IMG/VR virus record: IMGVR_UViG_3300046543_000614
Location: 1-38,738 of that record
From: a virus
DNA length: 38,738 bases
Direction: 5' to 3' (one strand)
Part shown: piece by piece, positions 1-38,738 of the stretch
How positions within the stretch are numbered: the first letter of the stretch is position 1
How the letters are laid out: each line of letters starts with the position of its first letter
Notes under the pieces: model-generated
Database searches by the model: none
What the model was told of the DNA's origin: nothing
Seen by the model: the letters and a program-made list of their open reading frames with translations, nothing else
Program-made: the position numbers and the translations under genes

Positions 1-617
1 TAGGTCGCAGCGAGGGTCGCATCGCGGGTCGCATCGCGGGTCGCAGCGTAGGTCGCAGCGAGGGTCGCATCGCGGGTCGCATCGCGGGTCGCAGCGAGGG
101 TCGCATCGCTGGTCGCAGCGTCGGTCGCAGCGAGGGTCGCATCGCGGGTCGCAGCGTCGGTCGCATCGCGGGTCGCATCGCTGGTCGCAGCGTAGGTCGC
201 AGCGTAGGTCGCAGCGTCGGTCGCAGCGAGGGTCGCAGCGTCGGTCGCAGCGTCGGTCGCATCGCTGGTCGCATCGCTGGTCGCAGCGTCGGTCGCAGCG
301 TAGGTCGCAGCGAGGGTCGCAGCGCTGGTCGCAGCGCTTTTAACTTGCTGCTTATGGCAATGCAAAATCCAGGAAGCCGCACCGTAAGCGAAAGCCATAA
401 CCGCAGGACTTGGAACGATAATAACGCGCGGTTCTTTCAAGTTTGCCGCAGCGTACAAGCTTTTGATGGCAGGAACGATTTTGCCAGGGTCGATAGGTTC
501 GGTACGCATGGCGCGCTTGATCCACAACTGTGCGTGTTCGTCGAGTTTGATCTTTTCTTCCGGGGTGACGCCACCGCCAGCGAAGTCGGGACGACGGACA
601 ATTTTCGATATGGCCAT
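1..617 (-). CDS. N-terminal part of tetrapeptide-repeat protein (DUF6745-like), continues across the window end
   Basis: The gene starts at ATG 617-615, preceded by a strong AAGGAG site, and reads leftward off position 1. The first 93 residues are a unique domain (begins MAISKIVRR, contains a KEPRVIIVPSP segment). The frame then enters 28 perfect 12-bp repeats, each coding X-(A/D)-A-T with X = S, L, Y, D or R. There is no stop before the window edge. The same frame and repeat resume at 38738 and lead into a unique C-terminal domain ending at 37653, so I regard the two pieces as one gene. From memory, a unique N-part, a short-period repeat and a C-part with WRDG and HG motifs fits the DUF6745 family, whose function is unknown. 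It is the first gene behind the leftward early promoter. Seen: frame, start, repeats. Inferred: junction and family. Confidence 0.85.
   Translation of the reverse strand, partial: MAISKIVRRPDFAGGGVTPEEKIKLDEHAQLWIKRAMRTEPIDPGKIVPAIKSLYAAANLKEPRVIIVPSPAVMAFAYGAASWILHCHKQQVKSAATSAATLAATYAATDAATSDATSDATDAATDAATLAATDAATYAATYAATSDATRDATDAATRDATLAATDAATSDATLAATRDATRDATLAATYAATRDATRDATLAAT
3..338 (-). repeat. 12-bp tandem repeat, left block, 28 units
   Basis: On the plus strand the unit is GGTCGCAKCGNN (K = G or T). There are 28 uninterrupted units with no insertion or deletion. Read on the minus strand each codes one tetrapeptide: LAAT 6, RDAT 6, DAAT 6, YAAT 4, SDAT 4, SAAT 2. The third and fourth codons (GCG ACC) never change. 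The block lies inside the coding frame of the gene starting at 617. Confidence 0.97.
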
Positions 618-808
618 TTTGTTGCTCCTTGGTTAAATTAGTTGCCGCCTCCCAGACGGCTCCCGATCTATTGCGGCGCCCGTTAGGTGGTCATTGGGTA
701 GCGGCCTCGCTCGGTTAGGTGGTGCTTCCAGTCGTCACCACGTTTAGCTCGCATTGCTCGGCGGGTATTCGATTCGGCCCTGCGATTGTTTGCTGAGCCG
801 ATGACTAG

Positions 809-837
809 ATATTAGTACTACCTAAAAATTAAGTCAA
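809..837 (-). promoter_or_regulatory. Leftward early promoter, sigma70 type
   Basis: On the minus strand, TTGACT (837-832) is followed by a 17-base spacer and TAATAT (814-809), close to the sigma70 consensus. Transcription would start near 802 and run into the repeat-protein gene at 617. The operator at 811-826 covers the spacer and the first bases of the -10 element, so a protein bound there should block this promoter. Confidence 0.75.
811..826. promoter_or_regulatory. Operator 1 (ATTAG-N6-CTAAA)
   Basis: A 16-bp imperfect dyad that shares the CTAAA half-site and its mirror with the sites at 845-860 and 896-911. It overlaps the -10 element of the leftward promoter. The likely ligand is the Cro-like protein encoded at 919, by position and by analogy with lambda operators. 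Confidence 0.6.
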
Positions 838-844
838 TAAAATA

Positions 845-860
845 TTTAGGAATATCTAAA
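845..860. promoter_or_regulatory. Operator 2 (TTTAG-N6-CTAAA)
   Basis: TTTAGGAATATCTAAA is a 16-bp dyad with perfect 5-bp arms. It lies between the two divergent promoters, upstream of both -35 elements. It matches the site at 896-911 in 14 of 16 positions. Confidence 0.7.
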
Positions 861-884
861 ATATTTTTAAAGTTAAAATAACCC

Positions 885-913
885 TTGCCATTAGATTTAG
901 GAATTGCTAAAGT
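885..913 (+). promoter_or_regulatory. Rightward early promoter (candidate)
   Basis: TTGCCA (885-890), a 17-base spacer, then TAAAGT (908-913). The operator at 896-911 overlaps the spacer and the first four bases of the -10 box, exactly mirroring operator 1 at the leftward promoter. A start 6-7 bases downstream falls at 919-920, the A or T of the cro-like ATG, which would give a leaderless mRNA. The -10 box is weaker than the leftward one. Confidence 0.5.
896..911. promoter_or_regulatory. Operator 3 (TTTAG-N6-CTAAA)
   Basis: TTTAGGAATTGCTAAA is a 16-bp dyad with perfect 5-bp arms, nearly the same sequence as operator 2. It ends 8 bases before the start codon at 919 and overlaps the candidate rightward -10 box. 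Confidence 0.7.
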
Positions 914-918
914 AAGGC

Positions 919-1242
919 ATGGATAAAAATCTCGACCCCTTAGCCTGTTCAATCATTGAAGCTCTTGGTGGAACTTCCGCAACTGCCATATTTTGCGAAG
1001 TTAAGCCGCCTTCAGTTACTGAATGGAAGACGACCGGTATTCCCAAAGCCCGCTTGATGTTTCTAAAGCTTGCTAGGCCGGATTTATTCGTTACAGAAAT
1101 TACTGCAGATGGCCCCAAAATCTCAGAGCCGCAACATGTCACGAATCTCGCTGGCGCACATCCAATCGAAGCTTTGGAGGAAGATCGCCGCAGCGTCGAT
1201 CTAGGCTATCGACAACCGGCGGATCCTCAAGTTTTATCATAA
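919..1242 (+). CDS. Cro-like / YdaS-like transcriptional regulator
   Basis: A 107-residue protein and the first rightward gene. Residues about 12-50 (IIEALGGTSATA, VKPPSVTEW, GIPKARLMFL, ARPDLF) form the compact helix-turn-helix of phage Cro/YdaS-type regulators, with the recognition helix at KPPSVTEW. The C-terminal half has no recognised domain. The only purine-rich stretch upstream (TAAGG) is one base from the ATG, too close for a normal ribosome site. The promoter at 885-913 would start transcription at the ATG, so a leaderless message is plausible. It probably binds the three TTTAG-N6-CTAAA sites beside it and lowers both early transcripts. No second (CI-type) repressor is visible. Family by sequence resemblance, targets by position. 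Confidence 0.8.
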   Translation: MDKNLDPLACSIIEALGGTSATAIFCEVKPPSVTEWKTTGIPKARLMFLKLARPDLFVTEITADGPKISEPQHVTNLAGAHPIEALEEDRRSVDLGYRQPADPQVLS

Positions 1243-1299
1243 CCATTCAGATTTAAATTGTCTGTCAGGCCGACCTAAAACGACATTTAAGGGGATTTC

Positions 1300-1494
1300 A
1301 TGAACATCTATTCACGCGTAGCCATTCAAAATGCCGCCCGCAAAGCCGCTGAGCGGCGCAACGACAACTGCCCGCATCAGTACGGCACTGAGCACCGCGC
1401 TATCTGGGTAGACGCCTATGTAGCGACCCTGGATGACATCGACAGCGCCAAGGCTGAGATGTCCGAGAAACTGGCGCACGCGAGGTTGATATGA
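1300..1494 (+). CDS. Small hypothetical early protein
   Basis: A 64-residue hydrophilic protein preceded by AAGGGG six bases before the ATG. Rich in Ala, Arg and charged residues, with one CPHQY motif; no known domain recognised. The 57 bases between it and the cro-like gene contain no terminator, so it is probably on the same transcript. Its TGA overlaps the ATG of the next small gene (ATGA), so the two are translationally coupled. Confidence 0.7.
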   Translation: MNIYSRVAIQNAARKAAERRNDNCPHQYGTEHRAIWVDAYVATLDDIDSAKAEMSEKLAHARLI

Positions 1495-1583
1495 GCGACG
1501 ATGCCTGCCTCATCTTCCCGCTCGTCATCATCGCCATCGTCGGGCTGATGCTCTGGGCTATGGTCAACCAATCTAGGAAATAG
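1491..1583 (+). CDS. Small single-span membrane protein (30 aa)
   Basis: The frame opens at an ATG overlapping the preceding TGA (ATGA) and ends at a TAG. After four acidic or polar residues (MSDD) there is one hydrophobic stretch (about residues 6-24, LIFPLVIIAIVGLMLWAMV) and a basic tail (NQSRK), the profile of a single transmembrane peptide. The next gene starts two bases after the stop. The tight packing and hydrophobic bias support it. Function unknown. Confidence 0.6.
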   Translation: MSDDACLIFPLVIIAIVGLMLWAMVNQSRK

Positions 1584-1585
1584 CC

Positions 1586-2020
1586 ATGACAGCCCCACTG
1601 GGAAAGCGCAGCGAAATGCGTGAAATCCGTGCCGCCATTAAATCCGTCCTGTTGGTATCGCCAAACGGGCTGGGGCTGCGGGAATTGACGCAGAACGTCT
1701 ATGCCATGCAGCCAAATGCCACCTACGACCAGGTCAAAGGTCAAGTTTTCAAAATGCAGGGGAAGGCGCTGGCCGTCGATCGCTCCAATTCCCGCAACAT
1801 CTATTTTCTGGCCGGCGCCGCGGTCGAACCGCCGGAACCTGAGCATGTGAAATACCGAACGCGGAAGATCATCGCGCCACCGCTGGAAAGCAAAAAGGAA
1901 GTCATGCCGGTCAAGCAGCGCACTGTGCCAGCTACGACAGGATTATTCTCCGGGCACCGCCGCTCGCCGATTGAATGGTGTGTGGACGTTCTGGGCTTGA
2001 TGTCGATGGGGGCTTTGTAA
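1586..2020 (+). CDS. Hypothetical early protein, possible winged-helix N-terminus
   Basis: A 144-residue protein. The first about 70 residues alternate short helices and turns (EIRAAIKSVLL, GLGLRELTQNVYA, YDQVKGQVFKM, GKALAVDRS, RNIYFLA) in the spacing of a winged-helix DNA-binding fold. The rest is Pro- and Lys-rich and probably disordered. It ends in TAATG, overlapping the start of the replication initiator, which suggests a role in replication or its control. No specific family recognised. The winged-helix reading is an inference from the helix pattern. Confidence 0.7.
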   Translation: MTAPLGKRSEMREIRAAIKSVLLVSPNGLGLRELTQNVYAMQPNATYDQVKGQVFKMQGKALAVDRSNSRNIYFLAGAAVEPPEPEHVKYRTRKIIAPPLESKKEVMPVKQRTVPATTGLFSGHRRSPIEWCVDVLGLMSMGAL

Positions 2021-2712
2021 TGGCTCGCATACGCACAATCAAGCCCGAGTTCTGGGCAAATGAACAGGTAATGGATTGCTCGCCGATGGCTCGTTTGCTG
2101 TTTATCGGCATCTGGAATTTTTGTGATGACGGTGGCAACCATCCAGCCAGCTCAAAAACCATCAAGGCCGAAATCTTCCCCGGAGACGATATTACATCGA
2201 CGAGCGTTCAGGAACTACTCGACGAGCTAGAGTCGAATCGTCTCATAGCTCTGTACACCGCACAGGATAAGGCTTTCTGGCATGTTACCGGCTGGAGCCA
2301 CCAGAAAATAGACAAGCCAACACTCAAATATCCACCCTTTCCTGATGAAATTCCAGCGCAGGCTCGACTAGCGCTAGGCGAGTCCTCACCCCCGGAAGGG
2401 AAGGGTAAGGGAAGGGAAGTAAAGACATTGTCGGGTTCCCCCGACGCAATCGAAATCCTGAACCACCTCAACGAAAAGTCTGGAAGCTCTTACAGGCCGG
2501 TCGAGGCAAACATCCGGCTTATCACGGCCAGGCTCAGCGAGTCGAGCGTCGATGAATGCAAGGCCGTTATCGATGCCAAGGTCGGGGAATGGCTCGGCGA
2601 TGCCACGATGGAAAAATATTTGCGGCCGGAAACGCTTTTCGGTGCAACCAAATTCGCGCAGTACGTGGGCCAGCTGGGCAGCTCTGGAGGCGGGTCTAAC
2701 CCGTTCGCCTGA
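2020..2712 (+). CDS. Phage replication initiation protein (O-like, Phg_2220_C C-terminus)
   Basis: A 230-residue protein. I chose ATG 2020, inside the TAATG overlap, over an in-frame ATG at 1975 because homologues begin MARIRTIKPEFW. Residues 1-110 match the N-terminal domain of phage replication organisers (MARLLFIGIWNFCDDGGNHPAS, FWHVTGWSHQKIDKPT), a winged-helix origin-binding module. After a Gly/Lys/Glu linker (GKGKGRE), residues about 148-220 match the conserved phage C-terminal domain (ILNHLNEKSGSSYRP, KYLRPETLFG) seen in primosomal loaders. It probably binds the origin and recruits the helicase encoded at 3053. The stop overlaps the next gene (TGATG). Confidence 0.85.
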   Translation: MARIRTIKPEFWANEQVMDCSPMARLLFIGIWNFCDDGGNHPASSKTIKAEIFPGDDITSTSVQELLDELESNRLIALYTAQDKAFWHVTGWSHQKIDKPTLKYPPFPDEIPAQARLALGESSPPEGKGKGREVKTLSGSPDAIEILNHLNEKSGSSYRPVEANIRLITARLSESSVDECKAVIDAKVGEWLGDATMEKYLRPETLFGATKFAQYVGQLGSSGGGSNPFA

Positions 2713-3065
2713 TGCGCGGCGACCGGCAAATCTTGCGAGAACGAGTGGCCGGCTTCATACCGAAGGCTGTTTTTGTGAATGTTGGGTATGCCGATCTGCG
2801 GATCACGAACAAGTACGACGACCCGGAAAACGGGATGCAGTTCGGCCTGTTGCCGACTGTGGAACTGCCGGCGAGTGAGATGCACCGCGCGCATGACTTC
2901 CGGTTCCTGGTGAACTGCCGTGTGCATGTGCATGGCCAAGCGATGACTGAGGATTTCTGCCGGATAGTGGAGCAGATAGCCGAAAAGGCCGAGCACGTGA
3001 TTGCCTGCGCTGGCGACGAGATGATGGAATTCAAAAACGGAAAGTGGGAAGCATGGACCTTCTGA
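2712..3065 (+). CDS. Hypothetical protein in the replication module
   Basis: A 117-residue protein starting in a TGATG overlap with the initiator and overlapping the start of the helicase gene, so it is coupled to both. It reads as an alpha/beta protein (VFVNVGYADLRITN, FRFLVNCRVHVHG, DFCRIVEQIAEKAEHVIACAG) ending in the aromatic tail FKNGKWEAWTF. No family recognised. Its place between initiator and helicase suggests a replication accessory role, by position only. Confidence 0.75.
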   Translation: MRGDRQILRERVAGFIPKAVFVNVGYADLRITNKYDDPENGMQFGLLPTVELPASEMHRAHDFRFLVNCRVHVHGQAMTEDFCRIVEQIAEKAEHVIACAGDEMMEFKNGKWEAWTF

Positions 3066-3970
3066 GAAACGACGAGATTGACTTCGAGGGCTACATGGCC
3101 GAGACAGAGCCGCAGGAGCGTGTGCGCAGCGTGGCGATGTACGAGGATGAGGTCATTGCAGAGTTGGCGCCGGAAGTGCTGGGAAGCGCGCCGAAATACC
3201 CGAAGATGCCATTTGCCAATTTCTGGCTGTACTTCGCGCCTGGCGAGGTCACGTTGTGGGCCGGCTTCAACGGCTCAGGCAAGTCGATGTTGCAGGGCCA
3301 AGTGTTGTCGACCATCGCCCAGGATGGCCATAAGACCGCGATTGCAAGCCTGGAAATGAAACCGGGAAAAACCATCTCGCGCATGATCCGGCAGCAAACC
3401 GGCCTGCGGCATCCGACCGATGACCAAGTCCGTGGCTTCATCCGAAAGACCGAAAAAACTATGTGGGTGTACGACCAGCAAGGGTCTGTGCATCCGAAGC
3501 GCCTGATGGCCGTTATCCGGCACTGCGCTGAGAAGCTTGGCTGCCAGCACATCGCTGTCGACTCGCTCATGAAGTGCGTCAAGGGAACGGATGACTACAA
3601 CGGACAGAAGGACTTTGTCGACCAACTCACCATCGCCGCGCGCGACCTGAACATTCACATTCACCTGGTCGCCCACCTGAAAAAGGGTGAAGGCGATGAA
3701 AAAATGCCAACGCGCATGGACATCAGCGGATCTGGTGCCATTGCCGACTTGGTTGACAACGTGGTGCTGGTCTACCGCAACAAGCGCAAGGAGCGTGACG
3801 TCGACGCCGGCAAGACCGTCCCTGATGACATGGCCGACACGCTGCTGATCTGCGACAAGTCCCGTAACGGCGAATGGGAAGGGCGCGTCAAGCTCTGGTT
3901 CGACCCGCAGTCGCAGAAGTTCACCGATTGGAATAAGAATGCTCGCCGCGGCTTAGCGCGAGTGCTGTGA
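3053..3970 (+). CDS. DnaB-like replicative helicase (RecA-fold domain only)
   Basis: A 305-residue ATPase. Residues 60-78 hold the Walker A motif GFNGSGKS, residue E101 sits in the ASLEM motif, HIAVDSL (166-172) is Walker B, HLVAHLKK (204-211) is motif H3, and DISGSGAIADLVDNVVLVYRNK (from about 223) is motif H4 with the arginine finger region. These are the RecA-type motifs of DnaB/gp4-like helicases. The N-terminal domain of full-length DnaB is missing; only about 50 unrelated residues precede the ATPase, as in several phage helicases. An in-frame GTG at 3044 is an alternative start. I prefer ATG 3053, with GGGAA just upstream. It should unwind DNA at the phage fork. Confidence 0.85.
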   Translation: MDLLRNDEIDFEGYMAETEPQERVRSVAMYEDEVIAELAPEVLGSAPKYPKMPFANFWLYFAPGEVTLWAGFNGSGKSMLQGQVLSTIAQDGHKTAIASLEMKPGKTISRMIRQQTGLRHPTDDQVRGFIRKTEKTMWVYDQQGSVHPKRLMAVIRHCAEKLGCQHIAVDSLMKCVKGTDDYNGQKDFVDQLTIAARDLNIHIHLVAHLKKGEGDEKMPTRMDISGSGAIADLVDNVVLVYRNKRKERDVDAGKTVPDDMADTLLICDKSRNGEWEGRVKLWFDPQSQKFTDWNKNARRGLARVL

Positions 3971-4028
3971 CCCCCAACCCTTCGCGCGCGTGCGCGCATT
4001 TGCAGTGCCAACAACAGGAGAAAACAGC

Positions 4029-4292
4029 ATGGCGATGTTCAGAAAAAAGCCAGTGGTCATCGAGGCGTACCTCATCACGGATGACGATGCAACCCAGCAC
4101 ACGCCCAAGTGGTTGCTGGATGCCGTGATTGCCGGCAACGTCGAAATGGTCAACGACAAGGGCGCCGTCAGCATCAAGACGCTGGAAGGCACGATGACTG
4201 CGGATGTCGGCGACTGGATCATCCAGGGCGTCAAGGGCGAGCTTTATCCATGCAAGCCTGACATTTTTGCAGCTACCTACGAGGCCATATGA
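4029..4292 (+). CDS. Conserved phage protein (PGDYG-like)
   Basis: An 87-residue protein. I chose ATG 4029 because AGGAG lies eight bases upstream; an in-frame ATG at 3990 lacks a site. It shows the pattern of a common small phage family: FRKKPVVIEAY at the start, GTMTADVGDWIIQGVKGELYPCKPDIFAATYE at the end, where VGDWI corresponds to the PGDY motif. Function unknown. Its TGA overlaps the ATG of the resolvase (ATGA). Confidence 0.8.
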   Translation: MAMFRKKPVVIEAYLITDDDATQHTPKWLLDAVIAGNVEMVNDKGAVSIKTLEGTMTADVGDWIIQGVKGELYPCKPDIFAATYEAI

Positions 4293-4807
4293 ACATTCTC
4301 GCAATCGACCTCGGCACGACCACCGGCTGGGCGCTCAAGACAAGCGACGGCAATATCCGTAGCGGTAGCACACCATGCGCGCTGCGGCCCGGAGAAGGGC
4401 GCGGGCAGCGCTGGCTCAAATTCCGCGCGATGCTCTCGGAATTCAACAACGGCGCCGGCGAGCTGCAGGCCGTCTATTTCGAGGACATCAAGATGCACAA
4501 GGGAACGCTAGCCGCGCACGTCTACGGCGGCTTTTTGGCCCATCTCGAAACCTGGTGCGAGCTGCACAAGGTCCAGCTGATCGGCGTCGGCTTCGGCGCC
4601 ATCAAGAAAAACTGGACCGGCAAAGGCAACTCGGACAAGGCGGCCATGATTGCAGTGGCCAAGGCTAAGGGCTTCAATCCGATCGACGATAACGAGGCCG
4701 ACGCGCTGGCCATACTCGCGCTCGCCCTGGTCCTGGAGCAAGAGCCGGCGCCGGACATCACCACCGACTGCCCGGCTCTATGGACGCAGACTGAGGGGGC
4801 GTTTTGA
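4289..4807 (+). CDS. RuvC-like Holliday junction resolvase
   Basis: A 172-residue RNase H-fold nuclease. The acidic residues expected of RuvC-like enzymes are visible: D7 in MNILAIDLGTTTGWA, E65 in VYFEDIKMHKG, and D134/D138 in DDNEADALAI. The order and spacing match phage crossover-junction endonucleases. It would cut branched replication or recombination intermediates so that packageable DNA remains. It is coupled to the upstream gene by ATGA and to the next by a TTG start overlapping its TGA. Confidence 0.85.
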   Translation: MNILAIDLGTTTGWALKTSDGNIRSGSTPCALRPGEGRGQRWLKFRAMLSEFNNGAGELQAVYFEDIKMHKGTLAAHVYGGFLAHLETWCELHKVQLIGVGFGAIKKNWTGKGNSDKAAMIAVAKAKGFNPIDDNEADALAILALALVLEQEPAPDITTDCPALWTQTEGAF

Positions 4808-4998
4808 AAATCCCAACAGGCCACCTGCGGCTATTGCAGGATCCGCGCAGCGATGCAGTGGCGCCGAAGCTACAGCAATGGTGGATAGAGGAAACACCCG
4901 GGTTTGGTCAATATCCACTTCTTTGTGATGTTCAAAACAGTAAATTTTTACCGCGAGCAGAGAATGGCGAATGGGTCGACGTGCCTACGGTTTATTGA
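4804..4998 (+). CDS. Small hypothetical protein, TTG start
   Basis: A 64-residue protein starting at TTG 4804, which overlaps the stop of the resolvase. GAGGGGG lies six bases upstream and supports this start. The sequence (HLRLLQDPRSD, WWIEETPGFGQYPL, GEWVDVPTVY) resembles small DUF-type phage proteins with a C-terminal aromatic WVDVP motif, but I cannot assign a family. Confidence 0.6.
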   Translation: MKIPTGHLRLLQDPRSDAVAPKLQQWWIEETPGFGQYPLLCDVQNSKFLPRAENGEWVDVPTVY

Positions 4999-5005
4999 GA
5001 GAGCG

Positions 5006-5149
5006 ATGAAAAACTGGATTAATGAGCGCAAATATGAATGGAGTCTGTTTTCTCGACTGCGAAAATCCGCAATCATAATCATGGCCAGTTCTGCAGTCTT
5101 GAATTTCTGCGCATTCATCTACATCACATGCACATGGAGATTCCCATGA
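5006..5149 (+). CDS. Small membrane protein (47 aa)
   Basis: Starts at ATG 5006 after a GAGAGAG stretch, seven bases behind the previous stop. The basic N-terminus (MKNWINERKYEW..RLRKS) is followed by one hydrophobic span of about 21 residues (AIIIMASSAVLNFCAFIYITC), so an N-in single-pass membrane protein is predicted. Its TGA overlaps the ATG of the next gene (ATGA). A longer in-frame start at 4904 would overlap the upstream gene and is less likely. Function unknown. Confidence 0.6.
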   Translation: MKNWINERKYEWSLFSRLRKSAIIIMASSAVLNFCAFIYITCTWRFP

Positions 5150-5349
5150 CACCAGCATCGCCTGAGCGGCTGCGGGAAAGGCGGCGACGCAAGGAACTTT
5201 TAGCTCAGATTGCGCAGAATGAGAAAGCCGTCGCTGAAATGGATGAAAAATACAAAAAGCAAATGGCTACTTTGTATGGGCATCCAGACCCGACTTACGA
5301 AGCTTACCGACTTGGCAAAATACCGACCTTTCAAGCAAGGAGAGAATAA
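5146..5349 (+). CDS. Small coiled-coil protein (67 aa)
   Basis: Starts at ATG 5146 with GGAG six bases upstream and overlaps the previous stop. Residues about 7-40 are strongly charged and heptad-like (ERLRERRRRKELLAQIAQ, EKAVAEMDEKYKKQM), predicting a short coiled coil, followed by a Pro/Tyr-rich end (HPDPTYEAYRLGKIP). No family recognised. Confidence 0.65.
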   Translation: MTPASPERLRERRRRKELLAQIAQNEKAVAEMDEKYKKQMATLYGHPDPTYEAYRLGKIPTFQARRE

Positions 5350-5350
5350 A

Positions 5351-5746
5351 ATGCTTCAGCGCGCACCCAAAGGAATTCATAAGCCCGATACATGGGTGAA
5401 GCCGGATGGCCTCGACTATTGCCTCGATTGCTGGAAGGAATGGATGCATGCCGACAGTGATCGGGATCTGAAGGCCAAGCCATCATCGGGGCTGCGCGGC
5501 AACACGGATGGCTACGGCACGGACATCTGGGAAGAGCAGGCGGCCCGTGACAATGCTGTCGGCGCCGCGACCAATACCGAGATCAACAACCTCAAGCCGC
5601 TGCACATATGGGCCATCTATCGGATTTGCAGCTTGGCCAGTTCATGGCGCTTCGCCCAGGCCGATCTCATCACAACCGCCGTAGCTGCAAAGCAACAGCT
5701 CGAAATAAATCTGAAAAGAAATGTTTGCACAAGCTCATTATTCTGA
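5351..5746 (+). CDS. Conserved phage protein in late-regulator (Q) position
   Basis: A 131-residue protein. I chose ATG 5351, behind AGGAGAGAATAAA. It contains conserved-looking blocks (KGIHKPDTWVKPDG, CLDCWKEWMH, GNTDGYGTDIWEEQAARDNAVGAATNTEINNL, HIWAIYRICSLASSWRF). I cannot name a family with certainty. It is the last early rightward gene and directly precedes a possible promoter (5725-5754) and a terminator about 35 bases after its start site, the layout of lambda Q, PR' and tR'. A late antiterminator or activator role is therefore plausible but rests on position only. Confidence 0.75.
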   Translation: MLQRAPKGIHKPDTWVKPDGLDYCLDCWKEWMHADSDRDLKAKPSSGLRGNTDGYGTDIWEEQAARDNAVGAATNTEINNLKPLHIWAIYRICSLASSWRFAQADLITTAVAAKQQLEINLKRNVCTSSLF

Positions 5747-5754
5747 TATATGAT
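5725..5754 (+). promoter_or_regulatory. Candidate late promoter
   Basis: TTGCAC (5725-5730), an 18-base spacer and TATGAT (5749-5754, five of six to consensus). Transcription would begin near 5761 and meet a strong hairpin terminator about 35 bases later. The -35 box is poor. The promoter overlaps the 3' end of the gene at 5351-5746. Confidence 0.4.
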
Positions 5755-5792
5755 CCTGTCCCATAGGCCGTCTTCGCTCGCCTAAAGAAAAC

Positions 5793-5828
5793 AAAAGCCT
5801 CGATTCTTCACGGATTCGGGGCTTTTTT
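5793..5828 (+). terminator. Rho-independent terminator upstream of late genes
   Basis: Stem AAAAGCCTCGA / TCGGGGCTTTT (one G-T pair), loop of about 12 bases, followed by TTTTTT. Read rightward it would stop early transcription, and short late transcripts unless antiterminated. Confidence 0.8.
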
Positions 5829-5862
5829 GCATCTCCTCCATGCTGGATCCCCTAGCTGGATT

Positions 5863-5893
5863 CGCCGCCCTTCGCACGATCGGCGGCTTTTTT
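5863..5893 (+). terminator. Second terminator upstream of late genes
   Basis: Stem CGCCG (5863-5867) / CGGCG (5881-5885) with a 13-base loop, followed by GCTTTTTTTA. It lies 35 bases after the first terminator, so the two work in tandem. Confidence 0.65.
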
Positions 5894-5906
5894 ATTCGAG
5901 GCGCAC

Positions 5907-5972
5907 ATGCACATCATCACCATCTGGATGCTGATCTGGGGCATGTGGCTGCCTAAGCCGAGAGGCAAATGA
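5907..5972 (+). CDS. Very small hydrophobic peptide (21 aa), doubtful
   Basis: ATG 5907 is preceded by GAGG at a usual distance. The peptide (MHIITIWMLIWGMWL, then PKPRGK) is one short hydrophobic span and a basic tail. It follows the double terminator directly. It could be a real membrane peptide, but the length gives little statistical support. Confidence 0.3.
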   Translation: MHIITIWMLIWGMWLPKPRGK

Positions 5973-6034
5973 TGTTCGGCGGCGCAGCATGCAGCTTCAT
6001 GAGCCATCCTTTTTATTCCATTGGAGTATTAAAA

Positions 6035-6265
6035 ATGTCCCTTCAAGATACAATCGCCACTGATCAAGCGGCTGTAGCCTCTGCGCAAGAAGCATTGACT
6101 GCCGCTCAAGCGCAGCTGGACAAAGACCAGGCAGAGCTGGCTGCAGTTCAGCCGCATCTGACCTTCCTGGGCAAGATCGAGGCCGAAATCGGCAATGTTT
6201 CCAGCGATGTCGCCGACCGGCTGCGCACCGCGGCCGCCGAGTTCAAAGCGGTGTTGGGACTGTAA
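6035..6265 (+). CDS. Small coiled-coil protein upstream of the co-chaperonin
   Basis: A 76-residue protein starting at ATG 6035 behind TTGGAG. Residues 8-40 are a regular Ala/Gln/Asp coiled coil (DQAAVASAQEALTAAQAQLDKDQAELAAVQ), and the rest is helical (LGKIEAEIGNVSSDVADRLRTAAAEFKAVLGL). The next gene begins immediately after its TAA, so they are co-translated. No family assigned. A virion or assembly role is possible from the late position. Confidence 0.7.
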   Translation: MSLQDTIATDQAAVASAQEALTAAQAQLDKDQAELAAVQPHLTFLGKIEAEIGNVSSDVADRLRTAAAEFKAVLGL

Positions 6266-6541
6266 ATGTCATTGCGCATGCTCCGCGACCGGGTGCTGGT
6301 CCGGCCAATCGTTCGCCAGCTCAGCTCGATCATTGAAGTCAAGAACACCGAGCGCTTCAATCTCGGCACCGTGATCAGCGTCGGCCCAGGTCGGGAAGTC
6401 GGCGGGAACGTCTTCCCATTGGATGTGAAAGTCGGCGATACCGTGCGATGGGGTGAGTTTGTTTTCCCGGAATACAAGGAAAACGGCATCACCTACCAGA
6501 TCTTGCAGGAAGCGGATATTGCAGCAGTGGTGGAGGATTGA
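6266..6541 (+). CDS. GroES-like co-chaperonin (Cpn10 fold)
   Basis: A 91-residue protein with the Cpn10 landmarks in order: LRDRVLVRP (5-14), a shortened mobile-loop region (about 17-33), GTVISVGPG (34-42), PLDVKVGDTVRWGE (51-64) and the C-terminal EADIAAVVE (82-90), where bacterial GroES has a similar ESDILAIVEA ending. The roof beta-hairpin segment is reduced. Phage co-chaperonins such as T4 gp31 replace host GroES on GroEL to fold large coat proteins. Here the gene is just upstream of the terminase and head genes, so folding of the P22-like coat protein is a reasonable role. The mobile loop lacks a clear IVL-type GroEL-binding triplet; SII (21-23) may take its place. Confidence 0.8.
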   Translation: MSLRMLRDRVLVRPIVRQLSSIIEVKNTERFNLGTVISVGPGREVGGNVFPLDVKVGDTVRWGEFVFPEYKENGITYQILQEADIAAVVED

Positions 6542-6543
6542 TC

Positions 6544-6666
6544 ATGCCTGATGCCATTATCGTCTCCATGGTCGTTTTTCAAGGTTCGCTTTATGTGGCC
6601 ACCTCCGAAGGTGTTTATGTCAAAGACGCCAACGGAGTTTTCCATAAATTGCAAATAGGTGGGTAA
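6544..6666 (+). CDS. Small hypothetical protein (40 aa)
   Basis: The frame lies exactly between the co-chaperonin and the small terminase. It starts at ATG 6544, two bases after the preceding stop, and ends in TAATG overlapping terS. The sequence is a plausible single beta-propeller-like repeat (IIVSMVVFQGSLYVATSEGVYVKDANG). Tight packing on both sides supports it. Function unknown. Confidence 0.65.
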   Translation: MPDAIIVSMVVFQGSLYVATSEGVYVKDANGVFHKLQIGG

Positions 6667-7103
6667 TGGGCAGGCCATCAGAATTCTCGCAGGCAACCGC
6701 TGACGCTATCTGTGAGCGTATTGCCGAAGGCCGGAGCCTGCGCAAGATTTGCCTTGATGATGATATGCCGGCAACATCTAGCGTTTTCAAATGGCTGGGG
6801 CTGCACCCAGACTTCGCGGAGCAATACGCCCGCGCGCGCGAAGCCCAGGCCGACACGATGGCCGATGAAATCCTCGACATTTCCGATGATGGGAAGAACG
6901 ATACCTACATCGATAAAGACGGCGTCGAGCGCACAGACACCGATGTGATCGCCAGGTCAAAGCTGCGTGTGGACTCCCGCAAATGGCTGGCCTCGAAGAT
7001 GGCGCCGAAAAAATACGGTGAGAAGCTTGACCTCAACCATGGCGGCCAGCCAAACAACCCGATCACCGGCATTCAGATCGAAATCATCAAAGCCAATGGC
7101 TGA
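6666..7103 (+). CDS. terS: Terminase small subunit
   Basis: A 145-residue protein. It begins MGRPSEFSQATADAICERIAEGRSLRKIC, the helix-turn-helix start of Sf6/P22-like small terminases. The body has the family motifs FKWLGLHPDFAEQYARAREAQADTMADEI and ARSKLRVDSRKWLASKMAPKKYGEK, and the C-terminus (about 125-145) would contact the large subunit. It recognises phage DNA for packaging and feeds TerL. The gene starts in a TAATG overlap and its end overlaps terL by eight bases. Confidence 0.88.
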   Translation: MGRPSEFSQATADAICERIAEGRSLRKICLDDDMPATSSVFKWLGLHPDFAEQYARAREAQADTMADEILDISDDGKNDTYIDKDGVERTDTDVIARSKLRVDSRKWLASKMAPKKYGEKLDLNHGGQPNNPITGIQIEIIKANG

Positions 7104-8388
7104 GAATATTCTGAAGACCCAGGTTGCTGAGATCTTCACCCCATTGCTTGAACCGGCTCGATACAAGATGGCCAAGGGCGGCCGTGGTTCTGGCAAGAGC
7201 CATTTCTTCGCCGGCAATATGATCATGGAGCATCTGCGGGTCAAGACTGATTCGGTCTGCCTGCGTGAGGTTCAGGAATCCCTGAAATTCAGCTCTAAGA
7301 AGCTGCTTGAATCGAAGATAGCTGAGTACAACGCTGGCTACTACTTCGATGTGCAGGACTTCGTCATCAAGGACAAGAACGGCGGCATCATCATCTTTCA
7401 GGGGATGAAGGACCACACCGCCGAGTCGATCAAGTCGCTGGAAGGATTCCGCATTGCCTGGTTCGCTGAGGCGCAGTCAGCCAGTAAGCGCAGCCTTGAA
7501 CTGCTGCGGCCGACGATGCGCACCGGCTCCGAGCTTTGGTTCGACTGGAACCCATTCAAGGAAGACGACCCGATCGAGGAGCTGGAAAAGCTGCTGATGC
7601 TCAGCGAGAAGCCGCCGGTCGTCGTGCATGCGAACTGGAAGGACAATCCTTGGCTGCCTGATGATTTGCGCCAGGAGATGGCGATCGACATGAAGGGTGA
7701 TCCCGACCTGTTCGAGCACGTCTGGAATGGAAAATGCCTCAAGAGCACAGAGGGCGATTACTACAAATTTCAGCTGGCGCAAGTCCACAAGGAAAACCGC
7801 ATTTGCTTCATCCCGCGCCTGGACGTTCCAGTCAATACATTTTGGGACATTGGGAATAGCGACGGCTGCGCGGTCTGGTTTCACCAGCAGGTCGGCCTTG
7901 AAGATCGCTTCATTGGCTATTACGAGGCCCACGGCGAGACGCTGGCGCATTACTACAAAGAGTTGCAGGACAGAGGATTTGTCTACAACAAACACTTCTT
8001 CCCGCACGATGCCGACCACGAAAAGCTGAGCAAGGACAATAAGTCCGTGCGCATGATGATGAAGGATTTGGGGCTGCAGAATATCGTCGTGGTGCCGCGG
8101 ATCCCTGATTTGAACACCGGCATCCAGCAGACGCGCAAGCATTTCCCCTCTGCTTGGTTTGATAGCAAAGCCTGTGAAATCGGCTTGAATCGGCTCACAA
8201 ACTACCGCAAGCGCTTCAATGTGAAAGACCAGCGCTGGATTGACGAGCCGAACAAGGCCAATGGCTGCAGCGAGGGCGCAGACGCATTTCGCATGTGGGC
8301 ACAGGCCAAAGAAGGCGGCAATATCACGATGGCCGGCAGGACGCGGCCCAAACAAATTGAACGCGAACATTCAGGGTGGCTCGGATAA
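7096..8388 (+). CDS. terL: Terminase large subunit
   Basis: A 430-residue packaging motor. I chose ATG 7096, which overlaps terS, because the ATPase domain begins soon after. Walker A GGRGSGKS is at 28-35, the Walker B-like block IAWFAEAQ at 120-127, and a coupling-type motif WFDWNPF at about 148-154. The nuclease half starts near 245 with TFWDIGNSDGCAVW (D251) and carries HFFPHDADHE and EGADAFRMW acidic positions. The size and motifs match Sf6/P22-like terminases, which package by headful, and that fits a circularly permuted contig. It ends in TAATG overlapping the portal gene. Confidence 0.93.
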   Translation: MAENILKTQVAEIFTPLLEPARYKMAKGGRGSGKSHFFAGNMIMEHLRVKTDSVCLREVQESLKFSSKKLLESKIAEYNAGYYFDVQDFVIKDKNGGIIIFQGMKDHTAESIKSLEGFRIAWFAEAQSASKRSLELLRPTMRTGSELWFDWNPFKEDDPIEELEKLLMLSEKPPVVVHANWKDNPWLPDDLRQEMAIDMKGDPDLFEHVWNGKCLKSTEGDYYKFQLAQVHKENRICFIPRLDVPVNTFWDIGNSDGCAVWFHQQVGLEDRFIGYYEAHGETLAHYYKELQDRGFVYNKHFFPHDADHEKLSKDNKSVRMMMKDLGLQNIVVVPRIPDLNTGIQQTRKHFPSAWFDSKACEIGLNRLTNYRKRFNVKDQRWIDEPNKANGCSEGADAFRMWAQAKEGGNITMAGRTRPKQIEREHSGWLG

Positions 8389-10463
8389 TGGCATTTGACC
8401 CGCAAGAAGCCGTCGACTTCCTCCGCTTGGTATCAGAAGCGGAGAGCGTGAATCGCTCTGAAGGATTGGAAGATTTGCGCTTTGCCGCCGGTGAACAATG
8501 GCCAGTCGAAGTGCAGAATTCGCGTACTCTTGAATCGCGTCCTTGCCTGACCATCAACAAGATCGACAGCTACATCCGGCAGGTCACGAACAATCAGCGC
8601 CAGCAGCGGCCGCGCATCAAGGTGCATCCGATGGATGGTGTTGCCGACCCGAAGATTGCCGAGATCCTGACCGGTATCACGCGCCATATCGAGGTCAACA
8701 GCGACGCCGACCAAGCCTATGACACGGCCTTCAATTTCGCCGCGCGCATCGGCTGGGGCTATTTCCGAGTGGTCACCGACTACATCCGCGAAGATAGTTT
8801 TGACCAAGACATCTATGTGCAGCAGATCGACAACCCGTTTACGGTATATTTCGATCCGAACAGCACGCTGCCGGATGGGTCGGATGCCGAAAAGGTGCTG
8901 ATCACCGATTTGATGAGTAAGGCAGCTTTCAAGCTTGCTTACCCTAGCGCCGACATGGACAGTTTCGAGAACCGCGCAACTGGCGATTCGTCAGCAGACT
9001 GGATCACGAAAGAAGATATCCGCATTGCCGAGTATTTCACGGTCACAAGGGAAAAGCAGGAATTGTTGATGTTGTCGGACAAAACTAGCGTCTGGCGCGA
9101 TGAACTGCCGCCGGCTGAAATGCTTGCAGCGGCCGGCGTTACCATCATCGGTAAGCGCGAAAGCTACCGCAAAATCATCAACTGGCGCAAAATCGCCGGC
9201 GGTAACGTGGTCCTGGATGAGAAGAAGTGGCCGGGCCGCTGGATTCCGGTCATCCCAGTCTATGGCGATCAGATCGTCATCGATGGCAAGCGCCGCAAGT
9301 TCGGCCTTGTCCGCTTTGCCCGCGATCCGCAGATGATGTACAACTTCTGGCGCACGGCGATGACGGAATCGGTTGCCATGGCGCCGAAGGCTAAATGGCT
9401 GATGGCTGAGGGGCAGGATGAGGGCCATGAGAACGAGTGGGCGCGGGCGAATGTCTCGGCTTATCCGGTTCTGCGCTATAAAGTGACAGATGTTGAAGGA
9501 AATCAGGCGCCCCCTCCACAGCGTCTGCAGCCCGAGCCGCCACCAGAGGGCATGATGGAGGCCGCGAGCGCCATATCGAGCGATCTGCAGGCCGTCATGG
9601 GCATGTTTGACCCTGAGACGAATGTGGCAGGCCCAAAATCAGGCCGAGCTATCCGCGCCGAGCAGGGGCAGGCCGATCAATCGAATTTCCACTACTACGA
9701 CAACCTCACGCGGTCGATCAAGCACCTGGCGCGGATCATCCTTGATCTCACGCCGAAGGTCTACGATAAGCAGCGCGTGATGCGGATCATCGGCGACGAT
9801 GGCAAGCCGGATCTGGTGACTATCAACGAGAAGCAGGACCAGGAAGGTATTGAACGCATCATGAATGATGTCACAATCGGCAACTACGACATCTCCATGG
9901 AAGTCGGCCCAGGCTATAACTCGAAGCGCCAAGAGGCTGTCGAGGCTATGACGACGATGATGCAAGGTCCGTTCGGTGAGGAGCTAGCAAAGGTCGCCGG
10001 CGACCTGATATTTCGCAACATGGACTTCCCCGGCGCCGATGTCATTGCCGATCGCCTTGCCGCGGCAAATCCTCTGTCGCAGATCGATGAGAAATCGGAT
10101 ATCCCGCCGCAGGCTCAGATGATGATCAAGCAGCTGCAGACGCAGTTGCAGCAGTTGCAGCAGCAATTACAGGCCGCTGAGCAAGAAATCAAGATGAAGA
10201 TTGGCCTGGAGCAGTTCAAGCAAGGACAAGAAACCAAGCGTGAATTGATCCGCAGCACCACAAAAGCGCACGAAAGCGAGTTGTGGATGCAAGAGGAGCG
10301 CGAGCAAGTCCAATCGGTCGAGCGCACCAAGATCCATGACACTGAGGTCCGCAGCCAGACCCAGCTCACCGTCGAAGAAATCAAAGGCCACATTGCGCTC
10401 CTACTCGCGCGCCTCGGCAATGAAGCCGAAGCAAAAGAGCAGGCGGTCGACTCAGCAATCTAA
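8388..10463 (+). CDS. Portal protein, P22 gp1-like
   Basis: A 691-residue protein starting in the TAATG overlap with terL. The N-terminal region (EGLEDLRFAAGEQWP, RPCLTINKIDSYIRQVTNNQRQQRPRIKVHP) and the middle block (AGPKSGRAIRAEQGQADQSNFHYYDNLTRSIKH) are typical of P22-type portals. The last about 110 residues are a Gln-rich coiled coil (KQLQTQLQQLQQQLQAAEQE), corresponding to the barrel-like C-terminal extension of P22 gp1 (725 residues). It forms the dodecameric ring for DNA entry and exit. A terminator follows within 60 bases. Confidence 0.92.
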   Translation: MAFDPQEAVDFLRLVSEAESVNRSEGLEDLRFAAGEQWPVEVQNSRTLESRPCLTINKIDSYIRQVTNNQRQQRPRIKVHPMDGVADPKIAEILTGITRHIEVNSDADQAYDTAFNFAARIGWGYFRVVTDYIREDSFDQDIYVQQIDNPFTVYFDPNSTLPDGSDAEKVLITDLMSKAAFKLAYPSADMDSFENRATGDSSADWITKEDIRIAEYFTVTREKQELLMLSDKTSVWRDELPPAEMLAAAGVTIIGKRESYRKIINWRKIAGGNVVLDEKKWPGRWIPVIPVYGDQIVIDGKRRKFGLVRFARDPQMMYNFWRTAMTESVAMAPKAKWLMAEGQDEGHENEWARANVSAYPVLRYKVTDVEGNQAPPPQRLQPEPPPEGMMEAASAISSDLQAVMGMFDPETNVAGPKSGRAIRAEQGQADQSNFHYYDNLTRSIKHLARIILDLTPKVYDKQRVMRIIGDDGKPDLVTINEKQDQEGIERIMNDVTIGNYDISMEVGPGYNSKRQEAVEAMTTMMQGPFGEELAKVAGDLIFRNMDFPGADVIADRLAAANPLSQIDEKSDIPPQAQMMIKQLQTQLQQLQQQLQAAEQEIKMKIGLEQFKQGQETKRELIRSTTKAHESELWMQEEREQVQSVERTKIHDTEVRSQTQLTVEEIKGHIALLLARLGNEAEAKEQAVDSAI

Positions 10464-10498
10464 TTTCTTTCGCTGCCTTTAGGCAAATCAGCGAATGC

Positions 10499-10522
10499 AA
10501 GCACCTCTCGGGGTGCTTTTTT
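10499..10522 (+). terminator. Terminator between portal and scaffold genes
   Basis: Stem AAGCACC / GGTGCTT with a 6-base loop followed by a run of T to 10522. It should attenuate read-through from the terminase-portal block into the scaffold-coat block. Confidence 0.75.
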
Positions 10523-10570
10523 ATGCCTCCTACCAATTGGCGAATTGGGCGTAATCCGAAAGGGAATTAC

Positions 10571-11467
10571 ATGTCTGCGACAGTCGTAACAAGTGAAAAT
10601 TTGGCCGAGTTCAATGCTTCAAAGATGGGCATTTCTTTTGCTCCTGAACCTGCTGCGGCCGCTGAACCAGCGGAGCCAGCCGGCGAGGTAACAACACCTG
10701 AAGAAACACCATCTGAAGTGGAGGGTGAGGCAACACAGCAGGAAGATCAGAAGTCCGAGAAATCGAAGATTGATAAGCGCTTCGGTGAGTTGACCAAGCA
10801 ACGCGAAGATGCAAAGCGGGATGCCGCGCGCGAACGCGAAGCACGGGAAGCTCTCGAAGCCAAGCTGAAAGATTTGGAAGCAAAGGTCAATCCTCCCAAA
10901 GAGGAAAAGACCGATGAAAAGCCGCAGCCTGGCCAATTCACCGATGCATACGAGTATGCAGAGGCATTGGCCGAGTGGTCGGCTGAAAACGCCCTGAAAG
11001 CCCGCGATAAGAAGAATGCGGAGCAGCAAGAGGCGATCGAGCGCAACAAAGTGGTCAAGGCATGGACTGAGCGGCAAAACGCTGCAAAGGTCGCCATGCC
11101 TGATTACGAGGAAACGCTATCTGCAAGCACGGTCGAAGTCAGTGACTTTGTGAAGCAGGCGATTGTTGAGAGTGAAGTAGGGCCGCAATTGCTCTACCAC
11201 CTTGCCAAGAATCCAGAGATCGCCGAAGGGCTTGCCAAAAAATCTCCAGCATCAGCCTTGCGAGAAATCGGACGGTTGGAAGCCGCACTGTCCGGCGACA
11301 AAAAGCCAACTCCTGAAAAGACTGCTGAAACCCCTAGCAAGGCCCCAGAACCAATCAGCCCAATCAGAGCGACGAAGGCTGTGGATTCACCCATCGATTC
11401 AAAGGGTGAATTTCACGGCACCTATGCGCAATGGAAGGCCGCCCGGCAAGCCGGCAAGATTAAGTGA
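10571..11467 (+). CDS. Scaffolding protein
   Basis: A 298-residue protein. I chose ATG 10571, behind AAGGGA, because the longer in-frame start lies inside the terminator. It is acidic and Glu/Pro-rich at the N-terminus (about 20-55), highly charged coiled coil in the middle (about 60-160: KRFGELTKQREDAKRDAARER), and basic at the C-terminus (YAQWKAARQAGKIK), as expected for P22 gp8-type scaffolds, where the basic C-terminal helix-turn-helix binds coat. It sits between portal and coat as in P22. Assignment rests on composition and order more than on sequence identity. Confidence 0.8.
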   Translation: MSATVVTSENLAEFNASKMGISFAPEPAAAAEPAEPAGEVTTPEETPSEVEGEATQQEDQKSEKSKIDKRFGELTKQREDAKRDAAREREAREALEAKLKDLEAKVNPPKEEKTDEKPQPGQFTDAYEYAEALAEWSAENALKARDKKNAEQQEAIERNKVVKAWTERQNAAKVAMPDYEETLSASTVEVSDFVKQAIVESEVGPQLLYHLAKNPEIAEGLAKKSPASALREIGRLEAALSGDKKPTPEKTAETPSKAPEPISPIRATKAVDSPIDSKGEFHGTYAQWKAARQAGKIK

Positions 11468-11472
11468 CGGGG

Positions 11473-11494
11473 CCTAAAACTCACGTTTTAGGAG
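11473..11494 (+). promoter_or_regulatory. Hairpin overlapping the coat-gene ribosome-binding site
   Basis: CCTAAAACTCACGTTTTAGG is a perfect 8-bp stem with a 4-base loop. Its 3' arm ends in TTTTAGG and shares its last three bases with the TAGGAG ribosome site (11489-11494) of the coat gene at 11501. No T-run follows, so it is not a standard terminator. It may limit coat translation or protect the 5' end of a processed message. Confidence 0.55.
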
Positions 11495-11500
11495 CTTCAA

Positions 11501-12766
11501 ATGGCTAATAACCTGCTTACCATCAGCAAGATCACCAACGAGGCGTTGATGGTCTTGGAAAATGAACTGACTTTCACCGGCAAGGTGAACCGCGATTACG
11601 AGGATCAATTCGCTGTCACCGGCGCAAAGATCGGCAATACCGTGAACGTGCGCAAACCTGGCCGCTTTATCGGTACGACTGGACCAGCGCTGAACGTTGA
11701 AGATTTCAACGAAACCAGCGTCCCTGTTGTGCTGACAACTCAGTTCCACGTCGACACACAATTCACTACCCAGGATCTGGCCTTGTCGATGGACATGTTC
11801 AGCTCGCGGGTTCTGAAACCAGCAATCGCTGCGATCGCCAACAAGATCGACCGCGATGGCCTGGTCATGGCGAAGAACAGCACCGCCAATATCGTCGGCG
11901 TGGCCGGCACAGCCCCAACGGGCCTCATCACTTACCTGAATGCCGCGGCTTATCTGGATTCCGAAGGTGCCCCGCGTGACGGCCAACGTTCGATGATCGT
12001 TGAACCATTCACATCGGCCGCCATCGTGGATTCGCTGAAAGGCCTGTTCGTTCCGAACCAAAAGCTCACCGACCAGTATCAAAAGGGTCTGATGGGCAAG
12101 GACTCGGGCGGCATGGACTGGATGATGGATCAGAACATCGTCTCGCAGACATTCGGATCCTGGGCAACCACTGCCGGTACGCTGACCGCAAATACCACTG
12201 GCGCATTTACCGGTTCGCTGGCTACCGGCTGGGCTGCGAGCTCGACCATCACCCTGACCAACTCGCAAACACTGACCCTGAACCAGGGCGATGTGATCAA
12301 CTTTGCGAACGTCTTTGCAGCCAATCCGCAAAATCGCCAGGCTTATGGCGCCAATAAACTGCGTAATTTCGTGGTCAACAGCACTGTCACAGGTACTGCC
12401 GGCACGATCTCTGTGAACATCTCGCCGGCGATCATCACCGGTGGCCAGTTCCAGAATGTGGTTGTCGCAGCGACTTCGGCAACTGCCGCAGTCACGCCGT
12501 TCAGCATCGCCGGCACTACCGCAACAGCAGTTGTCTCGCCGCAAAACATCCTGATGCACAAAAATGCATTCACGTTTGCCTGCGCCGATTTGGAACTGCC
12601 TGAAGGGGTGCATTTCGCCGGCCGCGCAAGCGACAAGGATGTTGGTTTGTCGATTCGTGTTGTACGCCAATACACGATCAACAATGACGCCATCCCGACT
12701 CGTCTGGATGTCCTGTATGGCTGGGCGCCTCTGTATGGCGAACTGGCCTGCCGCGTCGCCGCCTAA
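11501..12766 (+). CDS. Major capsid protein, P22 coat (gp5)-like
   Basis: A 421-residue protein (P22 gp5 has 430). The N-terminus (MANNLLTISKITNEALMVLENELTFTGKVNRDYEDQF) and following block (GNTVNVRKPGRF, VVLTTQFHVDTQFTTQDLALSMD) are characteristic of the P22 coat family, an HK97 fold. A Thr/Ala-rich segment (about 215-350) probably forms the inserted domain. The C-terminus SIRVVRQYTINNDAIPTRLDVLYGW matches the family P-domain end. It has a strong TAGGAG site partly inside a hairpin and is followed by a terminator, consistent with tuned high expression. Confidence 0.92.
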   Translation: MANNLLTISKITNEALMVLENELTFTGKVNRDYEDQFAVTGAKIGNTVNVRKPGRFIGTTGPALNVEDFNETSVPVVLTTQFHVDTQFTTQDLALSMDMFSSRVLKPAIAAIANKIDRDGLVMAKNSTANIVGVAGTAPTGLITYLNAAAYLDSEGAPRDGQRSMIVEPFTSAAIVDSLKGLFVPNQKLTDQYQKGLMGKDSGGMDWMMDQNIVSQTFGSWATTAGTLTANTTGAFTGSLATGWAASSTITLTNSQTLTLNQGDVINFANVFAANPQNRQAYGANKLRNFVVNSTVTGTAGTISVNISPAIITGGQFQNVVVAATSATAAVTPFSIAGTTATAVVSPQNILMHKNAFTFACADLELPEGVHFAGRASDKDVGLSIRVVRQYTINNDAIPTRLDVLYGWAPLYGELACRVAA

Positions 12767-12775
12767 CCACGAATA

Positions 12776-12798
12776 AGCCCCGCTCCGGCGGGGGTTTT
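12776..12798 (+). terminator. Terminator after the coat gene
   Basis: Stem CCCCGC (12778-12783) / GCGGGG (12788-12793), loop TCCG, followed by GTTTTC. The T-run is short, so partial read-through is likely. Confidence 0.65.
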
Positions 12799-12815
12799 CA
12801 TTCAAAGGAAAAATC

Positions 12816-13238
12816 ATGAGCAATCCCGGACCAGCAACTACCGTCACAGGCAATGCGCAGCCGCTCAATTCGAGCCAAGCCATCCGTCTGCTCGGCGTCG
12901 TAAAGGGCGTCAATCTGAATGCAACTGGCGATACGCCGGTGCAGATCATCTGCTCGACTACCTTTTCGGTGTCGAACGTCATTCTGACGAATGCCTCCAT
13001 CAGTCTCACAAACGCGCTCGCAGGCGTTTTCACCGCTCCTGCTGCCGGTGGCACTGCCATTGTCGCCAACGCGGCTCTGTCGGCTGCTACGGGGCCCACA
13101 ATCGTCAGCCAACGTACCGTTGCGTCGACTGCTGCGCTCACCAACGTGCCAAACCTGTTTGTGAACGTGGGTACAGCGCAAGGTGCGGCAGCTACCGCCG
13201 ACATCTACATCTACGGCTACGATTTCTCGCCGGTATAA
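12816..13238 (+). CDS. Hypothetical virion protein (140 aa)
   Basis: Located directly after the coat gene, between two hairpin terminators, with AAAGGAAAAATC before the ATG. The sequence is rich in Ala, Thr, Val and Asn with alternating beta-strand patterns (IRLLGVVKGVNLN, VSNVILTNASISLTN, ADIYIYGYDF) and no charged helices, typical of small capsid-decoration or fibre proteins. No family recognised. A virion role is inferred from place and composition. Confidence 0.7.
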   Translation: MSNPGPATTVTGNAQPLNSSQAIRLLGVVKGVNLNATGDTPVQIICSTTFSVSNVILTNASISLTNALAGVFTAPAAGGTAIVANAALSAATGPTIVSQRTVASTAALTNVPNLFVNVGTAQGAAATADIYIYGYDFSPV

Positions 13239-13253
13239 CTTAACGCCGCAATC

Positions 13254-13276
13254 ATTAGGGCTTCGGCCCTAATTTT
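13254..13276 (+). terminator. Terminator after the 12816 gene
   Basis: ATTAGGGCTTCGGCCCTAAT is a perfect 8-bp stem with a UUCG tetraloop followed by TTTC. It lies just upstream of the AGGAGG site of the next gene. Confidence 0.7.
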
Positions 13277-13287
13277 CAGGAGGTTGA

Positions 13288-14070
13288 ATGAACCCAGGCC
13301 CATCATCGTCAACGACACCGAATAACACATTCGGCATCATCACCGGTACGCTGGTTCAGCAGGTGAGTCCGCAGTCTGTGGGGACGCCGCTGACCAATCC
13401 GAACATGCAGGCAACAGGCAATGTGAACAACTATTGCCAGGTATCCAATCAAAATCTCTACGCCGGCGCCAATTCCAGCGCTGATCATATCGTCTACCCG
13501 GACAACATCTTGAGCGATGGCACCGGCTTCACCGATATGGGGATCTGCTCCAGCACGTTCTCGCAGGCCGCTTATTCGGTGACCGGGCCGAATGATGCCT
13601 ATCTGTTCGCATCGGCACCGGCGGCGTCCGGCAACAGCGGCGATATGGTCTATGCCACGGATGCCAGCGGCACCTCGAATGCCCATCGCTGGTATGTCAA
13701 CGGCTTCAGCAAGGCGATTGGCGCCTGGTCCATGAAATTGACCGGGTCCGGGCTGCTGCAGGTCGCCAATGGCTTCAGCAACATGAGCAAGTCATTCCTT
13801 GCGAATGGCGCCGCAGCCACTTACACGGTCCCGGCCGGGATTTCCTATCTCTACGTCACGACCTCGGCAGCCGCGCTTGCCGGGACTCTTCCTGCCGCCT
13901 CTGCTGCGATTGATGGGCTGACAGTCACTATCGTTACAAGCGCCTCCGTGGCGACTGCGACCTGGTCAAGCGCCGGGGCAACGTTCGTCGGTGCGCCGGC
14001 TTCATTCACAGCAAATACACCAGTGCGCATGATCTATGATCATGCGTCCCTGAAATGGTATCCAAATTAA
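13288..14070 (+). CDS. Hypothetical virion protein (260 aa)
   Basis: Preceded by AGGAGG seven bases before the ATG. Low in charged residues, rich in Gly, Ser, Ala, Thr and Asn, with short strand patterns (DAYLFASAPAASGNSGDMVYATDASG, AHRWYVNGFSKAIGAWSMKLTGSG, GISYLYVTTSAAAL). This composition is typical of decoration, fibre or collar proteins. The N-terminus NPGP resembles that of the 12816 product, so they may attach alike. No family recognised. Confidence 0.7.
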   Translation: MNPGPSSSTTPNNTFGIITGTLVQQVSPQSVGTPLTNPNMQATGNVNNYCQVSNQNLYAGANSSADHIVYPDNILSDGTGFTDMGICSSTFSQAAYSVTGPNDAYLFASAPAASGNSGDMVYATDASGTSNAHRWYVNGFSKAIGAWSMKLTGSGLLQVANGFSNMSKSFLANGAAATYTVPAGISYLYVTTSAAALAGTLPAASAAIDGLTVTIVTSASVATATWSSAGATFVGAPASFTANTPVRMIYDHASLKWYPN

Positions 14071-14082
14071 TCGGGAGTCATC

Positions 14083-14409
14083 ATGCCAAGCACCACAATT
14101 TGCCGCGGTAACATCGCCACCAGCTTTCTGATCGGCCCAACGTTGACGCCTGTTGCGGTTGCGCAAGCAACTACAGCAGAGCAGTCTTTCACGATTGCCG
14201 GCCTTCAGGTTAATGACATGGTCGACGTTTATGCGGCAGCAGCTCAAACTGCAGGCGTCGGTATTGTCAATTCCAGGGTATCGGCCGCCAACACCTTGCA
14301 AATCGGATTTGCCAATACTACGGCCGGCTCTCTGACGCCTGTTGCCGGAACATACCTGGTTTGTATCACCCGCGCCGAATCGCTTCCTCTGCCGACCACG
14401 GCGGTGTAA
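14083..14409 (+). CDS. Small beta-rich virion protein (108 aa)
   Basis: A low-charge, all-beta-looking protein (TSFLIGPTLTPVAVAQ, SFTIAGLQVNDMVDVYAAA, LQIGFANTTAGSLTPVAGTYLVCITR). A similar arrangement is seen in small conserved proteins beside P22-like head genes, though I cannot name a family. Packed two bases before the next gene. Confidence 0.65.
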   Translation: MPSTTICRGNIATSFLIGPTLTPVAVAQATTAEQSFTIAGLQVNDMVDVYAAAAQTAGVGIVNSRVSAANTLQIGFANTTAGSLTPVAGTYLVCITRAESLPLPTTAV

Positions 14410-14411
14410 TC

Positions 14412-14759
14412 ATGGCCGCTTCCATTGTTATCAGAAATATCGGGGCTACCGCAGCGCTGTCGGTAACGGCCAGCTCGACGGCTGCTGTCACGATTGCGGC
14501 CGCTGCTGGCGAAATTCAGGCTTTTGCATCGTTCCTGAACACCGGCGCCGCAGCGGTTGCGGTGAACATCTCGCCAAGCGGTACAGCGGGGGCTGCTGTG
14601 TTGCCGGTGGCGGGTACTCCGCAAACCGTGATCATGCTGCCGGCGGCAATGACGATGCCGGTGATCTATGCTGTTCCTGCATCGTTCAGTTGCACGGCAA
14701 TCGGCACTGCTGCCGGTCCGTCGCTGGTCTATATCACTCCTGTCGGCGCGCAGTCCTAA
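14412..14759 (+). CDS. Small beta-rich virion protein (115 aa)
   Basis: I chose ATG 14412, two bases after the previous stop, since the longer in-frame start overlaps that gene. The protein is Ala/Val/Thr-rich with repeated strand patterns (AALSVTASSTAAVTIAAAAGEIQAF, GAAAVAVNISPSGTAGAAVLPV, PVIYAVPASFSCTAIG) and almost no charged residues. It may be a diverged relative of the neighbouring 14083 and the 17631 products, all of the same size class and composition. Function unknown. Confidence 0.65.
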   Translation: MAASIVIRNIGATAALSVTASSTAAVTIAAAAGEIQAFASFLNTGAAAVAVNISPSGTAGAAVLPVAGTPQTVIMLPAAMTMPVIYAVPASFSCTAIGTAAGPSLVYITPVGAQS

Positions 14760-14762
14760 GCC

Positions 14763-15485
14763 ATGACACAGCCCCTCGATCTGATCACAGACGCGCTTTG
14801 CGCGATTGGAGCATTGGCGCCTGGTGAGCCGCTGGAGCCTTCGCTGGCGAATCAGGCGTTCAATATGCTCACCCGCATGCTGGATGTTTGGTCGAATGAT
14901 TCGTTCATGATCACCAGCATCAATGAAATCGTGGCTACTATCGGCGGCGGTGGCACAACCTGGACAATCGGTCCGGCCGGCCAGATCAACTCGCAGCGGC
15001 CACTTAGCATCAACAGCGCATTTGTGCGCGTCGCCGGCATCGATTATCCGGTGTCCGTGATCAATGTCGAGCAATATGAACTGATCGGGCTGAAACAGCT
15101 CAATGGCCCTTGGCCGCGCGCGCTCTACTACAATAGCGGTACGCCGCTTGGGGTAATCAATTTTTGGCCCAATCCATCGAGCGGAGAAATCCATCTGATC
15201 TGTGATTTGCTGTTCACGCGATTTGTGACGATCAATGACACCATCCAGTTCACGCCAGGTTATGAAATGGCGATTCTCTGGTCCCTTGCGCTGCTCTTGA
15301 TGCCGGCCTATGGGAAGCTGAACCCGGTGCAGATCCAGATGGTGAAAGACAATGCAAAGTCCGCGATTGCCTCGATCAAAGGCACCAATATGCAGCCGCA
15401 GCAAACAGTCCAATTTGATCCTGCTTTAAACGGGACTGGGCGAGTTAAGGATGCTGGCTGGATCATGAATGGTGGATTTCATTAA
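14763..15485 (+). CDS. P22 gp4-like head completion / tail accessory protein
   Basis: A 240-residue protein. The N-terminus (LITDALCAIGALAPGEPLEPSLANQAFNMLTRMLDVWSND) is characteristic of P22 tail accessory factor gp4, the first protein added under the portal after packaging. The rest has strand patterns ending in a helical block (ALLLMPAYGKLNPVQIQMVKDNAKSAI). It is longer than P22 gp4 (166 residues), as in many relatives. It overlaps the next gene by one base (TAATG). Confidence 0.85.
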   Translation: MTQPLDLITDALCAIGALAPGEPLEPSLANQAFNMLTRMLDVWSNDSFMITSINEIVATIGGGGTTWTIGPAGQINSQRPLSINSAFVRVAGIDYPVSVINVEQYELIGLKQLNGPWPRALYYNSGTPLGVINFWPNPSSGEIHLICDLLFTRFVTINDTIQFTPGYEMAILWSLALLLMPAYGKLNPVQIQMVKDNAKSAIASIKGTNMQPQQTVQFDPALNGTGRVKDAGWIMNGGFH

Positions 15486-16927
15486 TGCCTAATTTCGATG
15501 GATTTGTCGGCGCCGCATATCAGGCGCCATCGATCTATCAGGACGCGCAAGAATGCATTAACTGGTATCCAGAGGTCGATCCAACCAAGCAGCAGGGTGA
15601 GCGCGGTGTAATCGCTCTTTACCCGACTCCGGGTCTTTTGTTGAAAATGACGTTCCCCAATATTTCGGAAGTAAGGGGAATGTACGTCCTGGCCGGCGGC
15701 CTGCAAATGTTGGCAGTTTGCGGCAATGTTCTATATTTGGTCAATGCTGCACTGGTTGCGACAAGCGTGGGAACATTGACTACATCGACAGGACAGGTCT
15801 CCATTTCCGATAATCGCATTTCAGCCTATATCACCGATGGATCAAACCGTTACACATATGTTCTTGCGAGCGGGATATTTGCAATATTGCCTACGACTGA
15901 TGGTGGATTTTCTGGTGCTGATAAAGTTGATTATGTGGACGATTTCTTTGTCTACAATCAGCCGAATTCCAACCAATGGGGGTGCACATCACCACTGTCG
16001 ACGGTCTCTCCAGCATTGAGCTTTTCCAGCAAAGATTCGTCACCTGACAATATCGTAACGCTGATCGCCGATCACCGTGAGGTATTTATTGTTGGCGAGA
16101 AAACGACTGAAGTATGGATTAACGTTGGCGCTTTCCCTTTCCCATTCCAGCGCATTCCAGGCACCTCATTGCAGCATGGGTGCGCAGCAAAAAACAGCAT
16201 TGTCCGGCTCGGTGAGTCCATCGCATGGCTTTCGCAGGACTCCCGCGGGCAAGCAGTCATTGTGCATATGGCCGGTTATTCGCCGCAGCGCATTTCCACA
16301 CATGCTGTCGAGTCGGACATTGCCACCGGTGTAATTAGTGATGCAATCGCCTTCAGCTATCAGCAGGGCGGCCATGAATTCTACCAATTAACGCTTCCGA
16401 CTCAGGATAAAACTTGGGTATATGACTTGGCTACTCAGTTATGGCATAAACGCGCTGCCCGGGATAATTTGAATGGTCTACATCGCCGGCCAGAAAATTG
16501 CCATGTCGTTTTCCAAGGCATGAATCTTGTCGGCGACTATGCCAATGGCAATATTTATGCGCTAGATTTGAACACATTTACCGACAATGGTCTGCCGATC
16601 CTACGCATGCGTCGCACACCGCATCTGACGCAGGAACTGAACCGGGTATTTTATGAATTTCTGCAGGTACAGTTTCAGCCAGGTGTCGGTCTGGTTTCTG
16701 GTCAGGGTTCAGACCCAAAAATTATGCTTCGCTGGTCGGATGATGGCGGTTCAACTTGGTCGTCTTATTACAACATCCCGATCGGAAAAATAGGTGCATT
16801 CAAAAATCGCGCGACAAAGCGCCAGATGGGCTTTGCGCGTGACCGCGTCTATGAGGTAACGATCACCGATCCGGTGCGTGCCGTGATCATCTCAGCAGAG
16901 ATCATCGCCGAGGCTGGAGACAGCTGA
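15485..16927 (+). CDS. P22 gp10-like packaged-DNA stabilisation protein
   Basis: A 480-residue protein (P22 gp10 has 472). The start MPNFDGFVGAAYQAPSIYQDAQECINWYPE and motifs such as KVDYVDDFFVYNQPNSNQWGCTS, IADHREVFIVGEKTTEVW and SIAWLSQDSRGQAVI are typical of the phage stabilisation family, a beta-propeller-like protein forming the hexameric tail hub. It follows the gp4-like gene as in P22. Overlaps the next gene by one base (TGATG). Confidence 0.9.
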   Translation: MPNFDGFVGAAYQAPSIYQDAQECINWYPEVDPTKQQGERGVIALYPTPGLLLKMTFPNISEVRGMYVLAGGLQMLAVCGNVLYLVNAALVATSVGTLTTSTGQVSISDNRISAYITDGSNRYTYVLASGIFAILPTTDGGFSGADKVDYVDDFFVYNQPNSNQWGCTSPLSTVSPALSFSSKDSSPDNIVTLIADHREVFIVGEKTTEVWINVGAFPFPFQRIPGTSLQHGCAAKNSIVRLGESIAWLSQDSRGQAVIVHMAGYSPQRISTHAVESDIATGVISDAIAFSYQQGGHEFYQLTLPTQDKTWVYDLATQLWHKRAARDNLNGLHRRPENCHVVFQGMNLVGDYANGNIYALDLNTFTDNGLPILRMRRTPHLTQELNRVFYEFLQVQFQPGVGLVSGQGSDPKIMLRWSDDGGSTWSSYYNIPIGKIGAFKNRATKRQMGFARDRVYEVTITDPVRAVIISAEIIAEAGDS

Positions 16928-17634
16928 TGCCATTTGAAATTGGAATGCCTAGGCCTGAATCAAGATTTGCAAATCCAGACGGAACAATTACTCGCGATTG
17001 GTATTTGTTTATTGCCAGCTTGCTGCAAGCTGTTGGAGGCCCAAGTGTCATACCGGGTGGCGGTGTGGCACCAATCGATAATCAGATGCAGTTTGAAGAA
17101 TATGCAATCTCTGTGCCCGATGCAATGGCGGCACTGAGAGGAGTTGATGAGTTACGCAATGAACTGGCTACGCTCGGCAACAATCAACAAGCATTGCGGG
17201 CTATTTATGATGAACTAATGACTGCGCTGGACGGAATACGTAATATTTCTGATTTTCGAAATCGGATAGATGATATCGAGTCATTGATTGAAGCGCTTCG
17301 GCCATCTCCTTTACCACTTTTCCCAGAACAATTTATTGCTCCAACTTTGCTCAACTCATGGACAAATTTTGGTAGTGGATATAATCCGGCTGGATATTAT
17401 AAAGATCCTTTTGGGATTGTTCATCTGCGCGGCGTCATCCAAACTGGAGCTTCTCCTTTTATTATTTTCAGGCTTCCTGCAGGTTATCTACCAGCAAACC
17501 AAGAAATGTTTTCTGTCACGGCAAATAATGCTTATGGCCGAGTTGATGTTTTAACTACCGGCGATGTTCAATTTCAGGCAGGCAATAATACATTTGTGAG
17601 TTTAGATGGCATTACATTTAGGGCTTCAAAATGA
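16927..17634 (+). CDS. Tail needle candidate (P22 gp26 position) with knob-type C-terminus
   Basis: A 235-residue protein in the place of P22 gp26 (after gp10). The N-terminus binds-like segment (PRPESRFANPDGTITRDWYLFIASLLQAVGG) is followed by a helical, partly heptad region (about 65-125: MAALRGVDELRNELATLGNNQQALRAIYDELMTALDGIRN). The C-terminal domain (about 135-235) has the pattern of a phage fibre knob (NPAGYYKDPFGIVHLRGVIQTG, IIFRLPAGYLPANQEMF). A slender trimer with a tip domain, as in Sf6 gp26, is a good structural fit, but the helical part is shorter than in P22. It could also be a short fibre. Confidence 0.65.
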   Translation: MPFEIGMPRPESRFANPDGTITRDWYLFIASLLQAVGGPSVIPGGGVAPIDNQMQFEEYAISVPDAMAALRGVDELRNELATLGNNQQALRAIYDELMTALDGIRNISDFRNRIDDIESLIEALRPSPLPLFPEQFIAPTLLNSWTNFGSGYNPAGYYKDPFGIVHLRGVIQTGASPFIIFRLPAGYLPANQEMFSVTANNAYGRVDVLTTGDVQFQAGNNTFVSLDGITFRASK

Positions 17635-17972
17635 CTATTTCTTATTCAAACTTCTTTGCACCGACCGTGCTCACAACATCGGTAGCGACATTATTTACCA
17701 TCCCGGCGCAACCGCCTTCGACATTGCTACGCGGAGCGCGCATTCGCTTGACGAATACCACATCTTTGGCGGCGACAGTGACGCTCTATGCAGTGCCTTT
17801 GGCCGGCACTGCTGGCGTGGGTAATGCATTCGTTTCCAGCAAGACTGTCGCCGCGAATGATTTCCTCGATGTCGATGTGCCGATCATGAATGCCGGCTCT
17901 TTTGTTCAAGCACTTTCCGGTACTGCGACATCGATCACTGCCAATCCAATCTCGGGGTCTTATTTCTCATGA
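17631..17972 (+). CDS. Small beta-rich virion protein (113 aa)
   Basis: Starts in an ATGA overlap with the needle candidate. Low charge and beta-patterned (TLLRGARIRLTNTTSLAATVTLYAVPLAG, ANDFLDVDVPIMNAGSFVQALSG). A similar-looking family occurs in many tailed phages next to tail genes. Resembles in size and composition the products of 14083 and 14412. Ends in an ATGA overlap with the hydroxylase-like gene. Confidence 0.65.
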   Translation: MTISYSNFFAPTVLTTSVATLFTIPAQPPSTLLRGARIRLTNTTSLAATVTLYAVPLAGTAGVGNAFVSSKTVAANDFLDVDVPIMNAGSFVQALSGTATSITANPISGSYFS

Positions 17973-18538
17973 AGAATTTTCAGCGCATCGCTGGCGGCAT
18001 CGATATCATGCCTTTGTTGATGGCGATTAAGCGCCGGCCGGAATTATGGCGTCAAGATACCTACTTGCGTGACTATCCCCAGGGGCCGTTCGGCGAAATC
18101 GAATCAATCATGCTGCGGTTCCCGGAAAAGGGCGTCTTCGCTACCGAGGAAGAGGTCAAGGACCATCTGAGCCGTTACGACATGCATGAAAACATCGATC
18201 AACCAGCATACAAACTGCTGCCGGAAGCTCGCCCGCTGCTGATGAATGCATTTACCTATGTCGCCGGCGAACGCCTGGGGCGCGCCATGATTAACAAGAT
18301 CGCGCCAGGCGGCCGCATCTTCCCGCATGCCGATACGCCGGTCCATGCCGACTACTACACCCGCTTTCACCTAGTCCTGCAAAGCCAGCCGGGGGTCGAT
18401 TTCCGGTGTGGTGACGAACATGTATATATGGCGACTGGGGAGCTTTTCTGGTTCAACAACAAGCTCGAACATGCAGTCATCAACAACAGCGCCGACGACA
18501 GAATCCACCTTGTTTTTGACGTGAGGACATCGCGATGA
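17969..18538 (+). CDS. Aspartyl/asparaginyl beta-hydroxylase-like protein
   Basis: A 189-residue protein. Its second half shows the double-stranded beta-helix pattern and iron ligands of the aspartyl/asparaginyl hydroxylase family: H120 and D122 in GGRIFPHADTPVHAD, H168 in FWFNNKLEHAVINN, and R178 in DDRIHLVFDV as the 2-oxoglutarate-binding residue. Known members use Fe(II), oxygen and 2-oxoglutarate to hydroxylate side chains. It sits among virion genes and overlaps both neighbours (ATGA), so a virion or host protein may be its substrate. The substrate cannot be read from sequence. Confidence 0.78.
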   Translation: MKNFQRIAGGIDIMPLLMAIKRRPELWRQDTYLRDYPQGPFGEIESIMLRFPEKGVFATEEEVKDHLSRYDMHENIDQPAYKLLPEARPLLMNAFTYVAGERLGRAMINKIAPGGRIFPHADTPVHADYYTRFHLVLQSQPGVDFRCGDEHVYMATGELFWFNNKLEHAVINNSADDRIHLVFDVRTSR

Positions 18539-18993
18539 TTACCTGTCATGTCGAAAGCCTGACCGAGCATCTGCCAGAGCTGATGTATCTGCTCCCGCTG
18601 CATTACGAAGAACTGGCGCTCAATAAGGACAAGGTGCCACTGGATCCGCAATATGAAGTCTATCGCGAACGTGATGCCGCCGGCGCCGTTCTCTTTGTGA
18701 CGCTGCGCGATGCCGGCGAGCTCGTCGGCTATTTCGTCGGCTTCATCGCGCCTGGATTGCATTACAAAACCTGCCTGACATGCACGATGGATATTTTCTA
18801 TCTACGCAAGGACAAACGCACCGGCAGCGGCGGCGTGCGGCTATTCCGCTTTGTGGAGGCCGAATTAAAGCGCCGCGGTGTGCAGCGGTGGTTCATGGGT
18901 TCGAAAGTCCATGCGGATGCCAGTGCGCTGTTTAAGCGCATTGGTGCCGCGCCGGTGGAAACGTATTACAGCAAATGGCTCGGGAGTGACTGA
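18535..18993 (+). CDS. GNAT family N-acetyltransferase
   Basis: A 152-residue protein. Strand AVLFVTLRDAGELVGYFVGF (51-70) is followed by the core strand CTMDIFYL (83-90) and the acetyl-CoA-binding loop RKDKRTGSGGVRLFRFVE (91-108, R-x-x-G-x-G type), then FMGSKVHADASALFKRIGAAPVETYYSKWL, the usual GNAT end. It would transfer an acetyl group from acetyl-CoA to an amine. It overlaps the hydroxylase-like gene upstream and the ejection-type gene downstream. A pair of modifying enzymes inside the tail block suggests modification of virion or cell-surface components. Confidence 0.82.
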   Translation: MITCHVESLTEHLPELMYLLPLHYEELALNKDKVPLDPQYEVYRERDAAGAVLFVTLRDAGELVGYFVGFIAPGLHYKTCLTCTMDIFYLRKDKRTGSGGVRLFRFVEAELKRRGVQRWFMGSKVHADASALFKRIGAAPVETYYSKWLGSD

Positions 18994-19784
18994 TGAAACT
19001 GTTCAAATTGATGGAATGGCTGTTTCCGGCCTATTTCCAGATGCATGTCGCGGCTGCCGTAGTAGGGGGCGCCGTGGTCAGTGGCGTAATGTCCTCAGAT
19101 GCATCGAAAAGCGCTGCTGACACTCAGGCTAATGCTGCGAATAATGCAGCACAAACCCAATTAAACATGTATAACCAGACGCGCTCTGACCAAGCACCTT
19201 GGCGCGCTGCTGGATCAAATGCTTTAAGCGCTATTTCTGGTGGTTTTGGTATGGGGCCGGCAAGCGGCGGCGTAGGCTTTGGGCAGTTCAATCATACATT
19301 TGATGCCAATGACCTGAAAAATGGCCTGGCGCCGAACTACGATTTCCAACTTCAGCAAGGCATGGGTGCGATTAATAATCAGGCATCGATGACCGGCGGT
19401 CTAGTCGGCGGCAATGCGCTGAAGGGAATCAACGATTATGCGCAGAACTATGCCAGCGGCGCCTATCAGCAGGCATTCAACAATTACAATACAAATCAGA
19501 CCAACATTTACAACCGCTTGGCGAATATTGCGGGCTTGGGACAAACTTCAAACGGACAGACGGCACAAGCTGGCACTGCGGCTGCTGGCAATATTGGCTC
19601 TGCTCAATTGGCTGCCGGCGCATCGCAGGCCGCCGGCACAATCGGCAGCGCAAATGCCATTTCCGGCGCCGTGAATAATGCCGCTGGATGGTATGCCGGC
19701 AATCAATTCCTGAACAACGGTTCTTCTGGCATATCCGTCCCAAGTTCGGGCTCGTATGCAAACAGCGACTTTCTGACGAGCTAA
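18993..19784 (+). CDS. DNA transfer / ejection protein (P22 gp7-like position)
   Basis: A 263-residue protein. It begins with a hydrophobic segment (LMEWLFPAYFQMHVAAAVVGGAVVSGVMSS) and continues as a Gly/Ala/Asn/Gln-rich repetitive region (NAANNAAQTQLNMYNQTRSDQAPWRAAG, GFGMGPASGG, GASQAAGTIGSANAISGAVNNAAGWYAG). This matches the so-called DNA transfer proteins of P22-like phages, which leave the virion and build a conduit through the cell envelope. The order (needle, then three ejection-type genes) matches P22 gp26, gp14, gp7, gp20, gp16. Confidence 0.75.
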   Translation: MKLFKLMEWLFPAYFQMHVAAAVVGGAVVSGVMSSDASKSAADTQANAANNAAQTQLNMYNQTRSDQAPWRAAGSNALSAISGGFGMGPASGGVGFGQFNHTFDANDLKNGLAPNYDFQLQQGMGAINNQASMTGGLVGGNALKGINDYAQNYASGAYQQAFNNYNTNQTNIYNRLANIAGLGQTSNGQTAQAGTAAAGNIGSAQLAAGASQAAGTIGSANAISGAVNNAAGWYAGNQFLNNGSSGISVPSSGSYANSDFLTS

Positions 19785-19786
19785 TC

Positions 19787-21205
19787 ATGCCATTGCAAAT
19801 CCCAGATCAAACCATCCCGGCACAGATTGCGCAGCCGCCCGATCCAATGCAGCGGATCAGCGGCATGCTGAACATGAAAGCGCAACAGATTGCCAATCAA
19901 TCGAATCAGGCGAATCTGAACGAGAAGACTGCAATCCGTAATCTGGTAAATGATCCCACTGTGCAAAATGATGATGGGAGTCTGAATCAGGACAAATTTA
20001 CGGCCAAGGCGCAAATAGCTGCTCCGACGCTCGGCGCAGGCATCGCCCAGGGCAATCTCGGGAACCAGGCACAGCAGACTGCGAATCAAAGCAGCCAGTT
20101 TGCATTGCATAAGGATTACACGAACACTGTGCTGCAAACTGCTGCCGGCTTGATGCAAGATCCGCGTATCACTGCAGATCCATCGTCATATGACCCAGCC
20201 AAGGCCAATGACGCCCTCACAGAGGCGTTTAATCAGGCCCGGGCTAAAGGTGTACCGGATAACCAGGCGCTTCTCGCTGTAGCCCCTCTAGTCAATGCCA
20301 TCCATACCCCGGGTGCCGTCCGACAGATGTTGGCCAACACGATCCAGGGTCAAATGGGAGCGCCCGGGCAGGCCGCCGAGAATCTTGTTCCCGCCAGCGC
20401 CCAACAAACGCCGACTGCTGACAATGTTGGAAATCCAGCAGTGGCGACTCGCGATCAATTCGGCAAAGTCGGCCCAATGCAGGGCCAGCCGGTGCAGGGA
20501 CAATCGGCGACGCCAATGCCGACTGGCGCATTGCCGCCCGGCGCCAAGGACCAGATTCCGCAGCTTTCGCAGGAAACGATGGTGGCAAAAAATACGATGC
20601 TTTCTGCACCGCTCGCGCATACCACGAATCAGGGGATTTTGCATGAGATCGACAATGTGACAGCCACTGGCCAGGCCGGCCCGGTCTTCCAGAAATTGAA
20701 TAGCCTGATGGGCGGCGTCCTCAAATTCGGCAATGCAGAGGAAAAAGCATCGTCCTATGACATGGTCGGCAAATATATGGAGCGCAATGCCCTCAACGCG
20801 GCCGCAAGCATGGGACCGCAAACGAATGCCGGGCTGGAGGCACAGATCAAGGCGAACGGATCACTTGGCTACAATCCGACCGCGATCAAGGCGATCACAA
20901 AATTGAACGATGCGATCGTCACCGGGACAGAGGCATATTATCCCGGCTTGCAAAAGGCCATTCAGGCGAATCCGCAGCAAGGCGTCCTGGCCAAAAATCA
21001 ATATGATCAGCAATGGGCCAGCGTCTTTTCTCCTACCGTCATGCAGCTCTACAATGCCGTAAAAAGCAATGACAAGGCAGAGGTGAGACGCATCATTCAG
21101 CAAGTCGGGGGTCCGAAATCTGCTGGTGCGATGGAGCTAGCTAATCGTGCAAAAGGCATCCAGAGTCTGATGCAAACCGGCCAATTGCCGCAAGGATCCC
21201 AATAA
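19787..21205 (+). CDS. Ejection / internal virion protein (P22 gp20 position)
   Basis: A 472-residue protein. I chose ATG 19787, two bases after the previous stop. The sequence is mostly helical and Gln/Ala/Asn-rich (QRISGMLNMKAQQIANQSNQANLNEK, DYTNTVLQTAAGLMQDPRI), with a Pro/Gln linker (about 205-265: QGQPVQGQSATPMPTGALPPG). No enzyme motif visible. Place and composition suggest an ejected inner-virion protein. It ends in TAATG overlapping the transglycosylase gene. Confidence 0.7.
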   Translation: MPLQIPDQTIPAQIAQPPDPMQRISGMLNMKAQQIANQSNQANLNEKTAIRNLVNDPTVQNDDGSLNQDKFTAKAQIAAPTLGAGIAQGNLGNQAQQTANQSSQFALHKDYTNTVLQTAAGLMQDPRITADPSSYDPAKANDALTEAFNQARAKGVPDNQALLAVAPLVNAIHTPGAVRQMLANTIQGQMGAPGQAAENLVPASAQQTPTADNVGNPAVATRDQFGKVGPMQGQPVQGQSATPMPTGALPPGAKDQIPQLSQETMVAKNTMLSAPLAHTTNQGILHEIDNVTATGQAGPVFQKLNSLMGGVLKFGNAEEKASSYDMVGKYMERNALNAAASMGPQTNAGLEAQIKANGSLGYNPTAIKAITKLNDAIVTGTEAYYPGLQKAIQANPQQGVLAKNQYDQQWASVFSPTVMQLYNAVKSNDKAEVRRIIQQVGGPKSAGAMELANRAKGIQSLMQTGQLPQGSQ

Positions 21206-23829
21206 TGGATGACCTGGCAAATATCATTGCCGATGCGACTGGTGCACCTCCGGTCCGCAATTCGTACAATATTTCAACGTCCGGCACCAGCACATCGACC
21301 AAGCAATCTCCATTGGAAACTGCGCTGCAGGCTGAGGGCGTGACTGGAGGCAAGGCCGATCTTGCGCGTAGCATCTATCAGCAAGAATCCGGAAGCGGAT
21401 CAAACACCAAGACCTCGAATGCTGGCGCCGTCGGCGGCATGCAAGTTACTCCCGGCACTTTTTCAGACGTTGCTGACAAAGGATGGGATATTAACGATCC
21501 AGTGCAAAATGCGCGTGCCGGTATTCGTTATGCCTCACAGATGTATGACAAAGCCGGCGGCGATCCAAAACTTGCTGCAGCCGGCTATTACGGCGGCGCC
21601 GGTGGTCTGGCAAAAGCGCAGCAAGGAATTGCCGTTTCAGATCCGCGCAATCCTAAAGCGCCGAACACTTTGCAGTATGGTGATCAGGTCGCCGGTCGGA
21701 TGTCCGGAGGCTATCAGGTGCCGCAGGCATTCAATGCCGATACTGTCATCAATGCGTTGATGGGTTCGCCAGATGCACAAGCCGCAGCGCAACCAGCACA
21801 ACAGCCACAGGCAGCGCAAGTATCGACCAAAATATCCCAGAAAAAAGCATTCGCCGATGCTACCGACATCAAATTGCCGACTCAGCAGGACATGGAAAGT
21901 GGTGCCAATGCCCTGGGCGGCGCCGCGTTGCATGCCGCTTCAGGGATTGGTGCAAGCATTATTGGAGGCTGGCATGGACTGGCTACCCTGGCATCCGGTG
22001 GCAGCCTTGAGGATGCGGCAAATGCCGTCAATCAGGAGCAGCAGAACCGGACATATCAGGCAGCGCCAAATACGCCAACAGGCAAAGCCATTGCCGCTCT
22101 CGACTCCCCTTATAACCCGATGAACTATATTGGCGAAGGTGCCAATTATGTAGGCGGTAAAGTTTCGGAATTGACGCATAGCCCAGCCCTGGGCACAGCT
22201 GTCAATGTCGGTATCAACGCGATCCCGCTGGTGCTTGGTGCTCGGGCCGGATTGAAATCGGCAGCAACTGAGGGTGCTGGCGCCACGGAATTGAAGTCGA
22301 TGCCTGAGCAGACCTCTCCGGGGATCGGGACCGCAGAAAGTTATGATGTTCCGACCTATCTGCGCAAGCAGCAAGGATTGCCGGTCGGCGAGCAGGCAGC
22401 GCCACAGCCGCAGCCAGGAACGCCACAGCCGCGGGCAATTCAAACTGCCTCGAATGAGCCGGTTGTGCCAGTTTCCTCCATGCCGGAAGCCGCGAACGAA
22501 ACCGCCGTTTCCAAGACTCCAGTATTGGGTGAGGCTCAAACTTCGCGGGCACAGGTCTTGAAGGATGTCGGGATCGATACAGCGCGGCAAAGTGCTTTGT
22601 CTGGGGATGCGGCCGCAGCAGCGACCGATTATCAGCTCGGGAAATTCAATGAGCCGGCCGGTGCCGCCGCCAAAGAGCAGTTTGCTGCCGAGAAGAATGC
22701 ATTGCAAAACTATGGCGAAGGTATTGTAAAAGATACCGGCGGAACAATCGGTCTTGATCAGGATACTCGCCTGGCGCGCGGAAATACCATTTTGCAGCCG
22801 CTGGAGGGCTTGAAGCAATGGTTCGACGATAATACCAGCAAACTATATGCAGAGGCCAAGGAGCGCGCTCAAGGGCAGCCTGTGGCCCTGAATGGCGTCA
22901 ATGAAGCCCTGGCAAAGAAATCCAGTTTCAGCGGCAATACGGATACACTGCAGCTCCGCAACGGCGTCACTGATAGGATGGGTGAGTTGGGGATGCTGGA
23001 CAAGGAAGGAAATGTCGTCGCGTCGACCGTCGAGCAAGCCGAGAACTTGCGCAAATATCTGAATGAGCAATGGACGCCTAAAAATAGCCGTACCATTTCC
23101 ATGCTCAAAGATGCGATCGACAATGATGTGACTAGCGCCGCCGGCCAGGATATTTATCAACAGGCCCGGGCGATGCGCGCCATGCGCGGCGTGACGCTGG
23201 ATGATCCGAATGGCATTTCCAAAGTGCTTGATTCCAATGGCCCCAATGGCATCAATCGGAAAGTCCAGACAGAAAATGTCGCAAGTGAAATTGCCTCAAT
23301 GCCTGTCGGACAGTTCGAGCATATCGTGAAGACATTGCAAAATGTGCCTCCAGAACTTCAGGCCCAGGCACAGGCGGCTTTGAGCGAAATCAAGGCCCAT
23401 TTTGCAAATCGCATTGTCGACGCCGGCGCAAATACCGTTGGCGGCAAGGTGCGCGAGACATGGAATCAAACTGGCGTCAATCGCGTATTGACCGACAATT
23501 CCGCAAAGCTACCTATCATTTTTAGCGATCAGGAGCTAGGGAAGATCAGTAATCTGCGCGATGCCGGAAATATCCTGAGCGTGGATACAGCATATCCAGG
23601 AGCCGCGGCGCAGGCTGCCAATGCGGTCAAGCGCGGGATGATGACCAAAGCCATCAGCAATGTCGCAACTCTCGTTGGTGGTGGTGCTGGTGGCCTTGTG
23701 GGCGCCCCCGGGTTCGGCGCTGTGGCCGGGCGCGCGCTAGGCGAGAAGATGGCGGCCGGGATGGGTGAAGGTGCTGCTTTGAAACGGTTCCAGAAAAGCA
23801 CTGTGAAACTGCGCGATGTATCACCGTAA
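21205..23829 (+). CDS. Virion lytic transglycosylase / ejection protein (P22 gp16 position)
   Basis: An 874-residue protein. Residues about 50-160 are an SLT domain: the catalytic Glu is probably E61 in SIYQQESGSGS, GAVGGMQVTPGTF (74-86) is the G-x-M-Q motif, and LAAAGYYGGAGGL the A-Y-N-A-G-like motif. It would cut glycan strands so that DNA can cross the cell wall. The remaining about 700 residues are helical and Ala/Gln-rich with a Pro-rich linker (about 390-430) and a Gly/Ala hydrophobic segment near the C-terminus (LVGGGAGGLVGAPGFGAVAGRALG), which may insert into membrane. A small gene on the other strand overlaps its last nine bases. Confidence 0.85.
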   Translation: MDDLANIIADATGAPPVRNSYNISTSGTSTSTKQSPLETALQAEGVTGGKADLARSIYQQESGSGSNTKTSNAGAVGGMQVTPGTFSDVADKGWDINDPVQNARAGIRYASQMYDKAGGDPKLAAAGYYGGAGGLAKAQQGIAVSDPRNPKAPNTLQYGDQVAGRMSGGYQVPQAFNADTVINALMGSPDAQAAAQPAQQPQAAQVSTKISQKKAFADATDIKLPTQQDMESGANALGGAALHAASGIGASIIGGWHGLATLASGGSLEDAANAVNQEQQNRTYQAAPNTPTGKAIAALDSPYNPMNYIGEGANYVGGKVSELTHSPALGTAVNVGINAIPLVLGARAGLKSAATEGAGATELKSMPEQTSPGIGTAESYDVPTYLRKQQGLPVGEQAAPQPQPGTPQPRAIQTASNEPVVPVSSMPEAANETAVSKTPVLGEAQTSRAQVLKDVGIDTARQSALSGDAAAAATDYQLGKFNEPAGAAAKEQFAAEKNALQNYGEGIVKDTGGTIGLDQDTRLARGNTILQPLEGLKQWFDDNTSKLYAEAKERAQGQPVALNGVNEALAKKSSFSGNTDTLQLRNGVTDRMGELGMLDKEGNVVASTVEQAENLRKYLNEQWTPKNSRTISMLKDAIDNDVTSAAGQDIYQQARAMRAMRGVTLDDPNGISKVLDSNGPNGINRKVQTENVASEIASMPVGQFEHIVKTLQNVPPELQAQAQAALSEIKAHFANRIVDAGANTVGGKVRETWNQTGVNRVLTDNSAKLPIIFSDQELGKISNLRDAGNILSVDTAYPGAAAQAANAVKRGMMTKAISNVATLVGGGAGGLVGAPGFGAVAGRALGEKMAAGMGEGAALKRFQKSTVKLRDVSP

Positions 23830-23949
23830 TTTGGTGAGTTTCATCCCGGTGTAAGGCTTCTGTTTTGGTTTTTTGTACCAACGTATCCGGCGATCATTGA
23901 AGTATTTGATTGCCAAGGAAATTCCGATCCACCAAACGATTATGCCCAT
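23821..23949 (-). CDS. Antisense small membrane protein (42 aa)
   Basis: Encoded against all surrounding genes. ATG 23949-23947 is preceded by AAAGGAGG, an almost perfect ribosome site, eight bases upstream. The product has a hydrophobic start (MGIIVWWIGISLAI) and a strongly basic tail (NDRRIRWYKKPKQK...MKLTKLR), predicting an N-out or membrane-anchored peptide. Its stop lies inside the 3' end of the transglycosylase gene (nine-base overlap). The ribosome site lies in the loop of the ACCGC/GCGGT hairpin at 23954-23970. The function and the promoter are unknown. Initiation signal and composition make it more than a chance frame. Confidence 0.6.
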   Translation of the reverse strand: MGIIVWWIGISLAIKYFNDRRIRWYKKPKQKPYTGMKLTKLR

Positions 23950-23953
23950 ATAG

Positions 23954-23974
23954 ACCGCCTCCTTTGCGGTTTTG
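23954..23974 (+). terminator. Hairpin after transglycosylase gene (terminator 1)
   Basis: Stem ACCGC / GCGGT with a 7-base loop CTCCTTT, followed by TTTT. As DNA on the other strand the loop is the ribosome site of the small gene ending at 23821. Confidence 0.55.
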
Positions 23975-23982
23975 CATTAACA

Positions 23983-24007
23983 AGCCTCCTTTCGGGGGCT
24001 TTTTTTA
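23983..24007 (+). terminator. Terminator upstream of the tailspike gene
   Basis: Stem AGCCTCC (23983-23989) / GGGGGCT (23994-24000), one G-T pair, loop TTTC, followed by TTTTTT. Together with the preceding hairpin it forms a tandem rightward terminator between the ejection block and the tailspike gene. Confidence 0.75.
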
Positions 24008-24017
24008 TGGAGTTTCC

Positions 24018-25526
24018 ATGAGTGTATCACTGTCGCCAATCCTGAACGGGTATCAATCGTTCCTCTCCACCGGCCTGCCCAATAATGGCGGCTTCATCTA
24101 CACTTACCTGGCGGGCACGACTACGCCGGCCGCGACATATACGACAAATTCTGGTGGAACGCCGAATGCCAATCCCATTCCATTGAGCGCTGATGGTCGG
24201 CCGCCGCAAGAGATTTGGCTGACCGACGGGACTGCCTATAAATTGGTGGTGATGGATAGCACAACCGCACCGATTACAGGGGCATCGTTCGACAACATTA
24301 CTGGCATAGGTTCTGCGAGTTTCCCAGCTTCTTTGTCAGCATCTGGTGGTTCTGCCCTGGTTGGATTTCTGCAAGCCGGAACGGGAGCTGTTGCCCGGAC
24401 AGTTCAATCAAAATTACGTGACATAGTGAACACGCAGGATTTTGGGACTGATTTCGGCAGCTCTTTGGCAACAGCAATTACTGCATTTCCTCTGGTAGAA
24501 ATTTCATCGGGATCACCAGTCAATACGACTACACCAGTCACAATTCCGCTAACCAAAGGGATCATCAGGAACTCGGCTTTGATCACCAGTAGTGGCTCGG
24601 GGACATTAGTGAATTCCGGTGTAGATATTGGCTATCTCAACAATCCTTCCGGTTTATCTAACTGGACCACAACGACAGCACAAAATTATGAAGGCATCAG
24701 CGCAGACCTGGGCGGCTATGGTGTCCGTCAATTTGGCACGCATCCCAATATTATCGGCATCACCGGCTCTGTCAATATTCCAGCTACTGCGGCCAATTCT
24801 GGTAATGGCATAGGCATTGCTGGATATGTGAAAAATGCGGCGCCGACTGGTGGAGCTGGAACAAACGGCGTGGCCGTATATGGGGAGGCCAATTGCGAGG
24901 CAACCAATTCCCTGATCTGGGGATTTAATTCACGTTCAATTGACAATGGGTTTGCTACGACGGTATGGGGTGGTGAATTTGACGTAAATTTAACTAATGC
25001 CGCTTCAATTGCAAAGGGTATAGATATTGTAGGAGGATCGACCGTAGAACCTGCAGTCACCATTGGCCTACGTATTGGCCCCCTGGGAACTTTTTCCTCC
25101 CCTCCGAAGCGCTGGGCACGTGGTATCTTTATCGATGATGCTTCCAGTATTACAGGTATTGAAATTGGCACAGCAAATGTACCCGGTGGTTCTGCGGGAG
25201 GCACAATGCCAATTAATTTTTACTTCAACCCCAATTCATCCGGAAGGGCTTTAGCGGCAAATTTTACATGTGATGGATCAGGAAACTTTACTCTTGCGCA
25301 GGCATATAGCGGGGCACTTTTCAATCTAGTAGTCGGTGGTCCAGCTGGAACAGGATTAACCGCAATGTCTATGATAAAAAGCGGCTCGAATGTCGGACTT
25401 TCTTTTTATGGTCAATCACCAGCAGGGAAACAAACTGTATCTGGATCAAAAGGAGGTAATGCAGCACTTTCCTCCTTGATGTCGGCTCTTTCTGCTATTG
25501 GTCTTTTCACGGATTCCACGACATGA
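24018..25526 (+). CDS. Tailspike / tail fibre protein
   Basis: A 502-residue protein. I chose ATG 24018, behind GGAG; a longer in-frame start runs through the terminator. The N-terminal about 95 residues (SPILNGYQSFLSTGLPNNGGFIYTYLAGTTTPAATYT, NPIPLSADGRPPQEIWLTDGTAYKLVVMDS) are the virion-attachment domain shared by many podovirus tailspikes. The rest is Gly/Ser/Thr/Asn-rich with short strands, consistent with a trimeric beta-structure that recognises the cell surface. The 3' half is more AT-rich than the head genes, as often seen in exchanged receptor-binding modules. Its TGA overlaps the next small gene (ATGA). Confidence 0.82.
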   Translation: MSVSLSPILNGYQSFLSTGLPNNGGFIYTYLAGTTTPAATYTTNSGGTPNANPIPLSADGRPPQEIWLTDGTAYKLVVMDSTTAPITGASFDNITGIGSASFPASLSASGGSALVGFLQAGTGAVARTVQSKLRDIVNTQDFGTDFGSSLATAITAFPLVEISSGSPVNTTTPVTIPLTKGIIRNSALITSSGSGTLVNSGVDIGYLNNPSGLSNWTTTTAQNYEGISADLGGYGVRQFGTHPNIIGITGSVNIPATAANSGNGIGIAGYVKNAAPTGGAGTNGVAVYGEANCEATNSLIWGFNSRSIDNGFATTVWGGEFDVNLTNAASIAKGIDIVGGSTVEPAVTIGLRIGPLGTFSSPPKRWARGIFIDDASSITGIEIGTANVPGGSAGGTMPINFYFNPNSSGRALAANFTCDGSGNFTLAQAYSGALFNLVVGGPAGTGLTAMSMIKSGSNVGLSFYGQSPAGKQTVSGSKGGNAALSSLMSALSAIGLFTDSTT

Positions 25527-25663
25527 ACTTTCTCATTCCTAAAGAGCTTTTGCAGGCGATCGGCGATTACCTTTCGACTAAGCCATATGTCGAGGTTGCT
25601 GCCCTTATCAGTCATATACAGGCATTGAAGCCAGAAGAAAAAAAGAAAGATGAAAATGGATAA
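25523..25663 (+). CDS. Small hypothetical protein (46 aa)
   Basis: Starts in an ATGA overlap with the tailspike gene. A hydrophilic helical protein (IPKELLQAIGDYLST, VEVAALISHIQALKPEEKKKDENG). The next small frame starts inside its last three codons. Such tiny genes between fibre and lysis genes are common, but I recognise no family. Confidence 0.6.
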   Translation: MNFLIPKELLQAIGDYLSTKPYVEVAALISHIQALKPEEKKKDENG

Positions 25664-25775
25664 TTTTCAATTACTTGCTGAATGTATTCGAAGCGGTCAA
25701 GTCAGTGTCGAGCAGATCGCAAAACACATGGAAAATGAAATGTTTTCCGCTTGGTATAAAAAACATTATCCATAA
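25656..25775 (+). CDS. Small hypothetical protein (39 aa)
   Basis: Overlaps the previous gene by eight bases. Its sequence (MDNFQLLAECIRSGQVSVEQIAKHM, SAWYKKHYP) is a helix-turn-helix-like pair of helices with an aromatic end. The next gene begins five bases after its stop. No family recognised. Accepted for its packing and the amphipathic helix pattern. Confidence 0.55.
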   Translation: MDNFQLLAECIRSGQVSVEQIAKHMENEMFSAWYKKHYP

Positions 25776-25779
25776 AATC

Positions 25780-26004
25780 ATGAAAAAATATTTCTGGAAT
25801 ATTCTGATCGGTCTGGATCAGTTCTCCAATGCGATGTTAGGAGGTGATCCTGCTGAAACGATAAGCAGCCGCTCGGACAAGGCGATGCGTGAAGGAAAGC
25901 GTTGGGGCTGCATCCTCTGTCGCTTCCTCTCGCTATTCCAAAAAAATCATTGTCAGAAATCTGTTGAACCGAATGTCGGCTCAAATTCAATCATCCCTGA
26001 CTAA
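25780..26004 (+). CDS. Conserved small phage protein (GGDPxETISSR family)
   Basis: A 74-residue protein starting at ATG 25780. The sequence KKYFWNILIGLDQFSNAMLGGDPAETISSRSDKAMREGKRWGCILCRFLSLFQKNHC matches a widespread small protein family of phages and prophages with the signature GGDPxETISSR followed by W and HC. The N-terminal hydrophobic helix may be amphipathic. Function unknown. Found next to lysis genes here. Confidence 0.75.
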   Translation: MKKYFWNILIGLDQFSNAMLGGDPAETISSRSDKAMREGKRWGCILCRFLSLFQKNHCQKSVEPNVGSNSIIPD

Positions 26005-26017
26005 GAAAGGAATCATC

Positions 26018-26116
26018 ATGAATAAAAATCTCACCGTTGGTGGCGGCAATCCTCCACCAAAAGAAAAATCAGTTCCGCTGAAACCGATACCGAAGCCAAA
26101 ACCGCCTTCAAAATAA
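26018..26116 (+). CDS. Small Pro/Lys-rich protein (32 aa)
   Basis: Starts at ATG 26018 with AAAGGA upstream and ends in TAATG overlapping the next gene. The short Gly-rich start is followed by a Pro-Lys repeat (VPLKPIPKPKPPSK). Probably disordered. Accepted for its ribosome site and the TAATG coupling. Confidence 0.5.
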   Translation: MNKNLTVGGGNPPPKEKSVPLKPIPKPKPPSK

Positions 26117-26490
26117 TGTTCTATCAATTTTTATTCGGGGCGGCGCTCGCTCTTAATCTTGGTAATCGAAAAATGCTCGCGTTGACTATGGTAGTCGGTG
26201 CGGGTATTTTTGCGCCAGTGCAAGATGCGAATTTCTATCTGATTTGCATGCTCGGAGAAATTCTCATCGGCTTATTGGCTTATCGGATTGATGCATATGC
26301 TTCTGGCGTCATCATTGGGATATCGGTGCTGTTGGCGATGTTTCATGCGATGGGATATTTTTTTGATGGTTATCCGATTGCGAGTCCCTATCATATTTTG
26401 GTGAAAATATCAGAGCATGCCGAGATATTCTCATGCATCATCCTGTCGCAAAAATTTATGGAAAAGAGGGATTCCAATGTCACAGAATGA
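26116..26490 (+). CDS. Polytopic membrane protein, holin candidate
   Basis: A 124-residue protein with several hydrophobic spans: about 3-15, 22-36, 41-56, 62-80 (ASGVIIGISVLLAMFHAMGYF) and possibly 101-112. It lies in front of the endolysin gene, where a holin is usual. A separate 3TM holin-like gene follows the endolysin, so this could be a second holin or an antiholin-type partner. No clear family. Confidence 0.65.
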   Translation: MFYQFLFGAALALNLGNRKMLALTMVVGAGIFAPVQDANFYLICMLGEILIGLLAYRIDAYASGVIIGISVLLAMFHAMGYFFDGYPIASPYHILVKISEHAEIFSCIILSQKFMEKRDSNVTE

Positions 26491-26800
26491 ATATGCAACA
26501 CTCTCGGCCATCGGGACGATGCTTCTTATAGTTATTGGATTTTTCATTAAAAGTGCTTTGAATAAACTGGAAATGAAAGCCGATAAGGAAGTTTTAGAAA
26601 ATGCTGTTGAAACTCTTCGAAAAGAACAAGCCGCTACAGAAGAGCGATTTCGGCGTGATGCGGATAGGATGGAAAATCAATATGAAAGAAAGTTCGCTGC
26701 GGTTGTAACTGATTTCCAAGACAAGATGAAAGGCATGGAGACAAACCTTTCAAAACAAATCGATTTGGTGCTGATCATGCTAAAAGGTGGACAAAAATGA
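26477..26800 (+). CDS. Membrane-anchored coiled-coil protein in lysis cassette
   Basis: A 107-residue protein. I chose ATG 26477, behind AGAGGG. Residues about 9-28 (SAIGTMLLIVIGFFIKSAL) are one membrane span, then a long heptad-patterned coiled coil (about 29-100, NKLEMKADKEVLENAVETLRKEQAATEERFRRDADRMENQ). The layout is like a small spanin-type or holin-associated protein. No lipoprotein or Rz1 frame is nested in it. Overlaps the endolysin start (ATGA). Confidence 0.65.
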   Translation: MSQNEYATLSAIGTMLLIVIGFFIKSALNKLEMKADKEVLENAVETLRKEQAATEERFRRDADRMENQYERKFAAVVTDFQDKMKGMETNLSKQIDLVLIMLKGGQK

Positions 26801-27288
26801 ATCCGATCACATCCTATGATGATGCCTTCACTGCCATGATTGGTAACGAGGGAGGATATAGCAATAACCCTGCAGATCCGGGTGGCGAAACGATGTGGGG
26901 GATTACCGCGCGCGTGGCCAGGGCAAACGGATATGCCGGCGCAATGCATGATTTACCGCAATCGACAGCAAAGGCGATTGCCAAATCACAATATTGGGAC
27001 AAGATCTGCGGCGATGATTTCCCGCCGGCCGTTTCCTTCCAATTGTTTGATGCGATATATAACGGCGGGAGGCCAGCCCAATGGCTTCAGCAGGCTGCCG
27101 GCGTCCTTGCCGATGGGGTGATAGGTCCTGCGACTATTGCGGCTGTGAACGCCGCGGATCCATACAAAATCATCATGCGGTTCGATGCCTATCGGCTTCA
27201 ATATTTCACATCGCTTCCCACTTGGCCCATTTTCGGCAAAGGATGGACAAATCGGATTGCGGCAAATTTACTCAAAGGGGCGGCATAA
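26797..27288 (+). CDS. Endolysin, glycoside hydrolase family 108
   Basis: A 163-residue enzyme. The start YDDAFTAMIGNEGGYSNNPADPGGETMWGIT carries the GH108 signature with the catalytic Glu at E18 (NEGGYS) and the G-G-x-T-x-x-G-I-T motif. The C-terminal half has the peptidoglycan-binding PG_3-like pattern (LADGVIGPATIAAVNAADP, DAYRLQYFTSLP). No signal peptide, so it needs a holin to reach the wall. It starts in ATGA and ends in TAATG overlaps. Confidence 0.9.
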   Translation: MNPITSYDDAFTAMIGNEGGYSNNPADPGGETMWGITARVARANGYAGAMHDLPQSTAKAIAKSQYWDKICGDDFPPAVSFQLFDAIYNGGRPAQWLQQAAGVLADGVIGPATIAAVNAADPYKIIMRFDAYRLQYFTSLPTWPIFGKGWTNRIAANLLKGAA

Positions 27289-27857
27289 TGGATTGGTCAA
27301 AAGTAAAAGGAGCTATTGGCACGATTGCACCGTGGATTGCTGGAACGCTTGGGACGCCAGTTGCTGGCGTTGCCGTGAAAGCGATCTGCGATATCTTCGG
27401 TCTTACAGGCGATAGCGCGACACCGGAGAACGTAACTGCGGCGCTCGCTGGCGCCACTCCTGATCAGCTTATCGCATTGAAGCAAGCCGATCTAAAGCAT
27501 CAGGAATTCATGACGCAGATCGGCTATGATCATCTGGATAAGATTTCGCAGATCGAGGTGGATGACAGGAATGGAGCGCGAAATCGGGAGATTGTCGTAA
27601 AAGATCGTACTCCTGCTCATCTAGCTTACATGATTATAGGAGGTTTCTTCGGCGTGGCTACAGCGCAGCTAGTAGCTCTTATGGGGTGGCCTGACATTGC
27701 CGCCAAGATTCCACCGCAAGGATGGGTAATTATCGGCAATATCAGTGGGTATCTAGCCGCCGAAGCAAAAGCGGCATCGGCGTATTATTTTGGGACGACG
27801 CAAGATAGCGGCCGTAAAACAGAATTGCTTTCTCAGGCACCGGCGATCGAAAAATAA
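27288..27857 (+). CDS. Holin of 3TM type
   Basis: A 189-residue protein starting in a TAATG overlap with the endolysin. It contains hydrophobic segments near the N-terminus (IAPWIAGTLGTPVAGVAVKAI) and in the C-terminal half (LAYMIIGGFFGVATAQLVALMGW, GWVIIGNISGYLAAEA). The linker KQADLKHQEFMTQIGYDHLDKISQIEVDDRNGARNREIVVKDRTPAHLAY matches the 3TM holin family of phages and gene-transfer agents, especially DRNGARN and the RTPA box. Last gene of the rightward series. Its stop abuts the stop of the convergent leftward series. Confidence 0.8.
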   Translation: MDWSKVKGAIGTIAPWIAGTLGTPVAGVAVKAICDIFGLTGDSATPENVTAALAGATPDQLIALKQADLKHQEFMTQIGYDHLDKISQIEVDDRNGARNREIVVKDRTPAHLAYMIIGGFFGVATAQLVALMGWPDIAAKIPPQGWVIIGNISGYLAAEAKAASAYYFGTTQDSGRKTELLSQAPAIEK

Positions 27858-28298
27858 TTAAATAATCTGCTTGGCGATGTCATCAGGCACTTCATTGCCG
27901 AACTTACTTGCGATGTAGCAGCGCATGGCGGCGATCAGATAAGTCTCCCCATCTAGCCATGTATTACATTCTGGGTCTCGTGACCAATCTTTGCAAGCCG
28001 TCCATGGAATGCCGAATATCCCAGTAACCACTGTGATCTTCTCGCGCTCGATGATCGGGCCGGATACTGCCCAATCAGTTGAAGGGTAGAAATCTTCAAG
28101 TGCCTCTGATGGATGAGGTATTTTGTTCCGTTTCCCAGAAGCGGGATCGAAAGGGCACCATCCTTGACAGGCTTGATATTGTCTTTCATTCGGCCGCGTC
28201 ACTATCCAATGATTATGCTTTGACCAGAAGAAATCCCAGCCTTCGGCCTTTGCTACCCAATAATCCAGCAATGCGCCGGTCAGTTCTGAGACTTTCAT
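27858..28298 (-). CDS. ninX: NinX-like protein (DUF2591)
   Basis: A 146-residue protein, last of the leftward genes. The start MKVSELTGALLDYWVAKAEG is the hallmark of lambda-like NinX/DUF2591 proteins, and the C-terminal half (ETYLIAAMRCYIASKFGNEVPDDI) also fits. Function unknown. Its stop codon is immediately next to the stop of the convergent holin gene. Its start overlaps the upstream gene's stop (ATGA). Confidence 0.85.
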   Translation of the reverse strand: MKVSELTGALLDYWVAKAEGWDFFWSKHNHWIVTRPNERQYQACQGWCPFDPASGKRNKIPHPSEALEDFYPSTDWAVSGPIIEREKITVVTGIFGIPWTACKDWSRDPECNTWLDGETYLIAAMRCYIASKFGNEVPDDIAKQII

Positions 28299-28684
28299 GA
28301 TTTAAATCCAGTGTTATTGAGATTTTTGAATGCCCCGGCAATTTCATTGGCAATCTCTTTGGCAACAGCATCACGCAGACCGATGCCTATTTTTTCAAAA
28401 GATGAATCGATTTTGTCCTGATTAAATCTTGCCATCATTTTCTTTCCATTCAGGCTGAAAATCGCGCAGAACATTTCTAAATCGTTGGCCAGATCATATT
28501 GGCGATGGATGATACATTCGAATCCATTGTCAGAGACACGGATTGAATCGAGGATTTTATTTTTGGCTGCTGTTTCGAACTCTGAAAGCAGGCGCACAGA
28601 TTCATCCGTCGGCGCTCTCTTTTCAGTAATGGTGACATGTTGATCTGGAGCTTTTGGCTGTTGAATATATTGCTTGTCAAACAT
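28295..28684 (-). CDS. Hypothetical early protein (129 aa)
   Basis: Starts behind AAGGAG (minus strand, near 28694-28689). Mostly helical and charged, with a mid strand region (FECIIHRQYDLANDLEMFCAIFSLNGKKMMARF) and a C-terminal helix (LRDAVAKEIANEIAGAFKNL). No family recognised. Coupled to the NinX-like gene by ATGA. Confidence 0.75.
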   Translation of the reverse strand: MFDKQYIQQPKAPDQHVTITEKRAPTDESVRLLSEFETAAKNKILDSIRVSDNGFECIIHRQYDLANDLEMFCAIFSLNGKKMMARFNQDKIDSSFEKIGIGLRDAVAKEIANEIAGAFKNLNNTGFKS

Positions 28685-28708
28685 GGTTTTCTCCTTTATG
28701 GAACTATG

Positions 28709-28930
28709 TTATTTCACCAGCAGAGCCCGGTCAATCTCCGAGATCGGGATCATGCCGAGGCCATTCAGAGATAGCCGGCCCTCGCGCACCATGCGGCCCA
28801 CAGTTTGGGCGCTGACACCGAGCATCTGCGCAGCCTGCACCTGCGTGACCTGCGACGGCCGCGGATGCTGCTCGGCGTAAATCTGAGCGCCCCGAGTTGC
28901 GCATTCTATCAAGGTTTGTTGGTCGGTCAT
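28709..28930 (-). CDS. Small helix-turn-helix protein, excisionase/MerR-like
   Basis: A 73-residue protein. I chose the ATG at 28930 behind AGGAG over a longer in-frame start. The block TQVQAAQMLGVSAQTVGRMVREGRLSLNGLGMIPISEIDRALL (about 28-70) is a typical helix-turn-helix with wing, as in excisionases and AlpA/MerR-type small regulators. It could regulate transcription or, with an integrase, excision, but no integrase gene is visible here. Confidence 0.78.
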   Translation of the reverse strand: MTDQQTLIECATRGAQIYAEQHPRPSQVTQVQAAQMLGVSAQTVGRMVREGRLSLNGLGMIPISEIDRALLVK

Positions 28931-29052
28931 CGTGCGCTCCTGATTGCTATGATAATAGTGATTGCTTCCCGCGAGAGATTGCGCCAAGGGCAGTCCGCCG
29001 GCCGGTGCCCCACGCGCCCGCAGAGGGTGCAGATGTCGTCGCGGTCGCTCAT
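28927..29052 (-). CDS. Small zinc-knuckle protein (41 aa)
   Basis: Starts behind GGGGGAG and overlaps both neighbours by ATGA. Residues 8-21 are C-T-L-C-G-R-V-G-H-R-P-A-D-C, an exact C-x2-C-x4-H-x4-C zinc knuckle followed by PW. The C-terminus (EAITIIIAIRSAR) is hydrophobic then basic. Zinc knuckles of this kind usually bind single-stranded nucleic acid. The family is seen in other phages but has no assigned role that I know. Confidence 0.7.
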   Translation of the reverse strand: MSDRDDICTLCGRVGHRPADCPWRNLSREAITIIIAIRSAR

Positions 29053-29300
29053 GATTTCTCCCCCAAGTATGCGATTTTGTGCAATCTGGCAAGTCGGCGA
29101 ATCAGGCGGGGATAATTGGCTGGATCGTGATAGAAGCAAGTTTCGCTTGGCGTTCCGTATTGGCCGTCATAGTCCCCGCGTTCGCACTCGCAGCGAGCAT
29201 GTAGCATTGCCTTGGCCTCGGCACGGCAGGCTGCGTTCAGCGTGAACCAGCGGCGATTACCGCCATGGAAAACAGTGGCTTCCTGGGTTTTGACGATCAT
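29049..29300 (-). CDS. Hypothetical protein (83 aa)
   Basis: I chose the ATG at 29300, which overlaps the DUF1643 stop (ATGA), over a longer in-frame start. It includes a Cys-containing central region (CRAEAKAMLHARCECERGDYDGQYGTPSETCFYH) and a basic C-terminus (RLIRRLARLHKIAY). The four Cys and nearby His could bind metal. No family recognised. Confidence 0.7.
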   Translation of the reverse strand: MIVKTQEATVFHGGNRRWFTLNAACRAEAKAMLHARCECERGDYDGQYGTPSETCFYHDPANYPRLIRRLARLHKIAYLGEKS

Positions 29301-29776
29301 GGCTTGCCCCAATCGATCAGCGGCTGGTCGCCGCGCACATATAGCGGATGCCGCGGCGCGCCGTTCTTGATGATGCCAAGACACATGGGGCGGTTGCGCT
29401 TGCCGAACATCTTGCTCACCGTTGCGATACGTTCTGGCCGCGCATTTGCACCCCAAGCACATACCATAGTCTCGTGTTCCCGAATCATCGAAGCAAGGTA
29501 CATGTCATTGTCAGGTCCAATCGGATCCGCATGCATCCACAAATCAGTGGGGTTGGTCGCGCGCAGTGCATACAGATTGACGACGACGATCCAACTGCAG
29601 TCCCATGACTTGGCGAAGCTGCGGCAGCGGCGAATCGTTGGATCATCCAACTCGGCGTCAGCGGTGCTCGGGTTTAACATGATGAACAGCGCGGGTCCAG
29701 CCGCCGAGTAGAGGTTATGCAGCTCGCGGGATAGCAGGTAGCGGTACTGACCGCAAGGGCTGATGATCGCGCTCAT
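29297..29776 (-). CDS. DUF1643 family protein
   Basis: A 159-residue protein. FIMLNPSTADAELDDPTIRRCRSFAKSWDC and VVNLYALRATNPTDLWMHADPIGPDND are the DUF1643 signature blocks, followed by VCAWGANA. Found in many phages and plasmids. The molecular function is not established. Coupled by ATGA on both sides. Confidence 0.87.
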   Translation of the reverse strand: MSAIISPCGQYRYLLSRELHNLYSAAGPALFIMLNPSTADAELDDPTIRRCRSFAKSWDCSWIVVVNLYALRATNPTDLWMHADPIGPDNDMYLASMIREHETMVCAWGANARPERIATVSKMFGKRNRPMCLGIIKNGAPRHPLYVRGDQPLIDWGKP

Positions 29777-30363
29777 GGCTGCACCTTGGCGAGTAGGGCG
29801 CGGGCGAACCCTGTTTCATCGAATGGAAGACAATCCGCCATTTCTGTGACTTCATAAAATCCTCTTGCCAAATCTATGATTTCATCATCACTGGGTGCTG
29901 AATTCGATGAATATGTGGAAGCGTGAGCGTCCCAACCAGCGAAAAAACCTGACTCTTCATGTTGCGCTATTTGTTCGCTAAGTTGCCACGATTCTCCAGC
30001 AGCATATTCGCGGAATGCGCTATTGGCATCACTCAGCACCGGAACTGCTGGCGGTGGTAGGGCACTCAATGCATTGACTTGGCTCTGTAATTCGTTTATT
30101 GCCCGACATGCTTCTTCTGGAGTTATATGCCCGAAATACTCTCGCCATTGGCGCGCAAGTTCTACATCCGTGTTAGCTGCAGGCTCCTGCTGCGGCGCGG
30201 CCAGTGCGGCGCGAGCCTGCCATGCCTCCCAGGCCGACTGAACTAGCGACAGACAGTAATCTCCTATGTGATTTCCTTCCGTGCGGCGATATAGGCCTGT
30301 GACAGTTTGGGGTCCAATGAAGTCCTCAAACATCTTCCGCTCTGCTTCAATATCGTTGCTCAT
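29773..30363 (-). CDS. Hypothetical early protein (196 aa)
   Basis: A 196-residue acidic, helical protein preceded by GGAG nine bases before the ATG. Repeated Ala- and Trp-containing helices are visible (SAWEAWQARAALAAPQQEP, ARQWREYFGHITPEEACRAINEL, FREYAAGESWQLSEQI, GFFAGWDAH). The FxAGWDAH motif and the WxxWQARAAL block are typical of a loosely conserved class of phage early proteins. Function unknown. Confidence 0.72.
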   Translation of the reverse strand: MSNDIEAERKMFEDFIGPQTVTGLYRRTEGNHIGDYCLSLVQSAWEAWQARAALAAPQQEPAANTDVELARQWREYFGHITPEEACRAINELQSQVNALSALPPPAVPVLSDANSAFREYAAGESWQLSEQIAQHEESGFFAGWDAHASTYSSNSAPSDDEIIDLARGFYEVTEMADCLPFDETGFARALLAKVQP

Positions 30364-30385
30364 AAAATTGGCTCCAGTGGGGTGG

Positions 30386-30610
30386 TTATAGCTTGGTGCG
30401 CTTTTGAATTTCGCGTTCGATATACCACGCAGCCTTTTTCAGATCCTGCAATGGAAAGTCCTTGTCATCTGCGCGCCATAAATATTTAATTGCGTTTCCG
30501 ATATTGAATCCAAAATGTTCAGTAATCTGAATGCATTCGATACCGCTAGGGTGGTTCGTATAGTGCTTAGGATGATTTACTGGATCATGCTTCTTATCGT
30601 CTGCTTTCAT
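30386..30610 (-). CDS. DUF3310 family protein
   Basis: A 74-residue protein with the DUF3310 signature: NHPKHYTNHPSGIECIQITEHFGFNIGNAIKYLWRADDKD, then KKAAWYIEREI. The family is common in phages and is sometimes labelled nucleotide kinase, without clear proof. Its ATG overlaps the stop of the PP-loop gene (ATGA). Confidence 0.88.
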   Translation of the reverse strand: MKADDKKHDPVNHPKHYTNHPSGIECIQITEHFGFNIGNAIKYLWRADDKDFPLQDLKKAAWYIEREIQKRTKL

Positions 30611-31494
30611 GATGCGTCCTGTTCTGTTAATTCAGCCTGTACAATCGCTGATTTTTCACATCCAACACAAAGAGGATGATGCAAAATATCTAGTTGATCT
30701 TTATCGAATCCTCCCTTTGGGGGCCTTCCCTCCCAGCTCCATGTAAAGCCGCATTGAAGAACCCGCTGTTGAAGATTGTCGATACGAGCGCCAAATGAAG
30801 GATCGACGGCCCGCCATCTTGCAAGCTCTCCTGGATGCGCAAACGCCCCACAACCACATTCGCCGCTCATGCCAAGCTGTTTTGTGACGGGATTCTCTGG
30901 AATCCCGTTCGCCATGTTGTAGGCATCCCGTTTTTCCTTATCCCACCAATACAGTGGATTAATCCAGACCTGCGACCCAACAGTGTTTATCTCGCGCCCC
31001 GCATAACCCATTCTGATTAAACTTTCGTCATGCCGAATTCCTGACGCAATAAGAACCTTGGCTCGTCGCGGATGCCCTTCCTTGGCGCGCTTTACGAGGG
31101 TACGAACACACCGCTCCTTTAAGCGTGAATACATCATCTGGTGTCCATCAGGACCGGGAAATCCGAACGACATACACAACTCATCGTAGCTCTGCCCACA
31201 GTCTTCCAGCGCACGAATTTCATTCAAAGTCCATCCATAGGCCGCGCACGTCTGACGCACGTATTTGCGTGTGGCTTCAATGCCTATTCCAGTGTTGGCG
31301 TGAAATGGCTGGCAACCTTCGACGTTGTTCATCATCCAGTGTGTTACCGCTCGGCTATCATTACCACCTGAAAATCCTACATAGATAGCGACAGGGTTGT
31401 ATTGCTCGATTGCTCGTTTAACTATTTCTTCTGGAGTCAAAGTGGTGCAGTTGCCAGAAGCAAGGCTGAAGGCGCCGCTGTCATCGTTAATCAC
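30607..31494 (-). CDS. PP-loop PAPS reductase-like / adenine nucleotide alpha-hydrolase
   Basis: A 295-residue protein starting at GTG 31494, overlapping the previous TGA (GTGA). Residues 38-47 (YVGFSGGNDS) are the SGGxDS PP-loop that binds and splits ATP or adenylyl compounds. Further blocks are HANTGIGIEATRKYVRQTC, MMYSRLKERCVRTLVKRA, LIASGIRHDES and INPLYWWDKEKRDAYNMANGIPENPV, as in the PAPS reductase/DndC-like group. Cys residues near the end (GECGCGAF; HHPLCVGCEKSA) could carry sulfur or an iron-sulfur cluster. Sulfate assimilation is unlikely for a phage. A sulfur transfer or nucleic-acid modification role is possible. Confidence 0.82.
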   Translation of the reverse strand: MINDDSGAFSLASGNCTTLTPEEIVKRAIEQYNPVAIYVGFSGGNDSRAVTHWMMNNVEGCQPFHANTGIGIEATRKYVRQTCAAYGWTLNEIRALEDCGQSYDELCMSFGFPGPDGHQMMYSRLKERCVRTLVKRAKEGHPRRAKVLIASGIRHDESLIRMGYAGREINTVGSQVWINPLYWWDKEKRDAYNMANGIPENPVTKQLGMSGECGCGAFAHPGELARWRAVDPSFGARIDNLQQRVLQCGFTWSWEGRPPKGGFDKDQLDILHHPLCVGCEKSAIVQAELTEQDAS

Positions 31495-31664
31495 GCCGCC
31501 ACCTTCAATTTCCCAGCCACCTCAACCCGCTCCACCATCCGAATAATGGCCGGTGGTGCCGCAAACAGTTCCAGCTCGGCGACGATCCTGTCGCGCATCT
31601 CCTGGGCACCGAAGCGGATGCCTTCGCGGTTCGCCTGCATGATTTTTTGGGCTGCGGTGGTCAT
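31491..31664 (-). CDS. Small hypothetical protein (57 aa)
   Basis: Starts at ATG 31664 behind AAGGAAAAAAG and ends in a GTGA overlap with the PP-loop gene. Amphipathic helical protein (TTAAQKIMQANREGIRFGAQEMRDRIVAEL, IIRMVERVEVAGKLKVAA). Its tight coupling to the PP-loop gene suggests a partner role. No family recognised. Confidence 0.7.
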   Translation of the reverse strand: MTTAAQKIMQANREGIRFGAQEMRDRIVAELELFAAPPAIIRMVERVEVAGKLKVAA

Positions 31665-31683
31665 CTTTTTTCCTTGGATAAAT

Positions 31684-32064
31684 TTATCGAACTTCGATTT
31701 CAGGCACGATTGTCGATGGCTTGAAAATCACTTTGTAGTGATATGCGCTGACGCTTGCACCGTCGACTTGCTCGATGAAATATGTGACGTTGTTTGATAG
31801 GCCGAGAAAATGTTTTTTGTATGATGAAGGGCCAGTCTTACAAACAATGCCCAATGTCCTTTCCGTGCTGGTATTGTCCTTCGAGCAAAGACCTTCAATC
31901 GTCAGCATATACTCGCCGGTTATACCGTTGTAGAACACGATCCGGCGGTTGATTTCAAAGTTGTCTGCTGCCGTGGAAAGATTGCGCGATGCGACATCGG
32001 CGTCGCGGCTGCAAGCTGAGAGTAATGACATTGCGACTGCAAAAGTTACGATAGATTTTTTCAT
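31684..32064 (-). CDS. Small lipoprotein
   Basis: A 126-residue protein. I chose ATG 32064, seven bases after GGAG, over an in-frame start four codons upstream. The signal KKSIVTFAVAMSLLSAC ends in a lipobox (LSAC, Cys about 18), so it should be cut by signal peptidase II and lipid-anchored. The mature part is beta-rich (RRIVFYNGITGEYMLTIEGLCS, YKVIFKP). A similar small beta-sandwich lipoprotein is often found in phages. A cell-surface role such as exclusion of other phages is possible but unproven. Confidence 0.8.
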   Translation of the reverse strand: MKKSIVTFAVAMSLLSACSRDADVASRNLSTAADNFEINRRIVFYNGITGEYMLTIEGLCSKDNTSTERTLGIVCKTGPSSYKKHFLGLSNNVTYFIEQVDGASVSAYHYKVIFKPSTIVPEIEVR

Positions 32065-32282
32065 GCTCATCTCCATAAAAGTGGTGTTGCTGCTGCCAAC
32101 AAAGCAAGGGGCTGGGCGTTACTCCAGCTAGGGCGTTATCCGTGCAACAGCGATATTCGATGCGACTTCATGCACGGGGTATATCGCACCCTCACCAACG
32201 GCCCTACCATTCCATGCGTGTCTACTTTCCACGCCGCCCTTGCTTTGTTGGCTCCGCGCGCACCCGGCGCGGATCGGGGTGG
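32065..32282. other. Non-coding stretch holding an inverted-repeat element
   Basis: A 218-base gap between the lipoprotein and HNH genes without a plausible gene. Most of it is the 158-bp element at 32095-32252 described below. The part nearest the HNH gene is GC-rich (CGCGCGCACCCGGCGCGG, itself partly palindromic). Confidence 0.75.
32095..32252. repeat. 158-bp element bounded by 16-bp perfect inverted repeats
   Basis: GCCAACAAAGCAAGGG at 32095-32110 is the exact reverse complement of 32237-32252. The 126 bases between contain a 7-bp inverted pair GCGATAT / ATATCGC (32150-32156 and 32181-32187), a GTGCA / TGCAC pair around it, and a direct repeat GGGCGTTA (32114-32121 and 32131-32138). The whole could fold as one long structured RNA or be a small inverted-repeat mobile element. 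Confidence 0.7.
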
Positions 32283-32768
32283 TTATAAAACTCTAGAAAA
32301 TTCACCATGTAATTCACGGGACGCTTGGCAATATGCTTTATGCGCATCTTGAGGATCAGAAAACGATCCAAGATATTTTCCTTTCCCGTTAACTTTTATT
32401 TGTGCTCGCCATTTCTTGGTTTGCGTTTGATATGAAACTCCCTTAAGACCTGAAGTATTAGAGAAAGCTACAGACCTATTACATTGATTTTGAAAAGCCG
32501 TAGCTAAACGCAAATTTGCAACGGAGTTATCAGAGGGATTGCCATTAATATGATCCAACGCAGAAGAAGGCATCTCCCCATAAACATAAAGCCATGCAAG
32601 GCGATGGGCACGATAAAATCGGCCTAAATAATGAATTTTTATATAGCCTTGATTAGAGATAGAGCCTGCAATCAATGATGCAGGACGACCTTTTCCGCCT
32701 TTAATCCAAGTAAAAATTCCAGTCATAGGATCATATTTTAGAATCGATTTCAGATCGTCTTGCGTCAT
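32283..32768 (-). CDS. HNH homing endonuclease with AP2 DNA-binding domain
   Basis: A 161-residue protein. I chose ATG 32768, eight bases after AGGAG, over a GTG three codons upstream. The HNH part includes YRAHRLAWLYVYGEMPSSALDHINGNPSDNSVANLRLATAFQNQCN (about 53-100), with the catalytic His in LDHINGN. The C-terminal NTSGLKGVSYQTQTKKWRAQIKVNGKGKYLGSF (about 104-140) is an AP2 DNA-binding domain. Free-standing enzymes like this spread by cutting genomes lacking them. The gene is visibly more AT-rich than its neighbours, a sign of recent arrival. Confidence 0.88.
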   Translation of the reverse strand: MTQDDLKSILKYDPMTGIFTWIKGGKGRPASLIAGSISNQGYIKIHYLGRFYRAHRLAWLYVYGEMPSSALDHINGNPSDNSVANLRLATAFQNQCNRSVAFSNTSGLKGVSYQTQTKKWRAQIKVNGKGKYLGSFSDPQDAHKAYCQASRELHGEFSRVL

Positions 32769-32792
32769 TTCATCCACTCCTAATGAGGCGTT

Positions 32793-33305
32793 TTACTGCG
32801 GGTTGAAAAGCTCGGCGGCCGTGGTCGGCGCCGGCGGCTCGATGGTGATCTCGATGTCCTGCTAGATGCGGTCGCAGAGCAGGCCTATCTGGTCCGAGTC
32901 CGGATGACAGACGATGCGAAAGCCGGTAATCACAGTGCCGCCGTTCTGCGGGTCGAAGACGAACTTGTCGACCTTGCAGTCGTGCAGCACGATGTCGCTT
33001 TCGCCGCCAAGGCCGTAGTCGACGGTGACCTTGTAGCCTGTGCCCTCGAAATCCCATTTGATCGCGCCCATTTTTGGGAAGCGCGGCTGTGTAGCGGCTT
33101 CTGGGTCGGCCTGCTCGGCCAGGTCGGGGTCATCAGGCTTCTTGTAAAGGAAGTCGCCCAGCTCGGAGCTGAATTGCTTCAAGATGGCACCGCTGAGATT
33201 GGCGCGGATGGACAGGTCGACGGCAATGTGGTGCTCGTCGCCATGCAGCTCGGCGCGTGGATTGACGTTCGTCAAGCCGACCTGCGTTTTTGTCAGATCA
33301 AACAT
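32793..33305 (-). CDS. Phage early protein interrupted by an in-frame amber codon
   Basis: ATG 33305 lies behind AAAGGA. The frame runs 147 codons (starts MFDLTKTQVGLTNVNPRAELHGDEHH, a block typical of proteins beside phage exonuclease genes) to TAG at 32864-32862. It then continues open for 22 more codons (QDIEITIEPPAPTTAAELFNPQ) to TAA 32795-32793. The extension keeps the composition and codon use of the gene, so TAG is probably a mutated CAG, a read-through site or a sequence error. Annotate as 32862-33305 if terminating. Function unknown; predicted beta-rich, next to the recombination genes. Confidence 0.72.
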
Positions 33306-33519
33306 GGTGTTCCTTTCTAGTAAATTCGAAATATGGCTTGCGGATGGACTCATGAAACAAGGTTGCGGCTGCTGGGTTGAAATCGATCTCTGCCCGGGAT
33401 TGCACATGGCACAGCTCACGCGCCGCGCGGGCCGCTTCTGTCTCGCTGCCGACGCTCAGGAAGGCTTGAAACTGCGGTTCGCGGCAGCGGAGGGCCAGCC
33501 AGGCGCTCAGGCGTTGCAT
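33298..33519 (-). CDS. Conserved small phage protein next to exonuclease
   Basis: A 73-residue protein overlapping the 3' end of the exonuclease gene (ATG at 33519) and the start of the next gene. The sequence QRLSAWLALRCREPQFQAFLSV, AARELCHVQSRAEIDFNPAAATLFHESIRKPYFEFT matches a family commonly seen downstream of phage recombination or replication genes. Helical; function unknown. Confidence 0.72.
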   Translation of the reverse strand: MQRLSAWLALRCREPQFQAFLSVGSETEAARAARELCHVQSRAEIDFNPAAATLFHESIRKPYFEFTRKEHHV

Positions 33520-34160
33520 GTGATACCGGCGCGCAGCACCGCCTCATTGATGGCTACTTCGCGCTCGAATTCGACCAGCTGCTCGACCATTTCATCGATG
33601 TAGTTGTCGTCGCGCTCGACGCGCCGGCACCACAGCTGTTTGCCGATAGGCGCCAGAGCAGGGCAGTACAGGCAAAAATCCCACCACTTGCGGCCTGTCA
33701 GCCACATGCAGCCTTGCACCTGGTCAGTAAATTTGGAAAAATCGTTATCGATCAGGATGTCGCGCAAGCCTTCCGGCGACACCAAACATTTATATTCGCT
33801 GCCACCGTCGGCGCCGATAAGGCCGTCGGCACTGGCGCCGTATATCTCGTCATCGGTCAGTACGAAACCAGCGCGCTCGACAAATTCGCCGGTCAATACT
33901 TCGTGTTCGTGACGTGCGTCAGTCTCCAAGGCATGGCCGCGGCGCATCTGCCAGGTTTCAAAGCCTTCGTCCAGCGGTTCGCCACTGACCCGCTCGATTG
34001 CCAGCCTGAAAGCGTAGGCCTTTGCCATAGCCGACAGGCCACCTTTGCCCGGGCCGACTTTCAGCCGCTCCCGGGCAACAACAAACATGCTGGCCGTGAT
34101 TACACCGGCGCGCGCAGCATGCCACTCTGGCGAGCCTTGTTCGCAGGTGACTATAATCAC
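33507..34160 (-). CDS. YqaJ / lambda Exo-like recombination exonuclease
   Basis: A 217-residue nuclease starting at GTG 34160, which overlaps the recT TGA (GTGA). The motifs of the family are in order: QGSPEWHAARAGVITAS (8-24), RRGHALETDARHEHEVLTG, YGASADGLIGADGGSEYKCL (about 107-126, with the D and E/K catalytic positions) and DQVQGCMWLTGRKWWDFCLY. Such enzymes digest one strand 5' to 3' and hand the tail to a partner annealase, here RecT encoded directly upstream. Confidence 0.92.
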   Translation of the reverse strand: MIIVTCEQGSPEWHAARAGVITASMFVVARERLKVGPGKGGLSAMAKAYAFRLAIERVSGEPLDEGFETWQMRRGHALETDARHEHEVLTGEFVERAGFVLTDDEIYGASADGLIGADGGSEYKCLVSPEGLRDILIDNDFSKFTDQVQGCMWLTGRKWWDFCLYCPALAPIGKQLWCRRVERDDNYIDEMVEQLVEFEREVAINEAVLRAGITCNA

Positions 34161-35167
34161 TTGGCTTCCTCTACCCGGTTGGCCCTGGCGGCCAGCTGCG
34201 TCAATTCGCCGCTGAGCGCGTCCTGTGTTTCAGGTGAGAGGCTTTCCCAGGCCGAGTTAAACGCGTCGACGCCTTCGTCGGCAGCCGCATACAGGTCGCC
34301 CAGCAACGCGTCCATGGCATCGGAGTATTTAGCGGGTGCCGCGGCATCTTTGGCAGGTGCTTGGTTGGCGGTGTTGTCCAGGGTCCGATTGCTGTCGACC
34401 TCGGCAGCGGTCTTTTTGAATCCTTCGTGCTGGGCAGCAAGCAATTTACGATTCGGCGCCCCGGTGTTCTTCCAGAACTCCTGATAGGCAGCAACGCCTT
34501 TCTTTGCTTCGGCGCCGGCCTGCTCCAACAATGCCTTTGGCGGCTCAGCCGGGACCACGTTGGCGCTGCCCATGTTGCGCGGCGCCGGCGGGGTGATTTC
34601 GTACAGCTCGTCAGTAGTATAGACGCCGAGAATCGCGCCGGGCTTGTATGCCCTGGCCCAATTCTTCACCTGCAGGTAGCCCATTTGCTGCTTTGGATTC
34701 ACCTTCCACAGCGGTGAGTTTTTGGTGGTGATATCCGAACTTTTCAGCCACTCATTAAACGTTATCGACTCTTCGCCAGCGATGACTGCGCCGACGCGGC
34801 ACTCCAGTGCATTGCCTTCGCCCTTATATTCGTAGTGAAAGCGGCCCCTGATGGCGCCGGTAGCCTGCACGACGGCATTGACCAGCTGCGCTTCGTAGCC
34901 AAGTTGCCCGTTGACCAGGTGCGTCTTTTGAGCGACCACGAACGGATTCATGTTCCACTGCATGGCCTGCATGATGACGGCCATACAATCGGCAGGACAC
35001 CCTTGCAGATGCTTAGGAACAGTGGTGCGGCCGCTAGCCATTAGATCGGCCATCCGCAAAATACTGTCCATGCTGTCCGAGTTCAACAGCAGTGCAGTCG
35101 TGCCGACGCTGACTGATGGCAAGTCATCGAGAACGGCCGTTTCGGCCTGAATGATTTCGTTTGACAT
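34157..35167 (-). CDS. recT: RecT-family single-strand annealing protein
   Basis: A 336-residue protein behind AAGGAAAATC. The conserved RecT core is visible: LQGCPADCMAVIMQAMQWNMNPFVVAQKTHLVNGQLGYEAQLVNAVVQ (about 54-100), LECRVGAVIAGEESITFNEWLKSSDITTKNSPLWKVNPKQQMGYLQVKNWARAYKPGAILGVYTTDELYE (about 122-192). The C-terminal 130 residues are a variable, Ala-rich helical extension. It anneals complementary strands produced by the exonuclease, forming a RecT/Exo recombination pair. Confidence 0.93.
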   Translation of the reverse strand: MSNEIIQAETAVLDDLPSVSVGTTALLLNSDSMDSILRMADLMASGRTTVPKHLQGCPADCMAVIMQAMQWNMNPFVVAQKTHLVNGQLGYEAQLVNAVVQATGAIRGRFHYEYKGEGNALECRVGAVIAGEESITFNEWLKSSDITTKNSPLWKVNPKQQMGYLQVKNWARAYKPGAILGVYTTDELYEITPPAPRNMGSANVVPAEPPKALLEQAGAEAKKGVAAYQEFWKNTGAPNRKLLAAQHEGFKKTAAEVDSNRTLDNTANQAPAKDAAAPAKYSDAMDALLGDLYAAADEGVDAFNSAWESLSPETQDALSGELTQLAARANRVEEAK

Positions 35168-35175
35168 GATTTTCC

Positions 35176-36399
35176 TTATTGAGCAGCGGCGACAGCAGCC
35201 ACCGCAGATTGGTAGGCGTCTTCCAGCTCATCCGAATCGCTGGCCTCGGTTGCTGCAATGAATTGTTTGCAGGCGTCAAACAAGGCTTGTGCTGCGTTCC
35301 GGACCTTGGTGTCAGCGGCTGCGCGCGCAGCGCGTTCTTCTTCGGCCTGGCGCTCAGCTGCAGCAGCGGCGGCTAACTGTTGGCGCGCGGCTTCGTCGGC
35401 AGCGGCGCGAATTCTTGCCGCTTCGGCTTCGGCTGCTTCATGGGCAACGCGGTCTTTTTCCGCTTGAGCGGCGGCGGCTTTGCGCTGTGCTGCTTCTTCT
35501 TCGACCAATTGCGCACGGCGCGCGGCGGCAAGCTCATCCTGCTGGCGCTGGAGTTCGGCGCGGCCGGCGTCTTCCGCAGCACGTTGTTTATCGCGGGCGG
35601 CTTGCAACTCTGCCTCAGCTGCGGCAATGCGGTCAGCGGCCTTGCGGTCTTCTTCGGCGCGCCGGGCATCGTCAGCGGCACGTTGCTGGGCGATGGCTTC
35701 GCGCTCCCGCGCCAGGCGTTCGTTTTCAGCGCGCTGCCGCTGTTCTATCTCCTGGCGTTCGGCCAGCAGTCGGGCTTCTTCTGCTTCCTTGGCAACGGCC
35801 GCCGCCAGCATGGTGCTCATCTTGGCCAGCGATGTTTCCTTGATGGCTGCGGCTTCCGGCGCGAACTCTGCAAAGGATTCGTTGATAACGACGGCTTCCA
35901 GCTGGGTGATTTCGTCCTGCATCATGGCCGGGGACTGGCCGGCCAGCTCAGCAGGCCAGGACTGCAACGCCGCCATGCGCTTGCGAATAGCCGTCGTGCG
36001 CTCGATTTCGGCATTGATTTTTGCCATGCGCACGGCTTCTTTGCGCTCTTCCTCGGCTTTGATGTCGGTGTCAAATTTCGTTTCCAGGGGCGCAATCTCG
36101 GCCTCGATCTCTTTTTGGCGGCTGTCCAGCAGCTTGCCGATTTCGAGGATTGGTGCCTTGCGTTCCTTGCGGGCTTTCTCGCTGGCCACGCGGATATTGC
36201 GGCCTTCGGCGCGCAGCTCGGTGGCAATCTTCATGCCGGCGGTGGTGGACACGTCATAGGTAGCCGATGCCGCGCGCACCTTGTAGGCGTCGAGCTGGGC
36301 GCGGAAGGTGACAAACACCTCAGCAACGTATTTTTCCGGGTCCATCGTGACCAGGGCGGTGCTGGTTACTTCTGCTGGTTTCTCTGCTACTGCGTTCAT
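35176..36399 (-). CDS. Long coiled-coil protein upstream of recT
   Basis: A 407-residue protein behind GAGG. Residues about 20-130 resemble the DUF1351-type N-terminus found beside phage recombinases (AASATYDVSTTAGMKIATELRAEGRNIRVASEKARKERKAPILEIGKLLDS). The middle is a long Ala/Glu/Arg/Gln coiled coil (about 205-375), and a short globular end (NAAQALFDACKQFIAATEASDSDELEDAY) follows. The place directly before recT is typical. It may hold or regulate the recombinase. The strong repetitive codon use also produces long empty frames on the other strand. Confidence 0.8.
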   Translation of the reverse strand: MNAVAEKPAEVTSTALVTMDPEKYVAEVFVTFRAQLDAYKVRAASATYDVSTTAGMKIATELRAEGRNIRVASEKARKERKAPILEIGKLLDSRQKEIEAEIAPLETKFDTDIKAEEERKEAVRMAKINAEIERTTAIRKRMAALQSWPAELAGQSPAMMQDEITQLEAVVINESFAEFAPEAAAIKETSLAKMSTMLAAAVAKEAEEARLLAERQEIEQRQRAENERLAREREAIAQQRAADDARRAEEDRKAADRIAAAEAELQAARDKQRAAEDAGRAELQRQQDELAAARRAQLVEEEAAQRKAAAAQAEKDRVAHEAAEAEAARIRAAADEAARQQLAAAAAAERQAEEERAARAAADTKVRNAAQALFDACKQFIAATEASDSDELEDAYQSAVAAVAAAQ

Positions 36400-36429
36400 G
36401 TTTTCCTCGCTGTGTAGTTATTGGGTGAA

Positions 36430-36660
36430 TCAGGTGGATTTGCGGAGCAGCTCGCCCTTACAAGCGCGCTCGAAGGCGATCTTGTTGTCCTTCGCCCAGC
36501 TGTCGACCTCGCATAGATGTGCGCGCTGTGTCTGGATGTCGCGCTCGATGTCGGCCTTGGTCGGTGCGGCGTAGTCGCCGGCGTCGGTGCATGCCGCTTG
36601 GGCCACGCCGATCACAAGGACTGCGGCTAAGGCTTGCAGAAAGTCGGTTGTGCGGCTCAT
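36430..36660 (-). CDS. Small secreted or periplasmic protein (76 aa)
   Basis: The start MSRTTDFLQALAAVLVIGVAQAAC is a signal peptide with an Ala-x-Ala cleavage site (about residue 22). The mature part has two Cys (CTDAGDYAAPT, HLCEVDSW) plus a C-terminal KGELLRKS, so disulfides in the periplasm are possible. Coupled to the Lar-like gene by ATGA. No family recognised. Confidence 0.7.
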   Translation of the reverse strand: MSRTTDFLQALAAVLVIGVAQAACTDAGDYAAPTKADIERDIQTQRAHLCEVDSWAKDNKIAFERACKGELLRKST

Positions 36661-37007
36661 GATTTCACCCTGGCTAGTAGAGTGCGGATGTCTTCGGCAA
36701 AACCTGTGCCGCCCATGTGAGCAAGCATTTTTGCGGCCTTTTCGACTTTAGCTATGTCGTCCACACTCAATACCGGTGCGGAGCGCATATTCCAATCTGT
36801 CGTGACCTGTGCGACGGTATCGTTGATCATGCCGACGTTGCAGCCGCCGCACTCGACAGTAGCGCTGCCGACGTGGTCAGGCATGAATTGCGCGATTGCA
36901 TGCGTATGCGCTGGATGCTCCTGCAAGATGGCGCTCCCACCGCAAAATGGGCATGGCAGGAGCTCCACCGTCTTGTAGTGCGCCAGCGTCTCTTTGGCGT
37001 TCATCAT
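36657..37007 (-). CDS. Lar-like zinc-ribbon protein
   Basis: A 116-residue protein. The start is ATG 37007 or the next codon at 37004; GAGG lies five or eight bases upstream. LLPCPFCGGSAIL and ATVECGGCNVGM provide two CxxC pairs, and the later DWNMRS is the typical end of the zinc-ribbon in Lar (restriction-alleviation) proteins. The C-terminal about 45 residues are an extra helical tail. Lar of Rac prophage modulates type I restriction. Here the same role is only suggested by the fold. Confidence 0.78.
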   Translation of the reverse strand: MMNAKETLAHYKTVELLPCPFCGGSAILQEHPAHTHAIAQFMPDHVGSATVECGGCNVGMINDTVAQVTTDWNMRSAPVLSVDDIAKVEKAAKMLAHMGGTGFAEDIRTLLARVKS

Positions 37008-37219
37008 GATTTCCTCACTTTGAGCATGGCATCGGCCCAACGGTATGCATTGATGGCATCCGGCATAATCGTGTTCGGGTTCTGGTTATTTCTACTGGCC
37101 ATTGACTGCATCGCCTTTGCGGCGAAGTAGTCGCGTAAAGACATGCCAGGACCGGGGCATGGGTGCCCATCTACTGCGGCATCATGCGGAAAGGCTGGCC
37201 CTCCATCTATGCGACTCAT
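37004..37219 (-). CDS. Conserved small phage protein (GGPAFP/SLRDYFAAKAMQ)
   Basis: A 71-residue protein; ATG 37219 lies behind AAAGGAG. The sequence has GGPAFPHDA near the start, GMSLRDYFAAKAMQSM in the middle and INAYRWADAMLKVR at the end, all of which recur in a very common small family of phage early proteins. Function unknown. Confidence 0.8.
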   Translation of the reverse strand: MSRIDGGPAFPHDAAVDGHPCPGPGMSLRDYFAAKAMQSMASRNNQNPNTIMPDAINAYRWADAMLKVRKS

Positions 37220-37282
37220 CACATCTCCTTTTTGGCATATCTCCTGCGTTATGAACACGCAGGAGATAATCAGTCTTCGAAA

Positions 37283-37636
37283 TCAATCTTCAACGCGGCG
37301 CCAGCCTTCTGGCGAATGTTCGCGCTGCCGGCGAATTTCGTAGTTGCCTGGCGTGATCTTGATTGTTTCGTGGGTGTCATGGCTGCGCAGATGTTCCAGC
37401 AAAGTCTCGGTTGCGTCGGTGGCTTCGATGACACGCAGATACGAAATCATCGGATCGCCTGTAGTCAGCAATTGCACGTTTGGCCGAGCTTCGATGATAT
37501 GGTTGTGACCCGTTTCGCTGTGGGCGACCACGAATTGCCCTTTTTCGGCTGTAACTGCTATAGCATTAGCCGGGATGGATTCGATACGACGGATAAGTAG
37601 ATCGCCTTGTGCTGCTTGTTTTTCAAAAATCTTCAT
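37283..37636 (-). CDS. Conserved phage protein (HSETGHNH motif), partner gene of repeat protein
   Basis: A 117-residue protein. ATG 37636 lies nine bases after AGGAG; I prefer it over an earlier in-frame start that overlaps the repeat-protein gene. The blocks AAQGDLLIRRIESIPANAIAV, FVVAHSETGHNHIIEA and HETIKITPGNYEIRRQREHSPEGWRRVED are characteristic of a family that I recall next to DUF6745-type genes. The repeat-protein gene ends only 17 bases upstream, so the two should be made together. Function unknown. Confidence 0.78.
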   Translation of the reverse strand: MKIFEKQAAQGDLLIRRIESIPANAIAVTAEKGQFVVAHSETGHNHIIEARPNVQLLTTGDPMISYLRVIEATDATETLLEHLRSHDTHETIKITPGNYEIRRQREHSPEGWRRVED

Positions 37637-37652
37637 TTCAGATACTCCTAGG

Positions 37653-38738
37653 TTAAGTACGTACTTCTGGGGAAAAATCTTTAGGATCAAGGCCATATGT
37701 CCATGCATTCGCTTGTATGGCTGATTTCATATCTGGCGGCACAGGAAGTGCAAACAGGCGACCTGTGCCACATTTCACTTGCAAGAAACGTTCACGGCCG
37801 GAGTCTGGTAAGTCGACTTCGAGCAATGTTCCGATTTCCTCGTCACCATCTTCGTCAATAACCCGAGCATTCAATTCACTGAGGATTTTTGACCAGCCGA
37901 CAATTTCGCAGGCTGCGCGGCGTTGTTCGATGTTCGACCAGGTAAGCGCTTCTTTCGCAGAGGGGGGCTTGCCACTTACCCATTCTCCCGGAATTGCTAC
38001 GCCGTGCCAGTAATACAGGCTCCACCCATCGCGCCACCGATGAGAAGGACCGTTTTCGCAATGCGGGCGATTTTCGTTATCCACTTTCAAAACCCGTGGG
38101 AAATCACTGACGATACAGAAATCTTCGTGCATGACACGGAAACCGCCTTCAATTGCACATTGCTCCCAAGCTGCATACTTGTCGTGGACGGGCAGTTTAA
38201 GCCCTAAAATATCACGGCCGGCGGAAAGATAACTGTCATAAGCCGCCCACATATTTCCGCCTTGGTAGTTACCCCACCACCTTTGAGCGCACATTAAACC
38301 GCCTAAACCCGCTAAATCTTTACATACAGCCGCAGCGCCGGTCGCAGCGTCGGTCGCAGCGCCGGTCGCATCGCCGGTCGCAGCGTCGGTCGCAGCGTAG
38401 GTCGCAGCGTCGGTCGCAGCGTAGGTCGCAGCGTCGGTCGCAGCGCGGGTCGCATCGCGGGTCGCAGCGAGGGTCGCAGCGTCGGTCGCAGCGTCGGTCG
38501 CATCGCTGGTCGCAGCGTCGGTCGCATCGCTGGTCGCAGCGTCGGTCGCAGCGAGGGTCGCAGCGCGGGTCGCATCGCGGGTCGCATCGCGGGTCGCAGC
38601 GAGGGTCGCAGCGTCGGTCGCAGCGTCGGTCGCATCGCTGGTCGCAGCGTCGGTCGCAGCGAGGGTCGCAGCGTAGGTCGCAGCGCGGGTCGCAGCGTCG
38701 GTCGCAGCGTAGGTCGCAGCGTAGGTCGCAGCGTAGGT
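37653..38738 (-). CDS. C-terminal part of tetrapeptide-repeat protein (DUF6745-like), continuing from position 1
   Basis: Entering from the window edge the frame reads 33 more X-(A/D)-A-T units, a degenerate unit (GAAA), then about 224 residues of unique sequence ending at TAA 37655-37653. Recognisable blocks: WWGNYQGGNMWAAYDSYLSAGRDILGL, AWEQCAIEGGFRVMHEDFCIVSDFPRVLKVDNENRPHCENGPSHRWRDGWSLYYWHGVAIPGEWV and QRRAACEIVGWSKIL. These fit the DUF6745 C-part as I remember it. The Met at 38294 is internal, not a start. With the 93-residue N-part at 339-617 the protein has at least about 565 residues, the true length depending on the unknown number of repeats at the join. Confidence 0.85.
   Translation of the reverse strand, partial: TYAATYAATYAATDAATRAATYAATLAATDAATSDATDAATDAATLAATRDATRDATRAATLAATDAATSDATDAATSDATDAATDAATLAATRDATRAATDAATYAATDAATYAATDAATGDATGAATDAATGAAAVCKDLAGLGGLMCAQRWWGNYQGGNMWAAYDSYLSAGRDILGLKLPVHDKYAAWEQCAIEGGFRVMHEDFCIVSDFPRVLKVDNENRPHCENGPSHRWRDGWSLYYWHGVAIPGEWVSGKPPSAKEALTWSNIEQRRAACEIVGWSKILSELNARVIDEDGDEEIGTLLEVDLPDSGRERFLQVKCGTGRLFALPVPPDMKSAIQANAWTYGLDPKDFSPEVRT
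38340..38738 (-). repeat. 12-bp tandem repeat, right block, 33 units
   Basis: The same GGTCGCAKCGNN unit as at 3-338, 33 complete copies and three more bases at the window end. On the minus strand: DAAT 12, YAAT 6, LAAT 4, RAAT 3, RDAT 3, SDAT 3, GAAT 1, GDAT 1. A 72-bp run of six units at 38448-38519 recurs exactly at 38580-38651, evidence of a higher-order duplication. Confidence 0.97.

What the first reader, a model, noticed from the sequence alone, without database searches (positions are those of the whole stretch)
32095..32252. 158-bp element with 16-bp perfect inverted ends next to an HNH gene
Exact 16-bp inverted repeats (GCCAACAAAGCAAGGG) enclose 126 bp containing further paired arms (GCGATAT/ATATCGC; GTGCA/TGCAC) and a GGGCGTTA direct repeat. 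It lies just downstream of an AT-rich homing endonuclease gene and codes no protein. It might be a structured RNA made from the leftward transcript, a miniature inverted-repeat element, or the mobile unit's recognition or repair scar. It matches no RNA family I can name.
Basis: partly seen in the sequence, partly recalled or inferred. Interest (0 to 1): 0.65.

Follow-up and report, generated by a model that had tools for sequence, protein, structure and literature searches.

The report
Phage RNA shaped like a tRNA
The 158-base element is one member of a large, apparently undescribed family of phage RNAs that fold like a transfer RNA around an interchangeable insert; the fold is strongly supported by matching mutations across more than a hundred phages, but what the RNA does is not yet known.

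Summary
The 16-bp inverted repeat is the only one of its size in the window, and none appeared in 40 simulated windows. Read on the minus strand, the element is a cloverleaf RNA: a 16-bp variable 'acceptor' stem, a CG linker, a D-like hairpin GCGUG-GAAAGUAGA-CACGC, an 87-nt variable insert (with a candidate pseudoknot), and a T-like hairpin GCUGG-AGUAACGC-CCAGC that abuts the acceptor strand exactly. The D-hairpin sequence occurs in at least 119 viral contigs and 41 bacterial genome contigs. In 112 of 118 loci chosen without regard to the acceptor, a 6-25 bp acceptor closes at the same junction. All nine scored acceptor pairs change on both sides. One D-loop base covaries with a T-loop base, like the tRNA elbow pair; a search made to test this gave 9/9 as predicted. 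A covariance model built without the window finds it (78 bits, E=1e-14). Rfam 15 has no match. The element is not linked to the HNH gene, is not a transposon, and carries no tmRNA tag. A sister phage has an unrelated long-stem RNA in the same slot. Best reading: a tRNA-mimic scaffold displaying exchangeable inserts. The fold is shown; the function is inferred. Antitermination and immunity switching remain open.

The parts
32237..32252 (-). acceptor-like stem, 5' strand GCCAACAAAGCAAGGG
   Evidence: 16/16 pairs; covarying position-for-position in relatives
32235..32236 (-). two-nt linker CG
   Evidence: conserved in the family
32216..32234 (-). D-like hairpin GCGUG-GAAAGUAGA-CACGC; loop bases G32225 and U32224 pair with C32118 and A32119 of the T-like loop
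   Evidence: in >=119 viral contigs; loop pair covaries; coordinates
32129..32215 (-). variable insert, 87 nt
   Evidence: no conservation in the family, length 44-198 nt
32181..32187 (-). candidate pseudoknot helix 1, 5' strand GCGATAT (3' strand 32150-32156)
   Evidence: interleaved 7+7 bp, 4/3000 shuffles; not conserved in the family
32150..32156 (-). candidate pseudoknot helix 1, 3' strand ATATCGC
32171..32177 (-). candidate pseudoknot helix 2, 5' strand CCGTGCA (3' strand 32140-32146)
32140..32146 (-). candidate pseudoknot helix 2, 3' strand TGCACGG
32111..32128 (-). T-like hairpin GCUGG-AGUAACGC-CCAGC, abutting the acceptor 3' strand without a gap
   Evidence: family motif located independently of the acceptor; T-stem covariation
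32095..32110 (-). acceptor-like stem, 3' strand CCCTTGCTTTGTTGGC
32102..32245 (-). match to covariance model R1 (built without the window)
   Evidence: 78 bits, E=1.2e-14
32253..32273 (-). extra hairpin TCCGCGC-CGGGTGC-GCGCGGA directly upstream of the acceptor 5' strand
   Evidence: (I19); kept in sister L002
32283..32777 (-). HNH + AP2 gene upstream; context only, not linked to the RNA family
   Evidence: PF13392, PF00847; no linkage
31684..32064 (-). lipoprotein-like gene (PF25682) downstream; context

Best explanation
The element is a member of a family of phage-encoded, tRNA-mimicking scaffold RNAs. SHOWN (by comparison): the minus-strand transcript forms a cloverleaf with a variable acceptor stem, a 2-nt linker, a D-like hairpin, an unconserved insert, and a T-like hairpin stacked directly on the acceptor. 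[quoted passage not shown] The module is shared by very many unrelated phages without a common neighbouring gene. INFERRED: co-transcribed with its operon, the module folds and offers host tRNA-handling factors (most likely RNase P and the tRNA 3'-end processing enzymes, which read the elbow plus the T/acceptor stack) a tRNA-like shape. It is thereby cut out and end-protected as a stable small RNA. The exchangeable insert is the effector part: an RNA decoy, antisense or other payload, and in a few phages a tRNA body. I put the structure at about 0.95 and this function at about 0.3.
For: Unbiased junction test: 112/118 loci have an acceptor of at least 6 bp exactly at the D/T junction, mode 7-9 bp, so T stem plus acceptor is about 12-14 bp as in tRNA. 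Pair counts: 96.9% of cells paired versus 75.9% in shuffles; covariation score 0.534 versus 0.116, and no more than 0.10 when partners are slid; all 9 acceptor pairs, 3 T-stem pairs and the D-T pair have two-sided changes. Predictive test: T-loops with A at the pairing position had U in the D-loop in 9/9 (base rate 6/112), with D-stem compensations GCGCU/AGCGC, AUGUG/CACAU and GUGCU/AGCAC. Window found by a model that did not contain it, E=1.2e-14. RNA sense: in the first seven acceptor pairs 23 G.U against 1 A.C; 41 loci lie between genes on the RNA's own strand against 10 on the opposite strand. No shared neighbour family, which argues for action in trans. 7 of 118 inserts hold a tRNA T-arm consensus against 0.025 expected; in L333 Rfam finds a tRNA body without its acceptor stem inside the module. 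A sister phage 97% identical on the HNH side carries an unrelated long-stem RNA in the same slot. Elbow recognition by RNase P, and recruitment of RNase P by tRNA mimicry, are established (PMC4810234).
Against: There is no expression or processing data. The window's 16-bp acceptor (21 bp with the T stem) is much longer than the tRNA-like mode. No 3' CCA is conserved. The T-loop lacks the tRNA consensus, and Rfam tRNA and tmRNA models do not score the module. The insert shows only weak folding excess (mean z -0.7) and no antisense match within the window, so a payload role rests on its exchangeability alone.
Confidence: 0.6

Rival explanations
1. Cis-acting leader RNA. The cloverleaf binds RNA polymerase or a Nus-type factor on the nascent early transcript and suppresses termination or pausing downstream, working like HK022 putRNA.
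For: In annotated isolates the module lies in long unannotated gaps of about 400-590 nt at the start of operons, next to a repressor gene in PotUPM1, D14H and Orimi01. The downstream gene is co-directional in 50 of 69 loci. The related class II RNA follows cI in mEp460 and in E. coli prophages.
Against: In the window it is not a leader: it sits between two genes inside the operon. In Persinger it lies downstream of the integrase gene, with the next genes on the opposite strand. putRNA is about 70 nt with two stem-loops (PMC9378689), a different architecture. The wide variation of insert size is unexplained.
Confidence: 0.25
2. RNA-mediated immunity or attenuation switch. Acceptor strands of neighbouring units are mutually complementary, so a strand can pair left or right, and the variable strands define immunity groups, as in P4 CI / P1 c4 regulation (known to me from memory).
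For: In class II arrays the acceptor 5' strand has a second partner upstream (at least 9 nt) in 14 of 58 loci against 0.8 expected. The L083 class I and class II units share one strand. Variable but covarying strands are what immunity specificity would need.
Against: Class I loci mostly lack a third strand (at least 9 nt: 5 and 6 of 102), and the window has none beyond 6 nt. Many of these phages have a protein repressor.
Confidence: 0.12
3. Decayed tRNA or tmRNA, or a pseudo-tRNA left over from a phage tRNA array.
For: Cloverleaf geometry; some related arrays hold tRNAs and permuted tmRNAs; tRNA bodies are nested in a few inserts.
Against: A decayed gene would not keep compensatory pairs and a near-invariant D-loop GAAAGNAGA over more than 100 phages. 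tRNAs are rare near either class (10 of 116 class II loci). No tmRNA-like tag (2 observed, 2.9 expected).
Confidence: 0.04
4. DNA element: MITE, attC-like recombination site, or homing scar of the HNH gene.
For: Perfect terminal inverted repeat; precise swap of the element between sister phages at the same slot.
Against: Single copy in the record. G.U tolerated but A.C not. Two local hairpins of fixed sequence plus a loop-loop pair are RNA features. No HNH linkage.
Confidence: 0.04

Closest known systems
tRNA (RF00005)
   Same: acceptor stem, 2-nt linker, D-like arm, T-like 5-bp arm stacked directly on the acceptor, D-loop/T-loop G-C plus a covarying pair
   Different: no anticodon arm of fixed size (44-198 nt insert instead), T-loop AGUAGCGC instead of UUCRANY, acceptor 7-25 bp, no CCA; not scored by the Rfam model
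tmRNA / permuted tmRNA (RF04321)
   Same: tRNA-like domain with a large insert; found in some of the same phage RNA arrays
   Different: no tag reading frame, different D and T loops, no Rfam score on the class I module
HK022 putRNA
   Same: structured RNA in phage early transcripts without a coding function
   Different: about 70 nt, two stem-loops, acts in cis on RNA polymerase (PMC9378689); no cloverleaf or elbow pair
P4 CI RNA / P1 C4 antisense RNA (RF01695)
   Same: phage operon-leader RNA with strands complementary to neighbouring segments (class II arrays only)
   Different: no C4 match by Rfam; class I has no third complementary strand
GOLLD and ROOL RNAs
   Same: phage-borne large structured RNAs (GOLLD also near tRNAs, from memory), function unknown
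   Different: much larger and unrelated in sequence; no Rfam match here
HEARO (HNH endonuclease-associated RNA and ORF)
   Same: RNA next to an HNH gene, as first suggested by position
   Different: no Rfam match; the module is not linked to HNH genes

Membership tests
class I phage tRNA-like RNA (family defined here) | D-like hairpin with loop GAAAGNAGA two nt inside a closing stem | tested here: met
   GCGUG-GAAAGUAGA-CACGC after CG linker
class I phage tRNA-like RNA (family defined here) | T-like 5-bp hairpin abutting the acceptor 3' strand | tested here: met
   GCUGG-AGUAACGC-CCAGC directly before CCCUUGC...
class I phage tRNA-like RNA (family defined here) | covarying D-loop/T-loop pair | tested here: met
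   window has U with A (minority type); 9/9 in the predictive test
class I phage tRNA-like RNA (family defined here) | score against a covariance model that excludes the candidate | tested here: met
   78 bits, E=1.2e-14
tRNA (RF00005) | Rfam model score | tested here: not met
   no match even at E up to 10; modules of relatives likewise
tRNA (RF00005) | T-loop GGTTCRANYCC and anticodon arm | tested here: not met
   sequence of 32111-32128; insert of 87 nt instead of an anticodon arm
tRNA (RF00005) | processing by RNase P and aminoacylation | not testable with these tools
   needs biochemistry
tmRNA | tag peptide reading frame ending in AA-stop | tested here: not met
   2 observed versus 2.9 expected over 112 loci; no Rfam match
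MITE / insertion element | several copies with the same terminal repeats | tested here: not met
   single copy in the record; no other viral contig has both arms exactly; arms differ in relatives
HNH homing-associated element | presence follows the HNH gene | tested here: not met
   L083 has the element without HNH; 3 class I loci with an HNH relative, all more than 2 kb away
HK022 putRNA | about 70 nt, two stem-loops downstream of PL/PR | tested here: not met
   architecture differs; antitermination itself not testable here
C4 / GOLLD / ROOL / HEARO (Rfam) | Rfam model score | tested here: not met

The most novel reading that the evidence does not exclude
Phages carry a natural tRNA-scaffold cassette system: a conserved tRNA-like elbow RNA, made in the phage operon, that displays swappable payload RNAs in an arms race with host defences or competing phages, so that related phages keep the slot but exchange the RNA.
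Probability: 0.25. Interest if true: 0.9.

Novelty: new variant of a known kind. Interest (0 to 1): 0.72.

Why it matters
This is a sharply conserved RNA fold, present in well over a hundred phage contigs and in prophages, with no Rfam entry and no annotation in the isolates examined (apart from hypothetical ORFs drawn over it in four Pseudomonas phages). It gives a tRNA-mimicking RNA family in DNA phages whose elbow pair covaries, so its existence and importance can be tested with simple point changes. A related class II RNA lies unannotated in 843 of 5426 complete E. coli genomes, so experiments in laboratory phages are within reach. If the scaffold is processed by host tRNA enzymes, it would show how phages express stable small RNAs and could expose new defence or counter-defence RNAs.

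Tried and rejected
Exact search for both arms in viral contigs found nothing, because the arms vary; this first looked like absence of relatives. The whole-element blastn in phages gave only short hits, of which Persinger and Orimi01 later proved to be the D-like hairpin. L112 is a chance coding match. HNH-associated RNA, MITE, attC, tmRNA and tRNA decay were considered and rejected. RNase III processing stems were considered when only long stems were visible; the short 7-9 bp acceptors of most members argue against that as the general function. Antisense action on the phage itself: no word longer than chance. Neighbour genes share no family. The simple ORF-based orientation test was noise and was replaced by a codon-usage gene call, which is itself rough: it called 17 of 87 modules coding. 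The P4-like immunity switch fits class II better than class I. K-12 MG1655 lacks the RNA in the yfdO-yfdP gap. Literature searches found no description, but only open-licence papers are held and large lists of candidate phage RNAs could contain it.

Full report
Observation. The 16-bp perfect inverted repeat 32095-32110/32237-32252 and the inner arms are present as described. No other perfect inverted repeat of that size within 300 nt exists in the window, and 40 simulated windows had none. Both strands fold far better than shuffles (z about -4.9). The two inner arm pairs interleave, so they are a candidate pseudoknot and not nested hairpins. Nothing in Rfam matches the window or the element, even at E up to 10 for the element. 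The record is a 38.7-kb IMG/VR virus contig with one copy of the element.

Surroundings. On the minus strand the order is DUF-type gene, HNH+AP2 gene, element, lipoprotein-like gene, behind RecT and a YqaJ exonuclease. A sister phage (L002/L082) is 97% identical through the HNH gene and 86% in the lipoprotein gene. It has a different element in exactly the same slot: GCCAACATCGAACCG...CGGTTCGATGTTGG, again with a long stem. A second relative (L083) has no HNH gene but has an element whose ends match the window's: AAAGCAAGGGCGGCGTGGAA... and ...CCAGCCCCTTGCTTTGTTGG. So the element is not tied to the HNH gene, and its stem is kept while its sequence changes.

Finding the family. L083 continues into a second structured unit whose conserved tail (GGTGAATGCGCAGGCTGATGCGC) is in at least 120 viral contigs. 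Many of these carry long stems with unrelated but matching arms; G-T mismatches (G.U in the RNA) outnumber A-C mismatches 56 to 16, although both were scored alike. One of them (L236) shares the window's hairpin GGCGTGGAAAGNAGACACGC.

The fold. Placing all hits side by side gives one architecture: variable arm, CG, GCGUG-GAAAGNAGA-CACGC, variable insert ending in A, T-like hairpin (usually GCCGG-AGUAGCGC-CCGGC), then the complement of the arm without a gap. To avoid circularity the T-hairpin was located by its own motif and the acceptor was then read off at the fixed junction: 112 of 118 loci pair for at least 6 bp, with a mode of 7-9 bp and a sharp lower edge at 7; arms shuffled among loci mostly give 1-5. 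Another 38 of 157 hairpin hits had no T motif within 330 nt; some of these are chance or coding matches, others may be divergent members. On 68 distinct sequences 96.9% of cells pair (75.9% in shuffles, at most 55% when slid). The covariation score is 0.534 (0.116 in shuffles), with two-sided changes in all nine acceptor pairs, three T-stem pairs and one D-loop/T-loop pair.

Elbow pair. The variable base of the D-loop pairs with a T-loop base, next to an invariant G-C. I then searched viral contigs for T-hairpins with A at that position, without reference to the D-hairpin. Every module found (9 of 9) had U in the D-loop, against 6 of 112 before; these modules also show D-stem compensations (GCGCU/AGCGC, AUGUG/CACAU, GUGCU/AGCAC) and acceptors of 6-11 bp. 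Some of the nine may be related to each other. The window itself is of this minority type (U32224-A32119). The corresponding search for C gave only one module, already known, and it fits (G with C).

Membership of the window. A covariance model of 42 relatives that did not contain the window scores it 78 bits (E=1.2e-14), L236 69 bits and L083 34 bits. L002's replacement element does not score; it is a different long-stem RNA. Rfam does not match the modules of 20 class I or related loci. In L333 it finds a tRNA body (model positions 5-66, acceptor missing) nested inside the module. 7 of 118 inserts carry a tRNA T-arm consensus against 0.025 expected.

Class II. The GAATGCGC unit found beside L083's element is a second tRNA-like class: D-like hairpin GCGC-AGGCUGAU-GCGC, T-like hairpin GCCGG-AGAUCAGCA-CCGGC, acceptor of at least 6 bp in 60 of 65. 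Its loops GCUGAU and AUCAGC are fully complementary. In L083 the class I and class II units share one strand. Class II is unannotated in 843 of 5426 complete E. coli genomes and follows cI in mEp460-like prophages.

Context and function. Class I modules lie in long gaps (median about 700 nt against 66 for all gaps) and on the strand of their neighbours (41 ++ against 10 --). Flanking proteins share no family. Annotated isolates place the module in unannotated gaps, often between a repressor and the early operon; Persinger has it behind the integrase gene. In the bacterial family of one carrier, one of 60 further genomes has it, as expected of a prophage-borne gene. The insert is not conserved, folds only slightly better than shuffles, holds no tmRNA-like tag, and in the window has no antisense match beyond chance. 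The parsimonious model is a tRNA-mimic scaffold with an exchangeable insert. [quoted passage not shown] This is inference: no RNA has been seen. A cis-acting leader role like HK022 putRNA (PMC9378689) or an immunity switch (supported for class II) is not excluded.

Verdict. The element belongs to a large RNA family with no Rfam entry and no description in the papers I could search. Fold and family: about 0.95. Mechanism: about 0.3.

Noticed in passing
window 32785-33305 (minus) and L002 2812-3325: The DUF-type gene has an in-frame TAG in each of the two sister phages, at different positions, each where the other has CAG (window at 32862-32864; L002 after ...EAAT). None of 27 main window ORFs ends in TAG (15 TAA, 12 TGA). 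Amber read-through or TAG recoding is possible; a scan for further recoded genes was inconclusive.
   Followed up: partly
L114 2000-2173, L116 1153-1302, L118 500-741: Permuted-tmRNA-like genes without annotation in a P1-like E. coli plasmid, Klebsiella phage Magnus and Bordetella phage PHB04 (RF04321, 104.5 bits in the last, weak in the other two). Read by eye, the L114 sequence could encode a tag ANDDLMMVAA.
   Followed up: partly
L121 5066-5205 and 843 E. coli genomes: Class II tRNA-like RNA with fully complementary D- and T-loops, downstream of cI in lambdoid prophages, unannotated.
   Followed up: partly
L145 2800-3800, L114 1950-3100: Arrays of several long-stem or tRNA-like units; in class II a strand often can pair with a second segment upstream (14 of 58 with at least 9 nt, 0.8 expected).
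   Followed up: partly
window 31684-32064: The neighbour gene matches phrog_478, labelled 'recombination directionality factor', but reads like a small lipoprotein (MKKSIVTFAVAMSLLSAC...); the label looks doubtful.
   Followed up: no
L302 330-437 and 586-658; L294 1919-1963 and 1445-1518: Some class I modules lie a few hundred bases from an ordinary tRNA gene on the same strand.
   Followed up: no
L162, L157, L118, L002: A further T-like loop variant GCGAGTA appears before long stems and inside the L002 replacement element; it may mark a third class.
   Followed up: no
L117 161-234: Burkholderiales-2 RNA (RF02917) in Bordetella phage IFTN2.
   Followed up: no
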